Assembly (NCBI RefSeq): GCF_006385135.1
Contig: NZ_CP041025.1
Coordinates: 4,112,001 to 4,176,000 of the forward strand
DNA: 64,000 nucleotides
DNA from: Paremcibacter congregatus
GTDB lineage: Bacteria; Pseudomonadota; Alphaproteobacteria; Sphingomonadales; Emcibacteraceae
Direction: 5' to 3'
Part shown: piece after piece, positions 1 through 64,000 of the stretch
Layout: every line of letters starts with the position of its first letter
How positions within the stretch are numbered: position 1 is the first letter of the stretch
Program-made: the position numbers and the translations under genes
The notes under the pieces: model-generated
The model's input: the letters and a program-made list of their open reading frames with translations, nothing else
Told to the model about the DNA's origin: nothing
Database searches by the model: none

Positions 1-211
1 TCAACTGACAAACTGTCTGGGCGACCACGGCGCGTCAGATTGTGATCGGATACAGGCCTGTGGTACACGTAGCCAGTGGTACAGAATTAACGAGGCGGTA
101 AAGGATGCGCTTGGCAGCGTATTACTGTCTCATATGATTGAGAGTGTCCCGGATTTTGTCGGGGACGGGCGGATGGATGATCTGCCTTTGATCGAAAAAT
201 CAAGACATTAG
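1..211 (+). CDS. Rrf2-family SUF/Isc regulator, 3' end only
   Basis: Partial gene; the reading frame enters at base 2 and stops with TAG at 209-211, leaving about 69 C-terminal residues. The fragment carries three cysteines in the pattern NCLG...DCDRIQAC followed by a tryptophan-containing helix, as in the Fe-S-binding C-terminal half of Rrf2 proteins such as IscR and the SUF regulator. Those proteins sense Fe-S cluster status and control assembly operons. The DNA-binding N-terminus lies outside the window. It is 36 bp upstream of sufB on the same strand, the usual place for this regulator, so autoregulation of the operon is likely but inferred. Family assignment rests on the cysteine pattern and position; SufR versus IscR cannot be decided. 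Confidence 0.75.
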   Translation, partial: QLTNCLGDHGASDCDRIQACGTRSQWYRINEAVKDALGSVLLSHMIESVPDFVGDGRMDDLPLIEKSRH

Positions 212-247
212 CATCGGCATAGGCCGGTGGCGTAAGGAGGTAACCAG

Positions 248-1702
248 ATGGTTGCAACGGAAGAAGCTCAACAGACTGTCGAAGATGTAACAAGTGAGTA
301 TAAGTACGGTTTTGTTACGGATATTGAGACAGACCGGGCCCCTAAAGGTCTGAATGAAGATGTTATTCGTTTTATTTCGGCCAAGAAAAAAGAACCTCAG
401 TGGTTACTGGACTGGCGTCTGAAGGCCTATGCCAAGTGGTTGACCATGGAAGAACCGACGTGGGCGATGGTGGATTATCCGGAGATCGACTTCCAGGACA
501 TTTATTATTACTCTGCGCCGAAATCTTCGGAGGATGGGCCACAAAGCCTGGCCGATGTGGACCCGGAATTGCTGAGAACATATGAAAAACTGGGAATTTC
601 CCTTCAAGAACAAGAAGTTCTGGCGGGAGTTGCGGTTGATATTGTTTTTGATAGTGTATCTGTGGCGACCACGTTTCGCAAAAAGCTGAAAGAAGCCGGG
701 ATTATATTCTGCTCAATTTCCGAGGCGGCTCACGATTACCCGGAACTGATGCAGAAGTATCTTGGATCCGTGGTTCCGGTGGCCGATAATTTTTATGCGG
801 CCCTGAATAGTGCAGTTTTTACCGACGGCACCTTTGTTTATATTCCCAAAGGGGTGCGTTGCCCCATGGAACTCAGCACATACTTCCGCATTAATGAAGC
901 CAATACAGGCCAGTTTGAGCGGACGATCATTATAGCAGATGAAGGATCTTATGTTTCTTATCTCGAGGGCTGTACCGCCCCGATGCGGGATGAGAATCAG
1001 TTGCATGCCGCCGTTGTAGAATTAGTGACACATGATGATGCGGAGATCAAATATTCGACGGTACAGAACTGGTATCCGGGTGATAAAGATGGCAAAGGCG
1101 GGATTTATAATTTTGTCACAAAACGCGGGGCCTGTCGGGGGAAAAATTCGAAGATCTCCTGGACCCAGGTGGAAACCGGTTCTGCAGTCACGTGGAAATA
1201 CCCCAGTTGCTTGTTGATCGGGGATAATTCGGTCGGCGAATTCTATTCTGTCGCCATTACAAATAATCACCAACAGGCCGATACCGGCACGAAGATGATT
1301 CATATTGGAGAAAATACTTCTAGTACGATCATATCCAAAGGCATCAGTGCCGGAAAATCCCAGGCCACCTATCGTGGATTGGTGAAAGTTATGCCTGGTG
1401 CTGAAAATGTGCGCAATTTCACTCAATGTGACAGCCTGTTGATTGGCGATCGTTGTGGCGCCCATACGGTGCCTTATATTGAGGTGAAAAACCCTACAGC
1501 CCATATAGAACATGAAGCGACAACGTCGAAGATCAGCGATGAACAGCTGTTCTATTGTCAGCAGCGCGGTCTTGAAACCGAGGATGCTGTAGCGTTGATT
1601 GTAAACGGCTTTTGTAAAGACGTGATGCAACAACTCCCGATGGAATTTGCTGTGGAAGCCCAAAAATTGCTGGGAATCAGTCTGGAAGGTAGTGTTGGCT
1701 AA
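248..1702 (+). CDS. sufB: Fe-S cluster assembly scaffold SufB
   Basis: SufB forms the SufBC2D complex on which [4Fe-4S] clusters are built in the cytoplasm. The 484-residue product has the usual SufB length and the family's right-handed beta-helix core (about residues 150-440), with the typical stretch [17 protein letters not shown] near residue 200 and a C-terminal core ending in [15 protein letters not shown]. The ATG is preceded by a near-perfect Shine-Dalgarno AAGGAGG at 234-240, which fixes the start. It is first of the structural suf genes, directly after the Rrf2 regulator and before sufC. Nothing irregular is seen. Confidence 0.97.
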
Positions 1703-1756
1703 GGCTACTTGATTGGCGTTGAGACAAGAGTAAAATCGAGATTAAAGAGATAAAAT

Positions 1757-2512
1757 ATGTTGGAAATTAAGAACTTACGGGCCACAGTTGGCGGCAAGGA
1801 AATCCTTAAAGGGGTAAATTTAACCATTAATGACGGGGAAGTTCACGCTATTATGGGGCCGAATGGGGCCGGTAAAAGTACTTTGTCCTATGCTATTTGT
1901 GGAAAAGACGGTTATGAAATTACTGATGGATCAGTAATTTATAATGGTAAGAACCTTCTGGATATGGAGCCTCATGAGCGGGCGGGTGAAGGCCTTTTCC
2001 TTGGTTTTCAATATCCCGTGGAAATCCCCGGCGTATCCAATATGACATTCCTGCGTACCGCATTGAACAGTCAGCGGCGGTACCGTGGCGAAGAAGAAAT
2101 TTCTGCCGTTGATTTTCTGAAACTTGTACGCAGCTGCGCCAAGGATCTGGATATGGATCCGGAAATGCTTAAACGGCCGGTCAATGTGGGGTTCTCTGGT
2201 GGGGAAAAGAAACGCAACGAAATGGTTCAGATGGCGGTTCTGGACCCGAGTTTGGCGGTTTTGGATGAAACGGATTCCGGGCTTGATATTGATGCGTTGA
2301 GAATTGTTGCGGACGGGATTAACCGTTTGCGGGGCGCAAAAAAGTCGATTTTGATGATTACCCATTATCAGCGCCTGCTGGATTATGTTGTTCCGGATAT
2401 GGTGCATGTTCTGGCCAAGGGCCGGATTGTGAAATCCGGCGATAAGAACCTGGCGTTGCAACTGGAACAGGATGGTTATGCCGGTCTTGGAATCGAAGAA
2501 ACTGCTGCGTAA
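1757..2512 (+). CDS. sufC: Fe-S assembly ATPase SufC
   Basis: ABC-type ATPase that drives the SufBCD scaffold; it is soluble, not a transporter. The Walker A motif GPNGAGKS is at residues 34-41, the signature appears as FSGGEKKRNEM (typical of SufC rather than LSGGQ), and Walker B is in LAVLDETDSGLD. At 251 residues it matches the family. It lies 54 bp after sufB; its ribosome site is weak (AAAGAGA), so translation may partly follow from sufB. sufD starts 25 bp downstream. Confidence 0.97.
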   Translation: MLEIKNLRATVGGKEILKGVNLTINDGEVHAIMGPNGAGKSTLSYAICGKDGYEITDGSVIYNGKNLLDMEPHERAGEGLFLGFQYPVEIPGVSNMTFLRTALNSQRRYRGEEEISAVDFLKLVRSCAKDLDMDPEMLKRPVNVGFSGGEKKRNEMVQMAVLDPSLAVLDETDSGLDIDALRIVADGINRLRGAKKSILMITHYQRLLDYVVPDMVHVLAKGRIVKSGDKNLALQLEQDGYAGLGIEETAA

Positions 2513-2537
2513 AACGGATTATGAAGGGTCATTTGAG

Positions 2538-3854
2538 ATGGCAATGAAGTTACATTTGGATAATCCGGCACTGCGGGATACTTTTGAGTCTGTGAAGGAA
2601 ACGTTGCCCGGGGCAGGGCAGGATTGGGTGCTGGATACCCGTCAGGCGGCGATGGATAAATTTACGATGGTCGGCATACCGGGGCCGAAGGTTGAAGAAT
2701 GGAAATATACCCGGCTTGGTTTTTTGACGTCTGAGGGTTTTGCACCGGCGACGCAAGAGGATCACGCAGAGGAAATAAAACAGTATTTTGATCAAGCTTA
2801 TCGTCCTGATCTGGCGGGACATGTTCTGGTTTTTGTCAATGGCATAATTAACCAGAATCTGTCCTTCTGCCCGTCTGATCGTGAAATTGACGTGGCTATT
2901 TTTTCTGAAAATACGATAGAATTCAGAGGCACGTTGGTTCCTGTCGAAGATTCGTCGCCGTTGAATAATCTTAATAGGGCGCTGGTCACCGATGGGTATC
3001 ATATTGATGTCCCCGCTGGAAAGACGTTAACCCATCCTGTACAAATCATCCATATCGTGACACGCGGTACTGACTTGCAGGCTGTGCGGACCCGTGCCCA
3101 GGTCAATGTTGGCGCCGGCGCCAAAGCGGAAATTATTGAAAGTTTTCTTGGGGCTGAAGGAGAGCGGTACTGGAGCCATATGGTCAGCGACATAATACTG
3201 GCCCCCAAGGCCGAGTTGTCACTGTACCAGTTTCAGCTTCAGGGACGTCAGGCCATCCATATGACCGAATTGCACAGTAGTGTTGCGGCGGAGGCCAAAT
3301 TCAATCAAATGAGCCTGCAGCTTGGGGCTGAAGTCAGTCGCACCGAATTGATCAACAGTTTCACCGGCGAGAATGCTGTGGTGGATTTACGCGGTGCATA
3401 TCTTGGCCGGGTGAAGCAATCTCATGACATTTTTACCCGTATCAATCATGATATGCCCCATTGCAACAGCAATCAGCTGTTCCGCGGTGTTCTGGACGAG
3501 GGCGGGACTTCGGCTTTCCAGGGCAAGGTCGTTGTGGCTCAGGATGCACAAAAGACAAATGCCGATCAATCGAACAAAAATCTTTTGCTCAGTCGTAAAG
3601 CGGAAGCCAACGCCAAGCCGGAATTACTGATCTATGCCGATGATGTGAAGTGTAGCCATGGGGCAACGGTCGGAGAACTGGATACGGACCAGTTGTTTTA
3701 TCTGAAGTCCAGAGGACTGGATGAAGCGGCGGCCAAAGGACTTTTGGTGGAAGCCTTTATTTCTGAAGTGTTTGACGATCTCTCGGATGACAAGCTCAAG
3801 GACAGCTTTAAGGCTAAGACGGCCGGCTGGTTAAATACGCAGGTGGTGTCATGA
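2538..3854 (+). CDS. sufD: Fe-S cluster assembly protein SufD
   Basis: Paralog of SufB that pairs with it in SufBC2D and is needed for iron acquisition by the scaffold. The 438-residue product has a helical N-terminus, a central beta-helix, and a SufD-like C-terminus with YADDVKCSHGATVGELD and DQLFYLKSRGLDEAAAKGLL. The frame is open further upstream into sufC (to 2472), but the ATG at 2538 has GAAGGG at 2523-2528 in front and gives a family-like N-terminus (MAMKLHLDNPALRDTF), so I start there. Its stop overlaps the sufS start (ATGA at 3851-3854), indicating translational coupling. Confidence 0.95.
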   Translation: MAMKLHLDNPALRDTFESVKETLPGAGQDWVLDTRQAAMDKFTMVGIPGPKVEEWKYTRLGFLTSEGFAPATQEDHAEEIKQYFDQAYRPDLAGHVLVFVNGIINQNLSFCPSDREIDVAIFSENTIEFRGTLVPVEDSSPLNNLNRALVTDGYHIDVPAGKTLTHPVQIIHIVTRGTDLQAVRTRAQVNVGAGAKAEIIESFLGAEGERYWSHMVSDIILAPKAELSLYQFQLQGRQAIHMTELHSSVAAEAKFNQMSLQLGAEVSRTELINSFTGENAVVDLRGAYLGRVKQSHDIFTRINHDMPHCNSNQLFRGVLDEGGTSAFQGKVVVAQDAQKTNADQSNKNLLLSRKAEANAKPELLIYADDVKCSHGATVGELDTDQLFYLKSRGLDEAAAKGLLVEAFISEVFDDLSDDKLKDSFKAKTAGWLNTQVVS

Positions 3855-5083
3855 CGTCAAAAGTGAATTATAATGTGGAGGAAATCCGCAAGGACTTTCC
3901 CATATTCGAACAGGAAATTTATGGTAAGCCGTTGACGTTTCTGGATAGCGGCGCCAGCGCCCAGAAACCACGGGCAGTGCTGGAGGCTATACAGACCTGT
4001 TACGCCAAGGAATATGCCAATATTCATCGGGGGGTTTACTATCTGTCTCAGGTGGGCACGCAGAAATATGAAGATGCCCGGGGGAAAATCAGGAATTTCA
4101 TAAATGCCAAACATGATCATGAGATCATTTTTGTGCGTGGGGCGACAGAGGCGATCAATCTTGTGGCGCAAAGCTGGGGCCGTAAGTTTCTTAAAGCCGA
4201 CGATGAAGTTGTCTTAAGCCGTATGGAGCACCATTCCAATATTGTGCCGTGGCAGATATTGCGGGATGAAAAGGATATTGTCCTGACGGTGGCCCCTATT
4301 GATAATAAAGCCAACTTTCTTTTTGATGAGTTTGAAAAACAGTTGAGCGAAAAGGTCAAGTTGGTCGCGATTACGCATATTTCCAACTCGCTTGGCACCA
4401 TAACGCCTCTTAAAAAGATTATTGAAGCGGCCCACAAGGTTGGGGCCAAGGTTCTGGTGGATGGGTGTCAGGCTGTGCCGCATATGCGGGTTGATGTACA
4501 GGCGCTGGATGCGGATTTTTATGTTTTTTCAGGTCATAAGGTTTACGGCCCAACCGGGGTCGGGGTTTTATATGCCAAGGAAGAGTTACTTAATGCCATG
4601 CCGCCGTATCAGGGGGGAGGCGATATGATCCGTTCTGTTACGTTTGAAAAAACGGTTTATAATGATCTGCCGCATAAATTTGAGGCCGGGACCCCCCATA
4701 TTGCGGGTGGAATCGGTTTTGGCGCTGCAATCGATTATCTCGAGAATTTGGGCTTTGACAATATTGGTGTTCACGAAGATCAATTGTTGGCCTACGCACT
4801 GGAAAGATTACAGGCCGTGGAAGGCCTGAACATCATCAGTCAGGCGGACCAGATGGCGGGAATCATTTCCTTTACCATGGATTTGGCGCACCCTCATGAT
4901 ATTGGTACGATCCTTGATCAGGATGGTATCGCCATAAGAACAGGGCATCATTGTGCCCAGCCGGTGATGGATTTCTTTGATGTTCCGTCGACCGCGCGGA
5001 TGTCGTTAGGACTTTATAATACAACTGAAGATATTGACCGGCTGATCGAAGGATTGCACAAGGTCAATCGCATTTTTTCTTAA
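3851..5083 (+). CDS. sufS: Cysteine desulfurase SufS
   Basis: PLP-dependent class V aminotransferase-fold enzyme that takes sulfur from L-cysteine (releasing alanine) and passes it as persulfide to the SUF scaffold. The 410 residues carry the PLP lysine in FSGHKVYGPTG (K230) and the catalytic cysteine in RTGHHCAQP (C368), which place it in the group II SufS class. The start overlaps the sufD stop. No sufE or sufU, the usual sulfur-transfer partners, lies in the window, so a partner is presumably elsewhere. Confidence 0.97.
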   Translation: MTSKVNYNVEEIRKDFPIFEQEIYGKPLTFLDSGASAQKPRAVLEAIQTCYAKEYANIHRGVYYLSQVGTQKYEDARGKIRNFINAKHDHEIIFVRGATEAINLVAQSWGRKFLKADDEVVLSRMEHHSNIVPWQILRDEKDIVLTVAPIDNKANFLFDEFEKQLSEKVKLVAITHISNSLGTITPLKKIIEAAHKVGAKVLVDGCQAVPHMRVDVQALDADFYVFSGHKVYGPTGVGVLYAKEELLNAMPPYQGGGDMIRSVTFEKTVYNDLPHKFEAGTPHIAGGIGFGAAIDYLENLGFDNIGVHEDQLLAYALERLQAVEGLNIISQADQMAGIISFTMDLAHPHDIGTILDQDGIAIRTGHHCAQPVMDFFDVPSTARMSLGLYNTTEDIDRLIEGLHKVNRIFS

Positions 5084-5094
5084 AAGGTGCAAAT

Positions 5095-5562
5095 ATGAGT
5101 TTTTTGAAGAAATTTTTGCAAGACGAACAGGATGAGAGCGTGGAAGAGACCCCAGAAAAAACACCTGAGACAACTTTACCAGAAACTGGCGCGGAGGTGA
5201 CGTTGGCACCATTGTCTGCTGCCGGAGAATACCAACTGCCTTTGTCTGAAGATACCCGCAAGGACGTTCAGGAACAGGTGGTGGCGCAATTGCGCGAGAT
5301 ATACGATCCGGAGATTCCGGTTAATATCTATGAATTGGGTCTGATTTACGAAGTGAATGTCTCGGATGACGCCAATGTGGAAATTATCATGACCTTGACC
5401 ACCCCCCACTGTCCAGTGGCGGAAAGCATGCCGGGCGAGGTTGAGCTGAAAGTCATGGGCGTTCCTGGGGTAAAGGGGGCCAATGTGGAGCTTGTTTGGG
5501 ACCCGCCATGGACCATGTATATGATGAGCGAAGCGGCACGTCTTGAAATGGGATTTATGTAG
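5095..5562 (+). CDS. sufT: SUF-associated DUF59/MIP18 protein SufT
   Basis: MIP18/DUF59-domain protein associated with SUF operons and implicated in Fe-S maturation under high demand. The 155-residue product has an acidic, low-complexity N-terminus of about 50 residues rich in E, T and P, then the DUF59 domain (about 55-150) with REIYDPEIPVNIYELGLIY and the conserved TPHCPVAESMP containing its cysteine. It begins 11 bp after sufS and ends 9 bp before sufA, so it is in the operon. The N-terminal extension looks disordered and is its only distinctive part. The biochemical role is known only in outline for the family. Confidence 0.9.
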   Translation: MSFLKKFLQDEQDESVEETPEKTPETTLPETGAEVTLAPLSAAGEYQLPLSEDTRKDVQEQVVAQLREIYDPEIPVNIYELGLIYEVNVSDDANVEIIMTLTTPHCPVAESMPGEVELKVMGVPGVKGANVELVWDPPWTMYMMSEAARLEMGFM

Positions 5563-5571
5563 GAGAAACCG

Positions 5572-5895
5572 ATGATTACAATTACCGAAGCAGCGGCAGC
5601 CCGTGTTCAGGAAATTTTAGCCAGCCGGGATACGCCATGTCATGGTGTTCGTTTGGGCACCTCGACCAAAGGCTGCAACGGCTTGTCCTATACAGTGGAA
5701 TATGTTGATCAGATTAATCCGACTGATGAAAAGATTGAAGACCGGGGCATTACCTTGTTTATTGATGCCTTGTCCGTGATTTACCTGATTGGCAGTGAAA
5801 TGGATTATAAGGATGAGAAGTTTCAAAGTGGGTTCACCTTTTCTAACCCCAATGAAAAAGGTCGATGCGGTTGCGGAGAAAGCTTCCATGTATAG
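5572..5895 (+). CDS. sufA: A-type Fe-S carrier SufA
   Basis: HesB/IscA-family carrier that delivers Fe-S clusters to targets. At 107 residues it has the three invariant cysteines: C35 in STKGCNGLSY and the C-terminal CGC pair (C99, C101). It is last in the suf operon, with GGAGAA just before its ATG. Its stop is only 5 bp from the end of the convergent patatin gene, leaving no room for a stand-alone terminator. SufA, IscA and ErpA are hard to tell apart by sequence; the operon supports SufA. Confidence 0.93.
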   Translation: MITITEAAAARVQEILASRDTPCHGVRLGTSTKGCNGLSYTVEYVDQINPTDEKIEDRGITLFIDALSVIYLIGSEMDYKDEKFQSGFTFSNPNEKGRCGCGESFHV

Positions 5896-5900
5896 GGCGT

Positions 5901-8417
5901 TTACAGGTTATTGACCTTTTCCCTGATTTTGGTAATCAGGTCGGAGGCTTCCTTCAAGTATGGCTCCTCCACATCAAGAATGGTGGTGAACGCTTTTTTC
6001 TTAAGACTCTGGATATTCAGTTTATGATGAAGACCGGAATCTTTGGCCTGATTATATAAAAGATCAATCAGGCGTTCGGCGCTGTTTAACCGTCCCCAGA
6101 GATAATCATTTTCCCGGTCAGCACGGCTGAAAAAAGCGCCGAACCCTCCCATTGCAGTACCACAGAGCGGAAGATGATCTTTGTCCCCATTAATCACGGA
6201 TTTATCTTTGGGGCTGATCCGGTTAATTTTAATTTCGTCGAATTCACCGAGTTCCTTTGATCCCATGATGGAGAATGTGGTGACATCCCAAAATGAAAAC
6301 CCAATGTAACTCACGGCCAGGCTTTTGGCTAAATCACTTTTCCAGGGGGTTTTTGTTTGTTCGGCTATCAATTGGTCGGCTTTGTTTTTATATTGATCCA
6401 GATTTAGAACATCTGCCAGCTGATTGAGTACGGCTTGAATGCCAGGCATATAATCTTCCAGGTTTTTTGTGATTTCGTTTTCCTGAATATGATCATCAAG
6501 GTTTAATTTCAGCAAAGGCTGGAAAGTTGCCCTCAGGTATTCTTTGATGGTAAAGGGGATGTTGGCAGGTTCGGCGCAACTTGAAAGCTCTTCCAGCAGG
6601 CCATATAGGGTTTTTTTGAGTTCATCCAGCTTTTTTGCATCTTCCGGGCAAAGGGAATAATGAGTGTTTAGGTCTTTTATGATAAATAACAAACGACGCC
6701 GTTGATATTTGATATCGAATTTGGTGAGAAAAAATCCCCAGGATGGCATGTTCTCCTGATGATCTTGTTTCTGAATGAGGCCTTTGACCCAATTCATCAG
6801 GCCTGATGCACTCTGCTCTTCCAACCTGTTTTGGTAATCGGAAAAATCAAATTTATCCCGGAAAGCCATATTATGCAGTATGTTGAACAGGCGGCGGCGG
6901 AGGTGTGTCCCACTGCTGAAGCCGCAGATGTCCCCGATAATATTGGTTAGGTTAGCGACTGTATTACGTACTTTAAGCCGGGCATAACCACCATAAGAGT
7001 AACCGGCGTCGGTTACGGACCTGATATTGGCGATGACCCGCAAATATTCAATTTCCTGTGCTGTGGAAATTGTATTGAGGCGTTCGCCGGAAATATCAGA
7101 AACCAATGCTTCGATCTCCGGCTTGGCAGTGTCAATGACTGTTCGAATTGTCCGGATTTGTTGATTATAAGTTTGAATGTCCATCAGGTCATCATGCATG
7201 GGTTCATTCATGGGAATGTCTGACAGGGCCCCTTTAATTGTATTCAAGGGAGAGGGCGGCGCGCCTGTTGGCGTGACCAAAAGTTTTTCCGGATTTGGAT
7301 CTATATAAATTATACGTCGTTCTACTTCCCGAAAAGCGGGCCGGCCTTGAATGGCGCTGATTGCCTGGTCAAAGGGTTTGTTATTCAGAATGCTGCCATC
7401 AAGGAAGGATGTGGCCATGGGGTCGAGATTGGCCCTGGCATATTCGCGGAAGTTATGCTTGATAAATTGCGCCTTGGCTGTCCATTTTTTCCCTTTGTTT
7501 TTCATGAAGTGATCAACTTCACGCAGCTGGGCCGGGGGAAAGGCGCCGGGGAAACAGGCTGTGGCGCGGGCGGCGAAACTCAGGCCCGGTATCCCGGAAA
7601 CATCGAAATCTGAAGTAATGTTATGAGGATTTTGGGTATCCTCACCAGGGTGGTTTTCCTTATTGAGATAAGAAAAATGCAGTTTATGGCGATGTTCACG
7701 TTCCTGTATTAAAGGGGGATCGTTCAGGGGAATGACGCGGTGAAACCCAAAATAGTCGGTTACGGTGACATAAAGATCGAGGCGATGTCCATAGGGCATC
7801 AAAGAATGATGCTTCACCTCACCCATTTGGCTCAGACTGTTATACATCAGTCCAAGAAAATGCTGGCCATCAAAAGGCGGTTTTAGTTTCCAGACATTCA
7901 TAAGGGCGGGTAATTTCAGTTTTACCTGTTCGGCAAGAGGCGTTTGACCTAGATATTTTGAGCTGAGGTAATGGATGAGAGGCTTGGAAAAAACTTTATC
8001 AAGACGACCAGCGGGTTTTTTATCGCCAACCAGACGGCTGACATCAGCCTCTTCCAGCCAGTGATGGCGCAAATGGTCCATGCTCAGATCATGGGCCAGC
8101 GCCCGCCCCAGAAAAATGCTGTTCATGCCGCCGGCAGAAGCGCCGGCGATGACATCAACAATAACTCTGAGGTCCATATCCGGGGCCAGCGCCTTCAGGA
8201 TATCAAAATAGACCAGTTCCGTGTCCGGTTGATCAATCAGATCTTCATTGGGGTAAATATAGCGTTTGCGGCTTTCACTATTGATGTCAGGCTCGTTGTG
8301 AAAAGCTTTTGAGGCGCGGGCCAGTTTCAGAATTTCCTTGGTTGCACCATGAATATATATGGCCAGCGAAATGCCGCCGAAACAAACCAAGGCAAGGCGT
8401 AATTCTTTTTCTTTCAT
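5901..8417 (-). CDS. Large patatin-like phospholipase (DUF3376 type)
   Basis: Probable serine lipid acyl hydrolase of 838 residues. Residues 1-350 form a patatin domain: glycine-rich oxyanion segment CFGGISLAIYIHG (12-24), nucleophile elbow AGASAGG with S94, the ATACFPGAFPP segment near 285-295, and the catalytic aspartate in LDGSILNN (D340). The roughly 490-residue remainder is predominantly helical and resembles the DUF3376 region of the 'patatin-related protein' family; its job is unknown. No signal peptide or clear membrane helix is apparent. It follows sixA by 71 bp on the same strand and converges on sufA. Phospholipase activity is inferred from an intact Ser-Asp dyad, not shown. Confidence 0.85.
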   Translation of the reverse strand: MKEKELRLALVCFGGISLAIYIHGATKEILKLARASKAFHNEPDINSESRKRYIYPNEDLIDQPDTELVYFDILKALAPDMDLRVIVDVIAGASAGGMNSIFLGRALAHDLSMDHLRHHWLEEADVSRLVGDKKPAGRLDKVFSKPLIHYLSSKYLGQTPLAEQVKLKLPALMNVWKLKPPFDGQHFLGLMYNSLSQMGEVKHHSLMPYGHRLDLYVTVTDYFGFHRVIPLNDPPLIQEREHRHKLHFSYLNKENHPGEDTQNPHNITSDFDVSGIPGLSFAARATACFPGAFPPAQLREVDHFMKNKGKKWTAKAQFIKHNFREYARANLDPMATSFLDGSILNNKPFDQAISAIQGRPAFREVERRIIYIDPNPEKLLVTPTGAPPSPLNTIKGALSDIPMNEPMHDDLMDIQTYNQQIRTIRTVIDTAKPEIEALVSDISGERLNTISTAQEIEYLRVIANIRSVTDAGYSYGGYARLKVRNTVANLTNIIGDICGFSSGTHLRRRLFNILHNMAFRDKFDFSDYQNRLEEQSASGLMNWVKGLIQKQDHQENMPSWGFFLTKFDIKYQRRRLLFIIKDLNTHYSLCPEDAKKLDELKKTLYGLLEELSSCAEPANIPFTIKEYLRATFQPLLKLNLDDHIQENEITKNLEDYMPGIQAVLNQLADVLNLDQYKNKADQLIAEQTKTPWKSDLAKSLAVSYIGFSFWDVTTFSIMGSKELGEFDEIKINRISPKDKSVINGDKDHLPLCGTAMGGFGAFFSRADRENDYLWGRLNSAERLIDLLYNQAKDSGLHHKLNIQSLKKKAFTTILDVEEPYLKEASDLITKIREKVNNL

Positions 8418-8488
8418 AATCTTAATCCAAAAATCGGCAGGGCCGTGTCTTTATTAAGCTAATGCAGACATGTGAAATACTGGTTAAG

Positions 8489-9022
8489 TTATTGAGTATC
8501 TTGCAGGTTACCTTCTTCTTTCTTGCGGGCGTCTGAAGCAACAAAGCCACAATAAAGTTGTCCTGTGTTACTTTTTAGGTCAGCCCAGTCGGTAATATCA
8601 AAATCAAGAATGACCAGACACCCGGTTGGAAATTCCCTCAGGCGCTGATCTGTTGCGGGGCGGTTAATGAGACTGTGAAATAACGTGGCGATTCCAGGGT
8701 TATGACCAATGATCATGGCGGTTTGAATGCCGCTGTCCAGACAGTGCAGGTGGTCGAGCAGGGTTTCGGCAGAAGCAAGATAAAGCTTATCGTGAAAAGA
8801 TGTTTTTATATGTGGTATATTGTCACCTTGGCAGAGGCAGTCGCGGGTTTCCCGGGTGCGTTTTGCGGAAGAACACAGAATATGGTCGGGTAAAAGAGCT
8901 TTTGTGGTTAAAAGTTTGCCAAGCCATACTATATCCTTCACACCCCGAGGGGCCAGGGGGCGTTCAGGGTCCGTATTGCCGAAGCCAGCTTTGCCGTGAC
9001 GCAACAGAAATAATCGCTTCAT
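8489..9022 (-). CDS. SixA-type histidine phosphatase
   Basis: Histidine phosphatase superfamily protein of 177 residues. The catalytic RHG motif is at the N-terminus (LFLLRHGKAG, H9), with the second conserved histidine in IIGHNPGI. The short, lid-poor architecture is that of SixA, which removes phosphate from phosphohistidine in phosphorelay proteins; the real substrate here is unknown. It sits 34 bp after the SDHAF4-like gene and 71 bp before the patatin gene, all reverse strand, so the three may share a transcript. The C-terminal DARKKEEGNLQDTQ is charged and probably disordered. Confidence 0.85.
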   Translation of the reverse strand: MKRLFLLRHGKAGFGNTDPERPLAPRGVKDIVWLGKLLTTKALLPDHILCSSAKRTRETRDCLCQGDNIPHIKTSFHDKLYLASAETLLDHLHCLDSGIQTAMIIGHNPGIATLFHSLINRPATDQRLREFPTGCLVILDFDITDWADLKSNTGQLYCGFVASDARKKEEGNLQDTQ

Positions 9023-9056
9023 AACACATCCCTTTCATAGGTCATCAATCATAGGC

Positions 9057-9239
9057 TCAAAAGTCTGAAATGATGCCACTGTTTTCCCAGTCGCCATAAC
9101 GGGTTGGCTCCGGCCCTTCCCGGCCCCCGTATTCAGTGGGCCGTGCAAGGGGGGTATCTCCGTCTTTTCCTGACCGAGCATCATCCTTCTCAGCACTGGC
9201 GGGGGATGTTTTTGGGTCGTTATTTTTTGGAACACTCAT
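9057..9239 (-). CDS. DUF1674 / SDHAF4-like succinate dehydrogenase assembly factor
   Basis: Small 60-residue protein. The N-terminal half is hydrophilic and low in complexity. The C-terminus has the DUF1674 signature GGREGPEPTRYGDWE followed by a final SDF, as in mitochondrial SDHAF4 (Sdh8), which binds flavinylated SdhA and helps complex II assembly. Homologs are widespread in alphaproteobacteria, often beside htpX and rsmB as here. It diverges from htpX across a 94-bp gap and precedes sixA by 34 bp. The signature is very strong for such a short protein; the role is inferred from the family. A second reading frame over the same bases gives no recognisable protein. Confidence 0.85.
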   Translation of the reverse strand: MSVPKNNDPKTSPASAEKDDARSGKDGDTPLARPTEYGGREGPEPTRYGDWENSGIISDF

Positions 9240-9333
9240 GGGTCAAACTCTTGTTAAAAGGGATTTTGCTCTCCATATATAACAGGAAGTATGGGGGAGA
9301 CACTAGGATAGAATGCTTTAGAGGATCTATAAA
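9240..9333 (+). promoter_or_regulatory. Divergent promoter region for SDHAF4-like gene and htpX
   Basis: The 94-bp gap separates two divergent starts. On the plus strand TTGTTA (9251-9256) and CATATATAAC (9274-9283) could act as -35 and -10 elements for htpX, with spacing of 17-19 bp depending on the hexamer chosen. GGGGGAG and GAGG follow before the htpX ATG. No sigma-32-type heat-shock match was confirmed by eye. Confidence 0.35.
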
Positions 9334-10248
9334 ATGGGATTTTTTAAGACCTCCTTGCTGTTAGCGGCAATGACAGGCTTGTTTCTGGCGGTGGGGTTCA
9401 TGATTGGCGGACAGTCAGGGATGATATTTGCCTTTATCTTTGCATTGGGCATGAATGTTTTTGCTTATTGGAATTCTGACAAACTGGTTCTGCGTATGTA
9501 TGGGGCGGAGGAAGTGCGCCCGGATACCACGCAGCCTACTCTGCAGGCGTACTACCGAACGGTTGAAGGATTGGCTCGACGGGCAGCACTACCGATGCCC
9601 AAAGTTTATGTCATTGCCAGTGAACAGCCGAATGCCTTTGCCACAGGACGTAACCCTGACAATGCGGCGGTGGCGGCCTCCCGGGGGTTGTTGCAGATTT
9701 TAAACCGTGAAGAAGTGGCGGGTGTTATGGCACATGAGCTCTCTCATGTGAAACACCGGGACACTCTGACCATGACGGTTACGGCGACGCTTGCAGGGGC
9801 GATTAGTATGCTGGCCAATTTCGCTTTGTTTTTCGGGGGGAACCGGGATAATCCATTGGGGTTTGTCGGGGCGCTGTTGATGATGATTCTGGCGCCGTTA
9901 GCGGCGCTTCTGGTTCAGATGGCCATCAGCCGTAGCCGTGAGTATGAGGCTGACCGTCGCGGGGCGGAGATATGTGGTCATCCGTTGTGGTTGGCTTCGG
10001 CTTTGGAAAAATTACAGAAAGCCAGCCGACAAGTACCTAATACGATGGCGGAGCGTAATCCGGCGACGGCACATTTGTTTATTGTCAATCCACTGAGCGG
10101 AGAGCGGATGGATAACCTGTTTTCCACCCACCCTAATATGGATACGCGGATCAAACGTCTTCAGGGTATGGCGCGGGCCCCATCTTCAGGGCGCGCATCA
10201 GTGCCGACCAGCGCTAAAAAGACACCTAATAAGGGACCATGGGGCTAA
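9334..10248 (+). CDS. htpX: Zinc metalloprotease HtpX
   Basis: M48-family inner-membrane protease that degrades misfolded membrane proteins together with FtsH. The 304-residue protein has two N-terminal membrane segments (about 7-24 and 28-46), the zinc site HELSH (134-138) with the third ligand in EYEAD (E203), and two more hydrophobic segments between them (about 148-168 and 176-198). The C-terminus (about 280-304) is basic and Ser/Pro-rich, a short tail beyond the E. coli protein. It is followed by a clear terminator, so it is probably transcribed alone. Confidence 0.95.
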
Positions 10249-10274
10249 GCGGGCAGTTTCTGCTTGGCAGACCC

Positions 10275-10299
10275 GGGGGCTTATGTTACGCCCCTTTTT
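10275..10299 (+). terminator. Rho-independent terminator after htpX
   Basis: GGGGC (10276-10280) pairs with GCCCC (10290-10294) across a 9-base loop and is followed directly by TTTTT (10295-10299). It begins 27 bp after the htpX stop and 48 bp before rsmB, separating the two units. Confidence 0.7.
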
Positions 10300-10346
10300 A
10301 AGACTTTTCCGGATTCCCCGGGAGAAGAGCGTGAGTATGAAGTGAT

Positions 10347-11669
10347 ATGGCAAATGACCTGATCGGCCGCTGGGCGGCCCTGGCCTTTCTGGAAAGAATT
10401 CTGGATGAGCATTTGCCGCTGGATCAGGCATTTGAACAGACCTGTCGCTTTTACGGCGATAAGCTCACGGTTCAGGACAGGGCCTTTGTGCGCCATCTTG
10501 GCACAAGCTGCTTACGTCATCTGGGTCAGCTTGATGCCATGATAAATCATTGCACAACAACAAAATTGACCAGCAAGAAGAAAACGGTTCGCAATATTCT
10601 GCGGTTGGCAATCACACAATTGCTATACATGCAGGTACCGGCCCATGCGGCGGTGAATTCGGCCGTTAAAATGACGGATAAACAAAAAAACAGTTCTGAT
10701 CGGCACGCTAAAGGAATGGTCAACGCTATTTTGCGCCGCATTGATCGGGAACAGGAAAAATTCTCGACCAAATTTTCTCCAGGGCTCAATATTCCCAAGT
10801 GGCTGAAGGCCAGCTGGGTGGCGCGTTACGGATCTGGGCAGGTTGATGATATGGCGGTGGCGCTGCTGGCGGAGCCGCCGCTTGATTTTAGCCTGAAAGA
10901 TCAAACAGCAGCCAAGCAATGGGCTGAAAAACTTGGCGGAATAGAACTGCCGAATGGTTCGGTGCGGGTCGAGAAGGCGGGGCCCGTGGCTCAGCTTGAT
11001 GGTTATGAAGAGGGCCAGTGGTGGGTTCAGGATACGGCCGCCAGCCTTCCGGCAACACTATTGGGGGCAAAGTCGGGGGATCGGGTGCTGGATCTTTGTG
11101 CGGCTCCCGGAGGCAAGACAGCACAGTCACTGGCTAAAGGATGTCAGGTGACCGCGGTGGATCAGTCGGCGCGGCGATTGCGGCGATTTGAAGAAAATAT
11201 GTCCCGGTTGGGCTTCTCCTGTGAGACGGTGGTGACAGACGCCGCGACGTATTCACCGGACGAGCCGTTTCCTTTTATCCTGTTGGATGCGCCGTGCAGT
11301 TCCACGGGGACCATGCGCCGCCATCCGGAGGTGAGCCGTATGCGGGGCCCTCTGGACATCACGGCACTGGCGGAAATTCAGAAAAACCTGTTAGATGCCG
11401 CGATTTCCATACTGCCTGTGGGGGGCAGGTTGATTTATTGTGTTTGTTCATTGCAGACGGAAGAGGGGCCGGATCAGATAGCGGCTTTGTTGAGCCGGAA
11501 TGAAAAGATTCAGCGTGTTCCGATCACGGCAGATGAGCTTACAGGTTTTGGGCAGGCGATTATGGATAACGGTGATGTGCAAACCTTGCCCCATCATAAT
11601 CCTGCGGCTAATATACCGGGCGGCATGGACGGCTTTTTTATCAGCCGGCTGACGAAAACATCAGACTAA
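10347..11669 (+). CDS. rsmB: 16S rRNA m5C967 methyltransferase RsmB
   Basis: SAM-dependent RNA cytosine-C5 methyltransferase acting on 16S rRNA. Residues 1-140 form a NusB-like RNA-binding domain (with RAFVRHLGTSCLRHLG and NAILRRI). The catalytic domain (about 160-440) has the SAM loop DLCAAPGGKT (249-258), DAPCSSTG with C317, and the motif VI cysteine in YCVCS (C367). The length of 440 matches RsmB/Sun. It lies between htpX and rpe, a common alphaproteobacterial order; rpe follows after 38 bp and may be co-transcribed. Confidence 0.94.
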   Translation: MANDLIGRWAALAFLERILDEHLPLDQAFEQTCRFYGDKLTVQDRAFVRHLGTSCLRHLGQLDAMINHCTTTKLTSKKKTVRNILRLAITQLLYMQVPAHAAVNSAVKMTDKQKNSSDRHAKGMVNAILRRIDREQEKFSTKFSPGLNIPKWLKASWVARYGSGQVDDMAVALLAEPPLDFSLKDQTAAKQWAEKLGGIELPNGSVRVEKAGPVAQLDGYEEGQWWVQDTAASLPATLLGAKSGDRVLDLCAAPGGKTAQSLAKGCQVTAVDQSARRLRRFEENMSRLGFSCETVVTDAATYSPDEPFPFILLDAPCSSTGTMRRHPEVSRMRGPLDITALAEIQKNLLDAAISILPVGGRLIYCVCSLQTEEGPDQIAALLSRNEKIQRVPITADELTGFGQAIMDNGDVQTLPHHNPAANIPGGMDGFFISRLTKTSD

Positions 11670-11707
11670 TAACTTTCAATTCAAGATTTTGATATTTAGG
11701 GAATCTC

Positions 11708-12379
11708 ATGCAACAACATACCAGAATTGCCCCTTCCATTCTTTCTGCTGATTTTGCCCGGCTGGGCGAGGAAATTGCCGCCATTGATGCGGCCGGGGCG
11801 GATTATATACATGTAGATGTGATGGACGGACATTTTGTCCCCAACATTACCATTGGCCCCGCCGTGGTGAAGGCCATAAGACCGTTCAGCGACAAAATCT
11901 TTGATGTGCATTTGATGATTTCTCCGGTGGATGCTTATATTGAAGACTTTGCCAATGCCGGGTCTGATATTATTACCATTCATGCAGAAGCAACACCGCA
12001 TTTTCACCGTACGATTCAACTGATAAAATCATTGGGCAAACGGGCGGGTATTTCCCTCAACCCCGGAACACCAGTGGAGGTTCTGGACCATGTGATGGAT
12101 ATGGTAGACCTTATTCTGGTGATGAGCGTTAACCCGGGGTTCGGGGGGCAAAAATTCATCGTCAATCAATTGCAGAAGATCAAGGCGGTCCGGCAGAAAA
12201 TTGACGTTTCTGGTCGTCATATTGATCTACAGGTAGATGGCGGGATCACAGCAGAGACGGCTGAATGGGTTGTGGATGCCGGGGCGGACCTTTTGGTTGC
12301 AGGAACCGCGAGTTTCACCGGCGGCCCGGCGTGTTACGCCAAAAATATTCGGGCGTTGCGCGGGAGTAAAGAAGAATAG
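11708..12379 (+). CDS. rpe: Ribulose-phosphate 3-epimerase
   Basis: Cytoplasmic TIM-barrel enzyme interconverting D-ribulose 5-phosphate and D-xylulose 5-phosphate in the pentose phosphate pathway. The 223 residues show the family motifs [14 protein letters not shown] at the start, [12 protein letters not shown] (35-46) with metal-binding H and [12 protein letters not shown], and DGGI near the C-terminus. Length and motifs are canonical. It follows rsmB by 38 bp. Confidence 0.97.
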
Positions 12380-12489
12380 GCTGTTCCACAGGAATATCAC
12401 AAATCTGCCTTAATTCCCCACGCAACATATGTTAGGCTGCGCTTTCGCCTGATTTTCCTAACTTTGAACCGGAACAGAGATAAGCTTCG

Positions 12490-14232
12490 ATGTCGCAAAT
12501 TCGCCGTCACTCAGACACGCCACTCACGGCCAAGGTACAGAAACGTCTGAAAAATGTGGTGAAAAAAGCCAGTTACAGCAGCCGTTATCATGAGCTGCGC
12601 CTGAAAGGAAAACATCCTTTGCGGCTACTGGGGACGCCGAAAGATCCGTGGGCCGGCTCCATCGCCGCAGGGTCCCATATTATTTCCAACCGGTTTTATT
12701 GTGAGGGGCAGATTCTGCGTAATCCCGCCCACGATACTGGTGCATGGGAAGGGGGTGAAATCTGGCAGGTGGATACTCTGGATCAAAAATGGGCCGAACA
12801 TTTACATAGTTTTTGCTGGCTTCGTGATCTCAACCGGGTGGTCGATCGCAATGCCGCCCGACGTCGGGCCATGGACCTCATGCGCCATTGGTTGGCGGAA
12901 TTTGATCAATGGCATGATCTGACCTGGTCGCCGGACATCATTGGGCGCCGTATCATCAACTGGATGGCCTATGCCCCGTTGATTCTCGACAGCAATGACT
13001 TGATCTACCGCAGCAAGCTGCTCAATTGTCTCGCCCGCCAGGCCCGGCATCTCTATCATTCCTCTGATGATTATGGACGAGGCTTACCGCGCATGCGGGC
13101 CATCGGGGGACTTATTTTAGCCGGACTTTATATCCCTTACGGGGAAAATTGGCTAAAGCGCGGCACACGGTTATTGCAGGAGGCCTTAACCACCGAAATT
13201 CTGCCAGACGGGGGTGTCGCCAGCCGCAATCCGGAAGACCTGTACCGGATTTTACGCGGCTTACTGGTGGTGCGCGCTTCCTATAAAGCCATGGGGCATG
13301 ACGTGCCGTCGGGATTAACCCCAGCATTGGCCCGTATGACGGCATTGTTGAAAAGTCTGATCCATGGGGATGGCCGTCTGGCCCTTTTTCATGGGGCCAG
13401 CGAACAAAACGCTCAGGATATGGCGGCGACGATCGCTTTTTCTGATGCAGATGCCGACCAGGAGACAGGGGTGGTTTGTCTTGATGGTGAACAAAGTGGC
13501 TTTAGACGACTTGAGCAGGAAGGAACTGTAATTATTGCCGATACAGGACCGCCGGCCGAGGTTGAGGTGAGTTACAATGGCCATGCCAGCACCCTGTCTT
13601 TTGAACTCAGCCAGGGCCCGCACCGTATCATAGTCAATTGTGGGTGCGCGAGCTCTCTGCCGGATATGCCGGATATGGATTTGTACAAGTTGTCTCGCTC
13701 AACAGCGGCGCATTCAACGGTGGTTCTGAATGACAAGAATTCCAGTGCCTTGCGCAAGGATGGTTTGATTGGCGATGGGCCGACGCTGGTGACCAGTGAC
13801 CGCACAGAAGAAAAAGGTCATCATCTGTTAGATATGAGCCATGACGGTTATCAGGTTCGCTTTGGGGTCACCCATTATCGCAGTCTCTATCTCAATGATA
13901 CCGGTCTTGATATCCGCGGCGAAGATCGTTTGCAGCGCCGGATGTTACAAACCTCGGATAACCTTAAAGCGCCGCATTTTGATATCCGCTTTCATGTTCA
14001 TCCTGATGTCACGGTATCGCTGCAGAGTGGCGATGACAAAGTTCTATTGCGGTTGCCGAATGGTGATTACTGGCAATTCCAGTGTGCCGGTGCGTCTCTT
14101 GCCCTGGAAGAAAGTATCTATCTTGGGGAAGTGGCGCGGCTGCAGAACTGTCGACAAATTGTTCTCTCGGGGACAGCTGCTGATCCGGAAACCGTGGTAA
14201 AATGGTCACTGCGGCGCATTGAACGGCATTGA
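12490..14232 (+). CDS. Heparinase II/III family protein
   Basis: 580-residue protein of the heparinase II/III polysaccharide-lyase-like family. Residues 1-330 are helix-rich, matching the alpha/alpha-toroid. Residues about 335-560 form a beta-sandwich heparinase II/III-like domain with conserved YNGHASTLSFELS and RSTAAHSTVVLNDKNSS (the histidine-containing active-site region). No signal peptide is evident, so a cytoplasmic or unconventional location is likely. The family has characterised glycosaminoglycan and alginate lyases, but this alphaproteobacterial group, found between rsmB and purH, has no settled substrate. Transcription with rpe (110 bp upstream) or from its own promoter is undecided. 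Confidence 0.85.
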   Translation: MSQIRRHSDTPLTAKVQKRLKNVVKKASYSSRYHELRLKGKHPLRLLGTPKDPWAGSIAAGSHIISNRFYCEGQILRNPAHDTGAWEGGEIWQVDTLDQKWAEHLHSFCWLRDLNRVVDRNAARRRAMDLMRHWLAEFDQWHDLTWSPDIIGRRIINWMAYAPLILDSNDLIYRSKLLNCLARQARHLYHSSDDYGRGLPRMRAIGGLILAGLYIPYGENWLKRGTRLLQEALTTEILPDGGVASRNPEDLYRILRGLLVVRASYKAMGHDVPSGLTPALARMTALLKSLIHGDGRLALFHGASEQNAQDMAATIAFSDADADQETGVVCLDGEQSGFRRLEQEGTVIIADTGPPAEVEVSYNGHASTLSFELSQGPHRIIVNCGCASSLPDMPDMDLYKLSRSTAAHSTVVLNDKNSSALRKDGLIGDGPTLVTSDRTEEKGHHLLDMSHDGYQVRFGVTHYRSLYLNDTGLDIRGEDRLQRRMLQTSDNLKAPHFDIRFHVHPDVTVSLQSGDDKVLLRLPNGDYWQFQCAGASLALEESIYLGEVARLQNCRQIVLSGTAADPETVVKWSLRRIERH

Positions 14233-14303
14233 TTGCGGGAATAGTGGTTTTTTACTTGCCTGAAGGCGGGTGATCCAGTAGGACGCAAGGGAAATATTCT
14301 CTT

Positions 14304-14309
14304 TATAAT
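14304..14309 (+). promoter_or_regulatory. Candidate -10 box for purH
   Basis: A perfect TATAAT lies 42 bp before the purH ATG. The expected -35 position (about 14281-14286) reads GGACGC, a poor match, so strength or an activator requirement is uncertain. No purine riboswitch-like fold was recognised in the 118-bp gap. Confidence 0.35.
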
Positions 14310-14350
14310 GTCTTTACAGGTCAAGACGCTGTTATTTTAAGGAATCCATT

Positions 14351-15952
14351 ATGTCGCCAGCCCCCACAACTCCCATCAAACGCGCCCTGCTTTCCGTATC
14401 GGATAAAAACGGGTTGATCGAATTCGGCCAGTTTTTGAGTGACCAAGGGGTGGAGATCCTCTCTACCGGAGGATCAGCCAAAGCGTTGGCCGATGCTGGC
14501 ATTGTGGTTACTGAAGTGTCCAGTCACACCGGCTTTCCTGAAATGATGGATGGTCGGGTGAAAACCTTGCATCCTAAAATCCATGGCGGGCTTCTGGCCC
14601 TGCGCGATAACGATACCCACGTTAAAGCCATGACTGATCACGATATTGCCAATATTGACCTGCTGGTGGTTAATCTTTATCCCTTTGAAGAAACAGTAGA
14701 AAAAGGGGCGGACTTTGACACCTGCATCGAAAACATCGATATTGGCGGTCCGGCGATGATCCGGTCTGCCGCGAAGAATCATAAGTTTGTAACCGTTGTT
14801 GTTGAAGCCAGAGATTATGAAGCAGTGAAGGCATCCATGTTGGAAAATAACGGTGCGACATCTGCTGACTTGCGCCGTGCATTGGCGGCCCGGGCGTATG
14901 CCCGCACGGGGTCTTATGATGCCGCTATTTCGGCCTGGTTTGCCGCACAACTGGGCGACAGCTATCCCGACCGGCTGAACGTAACCGCCACCCGCAAGCA
15001 AACGTTGCGGTATGGTGAGAACCCGCATCAAAATGCAGCCTTCTATGTTAGCCGCAGCGCAACCCCCCGGCCTGGTATTGCGACAGCCCGCCAGATACAG
15101 GGGAAGGAGTTGAGTTATAATAATCTTAATGACACTGATGCCGCCTTTGAGTTGGTCAGTGAGTTTGATGCGGCTTCCGGACCGGCTGTGGCCATTATCA
15201 AACATGCCAATCCTTGTGGTGTGGCCCAGGCTGCGACCATGAAAGAGGCCTATAATCAGGCGTTGCTATGTGATCAGACCAGTGCCTTCGGCGGGATCAT
15301 TGCCCTGAATAGTACATTGGACGGTGCGACTGCTGAGGAAATCTCCAAGATTTTTACTGAGGTCGTGATTGCGCCTGACGCAGATCAAAAGGCGCTGGAA
15401 ATTCTCGCTGCCAAGAAGAATTTACGTTTGTTGCTTACAGGCGGTCTTGCTGATCCGCGCGCCGTGGGGCAAACCATTAAATCAGTTGCGGGCGGCTATC
15501 TTCTGCAGGACCGTGATAATGGTAAGGTAACATTAGACGACTTGAAGGTGGTGACGGAACGTCAACCAACAGAACAGGAACTGAAAGACCTGTTGTTTGC
15601 CTTCACTGTTTGTAAGCATGTGAAGTCCAATGCAATTATATATGTCAAAGATGGCGCAACTGTCGGGATTGGCGCGGGTCAGATGAGCCGCGTCGACAGT
15701 GCCCGGGTCGCGGTCCGGAAGGCAGAAGACGCTAAAGAGGCCGCCGGGTTCCCAGAAGTTCTGACCAAGGGCTCGGTGGTTGCATCCGATGCTTTCTTCC
15801 CCTTTGCTGATGGTTTGATCCATGCCGCAGAAGCGGGGGTTACGGCGGTCATTCAACCGGGGGGTTCCATGCGGGATGACGAAGTGATTGCTGCGGCTAA
15901 CGAACGTGGTCTGGCTATGGTGATGACCGGCATGCGCCATTTCCGCCACTAG
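14351..15952 (+). CDS. purH: Bifunctional AICAR transformylase / IMP cyclohydrolase PurH
   Basis: Catalyses the last two steps of de novo purine synthesis: formylation of AICAR with 10-formyl-THF, then ring closure to IMP. The 533 residues comprise an N-terminal MGS-like IMP cyclohydrolase domain (about 10-200, with STGGSAKAL and [20 protein letters not shown]) and a C-terminal transformylase domain with [12 protein letters not shown] and the catalytic KHANPCG. Full length and intact. The convergent LysR gene ends 47 bp downstream. Confidence 0.97.
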
Positions 15953-15963
15953 GGGCAGAAATA

Positions 15964-15999
15964 AAAGACTTAGAGCTTTTGGGGGGCTCATTCGTCTTT
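15964..15999. terminator. Possible terminator between purH and the LysR gene
   Basis: AAAGAC (15964-15969) pairs with GTCTTT (15994-15999), with an inner GAGC/GCTC pair. It lies exactly in the gap between convergent genes and could serve both strands, but the internal mismatches and lack of a strong T-run make this tentative. Confidence 0.35.
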
Positions 16000-16902
16000 C
16001 TAGCAGTTAAGTGGTGCGAGTTCCGCCACCAGAAAGTCGAGGAACGCGCGTAATGCCGGACGCATATGGCGATCTGGCAGATAGACAGCATAAATCTGGT
16101 TGGCGCCCTGGCCGTCAAGGCTGGCGCTCCAGTCGGGCAGTAGCGGCAGCAAGTCGCCACGGCTGATGGCGCGGTGGGACTGCCAACGGGTGGTGACTGT
16201 GATACCAAGACCAGCCAGAGCCGCCCGATAGAGGGGGGCGCCCCCCACAGAACGCAGATTCCCAGAGACCGGGACCTTGATCTGCCGAGAGTCCTGGTCA
16301 AAATGCCACCAGGTCGTTTTGCGGTTGCGGTCAAAGGTCAGACAGTTGTGATGTCGTAACTTTTCCGGGTTTTCCGGCAGACCGTGTCGGGCGATATAAG
16401 CTGGACTGGCGACCAATCGCATGTGATTGGCCATCAGCGGACGCATCTTGAGACTTGAATCCTGTGGTCGCCCGATACGCACCGCGAGATCCACATTTTC
16501 TTTGGTCAGGTCGACCATACAATCCTCGGCGTTGAGGGTAAGGCTGACATCGGGAAACTGGTCGAAGAATTTTGGCAGCAGGGGACAAATTGCAAGATTG
16601 CCGAAGGTGGAGAAGACAGATACTTTCAGTGCTCCTGTCACCTTTTCGCTTGGGGGGCAGATTTCCTGCCTGGCCTGGTCCAGTTGGGCAAGGCTGTTCT
16701 CTGCGTAAGGCGCCAGGGCGAGCCCCGCTTCTGTCGGGTGAATGACATGGGTGGAACGGTTGAGAAGCCGAATGCCGAAATCGGCTTCTAATTTGTCCAT
16801 TTGCCGGCTGATGCTTGATGGTGATAATCCGGCGGCGCGGCTGACGGCGGAAAAGCTGCCGAGCTCAATCACTTTGAGGAATAAATTTAGTCGATTAATC
16901 AT
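16000..16902 (-). CDS. LysR-family transcriptional regulator
   Basis: 300-residue LTTR. The N-terminal winged helix-turn-helix spans residues 1-60 (FLKVIELGSFSAVSRAAGLS, then SSISRQMDKLE). A periplasmic-binding-like effector domain occupies about 90-295, with FDRNRKTTWWHFDQ and a C-terminal FLDFLVAEL. It diverges from the nitroreductase gene across 128 bp, the classic arrangement in which an LTTR controls its neighbour; a T-N11-A palindrome lies between them. The inducer cannot be told from the sequence, although an electrophile or quinone-like signal would suit the partner. Confidence 0.9.
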   Translation of the reverse strand: MINRLNLFLKVIELGSFSAVSRAAGLSPSSISRQMDKLEADFGIRLLNRSTHVIHPTEAGLALAPYAENSLAQLDQARQEICPPSEKVTGALKVSVFSTFGNLAICPLLPKFFDQFPDVSLTLNAEDCMVDLTKENVDLAVRIGRPQDSSLKMRPLMANHMRLVASPAYIARHGLPENPEKLRHHNCLTFDRNRKTTWWHFDQDSRQIKVPVSGNLRSVGGAPLYRAALAGLGITVTTRWQSHRAISRGDLLPLLPDWSASLDGQGANQIYAVYLPDRHMRPALRAFLDFLVAELAPLNC

Positions 16903-16926
16903 GCGCGCCCCTTCAGGAAAAGCTTG

Positions 16927-16939
16927 TGCATAAAATGCA
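16927..16939. promoter_or_regulatory. Candidate LTTR box (T-N11-A palindrome)
   Basis: TGCAT-AAA-ATGCA is a perfect 5-3-5 inverted repeat that fits the LysR-type T-N11-A consensus. It lies 25 bp upstream of the LysR start and 91 bp upstream of the nitroreductase start. Its position suits autoregulation plus activation of the divergent gene; binding is inferred. Confidence 0.45.
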
Positions 16940-17030
16940 AAAGCATGTTGGTTAATTTGTGCCTTCCTTAATTTAATGGAAAGACTATCTCTTAAAGTAT
17001 CCGGTGAAAAGATACAAAAGGAGATTTATC

Positions 17031-17633
17031 ATGGATACATTGACTGCGATGACAGCACGCAGAACGGCTAAACATTTTGACAGCAGTTTCAAGTTGGATG
17101 ATCAACAGATCGATAGTTTAATGGCTGCGGCCTTGTGTGCGCCAACGTCGTATAATATTCAACATGGTCGGATTGTTCGGATTACAGACAAGGGCGCACG
17201 CGCCGCCTTGCGCGTGGCGGCTTTTGACCAGGCGCAGCTTACCGAGGCCAGTGAGGTTTGGGTTATTTGCGGGGATACACAGGCCTGGCGCAAAAATCCG
17301 GAGCGTTATTGGCGCACGGCAGACCAGGAAACCCGGAACATTCTTGTGGGGATGTTGACAGAGTTTTATAAAGATAAGCCTGTATTGCAACGTGATGAGG
17401 CAATTCGCAGCGGTTCCTTTATGGCGCAGAATATTATGGTGGCCGCGACTTCGTTGGGACTGAATACGGGGCCAATGATCGGGTTTGATGCCGACCAGGT
17501 AGCGGAGGTGATCAATTTACCGGAGGATCATGTTATCGCACTGATTTTAGTTATAGGAAAAGCTGTAAAAGAGCCTTGGGCGCGTGGGGGGCAGTTGCCT
17601 CCGGATGAAGTTGTTTTAAACGACAGTTTTTAA
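17031..17633 (+). CDS. Nitroreductase-family flavoprotein
   Basis: 200-residue FMN-dependent NAD(P)H oxidoreductase of the nitroreductase family. Recognisable parts are the N-terminal MTARRTAKHFDSS (FMN phosphate-binding Arg region), CAPTSYNIQHGRIVRI, and a C-terminal GLNTGPMIGFDADQV with PEDHVIALILVIGKAV. The frame is open from 17004, but the ATG at 17031 has AAAGGAG at 17017-17023 in front and gives the family-like N-terminus. Substrates may be quinones, nitroaromatics or similar electrophiles; none is certain. Divergent LysR gene upstream. Confidence 0.9.
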   Translation: MDTLTAMTARRTAKHFDSSFKLDDQQIDSLMAAALCAPTSYNIQHGRIVRITDKGARAALRVAAFDQAQLTEASEVWVICGDTQAWRKNPERYWRTADQETRNILVGMLTEFYKDKPVLQRDEAIRSGSFMAQNIMVAATSLGLNTGPMIGFDADQVAEVINLPEDHVIALILVIGKAVKEPWARGGQLPPDEVVLNDSF

Positions 17634-17765
17634 GCTTCCTGACCAGATGTTTAAAAATGCAGATTCTTGACAAAAGAACGTGCGCTTTGCGGAATGTCCT
17701 TTTACATTAGGGGGAAATCGGTTGTCACTCTACTGTGGCCGATAAATTTGAGAAGGCAAAGCGCA

Positions 17766-18011
17766 ATGGGTATTTTGATCTTAATTTTTTTTGGCGGTGT
17801 CGTTGGCTATATTGTGTGTAGTCGCGCCGGGGCCATGCGCCTGTCTTTCATGTGGGCGGTTATTTTCGGGCTAGTGTACATGGCCCTGATTTTCATTTTC
17901 AGCGATACAGGCTATGCCGAGGTTCTGCGTGTCTTCCCGGCCATTCTTTTGCCGCTGCTTCTGGGGGCCTGGCTTGGGTCGCTCTGGGGGAAGAAAATGT
18001 CCAAATATTAA
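17766..18011 (+). CDS. Small hypothetical membrane protein
   Basis: 81-residue protein that I do not recognise. It is mostly hydrophobic, with three likely membrane segments (about residues 2-18, 26-44 and 52-74), a positively charged SRAGAMR loop between the first two, and a basic C-terminal KKMSKY. The frame is open to 17667, but the ATG at 17766 directly precedes the first membrane segment and the upstream residues look non-coding. It is followed by a strong terminator. Function unknown. Confidence 0.55.
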   Translation: MGILILIFFGGVVGYIVCSRAGAMRLSFMWAVIFGLVYMALIFIFSDTGYAEVLRVFPAILLPLLLGAWLGSLWGKKMSKY

Positions 18012-18042
18012 GATGCGATGTTGCCGAGAAAATGCGATGGAT

Positions 18043-18077
18043 AAAAAAAGGGATGAGGTTTTCTCATCCCTTTTTTA
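18043..18077. terminator. Bidirectional Rho-independent terminator
   Basis: GGGATGAG (18050-18057) pairs with CTCATCCC (18063-18070) around a 5-base loop, flanked by seven A and six T, so it can work on both strands. It lies between the small membrane protein gene (plus) and the glutamate dehydrogenase gene (minus), which converge. Confidence 0.85.
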
Positions 18078-18091
18078 GTAAATTTCAGTGA

Positions 18092-21000
18092 TCAGTCGAT
18101 GATTACATTACGGATTTGCCGTGCGGCAAAGCCCAGTTTTGTTACATTGATCCGGCCGGTTACCTGGAAGTCGGTAATCAGTTTTTGAATGCGGTGGATG
18201 GAATTGTCCACTTTCTTTAGCCAGGCTGTTGCTGCTTCGACACTATCGCCGCCTTTTTTGAGGTTTGCCAGGGCTGACCGGGTCAGATTCTTCTGTTGAT
18301 CAAGCAGGTCGGCGACAACACTGTTGGTGGCCAACCGGTCCCAATGATCTGAAGATTCGACCACCTCTGCTTCAGCGCGCAACCAGTCGAAGCCGATTTT
18401 GTCGCCAAGCAGGAAGTAAGCCCGGGCCACGTCCAGAATATCAATATCCATTTCCTGAGCGACCAATACCATATCACATGCCGCCACGGTCAATTCCAGG
18501 TTGGCGATATGCGCCGCCAGTTCCCGATCGACATTCTGCTCGCAATACATGGCGATTTTGCAATTAAGGCTGTCGTCCTGTGCGTTGGGCAGTGCTGCGG
18601 AACCCTCAAACAGTTTTTCGACACCAGGCCGGAACTGTTCGATGATATCCTTGAGCGGTCGGCTGGTATCGGTATTGTTGAGGAACCAGATGGTTTGTCT
18701 GCGGGCAAAGGCCTCGACATCCATTAACATCAGGATCTGTATGGTAGCCGGGGCTTTATAATCCAGACTTTCGATCTGTTCACACAGGGCGGTCAGACTA
18801 AAGACTTCCCGGGCAATAATAGACGCGCGGGCGATGTCTGCGGCCATGGCGCCAGTTTCTTCCTTAATTGCCTGGATGCCGCCACGGTTGACAATCTCGT
18901 TACAGATTTCCTTGGCGATAATGGCGCGTTTCAGCTGATGCTTTGCAATTTCAGATGCATACCTCGTCTGGAGCTGAATCGGGAAGGCCCGGATCAGATA
19001 TTTGTCCAGATAGGGATCATCAAGGAAATCGCTGGTCATCAATTCATCATAAAGGCCCATTTTGGCATAAGCCACCAACACGGATATTTCCGGTCGGGTC
19101 AGGCCCAGTTCCTTTTCAGTCCGGTCAATCAACTCATCATCGGTCGGTAGGAATTCGAGTTCCCGATCCAGATGGGCTGATTTTTCCAGGTCATCCATAA
19201 AGCGGACAAAGCTGTCAAGCTCCCGGATGCTGCTGGCGCGGGCCAGGCTGATGGTCTGGGTTTGTAGATAGTTGTCGTTTAAGACAATTTTACTCACCTC
19301 ATCAGTCATTTCAACCAGCAAGCTGTCGCGTTGTTGAGAGGTTAACTTCCCATCAACGACCAGAGCATTCAGTAAAATCTTGATATTTACTTCGTTGTCG
19401 GAACAATCCACGCCCGCAGAGTTATCAACGGCGTCGGTATTGATCAGTCCACCTTTCAGGGCGTATTCGATCCGGCCTCGCTGGGTGCAGGCCAGGTTTC
19501 CGCCCTCGGCAATGACAGTGCAATTGAGTTCGCGACCGTCAACGCGAATGGCGTCATTGGCGCGATCCCCCACCTGGGAGTTATTTTCCTGAGTCGATTT
19601 GACATAAGTACCGATGCCGCCAAACCACAACAGGTCAGCATGAGATGTCAGAATGGCTCTCATCACCTCATTTGGCGTTGCGGTTTTTACGCTAGCGTCA
19701 AAATGCAGCAAATCCTGCATTTCCGGACTAAGCGGAATGGATTTGGCGCTGCGGGGGAAAATGCCGCCGCCTTTAGACATCAGTTTCTGATTGTAATCCT
19801 GCCAGCTGGAGCGGGGCAGATTGAACAGACGTTCGCGCTCCTTATAGCTGGTGGCTGGATCAGGGTTCGGATCAATGAAGATATCACGATGATCAAAGGC
19901 TGCGACCAGCTTGACGGCTTTAGAACATAGCAGACCATTGCCGAATACATCGCCGGACATGTCGCCAACACCGGTGACCGTAATGGAGTCCGTCTGGACA
20001 TTGATGTCGCGTTCCCGGAAGTGGCGCTGAACGGAAACCCAGGCGCCCTTCGCGGTAATGCCCATTTTTTTATGGTCATAGCCCTTGGACCCACCGGAAG
20101 CGAAGGCGTCATCAAGCCAGAATCCGTAATCTTGGGCAAGGCCATTGGCGATATCGGAGAATGTTGCGGTACCCTTATCGGCGGCAACCACCAGATAGGG
20201 GTCATCGCCATCCCGCCGCACAACATTATCCGGATGTATTATATTCTGGTCTTTCAGGTTATCAGTGATGTCCAACAAGCCTGAAATAAAGGTTTTATAG
20301 CAGGTGATGCCCTCTGCCAGAGTTTGTTCCCGATCAGCCCCAACCGGGATTTGTTTCGGCACAAACCCCCCTTTGGCGCCAACTGGCACGATCACGGTGT
20401 TTTTCACCTGCTGGGCTTTTACCAGTCCGAGGACTTCGGTTCGGTAATCTTCTTTTCGATCCGACCAGCGTAAGCCGCCGCGTGCGACAGGCCCGGCGCG
20501 CAGATGCACCCCTTCGATGCGGGGGCTATAGACAAAGATTTCGGCATATGGCCGTGGTTTTGGGGCCTCTTTGACTTCACGGCTTTTGATTTTGATGGAA
20601 ATATACGGCTTGTTGGACCCATCTTTATCGGCTTGATAAAAGTTGGTCCGTAACGTGCTGGTGATTACATTAAGGTAACTGCGTAGCATCCGGTCCTGGT
20701 CCAAGCTGTCCACCTGTTCCAGATTGGTGCGGATCGACTGTTCCAGCCGCGCGGCTTCGGTTTCCCGATCAAGCCCTTTTGGCAGGACCAGGGAGAAAAA
20801 GACTTCGAATAAAGACGACAGGTCCCGCGCGATATCACAGTGCTGGGTAAGCGTGTCCTGCATATAGGTTTCACTGTAGGACAGGCCCAGTTGCCGTAAA
20901 TATTTACTGTAGATGCGCAGGATCAGAGCCTGACGATAATTCAGGCCGGCGCGCAGCACCAGTTTGTTAAAGCCGTCATTGTCGACCCGTTCAATCCAGA

Positions 21001-22909
21001 CGGCGCGCAGTGTGTTTTCCAGGCGGTCTTTCATTTTTGCCAGATCGAAAGAGTTTTCCGTCTGGTCTTCCATGTAAAAATCATGAATTGTGTGGGTAAT
21101 GGGGGAGTGGCTTTCTTCCGTCACGACGGTAAAGGCGTTTTCTTCCACGACCCGAAGGCCAAGATTTTCCAGCATCGGCAGACAGTCGCTCAAGGCAATG
21201 GTCTGGCGGCTGGTGTAAATTTTCAGACGAATGGCGTGATCAGGGTCTTCCACCAGACGGTAAAAGTTAAACTGGATATTCTGGCTTTCGGGCAGCTGTT
21301 CCAGTTTTTCAATGTCGGTTACCGCAAAGCGGGCGTCGAAATGCTCTCGATACGACTCGGAAAATGACTTATGGTAGGTGCGGAACAAGGTTGTGCCGAC
21401 TTCTTCGCCCCAACGGTCATTCAGAACCTCTTGCAAATGATCCGTCCAGCGCTGAGCCACTTCGTTGAGACGTTTGTTAATGCTGTCGGTGTCCGGGTTC
21501 GGCACGTCTCCGGGTTTTGTGCGAATGATAAAATGCCATCGGGCGATCCGTTCATTGCTGAGCTGGGCATAGCGGGAAGAAAGTTCGCCGTTGAAAGCTT
21601 CGCATAAAATGGTTTCCACCTTGCCGCGCAATGTTGAATCATAAAGGTCACGAGGAACAAAAACCAGTGCAGAGACATAGCGTTCGAAACGGTCTTTCCG
21701 GATAAAGGCACGACAGCGTGGGACGACTTTGAGATGCAGAATGCCCATGGCTGTTTCGAGCAGCTGCTCTTCATCAATCTGGAACAATTCGTCCCGGGGC
21801 AGGGTTTCAAGGATATGCATCAATGCCCGGCCATCATGGCTTTCGGCAGAAAAACCAGATTCCGATACCACATGCTGCACTTTTTGATCAAGATAAGGTA
21901 CCGTTGCCGCCTGTTGGTTATAGGATTGGGCGGTAAACAGGCCAACAAACCGAACCTCGCTGATCGTTGCGCCCTTCTTATCAAATTTTTTGAACCCGAT
22001 ATAATCAAGATGAACCACACGATGAATCAGGGATTTCACGTTGGCCTTTGTGATCAGCATGATCTCGTCCTGGGCCATGAAATCTTCAATTTCAGGTGAT
22101 GTGGGGACAAGACCTTCGGGGCCTTTCAGGACATATTCGTCTGGCTCGCGCAGCATGCCATAACCTTCGCCCTTGGTTTTATGGGGCGCTTTGCTGTCGT
22201 GGAAATACTCCCGGTAGCCGAGAACGGTAAAATTGTCATTCTTCAGCCAGTTAAGGAAATTGACCGCAACGTCTCTTTTTTGTGGGTCAAGAACTGTTTT
22301 AGGCAAGGATTTTAGGTTTTTGCCAACATCATCCATTTTGCCCAGCATTACTTTCCAGTCATCAATGGCGGCGCGGACAAAGCCGAGAACCTTACTCAGC
22401 TTGGCTTCCAGTTCGGCGATCTGTTCCGGATCCGTCATGGCAGTAATTTCAATATGCATAATGGATTCGGTGACTTCTTTCCCCGCCTTGTCCGTCGTGA
22501 TATTGCCTTTGGCATCCCGCTTAAAGGTCATGATGGGGTGGACCAGCATATGTAGATCGTTGCCGTCTTCCAGCAGATTGGAAGTTACGGAATCGAGCAG
22601 GAATGGCATGTCATCATTGATAATCTGAATGATGGTGTGAGAGGCCGGCCAGCCATGTTCTTCCAGAGTTGGGTTAAATACCCTTATCTTGCATAGGTTC
22701 TTATCGCGCTGCTGGGCATATTTCCACAGGGAAAGCGCCGCCGCATACAACTCTTCAATGGGGCGGTTGTTTAGTTCTTCCGGGGCAGCATGCTTGTAAA
22801 GATCCTTGATGAATTGGATAAATTCAGCGTTGGGTCCAGACTTTGATCGTTCTACAGCAAAATCTGCAACAACATCAATTCTGAGTTTCTTTTGAGTCCA
22901 GCTCGTCAC
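18092..22909 (-). CDS. gdhB: NAD-specific glutamate dehydrogenase, large (GDH180-like)
   Basis: 1605-residue NAD-glutamate dehydrogenase of the large class that oxidises glutamate to 2-oxoglutarate and ammonia. Residues about 1-700 are the N-terminal regulatory region with ACT-like parts typical of the class. The catalytic part (about 740-1250) has GGLRWSDRKEDYRTEVLGL, KNTVIVPVGAKGGFVP and nucleotide-binding GVGDMSGDVFGNG. A helical C-terminal domain follows. The start is a GTG at 22907-22909 with AAAAGGACG upstream on the minus strand. A TATAAT lies at 22959-22964 on that strand, about 50 bp before the start. The symbol follows the Pseudomonas usage. Confidence 0.95.
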   Translation of the reverse strand: MTSWTQKKLRIDVVADFAVERSKSGPNAEFIQFIKDLYKHAAPEELNNRPIEELYAAALSLWKYAQQRDKNLCKIRVFNPTLEEHGWPASHTIIQIINDDMPFLLDSVTSNLLEDGNDLHMLVHPIMTFKRDAKGNITTDKAGKEVTESIMHIEITAMTDPEQIAELEAKLSKVLGFVRAAIDDWKVMLGKMDDVGKNLKSLPKTVLDPQKRDVAVNFLNWLKNDNFTVLGYREYFHDSKAPHKTKGEGYGMLREPDEYVLKGPEGLVPTSPEIEDFMAQDEIMLITKANVKSLIHRVVHLDYIGFKKFDKKGATISEVRFVGLFTAQSYNQQAATVPYLDQKVQHVVSESGFSAESHDGRALMHILETLPRDELFQIDEEQLLETAMGILHLKVVPRCRAFIRKDRFERYVSALVFVPRDLYDSTLRGKVETILCEAFNGELSSRYAQLSNERIARWHFIIRTKPGDVPNPDTDSINKRLNEVAQRWTDHLQEVLNDRWGEEVGTTLFRTYHKSFSESYREHFDARFAVTDIEKLEQLPESQNIQFNFYRLVEDPDHAIRLKIYTSRQTIALSDCLPMLENLGLRVVEENAFTVVTEESHSPITHTIHDFYMEDQTENSFDLAKMKDRLENTLRAVWIERVDNDGFNKLVLRAGLNYRQALILRIYSKYLRQLGLSYSETYMQDTLTQHCDIARDLSSLFEVFFSLVLPKGLDRETEAARLEQSIRTNLEQVDSLDQDRMLRSYLNVITSTLRTNFYQADKDGSNKPYISIKIKSREVKEAPKPRPYAEIFVYSPRIEGVHLRAGPVARGGLRWSDRKEDYRTEVLGLVKAQQVKNTVIVPVGAKGGFVPKQIPVGADREQTLAEGITCYKTFISGLLDITDNLKDQNIIHPDNVVRRDGDDPYLVVAADKGTATFSDIANGLAQDYGFWLDDAFASGGSKGYDHKKMGITAKGAWVSVQRHFRERDINVQTDSITVTGVGDMSGDVFGNGLLCSKAVKLVAAFDHRDIFIDPNPDPATSYKERERLFNLPRSSWQDYNQKLMSKGGGIFPRSAKSIPLSPEMQDLLHFDASVKTATPNEVMRAILTSHADLLWFGGIGTYVKSTQENNSQVGDRANDAIRVDGRELNCTVIAEGGNLACTQRGRIEYALKGGLINTDAVDNSAGVDCSDNEVNIKILLNALVVDGKLTSQQRDSLLVEMTDEVSKIVLNDNYLQTQTISLARASSIRELDSFVRFMDDLEKSAHLDRELEFLPTDDELIDRTEKELGLTRPEISVLVAYAKMGLYDELMTSDFLDDPYLDKYLIRAFPIQLQTRYASEIAKHQLKRAIIAKEICNEIVNRGGIQAIKEETGAMAADIARASIIAREVFSLTALCEQIESLDYKAPATIQILMLMDVEAFARRQTIWFLNNTDTSRPLKDIIEQFRPGVEKLFEGSAALPNAQDDSLNCKIAMYCEQNVDRELAAHIANLELTVAACDMVLVAQEMDIDILDVARAYFLLGDKIGFDWLRAEAEVVESSDHWDRLATNSVVADLLDQQKNLTRSALANLKKGGDSVEAATAWLKKVDNSIHRIQKLITDFQVTGRINVTKLGFAARQIRNVIID

Positions 22910-22958
22910 TTTCTCGTCCTTTTAATACTCTCCGTATGGGGAGTGAGTTACTTTAGTC

Positions 22959-22964
22959 ATTATA
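22959..22964 (-). promoter_or_regulatory. Candidate -10 box for glutamate dehydrogenase
   Basis: Reading the minus strand, TATAAT occurs about 50 bp upstream of the GTG start, inside the 110-bp gap after the PAS-protein gene. No good -35 stands at the right distance, so this is suggestive only. Confidence 0.35.
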
Positions 22965-23019
22965 TGAAATGCGCCCCTTTATATGAGGTCTGTCATCACG
23001 TTATCGTTTCATTGCCTGA

Positions 23020-24336
23020 TCAGAGATCCCTTATTAGTTTTTTTATAATTGGCCCCAGTATTTTCTTATCCTGGGGCAGAATTTTGACCACATCCATGCG
23101 CGTTCCTTCGCGGCGGGTAAGAACCAGACAAAGGTCGTTCCCTTCCTCATTGCCGGTGTCGTCATCTATCAAGACGTCGAAGCTTGCGAGAGGTGGCATG
23201 TTTTGAATAATTTTTTTACTTTCTTCATCGGACAGAGCCGTTGGCGTGTTGTTGCCGTCATGGCGACCCTGACGCTCCGCCTGGACACAGCCCTTGATCC
23301 CGCCGGGGAAAGTTTCGAGAAATTCCGGCAGATCAGCCCCTGTGAGATTGTGCTTTTGGGCATAGGACAATGTCGCAGCATATTCAGTCAGGCGAGTCTT
23401 GTCATAGTCTCGCCCAAAGCATAATTTCAACGCCGGTGTGAAAGGGGCGCGTTTCTGGGCCTTGAGATCTTCTTCCGCCAACAGCTGTCGATAGCTGTCT
23501 TTATTGTTTTGGCACAGGTGGTGGAAATCCAGAACAGCGCCGAGAGTTTCATAAAGTGCCTTGCGGGACCGAAGGTCTGCGGGGCTTTGCCCCTGAACCA
23601 AGCTCCGGCATTTTTCCAGTTCTTCCCGAAGGTGCGGGAGAGACGCCGGAATTTGATCCGAAGGGGAGACGTCAACAGGGATATCGGGTGCTGAAATATT
23701 ATCAGGTGCGGTCGGGGAACCTTCTTCTGTTGGCGCGGCCGGAGCCAACGATGCGGTTTCTTCCGCTGGCGTATCAGTTTCGGTCGTCGATTGTGTCGTA
23801 TTGTCCTGTTCAAACAAGGCCGCTTCGGCAGCGGCTTTTTTCATGTCATCTTCGCTGATCCAGCGAATAGCCCCCAGAATAAAATTAACCTTGATGCCGT
23901 CATCACTGAAGGGCAACATGATACCGCGATAGTATATTTTCTGATCATCCAGATTGATAAATTCGGCATCGAACGAGATCGGGCTTTTGTTGCCGAGAAC
24001 TTCCATGTAATGGTCCGTCAGGCGGCTGAGCAGTGTCCGGCGGGGAATGTCACTGATGGTGGAAAGCGGAATACCTTCGCCAACATCATCCAGCAAAAGT
24101 TGTCCAACGACCTGTAATGTTGGCTCTGATTTAGGATCTCTCAGATCAATGAGAACCATGTTATTGCGGTATGGTGCAATATCGGCAGGCGTCAGGGACT
24201 TGAGCGGCGGCAGACCACCTTCTTCAACCAACCCGAACCAATATTCATAGAGCTGGAAGGTAATTCTTCGTTCCGGACCATTTGGTTGGTCGGAAGGAGA
24301 GTCCGTATGTTCTTCAGGGTCCATTACTTGTGGCAT
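23020..24336 (-). CDS. PAS_5-like domain protein, function unknown
   Basis: 438-residue protein. Residues about 25-150 resemble the alphaproteobacterial PAS_5 domain (YWFGLVEEGGLPPLKSLTPA, then DVGEGIPLSTIS and YRGIMLPFSDDG). Residues about 165-225 are low-complexity, rich in A, T, P, E and S, and look disordered. The last ~200 residues are helical and unfamiliar, ending in VVKILPQDKKILGPIIKK. No kinase, cyclase or DNA-binding motif is seen, so it may be a sensor or scaffold that works through a partner. It is transcribed towards the glutamate dehydrogenase gene with a 110-bp gap. Confidence 0.7.
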   Translation of the reverse strand: MPQVMDPEEHTDSPSDQPNGPERRITFQLYEYWFGLVEEGGLPPLKSLTPADIAPYRNNMVLIDLRDPKSEPTLQVVGQLLLDDVGEGIPLSTISDIPRRTLLSRLTDHYMEVLGNKSPISFDAEFINLDDQKIYYRGIMLPFSDDGIKVNFILGAIRWISEDDMKKAAAEAALFEQDNTTQSTTETDTPAEETASLAPAAPTEEGSPTAPDNISAPDIPVDVSPSDQIPASLPHLREELEKCRSLVQGQSPADLRSRKALYETLGAVLDFHHLCQNNKDSYRQLLAEEDLKAQKRAPFTPALKLCFGRDYDKTRLTEYAATLSYAQKHNLTGADLPEFLETFPGGIKGCVQAERQGRHDGNNTPTALSDEESKKIIQNMPPLASFDVLIDDDTGNEEGNDLCLVLTRREGTRMDVVKILPQDKKILGPIIKKLIRDL

Positions 24337-24556
24337 CTTTCAGATGCCTCCCTTCTTTGCCTCTAATTGGTCCTGTCAGGCCGATTCAGATGATTTTCTG
24401 AAAATACTCCTACAAGACAACTTTATCCACCCTATAATTAACGATAATTTGTAAATAACGGGTAAACGACAAAATAAAGTGAAATAAGATAGTTTGGGGG
24501 AAAAAAGCGATATAATATTTTATCCAGCGTCATGCCGGACGTAGAATAGACTAGCG

Positions 24557-24612
24557 TAAAAATGCCGTAAAGCATGAACCGAAAGGGGAAAATTATTTTT
24601 GAGGCATTTTTA
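24557..24612. repeat. Perfect 10-bp inverted repeat with 36-bp spacer
   Basis: TAAAAATGCC (24557-24566) and GGCATTTTTA (24603-24612) are exact reverse complements. As RNA they could close a long hairpin ending in a T-run, resembling a terminator; as DNA they could be an operator pair. It lies about 155 bp upstream of the cyclase gene. Confidence 0.6.
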
Positions 24613-24659
24613 TTAGTAATTTGTATTTAAAAAAATTATTTTATGTATATAATAATTTT
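24589..24659. repeat. Repeated AAAATTATT elements (two direct, one inverted)
   Basis: AAAATTATTTT occurs at 24589-24599 and again at 24632-24642, 43 bp apart. An inverted partner AATAATTTT lies at 24651-24659 and overlaps the candidate -10 TATAAT at 24648-24653. Such spacing around a promoter suggests a multi-site operator, but AT-richness alone could produce it. Confidence 0.45.
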
Positions 24660-24767
24660 GTAGAGGCGGATCTCTTTTTCCCCGGGACTGGGGGGCCCGC
24701 CGTGAACAAGAGAGGGCGACCTGGTCGCATCAGGACAGAAATTAATCATAAAAGAGAGGCCTTAAAT

Positions 24768-25544
24768 ATGACAAATGAAACATTGACCAATCTGGTAAGT
24801 GATATGGCGACAGGCGCTATTCGGGTCGTGGACCTGTCAGTACCATTGGACGAAAATACGCAGGTAATCGGGTTGCCGGAGGAATTTGAACAATCTCCGG
24901 GATTTAAACTGGAACGTATTTCTCAGTATGATGACAAAGGGCCGGCCTGGTACTGGAACAAGATTTCTTGTGGCGAGCATACTGGGACTCACTTTGATGC
25001 ACCGGGTCATTGGGTCACGGGCAAGGATTATAATGATGGCTATACCGACACCATTGCTCCGGAAAAATTGATCGCTGCGGCAAATGTAATTGATGTCAGC
25101 AAGGAATCCGCCGAAGATGCGGATTATGTTCTTACGGCCGATAAAGTAAAGGCCTGGGAAGCGGAGCACGGCGCGATTGAAGCAGGGACCTGGGTGCTGA
25201 TGCGGACAGACTGGAGCAAGCGCACCGGTGCAGATTTTCTGAATATTGATGAAAACGGATCGCATTGTCCTGGCCCGTCACCGGATTGTATTGAATATCT
25301 GGTAAAAGAACGGGATGTTCTGGGATTTGGCGTGGAAACAGTCGGTACAGATGCGGGTCAGGGCTTTCACTTCGACCCACCGTTGCCGGCTCACACATTG
25401 ATGCATGGTAATAATAAGCTGGGTCTGGCGTCTTTGACCAATCTGGACCAGCTGCCGCCTAAAGGCGCCGTGATTGTTACGCCGCCCCTTAAAATCGTTA
25501 ATGGTTCCGGCAGTCCTTTGAGGGTTATTGCATTGGCCCCTTAA
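24768..25544 (+). CDS. Cyclase-family metal hydrolase (kynurenine formamidase-like)
   Basis: 258-residue member of the cyclase superfamily (PF04199), which includes kynurenine formamidase and isatin hydrolase; these are metal-dependent hydrolases of amides or cyclic imides. The signature HTGTHFDAPGHW (about 80-91) supplies the metal-binding His and Asp residues, and a VDLSVPLDENTQVIG strand lies near the N-terminus. The frame is open to 24621, but the ATG at 24768 with AAGAGAGG in front is the natural start. iorA begins 51 bp after it, suggesting a joint role in catabolism of tryptophan/indole-type or other aryl compounds. Exact substrate unknown. Confidence 0.88.
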   Translation: MTNETLTNLVSDMATGAIRVVDLSVPLDENTQVIGLPEEFEQSPGFKLERISQYDDKGPAWYWNKISCGEHTGTHFDAPGHWVTGKDYNDGYTDTIAPEKLIAAANVIDVSKESAEDADYVLTADKVKAWEAEHGAIEAGTWVLMRTDWSKRTGADFLNIDENGSHCPGPSPDCIEYLVKERDVLGFGVETVGTDAGQGFHFDPPLPAHTLMHGNNKLGLASLTNLDQLPPKGAVIVTPPLKIVNGSGSPLRVIALAP

Positions 25545-25595
25545 TGCTGTTGGGCTGGATTTACGACGACCTATTTTAAGAAGAGAGAGTAGACT

Positions 25596-27749
25596 ATGGC
25601 AGAGCGTTCCTTCGCCAAAGAGGTAAAAAAGCTGCGTCACGGCGCGGGAGAGGTGTTCCACGGAGAAGGTATTCTCGCGGTCACCAAAGGCTTGTTGCAA
25701 TCTGGTGTCGCCTATGTGGGCGGATACCAGGGCGCGCCGGTCTCTCATCTTATGGATGTGTTGGCGGATTCTCAGGAAATCTTATCCGAACTGGGAGTGC
25801 ATTTTGAAGCCAATGGCAGTGAAGCCACCGCGGCAGCGATGCTTTCGGCCTCCATCAGTTATCCTCTGCGCGGAGCCGTGACGTGGAAATCCACTGTGGG
25901 CACCAATGTGGCGTCTGATGCCTTGTCAAATCTGGCGTCTGCCGGGGTGATTGGCGGTACAGTGATTATCATCGGGGAGGATTATGGTGAGGGGGCCAGC
26001 ATTATGCAGGAACGCTCCCATGCCTTCGCCATGAAATCTCAAATGTGGCTGATCAATCCAAGACCGAACCTGCCCAAGATGGTTGATATGCTGGAAAAAA
26101 GTTTCCAGTTGTCCGAGGCCAGTAATACGCCACTGTTCTTTCAGATGCGTATTCGGGCCTGTCATCTGCATGGTCAGTTCGAAACCAAGGATAACCTTAA
26201 ACCGGCCTTTACCGTCAGAGATGCTTTGGAGAACCCTATTCGGGAGGCGGATAAGATCATTCTGCCGCCGTTTACCTTTCTGCAGGAAAAGCAAAAGATT
26301 GAAAAGCGTTGGCCTGCGGCGGTCGATTTTATCAAAGAGCACAATCTCAATGAATTATTTGACGGGCCGGAAAAGGATATCGGAATTATCTTTGAGGGTG
26401 GCCTGTACAATGTCGTAATCCGGGCACTACAGATGCTGGGTCTTGCTGACAGCCTCGGGGATACCCAGATACCGCTTTATGTTATGAATGTGACCTATCC
26501 GTTGATTGATGATCAGCTTGTCGTGTTTGCTCAGGATAAGAAAGCCATTTTGATGGTGGAGGAAGGTCAGCCAAATTATATCGAGCAATCGCTTAATAAA
26601 ATTTTCAATGATGCAAACCTTACCTGCAAAATATCGGGCAAGGATGTTCTGCCGGTTTCTGGCGAGTATACCGGGCAGGTGATGAAGGATGGCCTGAAGA
26701 ATTTTCTGGCCAAATATCGCCCCGACCTGGTGAAGTTTGACGAATTGGATGCGTCCGTAAGTGCGTTGGCTGATCTGAAGATCAGTGCGGATGCCCTTGA
26801 TAAAGCGATACCGGCCCGCCCGCCAGGATTATGTACCGGTTGTCCCGAGCGCCCCTTCTTTTCGGCAATCAAGATGCTGGAGAAAGACTATGGCGAAATT
26901 CATATTTCAGCAGATATTGGGTGTAATTCATTTGGCACGCTACCTCCGTTTCAGATTGGCAATACGATCATGGGGTACGGACTCGGGGCGGCCAGCAGCT
27001 CGGCCTTCAGTTCCGTGCGCGGCAAACGAGCCATTTCCATTATGGGGGATGGTGGGTTCTGGCACAATGGCCTGACCAGCGGGATTGGCAGTGCGGTATA
27101 TAACAACAGTGACAATGTCTTTATTATTGTTGATAATGGCTATGCGGCCGCGACCGGCGGGCAATATATCCCCTCCTCCGCCAAAAGCCTGAAAGAAGAC
27201 GAACGCAAAGCCCGCATACAGGAAGCGGTGCAGGGCGTTGGTGTGAAATGGGTGCGCACCATCAACAGCTATGACATTGCCGATGTCAAGGCGTTGGTGC
27301 ATGAAGCCATGACGTCACATTTTATTGGCCCCAAGGTTATTGTAATTGAAGGCGAATGCATGCTCAACCGCCAACGTCGGGAAAAACCGATCAAGGCGCA
27401 AAATATCAAATCGGGTAAGCGTGAGATCAAAGAACGTTTTTATGTGGAAAGTGAAACCTGTACAGGGGATCACGCCTGCATCCGTCTGTCCGGTTGCCCT
27501 TCCCTGACCATTAAACCCAATCCGGATGTGCTGCGGGAAGACCCGGTGGCTTATGTCGACAACAGTTGCGTCGGCTGCGGGGTATGCGGTGAAAATTCTC
27601 ATGCGGCGGTGCTCTGTCCGTCCTTTTCCCGCGCCGAACTGATCTTTAATCCCACAGGATGGGACAAATTTAAGCACGGCCTGCGTCAGAGCGTTATTGG
27701 CTACTTGCAAAAACGCGCCGATCGTCAGCGCGGGAGAATATCCTTATGA
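25596..27749 (+). CDS. iorA: Indolepyruvate ferredoxin oxidoreductase, alpha subunit
   Basis: 717-residue thiamine-diphosphate enzyme subunit that with IorB converts arylpyruvates (indolepyruvate, phenylpyruvate) to aryl-acetyl-CoA, passing electrons to a ferredoxin-type acceptor. In order: a pyrimidine-binding domain (about 20-200), a middle domain (to about 380), a TPP domain with CTGCPERPFFSA and MGDGGFWHNG (about 484) leading to the conserved VDNGYAAATGG, then a ferredoxin-like C-terminus. That C-terminus has CVGCGVC...CP (from about 657) and an atypical first group CTGDHAC...GCP (from about 622). It overlaps iorB by 4 bp (ATGA), so the subunits are translationally coupled. Confidence 0.92.
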   Translation: MAERSFAKEVKKLRHGAGEVFHGEGILAVTKGLLQSGVAYVGGYQGAPVSHLMDVLADSQEILSELGVHFEANGSEATAAAMLSASISYPLRGAVTWKSTVGTNVASDALSNLASAGVIGGTVIIIGEDYGEGASIMQERSHAFAMKSQMWLINPRPNLPKMVDMLEKSFQLSEASNTPLFFQMRIRACHLHGQFETKDNLKPAFTVRDALENPIREADKIILPPFTFLQEKQKIEKRWPAAVDFIKEHNLNELFDGPEKDIGIIFEGGLYNVVIRALQMLGLADSLGDTQIPLYVMNVTYPLIDDQLVVFAQDKKAILMVEEGQPNYIEQSLNKIFNDANLTCKISGKDVLPVSGEYTGQVMKDGLKNFLAKYRPDLVKFDELDASVSALADLKISADALDKAIPARPPGLCTGCPERPFFSAIKMLEKDYGEIHISADIGCNSFGTLPPFQIGNTIMGYGLGAASSSAFSSVRGKRAISIMGDGGFWHNGLTSGIGSAVYNNSDNVFIIVDNGYAAATGGQYIPSSAKSLKEDERKARIQEAVQGVGVKWVRTINSYDIADVKALVHEAMTSHFIGPKVIVIEGECMLNRQRREKPIKAQNIKSGKREIKERFYVESETCTGDHACIRLSGCPSLTIKPNPDVLREDPVAYVDNSCVGCGVCGENSHAAVLCPSFSRAELIFNPTGWDKFKHGLRQSVIGYLQKRADRQRGRISL

Positions 27750-29254
27750 GTACTTCCCTGATCACAAAAAATGATATTAACCGACCGATCACCATCGTTA
27801 TCTCGGCCCTTGGCGGGCAGGGAGGCGGGGTATTGACCAACTGGCTGGTGAGTCTAGCAGAACAACAGGGATATTTCGCGCAGTCGACATCGGTTCCCGG
27901 TGTCGCGCAGAGAACCGGGGCGACCATCTATTATTTGGAAATGTTTCCAAAATCTGCAGTAAAGGATAACGGGACACCGCCGATCATGGCGTTGATGCCC
28001 CTGTCCGGCGATGTCGACCTGGTGGTTGCGGCGGAACTGATGGAAGCTGGTCGCGCAGTGCAACGTCAGTTTGTCACGCCGAACAAGACGACACTCGTTG
28101 CCTCCACACACCGTGTTTTCTCCATAGCCGAGAAGATGGCCATGGGGGATGGGACCGGTGACAGTGAAACAGTTTTGCGGGCCGCAGAAGAAGCCGCGCA
28201 AAATTTCATCGCCTTTGATATGGAAAGCCTTGCGGCTGAGACGGGGTGTGTTATCAGTTCGATCCTGTTTGGCGCCATTGCCGGTGCCGGAGTATTGCCG
28301 TTCGGCCGGGAAAGTTTTGAAGAAGCCATCCGGGCCGAAGGTAAAATGGTTGATATTAACCTTAAAGGCTTTGCCGCAGGCTTTGCGGCGGCTGAAAGTC
28401 CTTATCAGGAAGAAATCGCCCTGCCTCCGGTGGCAGGAGAGATTACCGGTAATCCAAATGGCCCGGAAGCGCAGGCAAGAATCGACAGAATTAATCGGTT
28501 GCCGGATGCGGCGCGGGAATTTGCCTATGCCGGGGCCCAGAAGTTGCTCGATTATCAGGATCTGGATTATGTCGATGACTATCTGGATACATTGGAGGAA
28601 ATCGCCGCACAGGATCAGGCTCCCTTTGATCTTAGTCGCGAACTCGCCCGGTATCTGGCCTTGTGGATGGCCTTTGATGATACGATCAAGGTTGCGGATA
28701 TTAAAACCAGGTCAGAACGGGTGCGTAAATACCGCGCGGAGGTGCGGGCCAAGGATGATCAGATCGTTAATATGGTCGAATTCATGCACCCGCGACTGGA
28801 AGAAATCGTTGGCAGTCTGCCGATAGGGTTAGCGCGCCGGGTAGAGAAGTCCCCCCTGCTGACTCGCCTGTTCGAGAAATTTACAGGCCCCCGGCTTATG
28901 GACACCACGAAATTATCTTCTTTCCTGATGCTGTATTTTATGGCGTCCTTGCGGCGTATTCGGCGTAAAACATTGCGCTTTCATCAGGAACATGCGGCGA
29001 TTGACGGGTGGCTTGACCGTGTCCGGCGGGCGCTTTCTCAAGATAACGCCCTGGCGGTGGAACTGGTGCGATGTCAGCGGTTAATCAAGGGGTATGGTGA
29101 TACGCATGAGCGCGGTATGCGGAATTTTAATGCGATCATGTCTGTATTTGACCAGAGCGGTGGAAAGCTGCAGGCCGCACGTGTCTCTGTCCTGCGGGAT
29201 GCGGCGTTGGCGGATGAAGAAGGCGAAACGTTGAAAAAAGAACTGGCGGCGTAA
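27746..29254 (+). CDS. iorB: Indolepyruvate oxidoreductase, beta subunit
   Basis: 502-residue partner of IorA. Residues about 10-200 form the 2-oxoacid:ferredoxin oxidoreductase gamma-type domain with SALGGQGGGVLTNWL and VPGVAQRTGAT. The remaining ~300 residues are the helical extension (DUF6537-like) typical of aerobic proteobacterial IorB and absent from the short archaeal subunit. ATGA overlap with iorA; only 2 bp separate its stop from the convergent feoB. Confidence 0.9.
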   Translation: MSTSLITKNDINRPITIVISALGGQGGGVLTNWLVSLAEQQGYFAQSTSVPGVAQRTGATIYYLEMFPKSAVKDNGTPPIMALMPLSGDVDLVVAAELMEAGRAVQRQFVTPNKTTLVASTHRVFSIAEKMAMGDGTGDSETVLRAAEEAAQNFIAFDMESLAAETGCVISSILFGAIAGAGVLPFGRESFEEAIRAEGKMVDINLKGFAAGFAAAESPYQEEIALPPVAGEITGNPNGPEAQARIDRINRLPDAAREFAYAGAQKLLDYQDLDYVDDYLDTLEEIAAQDQAPFDLSRELARYLALWMAFDDTIKVADIKTRSERVRKYRAEVRAKDDQIVNMVEFMHPRLEEIVGSLPIGLARRVEKSPLLTRLFEKFTGPRLMDTTKLSSFLMLYFMASLRRIRRKTLRFHQEHAAIDGWLDRVRRALSQDNALAVELVRCQRLIKGYGDTHERGMRNFNAIMSVFDQSGGKLQAARVSVLRDAALADEEGETLKKELAA

Positions 29255-29256
29255 GG

Positions 29257-31122
29257 TTACGCCATCAGGTAAATAGCTGTTTTATTGACAATCATCGCCG
29301 CCACATACGCCAGTGTGAAAAGATATCCTGTCAGGAAGGCGGTCCAGCCCCAGCTGTTGGTTTCCCGTCGCGCCGTCGCGAGCGTGGCAAAGCATTGCGG
29401 GGCGAAGATATACCAGGTGAGGAACGCCAATGCTGTCGGCAGTGACCAGCTGTTTTGCAGCACGGTGTGTAGTCCCTGTTCAATTTGCTCTTCATCGCCT
29501 TGAAGGGCATAGACGGTACCAAGGGCGCCGACGGCGACTTCGCGCGCCGCCATTCCAGGGATCAGGGCAATAGACATTTCCCAGTTAAACCCGAGAGGTT
29601 CAAAAACTTTTTGTAGGTACCGCCCTAAAATGCCGGCAAAACTGTAGTAAATGTCCGGATCGGTACCGCCGATCGGTTTTTTCGGATATTGCGCCAAGGC
29701 CCACAAACCAATGGCGGAATACAGGATTATTGTACCGGCGCGCCGCAGGAAGGCCTTGGCTCGTTCCCACAGATTGATCAACAGATGTTTTAACACCGGG
29801 AGCTGGTATTTTGGCAGCTCCATCAGGAATGGCTGTGGCACCCCTTTAGTCAGGGTCAATTTCAAAATGGCGGCCACGATCAGGGCGCTGATGATTCCGG
29901 CGAGATACAGGCCGAAAAATACCACGCCCTGAAGCCCAAACAACCCATAAAAAACTTTGTCATTGGGGATGAAGGCGGCGATGATCAAGGTATAGACTGG
30001 CAAACGCGCAGAACAGGTCATCAGCGGTGCAATCATGATCGTCGTGATCCGGTCCCGATGATGTTCGATGGTCCGGGTAGCCATGATACCGGGTATGGCG
30101 CAGGCGAAGCTGGACAATAACGGGATAAATGCACGCCCATTCAGTCCAACCTTGGCCATGAGCCGATCCATTATAAAAGCTGCCCGGGCCATATAGCCGG
30201 TGGCTTCCAGAATAAGAATGAAGGTAAACAGAATCAAAATTTGTGGCAGGAACACCACCACACTGCCCACCCCGGCGATAATCCCGTCTGTCAGGAGAGA
30301 ACGGAACCAGTTGTCGGGCAGAATATCGACCAACAGCCCCTGGAGAGAACCGAATGCGCCGTCAATCAGTTCCATGGGCGCTTCCGCCCAGGCGAAAACG
30401 GATTGGAACATGACAAAAAGAATGGTGAAGAAAATGGCAAAGCCAAGGACCGGGTGCAGGAATATATTGTCCAGACGCCGGGTCACCTTGTGATGTTCCC
30501 CTTCACTGATTACCGCCTGATCGGCAAGGCTCCGGGCTTGTTTTTGCAGGTCGCGTGTGGCCGGCGCATCAATCGCATCCCGGGCTTCCGGCAGGTCCCG
30601 AATAATGGTTTGTATTTCCTTTTTCAAATCATTCAGGCTGCTCTTCCGTACCGCGATGGTGGTGACCACCGGGATGCTCAATTCCCGGGACAGAATTTCC
30701 GGGTCGATTTCTATGCCGTCACGCTCGGCCATATCATGCATGTTGAGGGCGAGGATAACCGGCAGACCAAGATGTTTCAGTTCCAACACCAGCCGCAAAT
30801 GTACCCGTAAGTTGGTGCTGTCAGCGACGCAAAGCAGCAGGTCCGGCCGCGCTTCTGTGGCATGCGTCCCTGTGATCACCTGACGGCTGACCTTTTCGTC
30901 CAATGTCCGGTCTTTCAAGCTGTAAATGCCCGGCAGATCCACCAGGGTCACCGTTTCACCTGTGTCAGCCGTATAGGTCCCGCTACGCTTTTCTACGGTA
31001 ACGCCCGGATAGTTGGCGACTTTCTGACGACTGCCGGTGAGCGTATTAAACAGCGAACTCTTGCCACAATTTGGGCTGCCGACGAGGGCGATTTTGGGAT
31101 TGGTCATTTCTTTGGAACTCAT
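29257..31122 (-). CDS. feoB: Ferrous iron transporter FeoB
   Basis: 621-residue inner-membrane Fe(II) importer with an N-terminal GTPase. G1 is GSPNCGKS (15-22), G3 DLPG (62-65) and G4 NMHD (127-130). A short linker domain runs to about 210, followed by about eight membrane helices with Gate-type segments (FACAIPGIMATRTIE; later GMAAREVAVGALGTVYAL). It is shorter than E. coli FeoB (773) but in range for compact proteobacterial forms. It begins 15 bp after feoA on the same strand. No feoC is present. Confidence 0.95.
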   Translation of the reverse strand: MSSKEMTNPKIALVGSPNCGKSSLFNTLTGSRQKVANYPGVTVEKRSGTYTADTGETVTLVDLPGIYSLKDRTLDEKVSRQVITGTHATEARPDLLLCVADSTNLRVHLRLVLELKHLGLPVILALNMHDMAERDGIEIDPEILSRELSIPVVTTIAVRKSSLNDLKKEIQTIIRDLPEARDAIDAPATRDLQKQARSLADQAVISEGEHHKVTRRLDNIFLHPVLGFAIFFTILFVMFQSVFAWAEAPMELIDGAFGSLQGLLVDILPDNWFRSLLTDGIIAGVGSVVVFLPQILILFTFILILEATGYMARAAFIMDRLMAKVGLNGRAFIPLLSSFACAIPGIMATRTIEHHRDRITTIMIAPLMTCSARLPVYTLIIAAFIPNDKVFYGLFGLQGVVFFGLYLAGIISALIVAAILKLTLTKGVPQPFLMELPKYQLPVLKHLLINLWERAKAFLRRAGTIILYSAIGLWALAQYPKKPIGGTDPDIYYSFAGILGRYLQKVFEPLGFNWEMSIALIPGMAAREVAVGALGTVYALQGDEEQIEQGLHTVLQNSWSLPTALAFLTWYIFAPQCFATLATARRETNSWGWTAFLTGYLFTLAYVAAMIVNKTAIYLMA

Positions 31123-31137
31123 TCAGGCTGTACTTCT

Positions 31138-31395
31138 TTAACGCGAAATAATAACGGCGTCGGCTTCCATGCGGCGCAACGCGATGGTTGTGCGCCCGAT
31201 GCGTACCGCCATGGGGTCGCGGGAAACAGGTCCTTCGTGCAGGACCTTGATGTCGAGGCCTTCTTCAAAACCGACTTCGAGCAGGCGGTCTTCCAGGTCC
31301 CGGGCAAATTCGACATCCTTACAGCGGTCGGCGGAAAAGCCGACAACCGTGGCCAGGTCATTTTTGCGTAAATCACTTAAGTATTGTGCGGTCAT
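31138..31395 (-). CDS. feoA: FeoA-family SH3-like protein
   Basis: 85-residue cytoplasmic partner of FeoB with the FeoA SH3-like fold: RLLEVGFEEGLDIKVLH, then GRTTIALRRMEADAVII with the usual small-barrel ending. First gene of feoAB. Its start lies 19 bp from a Fur-box-like palindrome, so iron repression is likely. It probably modulates FeoB rather than acting alone. Confidence 0.93.
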   Translation of the reverse strand: MTAQYLSDLRKNDLATVVGFSADRCKDVEFARDLEDRLLEVGFEEGLDIKVLHEGPVSRDPMAVRIGRTTIALRRMEADAVIISR

Positions 31396-31413
31396 TTTTA
31401 AAGTCTACTTGCA

Positions 31414-31432
31414 GTCAATAATAATTATTAAC
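31414..31432. promoter_or_regulatory. Fur-box-like 9-1-9 inverted repeat before feoA
   Basis: GTCAATAATAATTATTAAC is a 19-bp 9-1-9 inverted repeat with 8 of 9 arm positions paired, the geometry of the classic Fur box. It sits 19-37 bp upstream of the feoA ATG, where a repressor would cover the promoter. Fur/Mur or Irr could be the binder; which one is inference. Confidence 0.6.
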
Positions 31433-31595
31433 TTAGATGTACATGATTTAAACGAGTTTGGGAATGCACGATTTGGTTATTTTGACGAATTTATGATTTA
31501 AATAGTGTGTTTTTATGATAAAACGAACAAATATCAAACGCTCGTATGAATTTTGGATGCGGCGGGGTCATTTTTACCACGGGAGAAGTTTTCTT

Positions 31596-32501
31596 ATGTC
31601 ATTTGATTTTACAGGACAAGTCGCCATTATTACCGGGGCAGGAGGCGGGCTGGGTCGGGCGCATGCTCTGGCTTTTGCGGCACGTGGCGCCAAAGTGGTT
31701 ATCAATGACCTCGGGGGCGCGCGGGATGGGGATGGCGCATCTCTGTCAGCAGCCGAACAGGTGGTGAAGGAGATCACGGATCGCGGCGGCGAGGCAATTG
31801 CCAATGGCGGCAATGTGACGTCAGAGGACGATATGCAGGCTTTGGTGAGCCAGACGCTTTCGGCCTTTGGGCGTCTTGACATTCTGGTCAATAACGCTGG
31901 AATTCTAAGAGATAAGACTTTCAGTAAAATGTCCCTTGATGATTTCAGGAAAGTTCTGGAGGTACATTTGATGGGCAGCGTGATCGCCACACGTGCGGTA
32001 TTGCCCACTATGCAAAAACAGGAATATGGGCGTATTGTAATGACGACTTCATCCAGTGGGCTTTATGGTAATTTTGGCCAGAGCAATTATGGGGCGGCAA
32101 AACTGGCTTTGGTCGGGCTGGCCAATACCTTGAAACTCGAGTTTTCAAAATTCAACATTCGTGTCAATGCGCTGGCGCCGGTGGCCGCGACTCGGATGAC
32201 GGATGATATAATGCCGCCGCAAATGCTCGATTTTCTTACGCCGGAATCAGTGTCGCCAGCCGTGCTGTATCTGTGCGGCGCGGCGGCGCCAAACGGTGAA
32301 ATTATTACGGCAGGGGCCGGGACCTTTGCCCGGGCGAAAATTATGGAGAGCAAGGGGCTGTATCTTGGCCCTGACGCCACCCCGGAGCAGATCGCGGCTC
32401 AGTGGGATGTGTTGGCGGACCTTAAAACTGCGGAAAGCTTTGATCAGGGGTCGAACCAGAGCCAGAAATTCGTCGTTAACGCCTTTGAAAACAAACCATA
32501 A
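31596..32501 (+). CDS. SDR-family 3-hydroxyacyl-CoA dehydrogenase-like enzyme
   Basis: 301-residue short-chain dehydrogenase resembling the dehydrogenase unit of peroxisomal multifunctional enzyme 2 (HSD17B4). The NAD(P) site is TGAGGGLG (13-20), with D38 in VINDLGG favouring NAD. NNAG is at 99-102, and the catalytic triad is S152, Y165 and K169. The N-terminus GRAHALAFAARGAKVV and the ~300 length fit that subfamily, which oxidises (R)-3-hydroxyacyl-CoAs. The frame is open from 31515; the ATG at 31596, after GGGAGAAG, is the family start. It diverges from feoA with a ~200-bp gap. Confidence 0.88.
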   Translation: MSFDFTGQVAIITGAGGGLGRAHALAFAARGAKVVINDLGGARDGDGASLSAAEQVVKEITDRGGEAIANGGNVTSEDDMQALVSQTLSAFGRLDILVNNAGILRDKTFSKMSLDDFRKVLEVHLMGSVIATRAVLPTMQKQEYGRIVMTTSSSGLYGNFGQSNYGAAKLALVGLANTLKLEFSKFNIRVNALAPVAATRMTDDIMPPQMLDFLTPESVSPAVLYLCGAAAPNGEIITAGAGTFARAKIMESKGLYLGPDATPEQIAAQWDVLADLKTAESFDQGSNQSQKFVVNAFENKP

Positions 32502-32553
32502 CGAAGCAGGGTTAAAAGATTACCTGACGGTGATTGTTGTATTGGCGAACGTT

Positions 32554-33843
32554 CTATGCTCGTTGTGTTTTTTGTGAACCCCATTCAATCTTGCCGAATT
32601 TGCCGCAGTCTGGGCAACTGGCCGCGAAGGTGGCTTGCGGACGATGGCAAGCCTGACACTGCCAGACCGGATCGGCCGGAGCCGTACCGGCCTTGGCGAG
32701 ATAAACCTCAGCTGCGGCGTCATCCTGACGCTGCTGCCGCTCCAGTTGCGCCAGAAGGTGATAGGTTGCCCTTGTTGCCGTTTGATTCTGTATGATGGGA
32801 TCGAGAGCCTGTTTGGCCTCTTGCCAATGCTGTGCCGCCAGGGCGGTTTGGGCCAGCAGATGGCGGCTGTGCAGTGCGTTGGGGTTAAGCTGGGTAAATT
32901 TCTGGACCCTGCGAAATCTTTCACTGGGATTTTCCATTGGTTCCAATTCGAGGAAAAGCTGCCCCAGATCAGGATGGGGGGCAATTTTCCAAGTATTTTC
33001 AAGCAGTTTGCGGGCGGCTGATTTGTCGTCATGAGCGAGATGGTGCCGAACAAGGAATGCGGCAGCCGGAATAAAGCCGGGCTCCTGTTTCAGGGCTTCT
33101 TTCGTCAGGTCGCGAGCCTGGGTTTTCTGTCCAGCCAGATCGGCCTCGACAGCCTGGCGATAACAGATCACGGCGGTAAGGTGCTTTTGCGTCTGGGCCT
33201 CAATGAGCTTGGTTTTCGCAAGCGCCGTAAGGCTGGCGCGTGCGTCTGCCCATTGCTCCCGGTCGATCAGGAGTTCGAAGCGCTGCCGGGCGATCCGCGG
33301 GTTTTTCGGGCTGATTTCAAGCATTTCATCAAGCAGGGTTTGTGCATCCTTAAGGCGGTTTTCAATGCGGGCTTGCTTGACTTCGCTGACCAGGGCAAGC
33401 ATCCTTGACTCGGGGGTCTGTCTTAAGGCCTTGATCACATCGCTTCGGTCCTTGTCGGGACTCGCGGCGAGCAACAGGCGCAAGGGCGCCCGATCTCCGT
33501 TCAGCAGGCTTTGCGCCTTTTGGGCATGCTTGATGGCGGAGGCAGTATCTTCGACCGCGAGGGCGGACCACCCCAGGTCCATTTCGCGCAGGCCCTTCTG
33601 CCGCCTGCTTTCCAGCCGTTTCGGGCTTTTCAATGGGTTATCGGTGCGAAACCAGCGATAGAGTTTGAACAGGGCCCAGCAGGCCAGGGTGTAACCAAGC
33701 GCCAAGGCCGAGAAAACGGCCATAGACAGGCGGATCTCCCAATCTTGCCAAGTGATATGCAGGTTGCCGGGATGTTCAGCAAGCCAGACGGCGCCAACGG
33801 CGAGCAGAATGGCGAGGGTGATATAAAGGCTGAGGCGGATCAT
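32554..33843 (-). CDS. hemY: HemY-like protein with TPR-type repeats and C-terminal zinc ribbon
   Basis: 429-residue inner-membrane protein of the HemY_N family; it is not the Gram-positive protoporphyrinogen oxidase of the same name. Two N-terminal membrane helices (about 4-18 and 40-62) precede a long helical-repeat region of TPR type (about 85-380). The end is a zinc-ribbon-like module with CQAC and CPDC pairs (C396, C399, C410, C413). It is last in the hemC-hemD-mitofilin-hemY operon, overlapping the mitofilin stop by 4 bp. It is associated with heme biosynthesis in proteobacteria; the mechanism is unclear. Confidence 0.88.
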   Translation of the reverse strand: MIRLSLYITLAILLAVGAVWLAEHPGNLHITWQDWEIRLSMAVFSALALGYTLACWALFKLYRWFRTDNPLKSPKRLESRRQKGLREMDLGWSALAVEDTASAIKHAQKAQSLLNGDRAPLRLLLAASPDKDRSDVIKALRQTPESRMLALVSEVKQARIENRLKDAQTLLDEMLEISPKNPRIARQRFELLIDREQWADARASLTALAKTKLIEAQTQKHLTAVICYRQAVEADLAGQKTQARDLTKEALKQEPGFIPAAAFLVRHHLAHDDKSAARKLLENTWKIAPHPDLGQLFLELEPMENPSERFRRVQKFTQLNPNALHSRHLLAQTALAAQHWQEAKQALDPIIQNQTATRATYHLLAQLERQQRQDDAAAEVYLAKAGTAPADPVWQCQACHRPQATFAASCPDCGKFGKIEWGSQKTQRA

Positions 33844-35189
33844 GAAGATGTCTCCTCAGATAACTTTTGCCCGGTGGGCACGTCGGGGGTCTCTGTGGCG
33901 GGGTCTTTCGGCGTATCCGTCAGATAGTAGCTGGCGGCGAGACGCGTGAGGCGTGCGATTTCCTGTTCGGCCTGCAGGCGAGTCTGCGCCTGTGACTGCC
34001 AATCCACCAGTAGTGGCTGCAGGTTTTGGGGCAATTCCCGGGACAGGGTCACCGCTTCGGAGAGGGCGCCATGAGCGAGATGTTTCTGAATGGCGCTCAC
34101 CTGTTGATCAAGCGAGACGGCGCCTTCTGGCGTGGTTTTGCGGATCATGATCAAGCCAGTCACGCTGTGATAGGCTCTTTTCCACCAAGGGTCATCCGCA
34201 TGATGATCGGCGTTGCGGATCAGAACCGGGATCAGGGCGTCAAAATTTTCCGTTACTGAGGCCGCAGAAGGGATGCCGTCTTGATGTTGGCTGAGCCAAC
34301 CGAGGCTGTCGCTGAGACCGCTGTTGAAGGTGAAGGATCCCTTTTCGGTGAGGTTGCTGACATCGCTGAGTTCGTCGGCAAAAGCCTGCCCGCTGGAGAT
34401 CTGATGGCGCAACGCGCCGATGCGGAAGGCGAGTAATGCACCACTTGTATCGCGGGCCGCATAGTTCTCGACGTGTTGCAGACGGCTGTCTAATTGGGTC
34501 AACTTGGCGTTCTGGGTCGCGTTGGCCTCAATCAGTTCACGCCGTTCGAGGCGTGCTGTCTGGGCATCGGCCAGCCCCTTGCTCAGAGGGATGAAGGAGG
34601 ATTCAAGCTGGCTCATACGGCCCATCAGCATATCAATCCGGGCGGCCTGGGCTTTGTCTTCTGTCGTGTTCTGCGGGGGGGTGTCGGCAAGTAAACGGGC
34701 CTTTTCCAGGTTTTCGACCCGCGCCAGAATGTCGGGATAGGCCATGGCGGCGTCTTCACCGCCGGGGCGTTGTTCAAGGGCAGTAAGGCGGGAGTTCTGG
34801 GCAGCAGTGGCGTTTTTCAACGTTTCAAGGGCTTGAGTTTGTTGTGCCAGACGATTTTTTAGATCCTGAATATCTTGGCGAAGGTGCACAACATCAGGTG
34901 TATGATCCGATCCGATCCATTGTGCCACGATGGGCAAACGGTCACTTATTTTTGGCAGAAAATAAAGGTCGGCGCCGACCCCGAACAGGAATATGATCAA
35001 GACCATCAGAGCCCGCAATGACCAGTTTGGTTTTGTTTTCCCCGAAGATTGGGAGGGAGATTGGGAGGTAGTGGGCTTGGCAGGGTCTTTTGCGGATTTA
35101 TCCTGTGCCGCCTGGCGTTCCGACATGATTTGCTTGGCGGTTTTGTCCTGTTTTTCTGACGTATCGGATGGAGTTTTGTTGTCGGTCAT
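33840..35189 (-). CDS. Mitofilin (Mic60)-family membrane protein
   Basis: 449-residue protein with a disordered, Lys/Ser/Gln-rich N-terminus (about 1-60), one membrane helix (about 62-84, LRALMVLIIFLFGVGADLYF), a long coiled coil (about 105-240, many Q/A/L) and a helical C-terminal domain like the mitofilin signature region. Alphaproteobacterial Mic60 homologs sit beside heme genes exactly like this and are linked to inner-membrane shaping. The frame extends to 35273, but the ATG at 35189 overlaps the hemD stop (ATGA) and has GAGGGA upstream. Translational coupling on both sides indicates a true operon member. Confidence 0.82.
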   Translation of the reverse strand: MTDNKTPSDTSEKQDKTAKQIMSERQAAQDKSAKDPAKPTTSQSPSQSSGKTKPNWSLRALMVLIIFLFGVGADLYFLPKISDRLPIVAQWIGSDHTPDVVHLRQDIQDLKNRLAQQTQALETLKNATAAQNSRLTALEQRPGGEDAAMAYPDILARVENLEKARLLADTPPQNTTEDKAQAARIDMLMGRMSQLESSFIPLSKGLADAQTARLERRELIEANATQNAKLTQLDSRLQHVENYAARDTSGALLAFRIGALRHQISSGQAFADELSDVSNLTEKGSFTFNSGLSDSLGWLSQHQDGIPSAASVTENFDALIPVLIRNADHHADDPWWKRAYHSVTGLIMIRKTTPEGAVSLDQQVSAIQKHLAHGALSEAVTLSRELPQNLQPLLVDWQSQAQTRLQAEQEIARLTRLAASYYLTDTPKDPATETPDVPTGQKLSEETSS

Positions 35190-35911
35190 TGCCGCGGTCC
35201 CTCTATGGTTATGTCGATCAGCCGGAACAGACTCTTTTGATCCGGTGCGGGGGCTGTTTGTATGTTCTGCCAATCAAGGCAGCTTATCACATCTGCTATG
35301 GCAGAACTAAGACAAAGCGCCGTGACGTTGCGCAAAAGATCTGCCTGGCCGACAGCGCGGGCGAGTTCCACAAAAGTCCGGGCGGTGCGGGGGGAATAAA
35401 AAGGCATATGACTTATGCGGCCTGTGCGGAGATTATCCAGTGCCTCCGGGGAGAGTGTTGTGGATTTTATTGCTTGATAGAGTTTTTCGGTTGTCACCTG
35501 AAAACCGGCGGCGGTCAGCTGCCCTTTGAGGTCGCCGGCCTGGTGTTTGCCTGAAATATGTAACAAGGGGCCGGCGTTCGGGTCAAGTCTGGTTCTTGCC
35601 AATTCCGTCAGGCGGTCCACATCGCCACCGGCGGCAGTGACGTTCTGGAACCCGGCGTCGCGGGCTTCTGAAGCGGTTGCGTCTCCTACCGCGAGGCAGG
35701 GCAAATCAGGGGCCTTGTGAGCGGCGCTAAAAGCCCGGACGCCGTTGGCGCTGGTAAAGAGCACCGCCTGAAAGTTGTCTAGAGTTATTTTTTTGTCCGA
35801 CAGATAATCAATTCGCAGCAGGGGCGCGCAGCTGACCTGATGACCCAAAGCGGTGAGCTGAGCTTTGAGCCGGTCACTGTCTTGTTGGGGGCGGGTCAGC
35901 AGGAAATGCAT
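35186..35911 (-). CDS. hemD: Uroporphyrinogen-III synthase
   Basis: 241-residue enzyme that closes hydroxymethylbilane into uroporphyrinogen III with inversion of ring D. The family is weakly conserved; recognisable segments are the N-terminal LLTRPQQDSDRL, the first-domain VLFTSANGVRAF and the second-domain PFYSPRTARTFVEL. Its place 11 bp after hemC secures the call. ATGA overlap with the mitofilin gene. Confidence 0.9.
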   Translation of the reverse strand: MHFLLTRPQQDSDRLKAQLTALGHQVSCAPLLRIDYLSDKKITLDNFQAVLFTSANGVRAFSAAHKAPDLPCLAVGDATASEARDAGFQNVTAAGGDVDRLTELARTRLDPNAGPLLHISGKHQAGDLKGQLTAAGFQVTTEKLYQAIKSTTLSPEALDNLRTGRISHMPFYSPRTARTFVELARAVGQADLLRNVTALCLSSAIADVISCLDWQNIQTAPAPDQKSLFRLIDITIEGPRQ

Positions 35912-35922
35912 GGCGTGGTCCT

Positions 35923-36879
35923 TCAGACGCCGGCGGCCAGTTTGGCGAAAAACGCCGGCCCCGCTTGATCACGCAGGATTTGGCCAAGACGATGGCCGAG
36001 AGCCTCCGGATCCTGAGTCGGTCCCTGCAGGGTGTTGCTATAGCTTTCCTTGCCGTCCGGGAGAGCAACCTGACCCCGCAGGGTGATCTGGTCCCCGGTC
36101 AGGGTCGCATAGCCGGCAATGGGGGTGCGGCAGGAGCCGTCAAGAATTTTCAGCATGGCGCGTTCGGCGCGAACGCAAAGTTCGGTGTTCCGATGATTTA
36201 AAGGCGCCAGCATTTCGCGGGCGGTCTGATTATGGCTGGCGATTTCGATGCTGATGGCCCCTTGGGCAACAGCGGGCAGGAAATTGTCCACCGGGATCGG
36301 ATGCACACGCGGGTCATCCAGCCCCAGTCGGTTGAGGCCGGCGACAGCGAGATAGGTGGCATCGACAACCCCCTCTTCCAGTTTTCGCAAGCGTGACTGG
36401 ACATTGCCACGAAAGGTCACGACGCTGACATCGGGGCGAAGCGCCAGAGTCTGGGCCTGGCGCCGCAGCGAGGCGCTGCCGATGACGGCGCCTTTGGGCA
36501 ATTCTTTTAGGGTGGCGGCCTTGGCGGAAATAAACGCGTCGCGAACGTCTTCCCGTTCCAGGTAACATACCAGTTCCAGGCCGTCCGGCAAAACCGTCGC
36601 CATGTCTTTCAGGGAGTGCACCGCGATGTCAATATCGCCGGACAACAGGCTTGCTTCAATTTCTTCCGTAAACAAGCCCTTGCCGCCAATTTCTGACAGG
36701 GGCCGGTCCAGCACCCGGTCTCCACGGGTCGACATCACGACAATTTCAATGTTGTTTTCCGACAGATGATCGTGGGCAGCGATGAGGCGGGCTTTGACTT
36801 CCTCGGCCTGGGCCAGAGCCAGAAGACTGCCGCGGGTACCGATCCGAACTGTAATTTCACTTTTTTTGCTGTCTTGCAC
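35923..36879 (-). CDS. hemC: Porphobilinogen deaminase (hydroxymethylbilane synthase)
   Basis: 318-residue cytoplasmic enzyme condensing four porphobilinogens into hydroxymethylbilane. Motifs: RIGTRGSLLALAQAE at the N-terminus, FTEEIEASLL, HSLKDM (catalytic-region Asp) and the dipyrromethane-cofactor cysteine in LDGSCRTPIAG (C250). Intact and of usual length. It starts the heme cluster and diverges from tsaD across about 138 bp. Confidence 0.97.
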   Translation of the reverse strand: MQDSKKSEITVRIGTRGSLLALAQAEEVKARLIAAHDHLSENNIEIVVMSTRGDRVLDRPLSEIGGKGLFTEEIEASLLSGDIDIAVHSLKDMATVLPDGLELVCYLEREDVRDAFISAKAATLKELPKGAVIGSASLRRQAQTLALRPDVSVVTFRGNVQSRLRKLEEGVVDATYLAVAGLNRLGLDDPRVHPIPVDNFLPAVAQGAISIEIASHNQTAREMLAPLNHRNTELCVRAERAMLKILDGSCRTPIAGYATLTGDQITLRGQVALPDGKESYSNTLQGPTQDPEALGHRLGQILRDQAGPAFFAKLAAGV

Positions 36880-37017
36880 GACGAAGAACCTTATATAATA
36901 GTATTGCGGGGTGCATTCTGCTGTAAGATGCCCCTGTAATTTTTTGAAGCAGATTTTTGAACTCGTGTTTTAAATCAAAATCCTTGTAGAATATATTTGA
37001 AGGTAAAGCCATATATA

Positions 37018-38133
37018 ATGACGATTTCTGAGGGAAAACCACTGGAAAAAGAGAGTCAGATACGGGTTCTTGGCCTGGAAAGCAGCTGTGATGAAACCGC
37101 AGCTGCAGTGGTGGACGGTGCGGGTTGTATTCTGTCCAATGTGGTCTTGTCCCAGATTGAAGAACATAAACCGTATGGCGGGGTGGTGCCGGAAATCGCT
37201 GCCCGGGCGCATATTGATCATATGGACCGGTTGATAGAACAGGCGATGACCGAGGCGGGGTGTGAGCTGGGCGATCTTTCGGCGGTGGCGGCGACCTCTG
37301 GTCCCGGCCTGATTGGCGGCGTGATGATTGGTATGATGACCGGCAAGGCAATCGCCGCGGCAAAACAGATTCCTTTTCTGGGTGTTAATCACCTGGAAGG
37401 TCATGCCCTTACGGTGCGCATGACGGATCAGGTACCGTTCCCTTATATGTTGTTGCTGGTATCCGGCGGGCATTGTCAGATTCTGGTGGTGCGGGGAGTG
37501 GGCAATTACCAACGCCTTGGCACGACGATTGACGATGCGGCGGGAGAGGCCTTTGACAAGACAGCCAAAATTCTCGGTCTTGGATATCCCGGTGGCCCGG
37601 CGGTAGAGGCGGCGGCGCAACAGGGCGATGAAAGCCGGTTTAAGTTGCCCCGGCCTTTGAAGGGTAAACCCGGCTGCGACTTTTCGTTTTCGGGATTGAA
37701 AACGGCGGTGCGGCGCGAAGTGGAAAAGTTGGGAGATACCATTACGCAGCAGGATATGTATGACCTTGCGGCGAGTTTTCAGCGGGCCCTGTGTGATTCC
37801 ATTCTTGATCGTATGCGGCACGCGGTGGAAATCTATCAGAAGCAGGAAGGTCTTGCACAAGCCGATGGGGGTCCCCATGTTTTGGTGGTGGCCGGCGGCG
37901 TCGCAGCCAACAGTTATCTGAAAAGTAATTTACAGCAGCTGTGTCTGGATAGTCATTTCATGTTGGTGGCACCGCCACCGGCACTCTGCACCGATAATGG
38001 CGCCATGATTGCCTGGGTCGGTGTGGAACGTTTTAAACTGGGTCAACGGGACGGCCTGGATCTTGCCGCCAGAGCACGCTGGCCGCTGGACCCGAATGCA
38101 CCACCGGCCGCGGGGGCCGGGGTGAAAGCCTGA
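37018..38133 (+). CDS. tsaD: tRNA t6A37 threonylcarbamoyltransferase TsaD
   Basis: 371-residue ASKHA-fold protein that transfers threonylcarbamoyl to A37 of ANN-decoding tRNAs, working with TsaB, TsaE and TsaC elsewhere. Seen: [16 protein letters not shown] at the start, [11 protein letters not shown] with metal-binding histidine, [25 protein letters not shown] and [10 protein letters not shown] at the end. A TTG at 36997 in frame is possible, but the ATG at 37018 is preferred by family length. gpsA follows after 32 bp, a common alphaproteobacterial pairing. Confidence 0.96.
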
Positions 38134-38165
38134 AAATAAGCATTAAGAAGACAAAAGAGAACTTT

Positions 38166-39164
38166 ATGACCATATATCATAAAATCACGGTAATTGGCGG
38201 CGGGGCATGGGGCACGGCGTTGGCCAGCATGGCGACCCGCGCCGGCCGGGAAGTGACCTTGTGGGCGCGGGAAGATGACGTCGTGACGTCAATCAATGAA
38301 ACTCATGAAAATAAAGACTTTCTTCCTGGAATAACCTTGCCGGAAGGCTTGAAGGCGACATCGAAACTGGCTGATGCAGAAGGCTCTGATGTGATCCTGA
38401 TGGTGGTGCCGGCGCAGTTTGTCCGGGCCGTGGCTCAGGATCTTAAATCTTTCCTGAAAGAAAGCACCCCGATCATTCTCTGTGCCAAAGGCATTGAGCA
38501 ATCCACGGGTAAGATGATGAATGAAGTGATGAGCGAGGTTCTGCCGAAAAGCCCGCTGGTGGTGCTGTCGGGGCCGACCTTTGCCCATGAGGTGGCCAAG
38601 GGTTTGCCTGCCGCCGTTACCATCGCGTCCCGGTATCAGCAGATCGCCCAAAATGTTGCTGATACGTTGGGTCAGACGACTTTTCGTCCTTATTTGTCCC
38701 GCGATGTTGTCGGGGCGGAAGTGGGCGGTGCGGTCAAGAATGTCTTGGCGGTGGCCTGCGGTATTGTGGCCGGGCTGGAGCTGGGCGAAAATGCCAGGGC
38801 GGCTCTGATCACCCGGGGCATGGCTGAAATGGTGCGGTTCGGAGAAGCCCGCGGGGCGAAGCGCGAGACCATGATGGGGCTTTGCGGTCTGGGAGATTTG
38901 ATCTTAACCTGTTCTTCGACGCAATCACGCAACATGTCATTGGGAATGGCGCTGGGTCAGGGCAAATCGGTAGAACAAATCATGATGGGCCGAAAAAGCG
39001 TTGCGGAAGGCTACCATACGGCCAGTATATTGGCTGATATTGCCGAACAGGAATCCATTGATATGCCGATCGCGGCGGCCGTGCACAAGATACTGCATCA
39101 GGGCGGTGATGTTGCCAAGGTGGTTGAGGATCTGATGCGTCGACCCTATGTCAGTGAATTATAA
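38166..39164 (+). CDS. gpsA: Glycerol-3-phosphate dehydrogenase [NAD(P)+]
   Basis: 332-residue cytoplasmic enzyme reducing dihydroxyacetone phosphate to sn-glycerol 3-phosphate for phospholipid synthesis. The dinucleotide motif is VIGGGAWGTALA near residue 8, with LCAKGIE, SGPTFAHEVAKG and the C-terminal catalytic-region lysine in GGAVKNVLAVACGI. Full length. It follows tsaD and precedes a YciI-family gene. Confidence 0.97.
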   Translation: MTIYHKITVIGGGAWGTALASMATRAGREVTLWAREDDVVTSINETHENKDFLPGITLPEGLKATSKLADAEGSDVILMVVPAQFVRAVAQDLKSFLKESTPIILCAKGIEQSTGKMMNEVMSEVLPKSPLVVLSGPTFAHEVAKGLPAAVTIASRYQQIAQNVADTLGQTTFRPYLSRDVVGAEVGGAVKNVLAVACGIVAGLELGENARAALITRGMAEMVRFGEARGAKRETMMGLCGLGDLILTCSSTQSRNMSLGMALGQGKSVEQIMMGRKSVAEGYHTASILADIAEQESIDMPIAAAVHKILHQGGDVAKVVEDLMRRPYVSEL

Positions 39165-39221
39165 CTTGTAAGTCTCTTGAGGCCGTGAACCATGAACGGC
39201 GTGTATTATAGGAAAAACAAC

Positions 39222-39524
39222 ATGTATTTTATCATTCTGGCCGAAGATAAACCGGATCATCTGGCCGTGCGTATGGACATCCGCCCCTCTCATCTGGCTT
39301 ATGCGGAATCTGAAGGGTGTGTGGTTCTTGCTGGTCCCTTGTTGACCGACGGGGCAGATCCGAAACCCCGGGGCAGCATGCTGATTATTGAGGCCAAAGA
39401 TCGGGCGGCGGCGGAAGCCTTTGCTGCCGAGGACCCGTATGCCAAGGCGGGCCTGTTCGCGGCTGTTACCATAAAGCCGTGGATGCCGGCGTTGGGTGAC
39501 TGGCTCCCGCTGAAGAAAGAGTAG
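39222..39524 (+). CDS. YciI-family protein
   Basis: 100-residue YciI-like protein with a ferredoxin-like fold (related to muconolactone isomerases). It has the family's RMDIRPSHLAYAE and an Asp in the ...AEDPYAKAGL loop; the role is poorly known. An in-frame ATG at 39192 is possible, but 39222 gives the usual N-terminus MYFIILAEDKPDH with AGGAAAAA in front. It sits between gpsA and the Rieske gene, 6 bp before the latter, so the two are probably co-transcribed. Confidence 0.85.
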   Translation: MYFIILAEDKPDHLAVRMDIRPSHLAYAESEGCVVLAGPLLTDGADPKPRGSMLIIEAKDRAAAEAFAAEDPYAKAGLFAAVTIKPWMPALGDWLPLKKE

Positions 39525-39530
39525 CGGCGT

Positions 39531-39893
39531 ATGAAGCTTAGTGAAGTAGCCGGTGGCCCGGCGGCAGGGGATATCCTTTGCCATCTTAACGATATTGAAG
39601 ACGGTAAAGCGCGGGAGTTTGCTTTTCATGAAGGTGAGGAGCGGCGCGAAATTTTTATTCAACGTCAGGGCGACGAGATTTTTGCCTATGAAAACAGTTG
39701 TCCCCATGCTTATATTCCTTTGAACATGAAGGAAGGTGAATTTACCGAAAAATCGGGCAAATATTTCATGTGTCATAACCATGGCGCATTGTTTGATATT
39801 AAAAGCGGCCTGTGTTTGGCCGGGCCCTGTAACGGACAATCCCTGACGGCGGTCGAGGTTTATGTGAAAGACGGCGCTGTTATCGCGCTGTAA
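39531..39893 (+). CDS. Rieske-type [2Fe-2S] protein
   Basis: 120-residue small Rieske protein with cluster ligands C57 and H59 in SCPHAYIPL and C81 and H84 in CHNHGALFD. Two further cysteines (C95, C100) lie in the GLCLAGPC loop near the cluster. It has no membrane anchor and resembles soluble Rieske ferredoxins that feed oxygenases, but no oxygenase is adjacent, so its electron partner is unknown. It follows the YciI gene by 6 bp; the GNAT gene starts 16 bp after it. Confidence 0.9.
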   Translation: MKLSEVAGGPAAGDILCHLNDIEDGKAREFAFHEGEERREIFIQRQGDEIFAYENSCPHAYIPLNMKEGEFTEKSGKYFMCHNHGALFDIKSGLCLAGPCNGQSLTAVEVYVKDGAVIAL

Positions 39894-39909
39894 ACAAGGA
39901 AAGGCGGGA

Positions 39910-40476
39910 ATGACCATTACTGTGGAAACCGATCGTCTTGTGTTACGGCCTTTTCAAGAAACAGATCTGGCGTTTCTTGACCGACTGCATAGTGACCCGC
40001 TGGTGATGCAATATATTCTAGGCCGCCCGCGTACCCCGGATGAAAACCGTGTTTATCTTGAGACGTTGTTGCGGCTGGAGCGGGAGCGCGGCTTGGGACA
40101 AAGGCTTGTGATCCGCAAGGCGGACAATCAGCCGGTCGGGCGCTGCGGGTTCAGTCTTTTTTATGGCAGCGACGATAAAGGGATGATGTCTTATACCATC
40201 TCACCAGATGACCATGAGCCGGATTCCGCTGTCTCGGAGATCATTGAACTGGGGTACACTTTTCTCAGGGAAGAATGGGGCAAGGGCTATGCCAGTGAAG
40301 CGGCAATGTCCATGCGGGCCCATGGACATGCTGTTCAGAAAATTGCACAGATACATTCAATTATAATGCAGGAAAATACCGGTTCGGTTCGGGTGGCGGA
40401 GAAGATCGGGTCCCGACGGCTTGCCGCATGCAAATGCCTGGGGCGCCCGGGGTGGGATTATTTATCAGAGGGCTGA
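39910..40476 (+). CDS. GNAT-family N-acetyltransferase
   Basis: 188-residue acetyltransferase of the RimJ/RimL-like type. ETDRLVLRPFQETDLAFL is the typical N-terminus, and REEWGKGYASEAAMSMRAH carries the acetyl-CoA-binding (Q/R)xxGxG/A-type loop, followed by MQENTGSVRVAEKIG. The substrate (protein N-terminus or small molecule) cannot be told. Probably in one transcript with the YciI and Rieske genes. Confidence 0.87.
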   Translation: MTITVETDRLVLRPFQETDLAFLDRLHSDPLVMQYILGRPRTPDENRVYLETLLRLERERGLGQRLVIRKADNQPVGRCGFSLFYGSDDKGMMSYTISPDDHEPDSAVSEIIELGYTFLREEWGKGYASEAAMSMRAHGHAVQKIAQIHSIIMQENTGSVRVAEKIGSRRLAACKCLGRPGWDYLSEG

Positions 40477-40554
40477 CATCACCTTTTCGTGAAAGACTTG
40501 CCGGAACACGGCATGAGGCCAATATGGGGAAAGTAACACAGTAAAGGATTTTAG

Positions 40555-41226
40555 ATGATTGATTTATACACCGCCGCAACCCCCAATGGCTTCAAGATTT
40601 CCATTATGCTGGAAGAGTTGGGCCTGGAGTATAAGGTTCACGCTATTGACCTGTCGAGTAACTGGCAAAAATCCCCGGACTTCACGAAAATAAATCCCAA
40701 TGGCCGCATCCCGGCCATCGTTGATCGTGGGGCAGATGATTTGACCATCTTTGAATCGGGGGCGATCATGATTTATCTGGCGGAAAAGACCGGGAAACTG
40801 ATGCCGCAGGATATCAGGGGGCGGATGGATGTTTTGCAGTGGGTGATGTTTCAGATGGGCGGTGTCGGGCCGATGCAGGGGCAGGCTCATGTATTCTACC
40901 GCTATTTTCCCGAGAAGATTCAACCCGCCATTGACCGCTACCAAAAAGAAACCAAGCGGCTTTATACGGTGCTCGATACGCAATTAAAGGGCCGCGATTA
41001 TCTGGCCGGCGGCGAAAGTGGTGTTTATTCCATCGCGGATATCGCCAACTGGACCTGGGTAAGGTCCCATGACTGGGCCGGCGTGGAGATTGATGACCTG
41101 CCGGACCTGAGCGCCTGGGTCGCGCGGATAGCCGAACGTCCGGCCGCACAAAAGGGCATTCAGATTCCGCCGCCTCTGGACGGGGGCAAGACAGCGGAGG
41201 CAGGGCGGAAGATGATCGTTACTTGA
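40555..41226 (+). CDS. Glutathione S-transferase (YfcG/Ure2-like)
   Basis: 223-residue GST. The N-terminal thioredoxin fold starts [19 protein letters not shown] with the Asn (N11 in TPNGFK) in the place of the catalytic Ser/Tyr, as in YfcG/YghU-type (nu-class) enzymes. [13 protein letters not shown] is the gamma-Glu-binding segment, and the helical C-terminal domain (about 90-205) has the N-capping [11 protein letters not shown]. Nu-class members are often disulfide-bond oxidoreductases. AAAGGA precedes the ATG. Downstream, 13 bp away, lies a hydrolase gene. Confidence 0.9.
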
Positions 41227-41239
41227 GTGAGGACGCGAG

Positions 41240-41887
41240 ATGACAGAGGACATTAAGCTGCCTTGTCTATGGAACGGGCCAGAGACGGCGTCTAAAATTC
41301 TGATTCTGGCGCATGGTGCGGGGGCGCCAATGGACAGCCCATTTATGGACTATTTTGCGACCCAGCTTGGGGATCGGGGCATTCGGGTGTTGCGGTTTGA
41401 ATTCCCATATATGGCCGAACGCCGGACCACGGGTAAGAAACGCCCCCCGGACCGGCAGCCCAAACTTTTGACGTCATGGCGTCAGATGATTGACGACCTG
41501 GACGGCACTGAAGCGGACATTTATATCGGGGGAAAGTCCATGGGAGGCCGCATGGCGAGCCTGATTGCCGATGAATGCTTTCTGGCCGGGCGCATCAGGG
41601 GGCTGGTCTGTCTTGGCTACCCTTTTTATGCCCCGGGAAAGTCAGATCGGCCGCGCACAGAACATTTGCAAGATATTGCCTGCCCGACCCTGATTTTGCA
41701 GGGAGAGCGAGATGCCATGGGCAATCGTGATACCGTGGTGGACTATGACCTTTCGGACAATATCATTTTCCAGTGGGCGCCGGACGGCAACCATGATCTG
41801 AGTCCGCGCAAGCGTTCCGCCTATACCGAACACGGTAACTGGAATCAGGTCATTGAGAGGATTTTGACGTTCATGACTTCGTCATGA
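41240..41887 (+). CDS. Alpha/beta hydrolase (KANL3/TEX30-like)
   Basis: 215-residue alpha/beta hydrolase-fold protein. LILAHGAGAPMDSPFM is the oxyanion strand, IGGKSMGGRMAS holds the nucleophile S100, TLILQGERDAMG carries the acid, and DGNHDLSPRKRS has the catalytic H185. This arrangement is the KANL3/TEX30-like (YcjY-related) type; the substrate is unknown. It begins 13 bp after the GST stop and is followed by a hairpin that could end the transcript. Confidence 0.87.
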   Translation: MTEDIKLPCLWNGPETASKILILAHGAGAPMDSPFMDYFATQLGDRGIRVLRFEFPYMAERRTTGKKRPPDRQPKLLTSWRQMIDDLDGTEADIYIGGKSMGGRMASLIADECFLAGRIRGLVCLGYPFYAPGKSDRPRTEHLQDIACPTLILQGERDAMGNRDTVVDYDLSDNIIFQWAPDGNHDLSPRKRSAYTEHGNWNQVIERILTFMTSS

Positions 41888-41909
41888 AATCTCCGTCTGT
41901 AAAGCTTGC

Positions 41910-41932
41910 CTTAGGGGAGGACGCTCCCTAAG
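41910..41932 (+). terminator. Hairpin after the alpha/beta hydrolase gene
   Basis: CTTAGGGGAG (41910-41919) pairs with CTCCCTAAG (41924-41932), with one bulged G and a short GACG-type loop. A T-run follows only ~20 bp later, so it may be a weak or Rho-assisted terminator. Confidence 0.45.
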
Positions 41933-41968
41933 ATCAGGTGACCTTGTCTTTTTTAGAGTGAGAACCCC

Positions 41969-42778
41969 ATGAACGAATATACGATTTTTCAGGTCGATGC
42001 TTTTACGACGCGTTTGTTTGGCGGCAACCCGGCGGCTGTTGTCCCTCTGGCCGACTGGTTGGATGAGGCGACTTTACAAAATATCGCCCAGGAGAACAAT
42101 CTGTCCGAGACCGCCTTTTTTACCCGGTCTGATCAGGATGATGCCGATTTTCATTTGCGGTGGTTCACCCCGGGAGCTGAAATTGATCTGTGTGGTCATG
42201 CCACGTTGGCGACGGCCCATGTGTTATTTAACGAATTGGACTGGTATGAGGAAACTTTGCGGTTCAGTACGCAAGAAGCCGGTATTTTGACGGTATCGCG
42301 GGGTGAAGGCAGTCGACTGTCCCTTGATTTTCCGGCGCGGCCCGGGGCGGCGATAGAGACAAGTCATGAGCTTGTTGACGCCTTGGGCATACAGCCGCTT
42401 GCGGTGTATAAGGCTCGTGATCATATGGCATTGTTTGCGACAGAAGCTGATGTGTTGAAAGTTACGCCTGATATGGATAAGTTGTGCCGTATTAATCCGG
42501 ATGGGGTGATCATTACGGCGCCGTCACAGGATCCTGAGGTCGATTTCGTCTCCCGGTTTTTCGCCCCCAACCACGGCGTTCCTGAAGATCCGGTAACCGG
42601 TTCGGCCCATTGTACTCTGGTGCCCTTCTGGGCCGACAAGTTAGGCAAGACAACCCTGGAGGCGCGACAAGTTTCCGCTCGCGGCGGTGAGTTGTCCTGC
42701 ATATATGATGGCGATCAGGGGCGGGTATATATGTCGGGCCAGGCCGTCACCTACCTGAAAGGGGCGATATTTGTGTAG
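41969..42778 (+). CDS. PhzF-family isomerase/epimerase-like protein
   Basis: 269-residue PhzF superfamily protein (diaminopimelate epimerase fold). FQVDAFTTRLFGGNPAAVV at the start, NNLSETAFF with the catalytic Glu, DLCGHATLATAHV and DPVTGSAHCTLVPFW match the family. Few members have known substrates; phenazine synthesis is not implied here, because no phz genes are near. It converges on the dinG gene with 16 bp between stops. Confidence 0.93.
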   Translation: MNEYTIFQVDAFTTRLFGGNPAAVVPLADWLDEATLQNIAQENNLSETAFFTRSDQDDADFHLRWFTPGAEIDLCGHATLATAHVLFNELDWYEETLRFSTQEAGILTVSRGEGSRLSLDFPARPGAAIETSHELVDALGIQPLAVYKARDHMALFATEADVLKVTPDMDKLCRINPDGVIITAPSQDPEVDFVSRFFAPNHGVPEDPVTGSAHCTLVPFWADKLGKTTLEARQVSARGGELSCIYDGDQGRVYMSGQAVTYLKGAIFV

Positions 42779-42794
42779 GGGCAAGAGTAACGGA

Positions 42795-45560
42795 TCACGG
42801 GTCCTGTGGCGGAAGAGGTGTATTTTCGGCAAGAAAGTCCCGGGTCTTGCGGATGGCGTCGGCAAGCCCGATGCGTTCAATCACCACATCTTCGGGAAAG
42901 GCGCTCAGTAATCTGGTTGGTGTCGCCCCGTCGAGCATGATAAACACGCCCCGGTCGCTGGCGCGGCGGATCAGGCGGCCGTAGGCTTGTTTCAGACGCA
43001 GCCGGGTGATGAGATCATCATAGGTCTGTTTGCCGAATTTTGCCCGGCGCGCTTTATGCAGGATGGTGGGCCGGGGCCAGGGCACCTTGTCGAAGATGCA
43101 CAGGCGTAGTGAATTTCCCGGTACGTCAACTCCGTCGCGCACCGCGTCGGTTCCCAGAAGACAACTGTTTTCCACCTCGCGAAAAATATCAATCAGGGTG
43201 GAGACATTGATCGGATCCACATGTTGGGCATAGAGCGGAATGTGATTCTGCTCCATAGGCTCAGAAAGCCGTTGATGGACGCCGCGCAGACGACTGATGG
43301 CGGTAAATATCCCCAGGGCGCCCCCGCCGGAGGCCAACATCAATTCCCGGTATGCGGCCGCCAGCTGATCAAGGCTGCGGCGGTTCATGTCATTAACGAT
43401 GAAGATGCGGCTTTGTTCGGCATAATTGAAGGGAGACTTAAGACTTTGACGGCGCGGTGTGCTGATCAAGTGGGCAGCGCCGGTGCGGACTTCTGCCGCA
43501 TGCCATTCTATATCGGGATTTTGACTGTCGCTGACCCGGTCGCGCAATGTGGCCGAGGTGATGACCACCCCGTGGGCCGGCTTGAGGACAGTTTCGACAA
43601 AGGGCTGGCTGGGGTCGACATAGTGCCGGTGCATGCCGGCATCAAGTTCCCTGCCCTGGGCCCGGTTAAGTTCGAACCAGTCGACGAAGCCTTCCTGTTT
43701 TTCCCCTTTCAGACTTTCCAGCATTGGCAGCCAGCCCTGGGCGATGATATCAGCACGGCGGGTCAGGGTGCGGGAGACAGAATCCAGTCGCGCCCGGGTG
43801 CTGCTGTCCAGGTCTGCGGCTTCATCATCCAGTTTTTTTAACAACGTCGCCGACAGTCTTTTCAAGGGGTGGACAAGATTATTCAATGCCGCGAAAAGCT
43901 CTGCGCCCGTGTCCAGCAGGCCGTCCACAAAATGATCCGCCGGGGTTTCCAGGCTGTGATACTGATCGCGGCCATCACTGCGGGCGAACGTTTGTTGACG
44001 GGTCAGGCTCAGGAATGCTTCTGCCGGGCCAAAGGGCGCGCCGTCAATCAGTCGGTTATGCCATCCGTCAGCGGGCAGGCAGCGGGCGGCACTGATAACC
44101 TGCTCCAACGCCTGACGGGCGTCGTCATCATCGCTGATCAGGTCTTCCAGTCGACCTTTCAGACCTTTGCCGCGCCGCCCGGATTCTTCGGCCCCGCGGA
44201 TCCAGCGGCGCAGTTCCAACCCTTCCTGACCGGTCAGGTGGGCGGAAAAGGCGCTATCGGCGGCATCGAACAAATGATGGCCTTCGTCAAACACATACCG
44301 GCTTGGCAGATCGGGGTCGCCTTTACGGGTGGCGCTCTGGACCATGACCAACGCATGATTGGCGATCACCAGGTCGGCGTATTTGGCCTTGCGCTGCGCT
44401 CGTTCAATAAAGCATCGGCGATAGTGGGCGCAGGCGGAATAAACACATTCGCCGCGCCGGTCAGTAAGTTGAGCCAGACGACCTGAACCAAAATTTTCCC
44501 CCAGCCAGGCCGGAAAATCGCCGCCGATCATATCACCATCCCGGCTGTAACGGGCCCAACGACTGACCAGGCCGAGCAGGATGCGTCCTTGCGGCTGGGC
44601 GGCGCCGTGCGACAGTTCCTGCAGGTTCAGCAGGCAGAGATAATTCTCCCGGCCCTTGCGGATCACGACTTTTTCATTCTTGACCTTGGCGTCGGGATAA
44701 AGGCGGTTGAGTTCCTGATCCAGTTGCCGTTGCAAATTCTTGGTGTAGGTGGCGAGCCAGACAGTGCCATCATTCTTTTCCGCCCACAGACTGGCCGGGG
44801 CGATATAGCCGAGCGTCTTGCCAATGCCGGTACCGGCCTCGGCGAGCACCAGTTTCGGTTCGTCGGCATTTTCCGGCACGTCGAAAGCGGTGGCGGTCAG
44901 GGCGGCATATTCCTGTTGGCTTCGACGTTCCTCGGCATCCGGCCCAAGCAGATCATGCAGTCGGGCCAGACTTTCTTTTTCACTGACCGGATCAATGCCG
45001 GGCGGTGGGGGGGGCGCACGTTCCTCCCATTCGGGAAGATGGTCCCATACCGCGTAATTGCCCCGGGGAATATCTTTGTCCAGGGCACCGAGGATGAGAG
45101 GACCCCAGGCCCAGCCGGCTTCGGCCATTTGCCGGGCGGTTTCACCGATTCCCTGCCCATAGGCATAGTCCGAACTTTTCACCTCCTGAAACAGTTTCTG
45201 GGCCCCTTGCAAGAGCACCAGCGCATCCTCTTCCAGGCTATCGCCGCTGTGGGGCAGATCGAGCGCCCGGGCGACACCGAGTGCCAGAGGCAGGCAGAAT
45301 TCGGCGGGCCGCACGAAGGCGAATAGTTCCAGTAGATCAAGGGCGCGAAACTGAACCTTGCCGAGCCGGCGGGTGGTCACGGGCAGATTACAAATCAAGA
45401 AGGCCTGTTCGCGGATCTGTTTGCGCAGCTCTGGCAGGTCATATTCAATAACTTCGCCGTCTGGCGTCAAAATCAGACCATAAGTAGGCCCAACAACCAA
45501 AGCAGGCAGGCGGGACAAGGCTTCAAATGGATCAGGAAATTGCAGGAGGCTTTCGCTCAT
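42795..45560 (-). CDS. DinG-type Fe-S superfamily 2 DNA helicase
   Basis: 921-residue XPD/DinG-like 5'-3' helicase. An N-terminal domain of ~210 residues that I do not recognise precedes Walker A EAGTGIGKT (241-249). The four [4Fe-4S] cysteines are C309, C372, C377 and C383, and the DEAH-type box is DEGH (425-428). The C-terminal helicase domain ends with KVPWPRPTILHKARR and KQAYGRLIRRASDRGVFIMLD. It probably unwinds forked or D/R-loop DNA in repair. The start has a short leader after the azoR terminator. Called DinG-type because YoaA and DinG are not separable here. Confidence 0.9.
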   Translation of the reverse strand: MSESLLQFPDPFEALSRLPALVVGPTYGLILTPDGEVIEYDLPELRKQIREQAFLICNLPVTTRRLGKVQFRALDLLELFAFVRPAEFCLPLALGVARALDLPHSGDSLEEDALVLLQGAQKLFQEVKSSDYAYGQGIGETARQMAEAGWAWGPLILGALDKDIPRGNYAVWDHLPEWEERAPPPPPGIDPVSEKESLARLHDLLGPDAEERRSQQEYAALTATAFDVPENADEPKLVLAEAGTGIGKTLGYIAPASLWAEKNDGTVWLATYTKNLQRQLDQELNRLYPDAKVKNEKVVIRKGRENYLCLLNLQELSHGAAQPQGRILLGLVSRWARYSRDGDMIGGDFPAWLGENFGSGRLAQLTDRRGECVYSACAHYRRCFIERAQRKAKYADLVIANHALVMVQSATRKGDPDLPSRYVFDEGHHLFDAADSAFSAHLTGQEGLELRRWIRGAEESGRRGKGLKGRLEDLISDDDDARQALEQVISAARCLPADGWHNRLIDGAPFGPAEAFLSLTRQQTFARSDGRDQYHSLETPADHFVDGLLDTGAELFAALNNLVHPLKRLSATLLKKLDDEAADLDSSTRARLDSVSRTLTRRADIIAQGWLPMLESLKGEKQEGFVDWFELNRAQGRELDAGMHRHYVDPSQPFVETVLKPAHGVVITSATLRDRVSDSQNPDIEWHAAEVRTGAAHLISTPRRQSLKSPFNYAEQSRIFIVNDMNRRSLDQLAAAYRELMLASGGGALGIFTAISRLRGVHQRLSEPMEQNHIPLYAQHVDPINVSTLIDIFREVENSCLLGTDAVRDGVDVPGNSLRLCIFDKVPWPRPTILHKARRAKFGKQTYDDLITRLRLKQAYGRLIRRASDRGVFIMLDGATPTRLLSAFPEDVVIERIGLADAIRKTRDFLAENTPLPPQDP

Positions 45561-45651
45561 TCAGCTGTCAAACGGTCTTGTGAGTAATGGGACTTTGACT
45601 ATAGCCGGGAAACGGAGTCACGCAAAGCAACAATCGCGGTATCCTTGCCAC

Positions 45652-45694
45652 AAAAAAACCCGCAGGGCGACTGCGGGTTTTTCGGCATGTGCCG
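45652..45694 (-). terminator. Rho-independent terminator of azoR
   Basis: CCCGCAG (45659-45665) pairs with CTGCGGG (45671-45677), flanked by seven A on the left and five T on the right, so in the reverse direction it ends in a long T-run after the azoreductase gene. A second small hairpin, CGGCA-TG-TGCCG, follows at 45683-45694. Confidence 0.85.
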
Positions 45695-45717
45695 AAGCGC
45701 GGAGTCAGACAGTGCTT

Positions 45718-46356
45718 TCAGGCAGTGATCTGATGTTTTTTACCGTGGTGTTCGATAGAACTGCGGGCGGCACTGATTTTTTCCTCTGCGTCGGCCATCA
45801 GGGCGTCGGCGGCAATAATCGTTACATCTGTAATGCCCATGAAGGCCAGAATATGCTTAAGATAAGGGGTGGCGAAGTCCAGTTCGCCGCCAATTGCTGT
45901 TCCTCCGGACGCTGCTATGAGATAGGCTTTCTTGTCGGTCAACAGACCTTTGGGGCCTTCTTCTGTATAGTGAAATGTTTTTCTGACCCGGGCCACCTGG
46001 TCAATCCAGGCCTTCAGGCTGGCGGGGATGCTGAAATTATATAGCGGCACGGCCATGATGATGATGTCGCTCTCAATCAATTCTTCAATCAGTTGGTCGG
46101 AAAGGGTCAGGGTTTCTTTCTGGTCTGCGCGATGATCTTCTGCGGGGGTGAAATTGGCGGTGACCCATGCTTCATCAATAAAGGGCAGTCCTTCGGCCAC
46201 ATCCCGGGATGTGATCGTGGTGCCGGGAGTATTTGCCGTGATCTGTTCCACCAGATACTGGCTTAACTTGCGGGTTTGGGACCCGTCATACAGGCTGCTG
46301 GCGTTGATATGGAGAATATGTGGCGCTTTTTGAGGCGCGGTCCGGCGTATGGTCAT
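45718..46356 (-). CDS. azoR: FMN-dependent NADH-azoreductase
   Basis: 212-residue flavodoxin-fold NAD(P)H:quinone/azo oxidoreductase. HILHINASSLYDGSQTRKLS is the phosphate-binding start, MAVPLYNFSIPASLKAWIDQ the FMN-binding loop and LIAASGGTAIGGELDF the second loop. The usual biological role is quinone detoxification. The frame is open to 46521, but the ATG at 46356 has GAAAGGAT upstream on the minus strand. It lies 112 bp behind a same-strand LysR gene, which may control it. Confidence 0.92.
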   Translation of the reverse strand: MTIRRTAPQKAPHILHINASSLYDGSQTRKLSQYLVEQITANTPGTTITSRDVAEGLPFIDEAWVTANFTPAEDHRADQKETLTLSDQLIEELIESDIIIMAVPLYNFSIPASLKAWIDQVARVRKTFHYTEEGPKGLLTDKKAYLIAASGGTAIGGELDFATPYLKHILAFMGITDVTIIAADALMADAEEKISAARSSIEHHGKKHQITA

Positions 46357-46432
46357 AAGATATCCTTTCATTAAAATTAAGAGTGTTGGATAACGTATAA
46401 CTGTTGGTTTTTTGGTTATGAATAGGCTAATT

Positions 46433-46460
46433 TTGCAATATACCGTTGTTAAAATTGCAA
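46433..46460. promoter_or_regulatory. Inverted repeat upstream of azoR
   Basis: TTGCAAT (46433-46439) and ATTGCAA (46454-46460) are exact inverted 7-mers 14 bp apart, in the 112-bp gap between the LysR gene and azoR. The half-sites resemble an LTTR or other dimeric-regulator site; assignment to the adjacent LysR protein is inference. Confidence 0.35.
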
Positions 46461-46468
46461 CAATAGCT

Positions 46469-47374
46469 TTACATGATTTTAAGGAATTCTGGTTGGCTGA
46501 AGCGGTCCGCCAGGATATCAATCAGCAGACGTACCCGACCAGTGACGTGACGAGAGGCGGGATATACAGCATATAGGCCCAGCGGATCAGATCTGTATTC
46601 GCATAATACCGGCTTCAATGTCCCCGCCTTGATATGGTGGTGAACATAAAAATACGGAATGGAAATCAGCGCCTGACCTGCAAGGCAGGCGGCAACTTGC
46701 ATATCGCCGCTGTTGGTCTTCAGGTTGCCATTAACGCGCACCATTTGAGGATTGGTGTCCGGCCCCAGCCGCCAGCTGTGGGCTTCCATCGCATTGGTAT
46801 AGATGGCACAATTATGGTTCTTTAGGTCTTGCGGCGTCTTTGGTTCACCGAATTCTTGCAGATACGCCGGACTGGCAACCATCACCAGACGGATCGAGGC
46901 GAGCTTTCGGGCGATCAGGCTCGAGTCTTTCAGGCGACCAATACGCAGGCCCAGGTCGTATCCTTCTCCCGCCAAATCCACTGACCGGTCTGAAAATGAA
47001 GCATCCAGGGTAATCTTGGGGTTGTCTTTCATGATTTGCAGCAGGGTCGGTTGAATGAAGGTGCGGCCAAAGGATTTCGGTGCTGATATCCGGATTGGCC
47101 CTGCCAGCCCTTGCCGTTCGGCGCGCATGCTGTCCTTGACATCTTCCAGGTCGGCGACAATGCGCTGGGCTTCCTCGTAGAAGGTAACGCCGGCAGGGGT
47201 CGGGATGACGCCGCGGGTGTTGCGGGTCAACAACCGTACATCCAGCTCCGCCTCCAGCGCCGTCAGGCGTCTGCTGGCGACGGATTTGGTGATGGCCTGA
47301 CGGTTGGCAGCCTGGGTAAAGCTGCCGGTTTCATAAATGGCGAGAAAGGTCCGGATGGTGTCGAGCTCGTTCAT
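46469..47374 (-). CDS. LysR-family transcriptional regulator
   Basis: 301-residue LTTR. The winged helix (1-60) has FLAIYETGSFTQAANRQAIT and SVASRRLTALEAEL; the effector domain (about 90-295) contains GPIRISAPKSFGRTF and ends GRVRLLIDILADRF. It resembles the large CrgA/AaeR-like group. It lies upstream of azoR on the same strand and diverges from lysK. Target and inducer are not known; azoR and quinone-like compounds are a reasonable guess. Confidence 0.9.
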   Translation of the reverse strand: MNELDTIRTFLAIYETGSFTQAANRQAITKSVASRRLTALEAELDVRLLTRNTRGVIPTPAGVTFYEEAQRIVADLEDVKDSMRAERQGLAGPIRISAPKSFGRTFIQPTLLQIMKDNPKITLDASFSDRSVDLAGEGYDLGLRIGRLKDSSLIARKLASIRLVMVASPAYLQEFGEPKTPQDLKNHNCAIYTNAMEAHSWRLGPDTNPQMVRVNGNLKTNSGDMQVAACLAGQALISIPYFYVHHHIKAGTLKPVLCEYRSDPLGLYAVYPASRHVTGRVRLLIDILADRFSQPEFLKIM

Positions 47375-47462
47375 GGCGGCTTCTTTGGAGGTTGAAAACG
47401 GGTGTTTTGGAGAAAATCATTCTACATTTTGATTATATTGACCTTATAGGCAATAGCAACAG

Positions 47463-47491
47463 TTGACGAAGGCAGGACATCTATTTATTAG
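47463..47491 (+). promoter_or_regulatory. Sigma-70-type promoter for lysK
   Basis: TTGACG (47463-47468) and TATTAG (47486-47491) stand 17 bp apart and would start transcription near 47498, about 38 bp before the lysK ATG. This is the best -35/-10 pair in the 161-bp gap. Confidence 0.5.
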
Positions 47492-47535
47492 TCCAACTGA
47501 ATTGTATCTTTGAACTTTTACGAAAGCAGTAAAAA

Positions 47536-49122
47536 ATGTCATCATCACCGGAAATCATCCAGCAGGCGCTGGACAGCAAAGCCTGGCCTTTTCAAGAAGC
47601 AGAGACTCTTCTGAAACGTCTGGAGAAGGCCGGTAATAAAAAGGGCTATGTGCTGTTTGAAACGGGATATGGTCCAAGTGGTCTTCCCCATATAGGTACC
47701 TTTGGTGAAGTGGCGCGTACGACAATGGTGCGCCAGGCGTTTGAGTTTATCAGTGATGTGCCGACAAAACTGATTGCTTTTTCCGATGATATGGATGGGT
47801 TCCGTAAAGTGCCGGGCAACCTGCCCAATCAGGAAATGCTGGCCAATTTTATCGGAATGCCTTTGACCAAAGTTCCGGATCCTTTCGGCACGCATGAAAG
47901 TTTCGCCCATCATAACAATGCTCGGTTGTGCAGTTTTCTCGATGGTTTTGGCTTTGATTATGAGTTCAAGAGCGCAACAGAAGCCTATACCAGCGGTGAA
48001 ATGGATGCAACATTGCTTAAAATGCTCGCTTCTTTTGAGGCGATCATGAAGGTTATGCTGCCGACGCTTGGGGCGGAACGTCAGGCAACCTATAGTCCGT
48101 TCCTGCCGCTTTGTCCCCGGACGGGCCGGGTGTTGCAGGTGCCGTTGGTGAGCCGGGATGTTGATGCCGGCACGATCACATATCGTGATGAGGAAACCAG
48201 TCAACTTGTCGAGGTGCCGGTCACGGGTGGCCACTGTAAAATGCAGTGGAAAGCGGATTGGGCCATGCGGTGGGCCGGTCTTGGGGTGGATTACGAAATG
48301 GCGGGAAAGGATCTGATGGAGTCAGTAAAACTATCCAGTGCGATTTGTCGTATTCTTGGTGTATTACCCCCGGAAGGCTTTAGTTATGAGTTGTTCCTGG
48401 ACGAAAATGGCGAAAAAATTTCAAAATCCAAAGGCAATGGCCTGACCATGGATGACTGGCTGAAATACGGCACGCCGGAAAGCTTGTCGCTTTATATGTT
48501 TCAGTCTCCCCGCAAGGCAAAGAAGCTTTATTTCGATATTATTCCCAAAACAGTGGACGAATATATCACCCATCTGGGTAAATATGCAGAACAGGAAGGT
48601 AAACAGAAATTTGCCAACCCGGTCTGGCATATTCACAATGGCACGCCTCCAGCTCAGAAGATTCCGGTGACTTTTGCGTTGTTGCTCAATCTGGTGAGTG
48701 CCAGTAATGCTGAAGATAAGGAAACCTTGTGGGGGTATATCAGCGGGTATGCCGAAGGGGCGACCCCGGAAGATCTGCCATTGCTGGACCAGTTGGTGGG
48801 ATACGCGCTGGTATATTATGAAAATTTTGTCAAACCTACCAAGCAATATCGGGCCCCGACCGCTGAAGAAAAGCGGGCTTTGGAAAGTCTGGTGGAGGAG
48901 CTGGAAAGTCTGGAAGACAATTTGCCAGCGTCTGACTATCAGAATGTGGTATTTGCGGTGGGTAATGAGCAAGGTTATGAGAATCTGCGCGAATGGTTCG
49001 GGGCTTTGTACGAAATTTTGCTTGGCCAGAAGCAAGGCCCGAGAATGGGATCTTTCATTGCCTTGTACGGGCGGAAAAAAACCATTGATCTGATAATGGA
49101 CACATTGCGGTCATATAAATAA
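47536..49122 (+). CDS. lysK: Class I lysyl-tRNA synthetase
   Basis: 528-residue class I LysRS charging tRNA-Lys, the archaeal-type enzyme that replaces class II LysS in most alphaproteobacteria. The HIGH-type motif is PHIGT (51-55) in [14 protein letters not shown]. The KMSKS-type motif is KISKSKGNG (about 294-302). The alpha-helical C-terminal domain has the usual length. It is followed by a clear terminator. No class II lysS is in the window. Confidence 0.96.
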
Positions 49123-49156
49123 ATTATATTGCGCGGCGATGGGGAGCAAAAACCCA

Positions 49157-49185
49157 TAGTCTATTAGGACTAATTGACTATTTTT
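49157..49185 (+). terminator. Rho-independent terminator after lysK
   Basis: TAGTCTATTAG (49157-49167) and CTAATTGACTA (49170-49180) are complementary at ten of eleven positions and are followed by TTTTT (49181-49185). It begins 34 bp after the lysK stop. An A-run at 49148-49152 may let it work backwards too. Confidence 0.7.
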
Positions 49186-49199
49186 GCTTGTCATGAATA

Positions 49200-49233
49200 A
49201 TACAAAGTGCTACTTCACGGACGCACTTTGTAT
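49200..49233. repeat. Perfect 11-bp inverted repeat
   Basis: ATACAAAGTGC (49200-49210) and GCACTTTGTAT (49223-49233) are exact reverse complements with a 12-base spacer. No T-run follows, so it is not a standard terminator; it may be an operator or an RNA structure before the sugar transferase gene. A further hairpin TGAGTCAA-GGT-TTGGCTCA lies at 49315-49333. Confidence 0.65.
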
Positions 49234-49390
49234 AAATGCGACCCAAAACCGCAATATTTAATGTTTTTTAAAGAGGATGCTAATTGGGGGGTCGTTCAGT
49301 AGAGTCTAATGTGATGAGTCAAGGTTTGGCTCATTAATGTTGCATTAACCTAAAAAGGTTATTACAGAACAAACGACAATGAGGAAGCAC

Positions 49391-50035
49391 ATGCGCGGCA
49401 TAACATACAAGAACGTATGGAAGAGACTCCTGGATATTATGGGCTCTTTTTCTTTATTAGTAATATTATCTCCTTTGCTCTTGGCGGCGATGGCGCTGGT
49501 CCGACTGAAGTTGGGCAGCCCGATTTTCTTTACCCAGGAACGTCTGGGGTTAAATGGACAGTCCTTCAGAATCTGGAAATTCCGCAGTATGACAAATTGC
49601 GTCGATGAGGCGGGCGAGTTTTTGCCTGATGAATATCGTCTGACCCGGTTCGGCAAGCTGTTGCGCGACTGGAGCGTTGACGAACTTCCTCAGTTGTGGA
49701 ATGTCCTGATCGGGGATATGAGCCTGATTGGACCCCGGCCGTTTATTGCGGAATATGGGTCACGCTATACCACTGAGCAGATGCGGCGTCATGAAGTACG
49801 TCCCGGCATCAGTGGTTGGGCTCAGGTCATGGGCCGCAATTCAATTGGCTGGAACCAGAAGTTCATTCTTGATGTTTGGTATGTGGATCATTGTAGCCTT
49901 ATGACGGACATCAAAATTTTGTTACGCACGATCCCTATCGTACTCGGGCGTGCCGGCGTTACAGCTGAGAACCATGCAACCATGCCGAAATGGGTTGAGC
50001 ATGAAGCCCCTCTGGAAGACCGCCCTGCAGAATAA
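49391..50035 (+). CDS. Initiating sugar (undecaprenyl-phosphate phospho-) transferase
   Basis: 214-residue bacterial sugar transferase (WcaJ/PglC type) that puts the first sugar-1-phosphate onto undecaprenyl phosphate for exopolysaccharide, capsule or glycan assembly. One N-terminal membrane helix (about 11-32) precedes the cytoplasmic catalytic part with WKFRSM, DELPQLWNVLIGDMSLIG and PGISGWAQV. The ATG at 49391 has GAGG 6 bp upstream and is preferred to an earlier in-frame ATG at 49379. It stands alone between lysK and metK with its own terminator; no other polysaccharide genes are near. Confidence 0.9.
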   Translation: MRGITYKNVWKRLLDIMGSFSLLVILSPLLLAAMALVRLKLGSPIFFTQERLGLNGQSFRIWKFRSMTNCVDEAGEFLPDEYRLTRFGKLLRDWSVDELPQLWNVLIGDMSLIGPRPFIAEYGSRYTTEQMRRHEVRPGISGWAQVMGRNSIGWNQKFILDVWYVDHCSLMTDIKILLRTIPIVLGRAGVTAENHATMPKWVEHEAPLEDRPAE

Positions 50036-50068
50036 TTCAAATTTAAGGTCGCGAACTGTCGTATGAAA

Positions 50069-50105
50069 GAAAGCCTGTATCACGTAAGATGCAGGCTTTT
50101 ATTTT
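50069..50105 (+). terminator. Rho-independent terminator after the sugar transferase
   Basis: AAAGCCTG (50070-50077) pairs with CAGGCTTT (50092-50099), extended by inner TATC/GATG pairs around ACGTAA, followed by TTTATTTT. It starts ~35 bp after the gene. Confidence 0.8.
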
Positions 50106-50127
50106 GCCCGTAAAGCACGTTTATTAA

Positions 50128-50147
50128 ATATAAAGCTTTCTTTATAT
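50128..50147. repeat. 8-bp hairpin in the metK leader
   Basis: ATATAAAG (50128-50135) and CTTTATAT (50140-50147) form a perfect hairpin with a CTTT loop, 53 bp before the metK ATG. It overlaps the likely promoter area (TTATAT at 50158-50163 is a -10 candidate). It does not match a SAM riboswitch that I know. Confidence 0.45.
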
Positions 50148-50199
50148 ATAGGATGTGTTATATCTTCCCTTCATATTAAGAACCTGATGGAGAAGCGCC

Positions 50200-51363
50200 A
50201 TGTCCAGAGCAAATTATTTATTTACCAGTGAATCCGTATCAGAGGGCCACCCAGATAAGGTCGCGGACTGTATTTCGGATTCTATCGTCGATTTGTTTCT
50301 GGCCGCCGACCCGGAATCACGGGTTGCGGTAGAAACGCTGACCACGACAAATCGAGTTGTGCTGGCGGGTGAGGTGCGGGGACCGGCTTCGGTTGATGCC
50401 CATGCCATGGAAGCCGCGGCACGGCGGGTTGTCAAGAAAATCGGGTACGAACAGGATGGCTTTCATTGGGAGAATATGGCGGTTGATGTGCATGTGCATG
50501 AGCAATCCGCTGATATCGCAATGGGCGTTGATAGCGGTGCAGATAAAGATGAAGGGGCGGGTGACCAGGGAATCATGTTTGGTTTTGCCACCAATGAAAC
50601 CGACGCCTACATGCCGGCCCCGATTTATTTTTCTCACAAGATTCTCGAATCTCTGGCCGATGTGCGCCATGGGGGACTTACGGAGCTCGGGCCGGATTCG
50701 AAAAGTCAGGTGACCTTGCGTTACGAGAATGGTGTGCCGGTTGCGGCAACATCGGTCGTGGTGTCTACTCAGCATAGCGCCGAGACATCCCAGGATCAGG
50801 TCAAGGAGATTGTCCGGGCGCATATTGAAAAAAATCTGCCGCAAGGCTGGATGTCTTCCGAGACAGAGCTTTATATCAACCCGACGGGCAATTTTGTCAT
50901 TGGCGGACCGGATGGTGATGCGGGTCTTACGGGCCGCAAGATTATTGTCGATACCTATGGTGGCGCCGCCCCGCATGGCGGCGGTGCATTTTCTGGTAAA
51001 GATCCGACAAAAGTGGACCGCTCGGCCGCTTATGCCACGCGTTATCTGGCCAAGAATGTGGTTGCAGCCGGTCTTGCTGATCGCTGTACCATACAGTTGT
51101 CTTATGCTATTGGTGTGTCTCACCCCTTGTCTCTTTATGTGGACTTCCACGGTACTGGCAAGGTGGATCCGGCGGTGCTGGAGAAGTTGTTGTATGAAGT
51201 CATGGATCTGAGTCCGCGCGGCATTCGGGAGCATTTAAATCTGAACCGGCCGATTTATGAGCGCACGGCGGCTTATGGCCATTTTGGCCGTACACCGGAT
51301 GCGGATGGCGGATTTTCCTGGGAGAAGCTTGATCTGGTGGATCGCCTGAAAAGCCAATTTTAG
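50200..51363 (+). CDS. metK: S-adenosylmethionine synthetase
   Basis: 387-residue enzyme making SAM from methionine and ATP. Motifs: [13 protein letters not shown] at the N-terminus (ATP-binding), [10 protein letters not shown] and [19 protein letters not shown] (P-loop-like, catalytic Lys). Ribosome site TGGAGAAG precedes the ATG. trmB, a SAM user, follows 74 bp downstream and may be on the same transcript. Confidence 0.97.
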
Positions 51364-51371
51364 GGCAGAGG

Positions 51372-51425
51372 ACGCAAATTTGCGTGCGGCATGCTTTTTA
51401 AATTGAAATGGGGCCCGTCGGGCCC
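51372..51425. repeat. Two palindromes between metK and trmB
   Basis: ACGCAAATTTGCGT (51372-51385) is a perfect 14-bp palindrome, and GGGCCC-GTC-GGGCCC (51411-51425) is a perfect short hairpin just before trmB. A TTTTT run lies between them. They may form a weak terminator or processing site; function is not clear. Confidence 0.45.
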
Positions 51426-51437
51426 TATATCATTTGT

Positions 51438-52160
51438 ATGAAACATCTCGAAGATATTCAGGGCAGCCGGGTGTACGGTCGCCGGCAGGGCAAAGCCCTC
51501 TCCGAAGCGCGTCAGGCGCGGATGGACAAATGGATGCCGGAAATCGAAATCCGTTTGCCGGTTACAGAGGGGGAGGCGTCCGCGCCCCCCGTTCCTCCAC
51601 AAGAATATTTTACCGAAAGCTTGCGCGATTACTGGCTCGAAATTGGTTTTGGCAAGGGGGAGCATCTGGCGGCCCAGGCTGCGGCGCACCCCGGGGTTGG
51701 CATGATCGGCAGCGAACCTTTTCTGAATGGCGTTTCCGGGCTGGTGGATCAGGTCGATCAACAAGGCTTGTCCAATGTAAGGGTCTTTATGGATGATGCG
51801 CGGCTGTTGATGGACAGCTTGCCGGACCAGTCTCTGGGTCGGGCGTTCATCCTGTTTCCTGACCCCTGGCCCAAAGCCCGTCATCACAAGCGACGTATTG
51901 TCAGTGCGGGCAATATTGCGGTGTTGGCGCGATTGTTGAAAGATGGGGCGGAATTACGCATCGGGACGGATCATATGGAATATTGCCGCTGGATTATGGC
52001 CCATATGCTGGATAATGAAGATTTTAACTGGTTGGCGGATAAGCCGCAGAATTGGCAGAGCCGACCAGAAGATTGGCCTGCAACACGCTATGAAACCAAG
52101 TCATTGGCGCAAGGCCGGAAGAGCAGTTATCTTCGCTTCGTTCGTCGGCCACGTTCCTGA
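51438..52160 (+). CDS. trmB: tRNA (guanine-N7)-methyltransferase TrmB
   Basis: 240-residue SAM-dependent enzyme methylating G46 of tRNAs. The N-terminal basic MKHLEDIQGSRVYGRRQGK leads to the SAM site LEIGFGKGEHLAAQA, then FPDPWPKARHHKRRIV (substrate-binding) and RIGTDHMEY. An earlier in-frame start at 51408 is unlikely; it would overlap the GGGCCC hairpin. The tail YETKSLAQGRKSSYLRFVR is typical. A promoter for rimP follows. Confidence 0.94.
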   Translation: MKHLEDIQGSRVYGRRQGKALSEARQARMDKWMPEIEIRLPVTEGEASAPPVPPQEYFTESLRDYWLEIGFGKGEHLAAQAAAHPGVGMIGSEPFLNGVSGLVDQVDQQGLSNVRVFMDDARLLMDSLPDQSLGRAFILFPDPWPKARHHKRRIVSAGNIAVLARLLKDGAELRIGTDHMEYCRWIMAHMLDNEDFNWLADKPQNWQSRPEDWPATRYETKSLAQGRKSSYLRFVRRPRS

Positions 52161-52196
52161 CAAATTCGCCCGATTGTACGGGATCATACAATTCAC

Positions 52197-52226
52197 TTGA
52201 AGTTCTCGGGTTTTCGACTATATATA
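52197..52226 (+). promoter_or_regulatory. Promoter of the rimP-pnp translation operon
   Basis: TTGAAG (52197-52202) and TATATA (52221-52226) are 18 bp apart. Transcription would start near 52233. An inverted repeat ATTGTA/TACAAT (52173-52178, 52187-52192) lies just upstream. No full match to a known feedback site was found. Confidence 0.5.
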
Positions 52227-52315
52227 TAGCAACCGAATCACTTGAAATGTTAAAGTGCGGGCAAGTGTTTCACTGGCCTGCATTTTTGTTTGGTGAGAGC
52301 TTTATTGGATTACAT

Positions 52316-52810
52316 GTGTCGTCACAACTGAAAAAACTGCATGAAATTATCGACCCCGTCGCGGAAGAGATGGGGTATGAAATCGTTCGTATTGCCATGG
52401 TGAATTCCGCCACTGGGGGGGATGTAACCTTGCAAATCATGGCGGAACGTCCGGACGGTACGATGTTGATTGAAGACTGTGAAAAATTGAGTCGTGAAAT
52501 CTCAGTGATCATGGATGTGGAAGATCCCATTGCCGGAGAATATGTGTTGGAGGTTAGTACGCCTGGTGTTGACCGTCCCCTGACCCGGCGCAAGGATTTT
52601 GAAAATTATACAGGTTATGAAGCCAAGATTGAACTGTCGGTTCCCGAAGACGGGCGTCGGCGTTATCGCGGCCTGCTGCAGGGTGTGACAGACGATCTGG
52701 TCCAGATCAAGGTTGACGGAGAAGTATACGCGGTGGATTTTGATAATATCCATCGGGCGAAATTGGTATTAACAGATGAGTTGCTCGCCGCGGCATCGCG
52801 CAAGCAGTAA
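52316..52810 (+). CDS. rimP: Ribosome maturation factor RimP
   Basis: About 164-residue factor for 30S subunit maturation. LHEIIDPVAEEMGYEIVRI starts the N-terminal domain, LEVSTPGVDRPLTRRKDF the central motif, and the C-terminal Sm-like barrel ends FDNIHRAKLV. The start is uncertain: the frame opens with an ATG at 52247, which has no ribosome site and an extra ~23 unusual residues, whereas the GTG at 52316 gives a family-like N-terminus. nusA follows after about 60 bp. Confidence 0.9.
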   Translation: MSSQLKKLHEIIDPVAEEMGYEIVRIAMVNSATGGDVTLQIMAERPDGTMLIEDCEKLSREISVIMDVEDPIAGEYVLEVSTPGVDRPLTRRKDFENYTGYEAKIELSVPEDGRRRYRGLLQGVTDDLVQIKVDGEVYAVDFDNIHRAKLVLTDELLAAASRKQ

Positions 52811-52870
52811 TGGGGCCCACAAGTCGGGCATAGAACAGATGCTCAGGTGAGCGTGAATGGAGTTCATGAA

Positions 52871-54457
52871 ATGACAACGGCAGTTAGTGCGAACAGAATT
52901 GAATTATTGCAAATTGCTGATGCGGTTGCGCGGGAAAAAAGCATCGACAAGGAGCTGGTTCTGGAAGCTTTGGAAGAAGCCATTCAGAAAGCGGCCCGGT
53001 CCCGTTATGGTGCGGAAAATGAAATCAAGGCCCATATCGAGCGCAAAACCGGCGACATCAAACTCTATCGCGTTATGGAAGTTGTTGAAAACGTAGAAAA
53101 TCATGCAACTGAACTGAGCGTCGCCGATGCGGTGAAGCTGAAAGAAGGCGCGGTGATTGGTGATGTTCTGGCCGATGAACTGCCTCCTATCGATTTTGGC
53201 CGGGTTGCGGCCCAGACGGCCAAGCAGGTTATCGTGCAGAAAGTGCGCGATGCGGAGCGTCAGCGCCAGTACGATGAATATGAAAAACGGGTTGGCGAGA
53301 TCGTCAATGGCGTTGTCAAACGGGTTGAGTATGGCAATGTGATCGTTGATGTGGGTCAGGCGGAAGCCGTGATCCGCCGGGATCAGATGATCCCACGGGA
53401 GCATATGCGCAATGGCGATCGTATTCGGGCCTATATCTTTGAGGTCCGCCGGGAACAGCGTGGCCCGCAGATTTTTCTGTCCCGCTCTCATCCTGACTTT
53501 ATGGCCAAGCTGTTTGCCCAGGAAGTACCGGAAATTTATGATGGCGTGATTGAAATCATGGGTGTTGCCCGTGATCCGGGCAGCCGGGCCAAGATCGCTG
53601 TGCGCAGTGCGGACGGCTCTATTGATCCAGTCGGGGCTTGTGTTGGTATGCGCGGTTCCCGGGTTCAGGCTGTGGTGAACGAACTGGCCGGTGAGAAAAT
53701 TGACATCATTCAATGGTCTCCGGACCCCGCGACCTTTATCATCAGCGCACTGGCGCCGGCGGATGTGGCGAAAGTAGTGATGGATGAGGATCGTAAGCGT
53801 ATCGACGTTGTCGTGCCGGAAGATCAGTTGAGCCTCGCCATTGGTCGTCGCGGACAGAATGTGCGTCTGGCGTCGCAATTGAGCGAATGGCAGGTCGACA
53901 TCATGACTGAGGCTGCCGAATCTGAAAAACGTCAGGCCGAATATAAAGCCCGCACGGAAATTTTCGTTGATCAGCTGGACGTGGACGAAACGTTGGCCCT
54001 GTTGCTGGTGGCGGAAGGTTTCCGCAATATGGAAGAGGTTGCATATGTGGCGCCGGAAGAATTCGCCGGCATTGAAGGTTTCGACGAAGGTTTGGTGGAA
54101 GAATTGCAGAACCGGGCCCGTGAATCTCTCGAACGTCAGGCGGTTGAATCTGAAAAAGCCCGCCTTGAACTCGGGGTGTCTGACGAGATTGCGGCCATTG
54201 AAGGTATGACGCCGGCTATGATGGTGACTCTTGGCGAGGCAGGCGTTAAAACCCTGGACGATCTGGGTGATTTGTCTGCTGATGAGCTGATCAGTCGTGA
54301 AGACGGTATTTTGCGGGGTACTGGTCTGGATGAAGATCAGGCCAACGCTTTCATCATGGCGGCGCGGGCGCATTGGTTCGATGATGAAGAAGACGCATCT
54401 GAAGAAGCTGAGGAAGCTGAAGCAGCTGAAGTTGCGGAAGACGGTGACGCGAAATAG
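52871..54457 (+). CDS. nusA: Transcription termination/antitermination factor NusA
   Basis: 528-residue RNA-polymerase-associated factor. NusA N-terminal domain (about 1-130), S1 domain (about 135-200, GVVKRVEYGNVIVDVG), KH domains (about 225-350, with SLAIGRRGQNVRLASQL), and a C-terminal acidic-repeat part with two helix-hairpin-like units. It ends in a very acidic E/A tail. GGAG at 52859-52862 precedes the ATG at 52871; a GTG at 52847 is open too. YlxR follows after 21 bp. Confidence 0.96.
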   Translation: MTTAVSANRIELLQIADAVAREKSIDKELVLEALEEAIQKAARSRYGAENEIKAHIERKTGDIKLYRVMEVVENVENHATELSVADAVKLKEGAVIGDVLADELPPIDFGRVAAQTAKQVIVQKVRDAERQRQYDEYEKRVGEIVNGVVKRVEYGNVIVDVGQAEAVIRRDQMIPREHMRNGDRIRAYIFEVRREQRGPQIFLSRSHPDFMAKLFAQEVPEIYDGVIEIMGVARDPGSRAKIAVRSADGSIDPVGACVGMRGSRVQAVVNELAGEKIDIIQWSPDPATFIISALAPADVAKVVMDEDRKRIDVVVPEDQLSLAIGRRGQNVRLASQLSEWQVDIMTEAAESEKRQAEYKARTEIFVDQLDVDETLALLLVAEGFRNMEEVAYVAPEEFAGIEGFDEGLVEELQNRARESLERQAVESEKARLELGVSDEIAAIEGMTPAMMVTLGEAGVKTLDDLGDLSADELISREDGILRGTGLDEDQANAFIMAARAHWFDDEEDASEEAEEAEAAEVAEDGDAK

Positions 54458-54478
54458 AGCGGATCGAAGGGCGGTAGC

Positions 54479-55228
54479 ATGGTAAAAAACAGGCCATCCC
54501 CCCGAAAATCCGTGAACCCGGATGAACGGGGCCCAAAAAAACGTGCTCTAAAGAGCCGGGCCCCAAAGAGCCGGGAACGTAAATGTCTGATGACGGGCGA
54601 AAGCCACCCGGTGCAAAAACTGATCCGGTTTGTGCTTGACCCGGAAGGCAATGTGACCCCTGATGTGGCGGCGAAATTGCCGGGGCGCGGGGGATGGATC
54701 CTGGCGGATCGGGCGGTGCTCGAGAGTGCCATGAAGAAAAAGATTTTTGTCCGGTTTGGACATCGGGCGCTTAGCGCCTCCTCCCGCAAGGCTGCGGATG
54801 TGGAGACGTTGGACGACGAAGATGTAACGGACGACAAAAAAGACGTAAAACGAACAGTTCGGGTGGATGAAAATCTTCCGGACATAGTGGAACAGTTATT
54901 GCGGCAACGCTGTCTGAACTATCTGGGACTTGTCAATCGGGCAGGTCTTTTGATTACAGGCTTTGAAAAGGTACGGGCCAAATTACAGGCTGGAAAGTGC
55001 CGGGCGTTGATTACCGCGGATGATGCCGCAGACAACGGGCGCAGTAAATTATGCTCGGGTTTGGGGAATGTTCTTGATAAATTGCGAGTGATTGATATGT
55101 TCACCCGCGAAGAGTTGGGTCAGACATTAGGTCTGTCCAATGCTGTGCATGTGGCGTTATTGCCAGGCGGGATGACGGAAAGCTTTTTGGCTGAGTTTTC
55201 CAGATATGAGGATATTGCCATGCGGTGA
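54479..55228 (+). CDS. YlxR (DUF448) RNA-binding protein with L7Ae-like domain
   Basis: 249-residue protein. A basic, disordered N-terminus (1-32) leads to the YlxR/DUF448 domain (about 33-105, RKCLMTGESHPVQKLIRF and LPGRGGWILADR). A charged linker (about 108-135) is followed by an L7Ae/L30e-like RNA-binding domain (about 138-245, CLNYLGLVNRAGLLITGFEK). In most bacteria these are separate small genes between nusA and infB; here they form one chain, as in many alphaproteobacteria. It belongs to the nusA-infB operon. Role: RNA-binding, details unknown. Confidence 0.88.
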   Translation: MVKNRPSPRKSVNPDERGPKKRALKSRAPKSRERKCLMTGESHPVQKLIRFVLDPEGNVTPDVAAKLPGRGGWILADRAVLESAMKKKIFVRFGHRALSASSRKAADVETLDDEDVTDDKKDVKRTVRVDENLPDIVEQLLRQRCLNYLGLVNRAGLLITGFEKVRAKLQAGKCRALITADDAADNGRSKLCSGLGNVLDKLRVIDMFTREELGQTLGLSNAVHVALLPGGMTESFLAEFSRYEDIAMR

Positions 55229-55278
55229 TATCCTGACATATGGATCCTTTTTAAGAGTGAGCTGAAGGCGAATATAGA

Positions 55279-57882
55279 ATGAGCGACGATAAGGACAACA
55301 AGAAAACACTGACTGTTCCGGGCAAGGATAAAGATCCTGCGGCGGGCAGGAAAACGCTGCAGCTGAAGACCTCAGCTGCCGCCCCGACAACGCGGGCGCC
55401 CGGCGGTGTGGTCGTTCAGCGCAAGAAGAAGCTGGTGATCCCTGGTGAAAAACCGGCGACTCCGACAGCCTCTACCCCTGCTGCAAGTGCAGATGCACCA
55501 CAAAAGAAAAAGACATTGACCGCAGGTGGCGCCAGCGCTACGGCGGGTCGCAAACCAGCGGCCAAGGGCGGTCGTCAATTGACCGATGCGGAACTTCAGA
55601 ACCGGGCGCGGGTACTGGAAGTCGCGCAAAAGGAAAATGAGCGTCGTGCCAAGGAAGAAGCGGAAGCCGCGAAAAAGCGTGCTGTAGAAGCCGCAGCCCG
55701 CGCAGAAGCGGAAAAGGAAGAGGCCAAGAAGGCTGCCGTTGATGCGAAACAGGCTGCCAAGGATGATGCCAAATTCCAGGCCGATATTGAAGTAAAGAAA
55801 AAAGTCGAAGCCGAACTACACGCCCAGGCCGAGCAAGAAGAAAAAGCCAAACAGGTGGAAGCAAAACCTGTGGCGGATAAGGCTGCAGAGTCTAAAACGG
55901 GCCCCAAATCCGGCATGAAGGCTCCTCTTAAGCCGGCTGCGGAAGAGCCCCGTCCGGCGGCCAAGCCAAGCCGTGGTCGTGGTGAGCCGGTGCGTCGTAG
56001 TGGACGACTGACCGTAACCCAAGCCTTGTCCGGAGGTGGTGTTCAGGAACGTCAGCGCAGTTTTGCGGCGTTGAAACGTCAACGGGCGAAAGAAAAACGT
56101 AAAGGCGGTCAAGGTATACAGCAGAAGGTTTTCCGTGAAGTTATTATTCCGGACAACATTACAGTGGCCGAGCTGGCCAGCCGGATGACGGAAAAAACCG
56201 TTGATGTGATCCGCGCTTTGATGAAAATGGACGTGATGGCGACCGCCAATCAGGAAATTGATCAGGATACCGCGGAATTGATCGTTGAAGAATTTGGCCA
56301 TAAGGTCAAACGTGTCAGCGCCTCCGATGTTGAAATTGATCTGTCCGGACCGGAAGATACCGAAGCTGATCTGGAGCCGCGCGCGCCTGTTGTGACCGTT
56401 ATGGGTCATGTGGATCATGGTAAGACGTCCTTGCTTGATGCTTTCCGTAAATCGGATGTGGCGGATGGCGAGGCCGGGGGCATTACCCAGCATATTGGCG
56501 CCTATCAGGTGCGCATGGGCAACGGCGAGAAAATTACCTTCCTGGATACACCAGGTCATGCGGCCTTCTCGGCCATGCGGTCCCGTGGGGCTGAGTCAAC
56601 CGATATCGTGATCCTGGTGGTTGCGGCGGATGACAGCATCATGCCACAAACCATCGAAGCCATCAGCCATGCCAAAGCGGCCGGTGTTCCGATCATCGTC
56701 GCGATCAACAAGATGGACAAACCGGGCGCCAATGCCGACAAGGTGCGTCAGGATCTGTTGCAGCATGAAGTGTTCGTGGAAACCATGGGCGGGGAAGTGT
56801 TGGATGTTGAGGTTTCTGCCAAGAACCGCACCAACCTGGACAAGCTTGAGGAAGCTATTCAGCTGCAGAGCGAAATTCTGTCTCTGCAGGCCAATAAAAA
56901 CCGTAACGCCGAAGGTATTGTGGTGGAGGCCCGTCTGGATAAAGGGCAAGGTTCTGTCGCCACAGTGCTGGTGCAGCGCGGTACGTTGAATGTGGGTGAT
57001 CTCTTCGTCTGTGGGAACGAATGGGGCCGGGTGCGTGCCATGCTTAATGACCACGGCCGCAACATCAAGAAGGCGGGTCCTTCTGTGCCGGTTGAAATCC
57101 TCGGTTTGAACGGTCTGCCGCGGTCGGGTGATGTGTTTACGGTTGTGGATACGGAAGCCAAGGCGCGGGAAGTGTCTGAATTCCGTAAAGAGCGTGACCG
57201 GATCGCCAAGGAAGCCAAACCGAAAGCAACGCTGGAAGCCATGTTTGAGCAGTTAAGCGCCAAACAGGCGGCACTCGTGCCGCTGGTAATCAAGGCCGAT
57301 GTTCAGGGCTCCTGCGAAGCCATTGTCGGGGCGCTTGAGGCAATGAATACCGATGAGGTTCAGGCGAAAATTCTGCATTCTGCCGTCGGTGGCATTTCAG
57401 AATCCGATGTTACTCTGGCATCGGCTTCCAATTCGCCGATCCTGGGCTTTAATGTTCGGGCCAGTCGCAAGGCTGCGGAACTGGCCCATCAGGAAGGTGT
57501 CGAAATTCGCTACTATTCCGTGATTTATGACCTGGTTGATGATATCAAGACGGTCATGTCCGGCAAATTGGCGCCGGAATTGCGCGAGACCATTCTCGGG
57601 TCGGCGGAAATCCTTGATATCTTCTCTGCGGGTAAAACAGGTAAGGCTGCCGGGTGTCTGGTGCTTGACGGTGTCATTCGCAAGGGCGAAAAAGCCCGTC
57701 TGCTGCGCGATGATGTGGTGATCTATGAAGGTGACCTCGAGTCTCTGCGGCGCTTCAAGGATGATGTCAACGAAGTTCAGTCAGGCGTTGAATGCGGTAT
57801 GAACTTTACCGGTTATAACGATCTGAAAAAGGGTGATATTATCGAATGTTACTCGGTTGAGGAAATCGAACGTAACCTGTAA
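55279..57882 (+). CDS. infB: Translation initiation factor IF-2
   Basis: 867-residue GTPase that places initiator tRNA on the 30S subunit. Residues 1-260 are long, charged and Ala/Lys/Glu-rich (the usual low-complexity, coiled N-terminus). An IF2_N-type domain lies near 290-345. G1 GHVDHGKT begins near 376, then DTPGHAAF (G3) and NKMD (G4). Domains II-IV follow, with a C-terminal initiator-tRNA-binding domain ending [11 protein letters not shown]. Intact and typical. Confidence 0.97.
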
Positions 57883-57901
57883 CAGGCCGATATGATGAAT
57901 T

Positions 57902-57935
57902 AAGGCGGCTCCCTGTATCTCAGGCGGGCCGCTTT
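57902..57935 (+). other. Two-tier hairpin between infB and rbfA
   Basis: AAGGCGGC (57902-57909) pairs with GCCGCTTT (57928-57935, one G-U), with an inner CCTG/CAGG stem around TATCT. No T-run of note follows (TTTATGC). Possibly an RNA-processing or attenuating structure rather than an end of transcription, since rbfA lies 50 bp further. Confidence 0.5.
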
Positions 57936-57984
57936 ATGCTACACTCAGGCCTTTCAAGAACTCCAGTATAAGTTAGGATATCAC

Positions 57985-58407
57985 ATGTCCACATCACCCC
58001 AGGAAGAGCGCGGTACAAGCCATCGGCTGCTGCGGGTTGGCGAAAATATCCGCCACGCTCTGTCAGAAATTTTCGCCCGCGGCGAAATTCGCGATCCGGC
58101 GCTTGAAGGCGTTTCGATTACCGTGACCGAGGTCCGCTGCAGTCCGGACCTGCGCAATGCCACCATTTATGTCATGCCGCTTGGCGGAGTACATGAAGAA
58201 GATGTGGTTCAGGGGCTGAACCGGTGCAACAAATATATTCGGGGTCAATTGTCGCGTATGGTCAATATGAAATATCTTCCCAAACTGAAATTCAGCAGTG
58301 ACAGCAGTTTTAGTGAAGCGGATCATATCGACCAGTTGCTGCACAGTCCCCATGTGGCGCAGGACCTGGTGGAAAAGCCGGATGCCGATGAACCCGAGGG
58401 CAATTGA
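57985..58407 (+). CDS. rbfA: Ribosome-binding factor A
   Basis: 140-residue KH-like fold cold-shock factor for 30S maturation. RLLRVGENIRHALSEIFARG at the start, SPDLRNATIYVMP in the middle, and the conserved LKFSSDSSFSEADHIDQLL near the C-terminus. The stop overlaps the non-ATG truB start (TTGA at 58404-58407). Confidence 0.95.
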   Translation: MSTSPQEERGTSHRLLRVGENIRHALSEIFARGEIRDPALEGVSITVTEVRCSPDLRNATIYVMPLGGVHEEDVVQGLNRCNKYIRGQLSRMVNMKYLPKLKFSSDSSFSEADHIDQLLHSPHVAQDLVEKPDADEPEGN

Positions 58408-59318
58408 CCTTGGGGCGGAAGCGTAAAGGCAACAAGGTTGACGGCTGGCTGGTGATAGACAAGCCGCTCGGCATGACCTCGACCCAGGTGGTTGGCAAAT
58501 GCCGCTGGGTTACCAAGGCTCAGAAAATTGGCCATGGCGGCACGCTGGACCCGTTGGCGTCCGGCATTCTGCCGATTGCATGTGGTGAAGCAACAAAGAC
58601 CATTCCCTTCATTATGGATGCCCGCAAGATCTATGTCTTCACCGTGACGTTTGGTGAATCCCGCAGCACAGATGATGCGGAAGGTGAAATTGTTGCGACC
58701 TCTGATCATCGTCCGGGCGCGGCGGATATCACAGAAGTTCTGCCGGAATTTATCGGGTGCATTCAACAAATACCACCAGCCTATTCCGCGATCAAGATCG
58801 ACGGAAAAAGGGCCTATGATCTGGCCCGGGCGGGCGAAGATTTTGAGATAAAATCCCGCAACGTGGATATATTTGATTTAAAAATGCTGTCATTAGACGG
58901 CGATCAGGCAACCCTTCAGGTAACCTGCGGCAAGGGCACCTATGTGCGTTCGCTGGCCCGTGATTTGGCTCTTCGGCTGAACACGGTGGGTTATGTCTCT
59001 TTTCTCCGGCGAACGGCTGTCGGGCCTTTTGATTTGGCCAAGTCGATTTCACTGGAAAAGTTAGAGGAATTGGGCCATAGTGCGCCGCCTGAGGATTGGA
59101 TTCTCCCTGTAGTGACCGTGCTGGACGACATCTTGGCACTGGCCGTTACAGAAGAACAAGCGACGCTCCTGTCTCATGGACAGGCGCTGAGTGTCTCAGG
59201 CCCGATCGAATCGGGGATTGTCAGGGCTATGGCCGGCGAACGCCTTGTGGCGTTATGCGAAACGGACCAGAATCCAGATATGACAATTCTCAGGCCGGTG
59301 CGGGTTTTTAATTTTTAA
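58404..59318 (+). CDS. truB: tRNA pseudouridine-55 synthase TruB
   Basis: 304-residue enzyme making pseudouridine 55 in tRNA T-loops. [20 protein letters not shown] opens the fold, the catalytic aspartate is D49 in [13 protein letters not shown], with [19 protein letters not shown] and a C-terminal PUA-like part. There is no ATG before residue 24, which would cut the fold, so a TTG at 58404 (or 58410) must be used. GAGGG at 58396-58400 sits 3 or 9 bp in front. Overlap with the rbfA stop supports coupled translation. Confidence 0.94.
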
Positions 59319-59341
59319 ACTTTAAATTTAAGGAGTATACG

Positions 59342-59611
59342 ATGTCGATTACTGCTGAAAAGAAACAGGAACTGATCAAAGAATTCGCAACAGTCGAAGG
59401 TGATACAGGGTCTCCTGAGGTACAGGTCGCTATTCTGACAACCAGAATTGCTAATCTGACCGAACATTTCAAAGGTCATAAGAAAGATAACCATTCACGT
59501 CGTGGTCTGTTGATGCTTGTCAACAAACGCCGCAGCCTGTTGAGCTATCTGAAATCAAAAGATGATGCACGCTATCAGTCATTGATTAAGCGTCTCGGCC
59601 TGCGGAAATAA
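59342..59611 (+). CDS. rpsO: 30S ribosomal protein S15
   Basis: 89-residue S15, which binds 16S rRNA in the platform. [32 protein letters not shown] and [19 protein letters not shown] are the characteristic stretches. AAGGAG precedes the ATG. Followed by a strong hairpin, then pnp, as in E. coli. Confidence 0.97.
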
Positions 59612-59658
59612 TGCGGGCATATGCAGGACCATAGGGGTCTTGTACATAGGTTTTCGAA

Positions 59659-59693
59659 ATACCCTGCCCGGGGATGGGCCTCGGGCAGAGTAT
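59659..59693 (+). other. Strong hairpin in the rpsO-pnp intergenic region
   Basis: ATAC-C-CTGCCCG (59659-59670) pairs with CGGGCAG-A-GTAT (59682-59693): 11 pairs with a single C-A mismatch around an 11-base loop. It lies 30 bp before the pnp ATG and resembles the RNase III-cleaved leader hairpin that PNPase uses for autocontrol in enterobacteria. No T-run follows, which argues against termination. The function here is inferred. Confidence 0.65.
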
Positions 59694-59722
59694 CGGAGAC
59701 CGTAGGTTAAGGTAAGATATAT

Positions 59723-61849
59723 ATGTTTGAAATACATAGAAAAGAGATTAACTGGGGTGGCCGGACATTGGTTCTGGAAACCGGTCAAGTGGCCCGCCAG
59801 GCAAATGGCGCCGTGATGGTGACTTACGGCGAGACATCCTGTCTTGTCGCGGCCACAGGGGCCAAAACACCCAAAGCAGGGATTGATTTTTTCCCGCTGA
59901 CAGTAAACTATCAAGAACGCGCTTATTCCGCCGGTAAAATTCCAGGCGGTTTTTTTAAACGTGAAGGCCGTCCATCCGAAGCGGAAACACTGATCTGTCG
60001 TTTGATCGACCGTCCGATCCGCCCTCTGTTTGTTGATGGCTACAAGAATGAAACCCAGATCGTTGCGACTGTGATGTCCCATGACCTGGAAAATAACCCT
60101 GACATCGCCGCTCTTGTAGGCACCAGTGCTGCATTGACCATTTCCGGTCTGCCGTTCATGGGTCCGATTGGCGCCGCACGTGTTGGTTATATCGACGGCG
60201 AATATGTTCTGAACCCGACGTTCGAACAGCTGGAAACATCCGATCTTGATCTGGTGGTTGCCGGAACCCGCGATGCTGTATTGATGGTGGAATCAGAAGC
60301 CAACGAGCTGTCTGAAGAAGTTATGCTTGGTGCGGTGATGTTCGGTCACGAACAGATGCAGCCGGTGATCGATGCGATCATCGAACTGGCGGAAGTTGCG
60401 GCCAAAGAGCCGATGGAACTGCCAGAGCCGGTAGATCATTCCGCGCTGGAAGCCAAAATCGCAGAATTGGCGGAAGCCGACATGCGTGCGGCTTATGCGG
60501 AAAAAATCAAACAGACCCGATCCGGTCTTTTGGGTGAAATCAAGGACCGCGTTAAGGCGGAACTGGTGGCGGAAGATGACGACGCCATGTCCGGTGTGGT
60601 TTCTGAACTGCTGAAAAAGCTGGAAAAGAAAATTGTCCGCGGCGACATCATCAAAACCCGTAACCGGATTGATGGCCGTGAACTGGACAAGGTCCGGGCG
60701 ATTTCCTCTCATGTGAACATTTTGCCCCGGGCACATGGCTCCGCCTTGTTTACCCGCGGGGAAACACAGGCTGCCGTTGTAACCACACTGGGTACCGGTG
60801 ATGATGAACAGTTCATCGACGCCCTGACAGGCACCTACAAAGAACGTTTCATGCTGCATTATAACTTCCCGCCTTATTCTGTCGGTGAAGTTGGTCGCAT
60901 GATGGGCACCAGCCGCCGGGAAACCGGTCACGGTAAACTGGCCTGGCGGGCGCTTCGTGCGGTTCTGCCAACACCAGAAGAATTCCCTTACACCATCCGG
61001 ATCGTGTCTGAAATCACAGAATCCAACGGGTCCTCTTCCATGGCGTCTGTTTGTGGGGCGTCCCTGTCCATGATGGATGCGGGTGTTCCTCTGAAGCGGC
61101 CGGTTTCCGGTATCGCCATGGGGCTGATCATGGAAGGTGACGATTATGCGGTTCTCTCTGACATTCTGGGGGATGAAGATCACCTGGGTGACATGGACTT
61201 CAAGGTAGCCGGGACGTCCGAAGGGATTACATCCTTGCAGATGGACATCAAGATTGCCGGGATTACCCGTGAAATCATGGATGTGGCATTGAAGCAGGCG
61301 GCCGGTGGCCGGGCTTATATCCTGGAAGAAATGAACAGTGCCCTGAGTGGCGCCCGTGAAGAAATGAGCGATCACGCGCCACGGATCGAAACCATCCAGA
61401 TCAACCGCGAGAAAATCCGCGAAGTGATCGGGACCGGTGGTAAAGTGATCCGCGAAATCTGTGAAGTGACCGGCGCCAAGGTTGACATTGAAGACGACGG
61501 GACCATCAAGGTTTCCTCTTCCGATCTGTCCGCCATTGAAGCGGCCCTGAAATGGATCGAAGGCATCGTTGCAGAGCCTGAAGTGGGCAAAATTTACGAA
61601 GGTAAAGTTGTTAAAACCGTTGATTTCGGCGCTTTCGTGAACTTCCTTGGCAGCCGTGATGGTCTGGTTCACATCAGTGAACTGGAAGATCATCGGGTGA
61701 AGCAAGTGTCCGATGTGGTCAGTGAAGGCGACATCATCAAGGTCAAGGTTCTTGGCATTGATGACCGCGGCAAGGTTCGGTTGAGCCGTCGTGTGGTCGA
61801 CCAGGAAACTGGCGAAGATCTCCAAAACAAAGAAGGGGACGAGGAATAA
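59723..61849 (+). CDS. pnp: Polynucleotide phosphorylase
   Basis: 708-residue 3'-5' exoribonuclease that phosphorolyses RNA and forms the degradosome core. Two RNase PH domains (about 1-230 and 310-540) flank a helical domain. KH (about 555-610, [18 protein letters not shown]) and S1 (about 620-690, [17 protein letters not shown]) domains close the protein. Typical length. The leader hairpin suggests autoregulation. A long open frame on the opposite strand is a codon-bias artefact. Confidence 0.97.
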
Positions 61850-61894
61850 ATCCTCTTCTCTTTAACTTCGGATCGATAAAATGATCTAAAAATT

Positions 61895-61960
61895 GGCCGG
61901 ATGTGAGCCTTTCTTGAATTGGGCGGGGTAATGCCTATATAAGAGAGAGATCATCCGGCC
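61895..61960. repeat. 9-bp inverted repeat enclosing a promoter
   Basis: GGCCGGATG (61895-61903) and CATCCGGCC (61952-61960) are perfect inverted copies 48 bp apart, one on either side of the promoter at 61914-61941. Candidate paired operator, or a long-loop hairpin. Confidence 0.55.
61914..61941 (+). promoter_or_regulatory. Promoter for the nitronate-monooxygenase-like gene
   Basis: TTGAAT (61914-61919) and TATATA (61936-61941) are 16 bp apart, with TATAAG as an alternative -10 at 18 bp. Transcription would start near 61948, at the right arm of the inverted repeat. About 70 bp of leader precedes the ATG at 62017. Confidence 0.55.
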
Positions 61961-62016
61961 TAAACTTAGCGGAATTCGGCGGATGTATGCTGTCGTGATA
62001 TAGGGTATAGGGTGCT

Positions 62017-63414
62017 ATGAGTTTACTGAAACCAATGATGATGTCGGGGAAAGAGGTTCTCCCGCTTGTAGAAGGCGGCAAAGGAATTTCAGCCACAAAC
62101 GGCATAAGTGCAGGGGCATGGGCTGCTGCTGGTGGGGTGGGCACCGTAAGCTGCGTTAATGCAGACAGTTATGATGATCAGGGGAATATTATTCCTCAGG
62201 TGTATCATGGCAAAACCCGTATCGAACGGCATCAGGAATTGGTTGATTACGGTGTCGACGGCGGCATTACCCAGGTACAACAGGCCCACGAGGTTTCCGG
62301 GGGCGAAGGCCGCATTCACATCAATGTACTTTGGGAAATGGGCGGCGCGGAAGCGGTGCTTGAAGGCGTTCTGGCCAAAACAAAAGGACTTGTGCATGGG
62401 GTAACCTGTGGCGCGGGCATGCCTTATAAACTCAGCGAAATCGCGGCGAAGCACGAGGTTTTCTATCATCCCATTATTTCGTCTGCCCGGGCCTTCGGTA
62501 TTCTGTGGAAACGCGCTTATAAAAAATATGGCAACTGGCTCGGCAGTGTGGTCTATGAAGATCCATGGCTCGCCGGGGGTCATAATGGCCTGTCCAATGC
62601 GGAAGACCCGCGCGATCCCCAGGACCCTTATCCTCGTGTTGCGGCTTTGCGCACGATGATGAATAAATTTGGCCTGCAGCATGTGCCCATTATTATGGCC
62701 GGGGGGGTCTGGTATCTGCGGGACTGGGCCAAGTGGCTTAATAACCCGGAAATCGGCCTGATTTCCTTTCAGTTCGGAACCCGGCCGCTTTTGACCCAGG
62801 AAAGCCCGATCCCGCAAATATGGAAAGACGCCCTGACCAAACTGTCGGAAGGCGATATCCTGTTGCACCGTTTCAGCCCGACCGGATTTTATTCTTCGGC
62901 CGTGCGCAATAAATTCCTGCGTAATCTGGAAGCCCGCTCAGAACGGCAAGTGGCCTTCCAGGCCAAGCCGTGTGAAGCCTTTTCCGCCGAGATTCAGGCA
63001 GGAAAACGCAAGTATTTTGTTCAGCCGGAAGATAAGCCCAAAGTGGAAGCCTGGATTTCCGCGGGTTATTGCGAAGGTATGAAAACCCCGGATGGCACGC
63101 TGGTTTTTGTCAAACCGACAGAGGCTCTGGAAATTCGTAAAGACCAGAAGGATTGCATGGGCTGTCTCAGCCAGTGTAAATTCTCTAACTGGGCCGATAA
63201 TCCGGAAACCAAATATTCTACAGGCCGTGGCGCTGATCCGAGAAGTTTTTGTATTCAGAAAACCTTGATGGATATTGCTCACGGGGGGGCTTTGGAAGAT
63301 AATCTGATGTTCGCGGGCCATTCGGCGGCGAACTTTTCCACGGACCCTTTCTTCAGCAATGGTTTTGTTCCGACGGTAAAGCAGCTGGTGGACCGGATTT
63401 TGACCGGGGATTGA
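62017..63414 (+). CDS. Nitronate monooxygenase-like flavin oxidoreductase
   Basis: 465-residue TIM-barrel flavoprotein of the 2-nitropropane dioxygenase/nitronate monooxygenase superfamily. GKGISATNGISAGAWAAAGG is the N-terminal flavin-side loop, VHGVTCGAGMP and VPIIMAGGVWYLRDW carry phosphate-binding turns, and SFQFGTRPLL the end of the barrel. It is longer than simple nitronate monooxygenases (~320-380). The C-terminal ~130 residues have a CMGCLSQC cysteine group (about 386-393) and a later Cys (SFCIQKTL), suggesting a metal or Fe-S site. Substrate unknown. irr begins 65 bp downstream. Confidence 0.75.
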   Translation: MSLLKPMMMSGKEVLPLVEGGKGISATNGISAGAWAAAGGVGTVSCVNADSYDDQGNIIPQVYHGKTRIERHQELVDYGVDGGITQVQQAHEVSGGEGRIHINVLWEMGGAEAVLEGVLAKTKGLVHGVTCGAGMPYKLSEIAAKHEVFYHPIISSARAFGILWKRAYKKYGNWLGSVVYEDPWLAGGHNGLSNAEDPRDPQDPYPRVAALRTMMNKFGLQHVPIIMAGGVWYLRDWAKWLNNPEIGLISFQFGTRPLLTQESPIPQIWKDALTKLSEGDILLHRFSPTGFYSSAVRNKFLRNLEARSERQVAFQAKPCEAFSAEIQAGKRKYFVQPEDKPKVEAWISAGYCEGMKTPDGTLVFVKPTEALEIRKDQKDCMGCLSQCKFSNWADNPETKYSTGRGADPRSFCIQKTLMDIAHGGALEDNLMFAGHSAANFSTDPFFSNGFVPTVKQLVDRILTGD

Positions 63415-63479
63415 TCCGGAATTGTTAAAGCTGTTTATTATTTCGGCAGATCAGCGTAGTATAGGGCTTCAGTAAGCGT

Positions 63480-63932
63480 ATGGATATGATGATGTCAGAG
63501 AATAGAAAACAACGACCTTTCACGCAAGTGGTTGAAAAACTGCGCGAAGTGGGCCTGCGCCCCACCCGCCAACGTCTGGCATTGGCGAAACTTCTGTTTG
63601 ACGGCCCCAGCCGCCATGTTACGGCAGAAATGCTGCATGAGGAAACAGAACAGGTTAATGTCAACGTATCTTTGGCGACGGTGTATAATACCCTGCATCA
63701 GTTTACGGACGCTAAATTACTGCGGGAAGTGGTGATTGATTCCGGGCGCACCTACTTTGATACCAATACGACTGAACATCATCATTTCTTTATGGAAAAA
63801 GAAGGCCTTCTCTCGGATGTCCCCCCCGGGGCCATCACGATTGATCAACTGCCGCAAGCGCCGGAAGGCAAGAAATTCTCTCGGGTTGAGGTGGTTATCC
63901 ATGTGGCGGATGCTGACGAGGCCGCGTCGTAA
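63480..63932 (+). CDS. irr: Irr, Fur-family heme/iron-responsive regulator
   Basis: 150-residue Fur-superfamily protein. The winged helix (about 15-90) has GLRPTRQRLALAKLLF and VNVSLATVYNTLHQFTDAKL. The HHH motif H100-H102 (TEHHHFFME) used for heme binding in Irr is present. There is no cysteine at all, so neither the Bradyrhizobium-type heme regulatory motif nor the Fur zinc CxxC is present. The N-terminus MDMMMSENRK has several candidate Met starts and a weak ribosome site. In alphaproteobacteria Irr represses heme and iron-storage genes under low iron; hem, suf and feo genes lie in this window. Confidence 0.9.
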   Translation: MDMMMSENRKQRPFTQVVEKLREVGLRPTRQRLALAKLLFDGPSRHVTAEMLHEETEQVNVNVSLATVYNTLHQFTDAKLLREVVIDSGRTYFDTNTTEHHHFFMEKEGLLSDVPPGAITIDQLPQAPEGKKFSRVEVVIHVADADEAAS

Positions 63933-64000
63933 AGATTTCTGCCTTCCCCAGCTAATCAATAACCTCGCCTTTGAGCGTACCCCAGAAGTGTCCCTGGGGC

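Follow-up and report, generated by a model that had tools for sequence, protein, structure and literature searches.

Three adjacent forward-strand genes in the window, by which we mean the whole 64,000-nucleotide stretch of Paremcibacter congregatus DNA analyzed here, most probably form the middle module of an iad-type degradation of indole-3-acetic acid, or of another isatin source, that proceeds via isatin (probability about 0.7). The trio begins at C1:4136768 in genome coordinates and comprises a 258-aa hydrolase of the cyclase family (24768..25544), a 717-aa IorA/IadA-type TPP- and Fe-S-dependent 2-oxoacid:ferredoxin oxidoreductase subunit (25596..27749) and a 502-aa IorB/IadB-type subunit (27746..29254). 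Computation established the identities of the genes, their linkage and conservation, and the presence of a three-block locus in relatives. In the proposed pathway, an iadFGH-DE-like operon would supply an isatin-level intermediate from auxin, the hydrolase would open isatin to isatinate (2-aminophenylglyoxylate), IorAB would convert isatinate, CoA and oxidized ferredoxin to 2-aminobenzoyl-CoA (anthraniloyl-CoA), CO2 and reduced ferredoxin, and an ACMR operon elsewhere in the genome would take 2-aminobenzoyl-CoA into aerobic CoA-ester degradation. We infer the substrate specificity of IorAB, its CoA product, ferredoxin as the acceptor and the flow between the three blocks. An earlier, sequence-only reading of this DNA had the pathway ending at aryl-acetyl-CoA; the product predicted here is instead an aryl-carboxyl-CoA, 2-aminobenzoyl-CoA.

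The gene arrangement was as that reading had described it, with a 51-bp gap (25545-25595) between the hydrolase gene and iorA and an overlap of iorA and iorB, here 4 bp. For the hydrolase, the ATG at 24768 (stop at 25544) was preferred over the TTG at 24621, with which the mechanical ORF begins, because the homologous region starts at residue 5 when translation is taken from the ATG. The three neighbor genes scanned beside the trio encode FeoB, an SDR and a 438-aa protein that matches no Pfam family; among these there is no CoA ligase, aminotransferase or phenylacetate gene, as had been remarked earlier, and no MarR gene, the latter being a difference from iad loci. Relevant CoA ligases sit elsewhere in the genome. 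When the hydrolase was compared with the PDB by phmmer, the closest matches were the isatin hydrolases 5nnb/5nna/5nmp/4j0n (E 1e-96 to 7.6e-94), the next family member following at E 2.7e-26, and its score with PF04199 (Cyclase) was 134.1 bits. The isatin hydrolase signatures named in the available excerpts of PMC6117287 were all found, namely the Mn site motif HxG[T/A]HxDxPxH (HTGTHFDAPGH at residue 71), the pocket motif WXW/FXW (WYW ahead of the metal motif) and GLAS or GLQC (GLAS at residue 219), and 58 homologues from loci L026-L113 carried the metal motif in 58, W-x-W/F in 57 and GLAS or GLQC in 52 cases. By sequence, the protein is thus a putative isatin hydrolase of the Mn-dependent type, the counterpart of IadI. 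It shares the metal, aromatic pocket and GLAS motifs and a whole-length match with the Labrenzia aggregata and Ralstonia solanacearum isatin hydrolases (5NNA/5NNB, 5NMP, 4J0N/4M8D), but differs in that its gene is followed directly by iorAB. The sequence-only reading had called it kynurenine-formamidase-like, and a kynurenine formamidase (KynB) feeding anthranilate formation would belong to the same PF04199 fold family and does give a weak TIGR03035 match; this identity was rejected and is very improbable, since the match amounts to 23.1 bits against an equivalog cut-off of 223.05 and GLAS stands where KynB is reported, in the same excerpts, to have I(L/I)E. What holds from the earlier reading, and is most likely on these signatures, is a hydrolase opening a cyclic amide to feed the oxidoreductase, the candidate substrate being isatin, which was among the assay substrates it had named. 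Against isatin counts a 2025 Variovorax preprint, in the available text of which C8H7NO2 accumulates on iadI deletion; by our own reading this formula fits dioxindole but not isatin, and the authors of the preprint regard IadI as a possible broad-specificity amidase, with isatin not demonstrated as its substrate.

The TPP domain of IorA (TPP_enzyme_C, PF02775), the gamma domain of IorB (POR, PF01558, accompanied by DUF6537, PF20169) and the Fe-S cysteines place the pair in the 2-oxoacid:ferredoxin oxidoreductase superfamily. IorB scores 658.1 bits against NF006179 PRK08312 (cut-off 348), and G484-D485-G486-G487 of IorA together with 12 Cys columns are invariant in a 105-row alignment. TPP and Fe-S cysteines, as well as the predicted 2-oxoacid:ferredoxin chemistry, are shared with the phenylglyoxylate and indolepyruvate:ferredoxin oxidoreductases; IorAB differs from these in its proposed substrate, 2-aminophenylglyoxylate, and in an IorA score of 281.8 bits against TIGR03336 (IOR_alpha equivalog), below the cut-off of 650.9. 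With the IorA proteins from loci of Variovorax, Achromobacter, Bordetella, Aromatoleum and Bradyrhizobium, the window's IorA shares 58-63% identity, and the pair belongs to the type that serves as a marker of iad loci for auxin degradation, co-occurring with isatin hydrolase, IadD and IadF, in the window's genome at separate loci. Both ior genes are auxin-induced in B. japonicum, 7.64- and 30.70-fold, according to the available part of PMC3788728. The structural model of IorA is of low confidence (mean pLDDT 65.8, pTM 0.55); its matches include an H. pylori Oor chain and oxalate oxidoreductase (target TM 0.60 and 0.63) along with many other TPP enzymes, and as 48 of the 50 Foldseek matches listed are to TPP enzymes outside the ferredoxin oxidoreductases, the model gives weak support. 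No solved relative was found for IorA by phmmer at 0.001 or for IorB at 0.1, and a profile search with IorA gave four weak TPP-enzyme matches (best E 0.0013).

Of at least 582 IorA loci, the best 80 were scored for gene content by tblastn, using identity thresholds of 48% for the hydrolase and 40% each for ACMR and IadD, with weaker homologues uncounted. The results showed the hydrolase in 53 of these 80 loci, ACMR in 34, the auxin oxygenase IadD in 14 and at least one of these partners in 58, while the trio order was found in 21, four of them from the window's family. For the 47 of the 80 that span at least 22 kb, the counts were 39 for the hydrolase, 27 for ACMR, 13 for IadD, 42 for any partner and 11 for the trio order; in 22 of the 80, five long loci among them, the available sequence showed no hydrolase, ACMR or IadD, which counts against the proposed pathway. 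Of the 34 loci with ACMR, 30 also had the hydrolase, as did 13 of the 14 with IadD. The three-gene order, which the sequence-only reading had suggested searching for, recurs beyond one lineage and with consistent partners (hydrolase, ACMR, IadD). In Haliea sp. (L031) and a gammaproteobacterial MAG (L083), all three blocks lie in one 17-18 kb run, and in an IorA tree that left out chains under 900 bases, both group with the window's IorA in 18 rows, all with the trio (SH-aLRT 95, quick method, no bootstrap). The sister genus g5 has the order trio, MarR, AMP ligase, divergent MarR, ACMR and thioesterase, its locus also carrying divergent SDR/ECH/acyl-CoA dehydrogenase/RidA genes; since the tree places the g5 IorAs apart from the window's, conservation across the family does not reflect a single, simple line of inheritance. 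A basal clade of six rows without the hydrolase is separated from the main rows by four IorA columns (M137, D513->K, G522 and N591). It includes a plasmid with iorAB beside genes for an FMN 2-hydroxyacid dehydrogenase and a mandelate-racemase-family enzyme, a mandelate-type context that fits aryl-glyoxylate substrates; among the best 80 loci (of at least 582), neither gene was found. If the annotation of IorAB as an indolepyruvate (arylpyruvate):ferredoxin oxidoreductase were correct, its link to the isatin route would merely reflect that both handle indole compounds, and the family names in NCBIfam and the plasmid annotations, the partial TIGR03336 similarity and an aspartate aminotransferase family gene listed in one of eight annotated plasmid loci (Ruegeria) agree with this. 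We consider it improbable, however, as the TIGR03336 score is far below the cut-off, the genome has another Ior-like gene (a 1196-aa open frame from C1:1026075, 25% identity), the hydrolase and ACMR recur beside iorA, and the basal clade has its mandelate-type context; an arylpyruvate substrate was set aside on the curated cut-offs and gene context. From context, we propose that IorAB is an isatinate (2-aminophenylglyoxylate):ferredoxin oxidoreductase.

The window's genome resembles iad loci in having the same IorA/IorB type, the hydrolase homologue and IadD/E/F/G/H homologues, but splits the pathway into three chromosomal blocks rather than a single cluster, with IadD (from C1:1149566) and ACMR (C1:138073-140373) lying apart from the trio and from each other. 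The iadFGH-DE-like operon, at C1:about 1145.6-1151.4 kb, has IadD-, IadE- and IadF-like genes 49, 33 and 51% identical to those of Azospirillum, and IadG- and IadH-like genes 54 and 60% identical to those of Variovorax L063. A further difference from iad loci is a rubredoxin-rubredoxin reductase fusion divergent from iadF, and the ten genes scanned at that site include no iadC-type reductase. A search for palindromes and shared 10-12-mers upstream of the three blocks found no shared operator, only AT-rich 10-mers. The ACMR protein scores 1241.7 bits against NF006101 (cut-off 1078), a model that carries the name salicylyl-CoA 5-hydroxylase/oxidoreductase and that we take to be ACMR (2-aminobenzoyl-CoA monooxygenase/reductase); the g5 ACMR protein of L122 gave 996.3 bits, below this cut-off. 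The aerobic 2-aminobenzoyl-CoA (ACMR) pathway is that of Azoarcus evansii, and ACMR, AMP ligase, SDR, ECH, acyl-CoA dehydrogenase and RidA genes are likewise present in g5 and the window's genome, the difference being the proposed entry via an oxidative decarboxylase and not only an ATP-dependent ligase. Anthranilate passages in PMC3534580 support equating NF006101 with ACMR, and report an anthranilate-CoA ligase and a putative ACMR in Arthrobacter.

Interest in the iad route stems from the protection that auxin-degrading root bacteria give to the growth of plant roots, and iad loci have been described in Variovorax, Bradyrhizobium and Achromobacter (PMC9613470, PMC12633357, PMC11630574). In the available excerpts of this literature, the route ends at free anthranilate, formed even without iadAB, and iadAB serve as marker genes of the locus without a reaction given, no assignment of isatinate to 2-aminobenzoyl-CoA to IadAB being found there. 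The earlier suggestion of an uncharacterized catabolic step does not hold for the auxin route, which is already in print, but may hold for the IorAB reaction. On balance, we favor the view that IadAB is an isatinate:ferredoxin oxidoreductase making 2-aminobenzoyl-CoA directly, that the outlet of iad is a CoA ester plus reduced ferredoxin and not free anthranilate, and that the module from isatin to 2-aminobenzoyl-CoA is near-core in the family, independent of auxin oxidation. We judge it unlikely that IorAB acts on isatinate but that the pathway physiologically ends at free anthranilate, which a CoA ligase would then re-activate, although published work does place the end of iad at anthranilate: in the available text of the 2025 preprint, iadC-K2 fully restores anthranilic acid in a locus deletion, so that iadAB are apparently unneeded for free anthranilate there, which counts against the direct CoA route. 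Since iorAB ends just before the iadC-position gene in two other Variovorax loci, the iadC-K2 strains are probably without iadAB. Free anthranilate could arise by hydrolysis of the CoA ester or by decarboxylation of isatinate by other means. On the side of the favored reading, the preprint also reports a metabolite C8H7NO3, the formula of isatinic acid. Thioesterase genes lie beside iorB or ACMR in some loci, and an AMP ligase accompanies ACMR in 11 of the 34 ACMR loci (among the best 80 of at least 582), in g5 and in the ACMR block of the window's genome; the two ligases tested are nearest TIGR02262 benzoate-CoA ligase (335.4 and 367.5 bits, cut-off 375.25). Such a ligase would be needless if IorAB were the sole source of the CoA ester, and this too counts against the direct route. 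On the other hand, ending at free anthranilate would waste the thioester that ACMR is thought to need, the L031 and L083 one-locus clusters have no separate benzoate-CoA-ligase match, and the ligase may serve tryptophan-derived anthranilate, as a tryptophan dioxygenase match was present in 18 of 32 family genomes. Tryptophan dioxygenase is a possible ACMR feeder through anthranilate, and is uninformative on isatin. A defined IadAB reaction would place auxin carbon in a CoA ester entering ring degradation, may explain the intermediates reported in these excerpts to pile up on iadC-K2 overexpression, and would make it possible to recognize genomes able to draw carbon from auxin or isatin.

Among the 32 genomes of the window's family, the hydrolase was found in 28, IorA in 29, an ACMR match in 31 and IadD in five, and the hydrolase and IorA lay within 250 bp in 27. 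This count took 28 hydrolase places at 53% identity or above, dropping 16 weaker cyclase matches (33-42%), and 32 of 35 IorA rows, the other three being second pieces in genomes already counted. A phylum sample of 398 genomes including the window's own (hydrolase E<=1e-60, IorA E<=1e-120) had the hydrolase in 25, IorA in 29 and both in 23, leaving six of the 29 IorA genomes without the hydrolase and two of the 25 hydrolase genomes without IorA; these exceptions and the rarity of IadD in the family count against the proposed pathway. The association is more than chance (Fisher p about 1e-29, genomes treated as unrelated). The family result points to isatin use independent of the known auxin oxygenase, and a possible though less probable reading is that the family trio serves mainly to salvage or detoxify isatin that is taken from outside or formed by indole oxidation, with the iad oxygenase as a patchy addition. 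The excess of hydrolase, IorA and ACMR over IadD accords with this, as does a trio dN/dS of 0.04-0.10 in eight of nine comparisons (one saturated) with G004, which has IadD, and with G014 and G015, which lack it. Against it, the window's own genome has the iadFGH-DE-like operon, several genomes are incomplete, and an isatin-forming enzyme unlike IadD may exist; the search covered Rieske alpha (PF00848), which was matched in 24 of the 32 genomes, seven trio-bearing genomes having no match. This reading is compatible with the one favored here. Upstream of the trio, an AT-rich block at 24606..24634 is a possible operator or promoter element; in an alignment with five relatives it could be made out by eye in four, all four of the same genus, but not in G003, a relative of another genus. 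Promoter-like hexamers lie at 24626-24653, in a 5.3 kb scan that gave 14 matches against 5.4 expected.

The coordinates bear out the layout proposed by the sequence-only reading, a hydrolase gene 51 bp from iorA with iorA overlapping iorB: the hydrolase, an isatin hydrolase by sequence, lies at 24768-25544, iorA at 25596-27749 and iorB at 27746-29254, the latter two overlapping by 4 bp. Since a divergent 438-aa ORF is separated from the hydrolase by 431 bp and feoB downstream of iorB is convergent, the trio reads as a three-gene operon, and all three neighbors scanned beside it are unrelated. An AT-rich block shared within the genus (24606-24634), upstream of the trio, is a possible operator. 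In phmmer searches against PDB sequences, isatin hydrolases matched the window hydrolase over its whole length at E 1e-96 to 7.6e-94, and the next-best cyclase family member at 2.7e-26. Its sequence contains the Mn motif and the W-x-W of the aromatic pocket, as well as GLAS, a motif described by Sommer et al. as a signature of isatin hydrolase activity (PMC6117287). Kynurenine formamidase was rejected as an identity, its score being far below the family-model cut-off. Two other cyclase-family genes of the same genome (L002 and L003) lack the metal motif and GLAS/GLQC.

IorA, which has a TPP domain and cysteines at 12 invariant alignment columns, falls below the IOR equivalog cut-off; IorB carries POR and DUF6537 domains and scores above the PRK08312 cut-off. 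The genome holds a further Ior-like gene with an open frame of 1196 aa. Both ior genes are reported to be induced by auxin in Bradyrhizobium (PMC3788728). In the proposed pathway, the hydrolase would open isatin to isatinate, an aryl-glyoxylate; IorAB, being of the kind that converts 2-oxoacids to acyl-CoA, would with isatinate as substrate yield 2-aminobenzoyl-CoA, which would serve 2-aminobenzoyl-CoA monooxygenase/reductase (ACMR). We infer the substrate, product and electron carrier of IorAB, and the flow between the trio and the two blocks described below. Isatin hydrolase, the IadAB genes of auxin degradation and ACMR are each already known; no assignment of IadAB to the isatinate to 2-aminobenzoyl-CoA step was found in the open-licence literature searched, and one may exist in subscription papers or supplements.

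Elsewhere on the same chromosome (C1), an iad-like operon at 1144-1151 kb encodes IadF (an AMP ligase, 51% to Azospirillum), IadG (thiolase), a zinc-ribbon protein, IadH (SDR), the Rieske alpha IadD (49%) and the Rieske beta IadE (33%). Divergent from iadF, a rubredoxin-rubredoxin-reductase fusion (L134 2121-3494; C1:about 1144.1-1145.5 kb) is a candidate electron donor for IadDE, replacing the IadC reductase. In the ACMR block at C1:135-145 kb, the genes for enoyl-CoA hydratase (ECH), acyl-CoA dehydrogenase and RidA run divergently from those for ACMR, SDR and MarR; next comes an AMP ligase for which benzoate-CoA ligase is the nearest model, with a score slightly below its cut-off. Two genomes, those of Haliea sp. 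(L031) and of a MAG from the gammaproteobacteria (L083), carry all three blocks as a single 17-18 kb run, ordered IadE-D-H-zinc ribbon-G-F-RidA, hydrolase-IorA-IorB, ECH-SDR-ACMR and MarR; only Haliea also gave a match to acyl-CoA dehydrogenase. Matches of these runs to the own-genome ACMR were strong (61-65%), and those to its ECH and acyl-CoA dehydrogenase were weak (25-28%); no separate benzoate-CoA-ligase match was seen in either run. Their IorAs cluster with that of the window. In the sister genus, whose IorAs are placed elsewhere in the tree, the trio is joined to MarR, a ligase, a second MarR, ACMR, a thioesterase and divergent SDR/ECH/acyl-CoA dehydrogenase/RidA. A 273-aa protein without a Pfam match (L122 4205-5026, sister genus) is conserved beside the isatin/2-aminobenzoyl-CoA cluster in five loci.

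Within the family of the window, the hydrolase was found in 28 of 32 genomes, IorA in 29 and both in 28, no more than 250 bp apart in 27 genomes; the sole exception among genomes with both is G001 (4454 bp apart). In G010, IorA lies at a contig end without a hydrolase, and G002, G023 and G030 showed neither gene. G002 (family f1) is listed as 100% complete, and an 847-aa frame at G002:C4:741764-744136 matches ACMR in two pieces. ACMR was matched in 31/32 family genomes and an IadD homolog in only 5/32; some Rieske alpha match occurred in 24/32, and none in seven trio-bearing genomes. The IadD homolog at G027:C110:88904-90220 has one in-frame TAG. The trio is under purifying selection, also against two relatives without IadD: of nine comparisons, the eight that yielded a value gave dN/dS of 0.04-0.10 (rough, with dS of 1.4-3.4). 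Identities of the genes, their linkage and their conservation are direct observations.

A phylum sample of 398 genomes, own genome included, contained the hydrolase in 25, IorA in 29, both in 23, the hydrolase only in 2 and IorA only in 6; where both occurred they shared a contig in 20 genomes (16 to 27170 bp apart) and lay on different contigs in 3. Named genomes hold at least 582 IorA loci; in the best 80 of them, the hydrolase was present in 53, ACMR in 34 and IadD in 14, ACMR being the most frequent linked downstream enzyme among those searched for; 58 loci had at least one of the three partners and 22 none. For the 47 of these loci spanning at least 22 kb, the counts were 39 (hydrolase), 11 (trio order), 27 (ACMR), 13 (IadD), 42 (any partner) and 5 (none). 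The three-gene order, for which the sequence-only reading had proposed a search across genomes, recurs outside the family in 17 of the 21 trio-order loci among the best 80 (L026, L027, L028 and L066 belong to it). On an IorA tree made by a quick method without bootstrap, trio order was clustered: it covers 36 rows with 4 changes, of which at least 2 are required by branches with good support.

Against a role for IorAB in this step, a 2025 preprint reports that iadC-K2 brings back anthranilic acid in a locus deletion (PMC12633357). Two other Variovorax loci have iorAB immediately ahead of the iadC position, so the pair is probably missing from that strain, and hence probably dispensable for anthranilate appearing there. 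The same strains accumulate C8H7NO3 and C7H7NO, both regarded by the authors as intermediates (PMC12633357); by formula, we read them as fitting isatinic acid and 2-aminobenzaldehyde, a pile-up to be expected if the isatinate-consuming enzyme were absent. The preprint also revises the early steps to an epoxide and then dioxindole-3-acetic acid, and reports C8H7NO2 accumulating without IadI (PMC12633357); this formula is that of dioxindole rather than isatin, so isatin is no more than a candidate IadI substrate in Variovorax. Of the 34 loci with ACMR (among the 80 best IorA loci out of at least 582), 11 also have an AMP ligase, which argues that free anthranilate is also used.

A basal IorA clade of six rows without isatin hydrolase includes a Variovorax boronicumulans plasmid (L109 13998-24574), on which iorAB occurs with an FMN 2-hydroxyacid dehydrogenase, an ABC transporter and a mandelate-racemase-family gene, a candidate mandelate/phenylglyoxylate cluster fitting mandelate to phenylglyoxylate to benzoyl-CoA; none of the 80 best IorA loci, out of at least 582, had this dehydrogenase-racemase pair. 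IorAB on Shinella (L107 6996-16785) and Ruegeria (L106) plasmids is accompanied by a nitrilase-type hydrolase, a cupin protein, an FAA hydrolase, a racemase-like gene, a thioesterase and two MarRs, a set that may be a gentisate-type outlet. A Variovorax linuron plasmid (L111 1-16301) carries an iorA of the window's IorA family between IS1071 copies; its iorB is absent from the annotation, and tblastn gave an iorB match near 12.4 kb.
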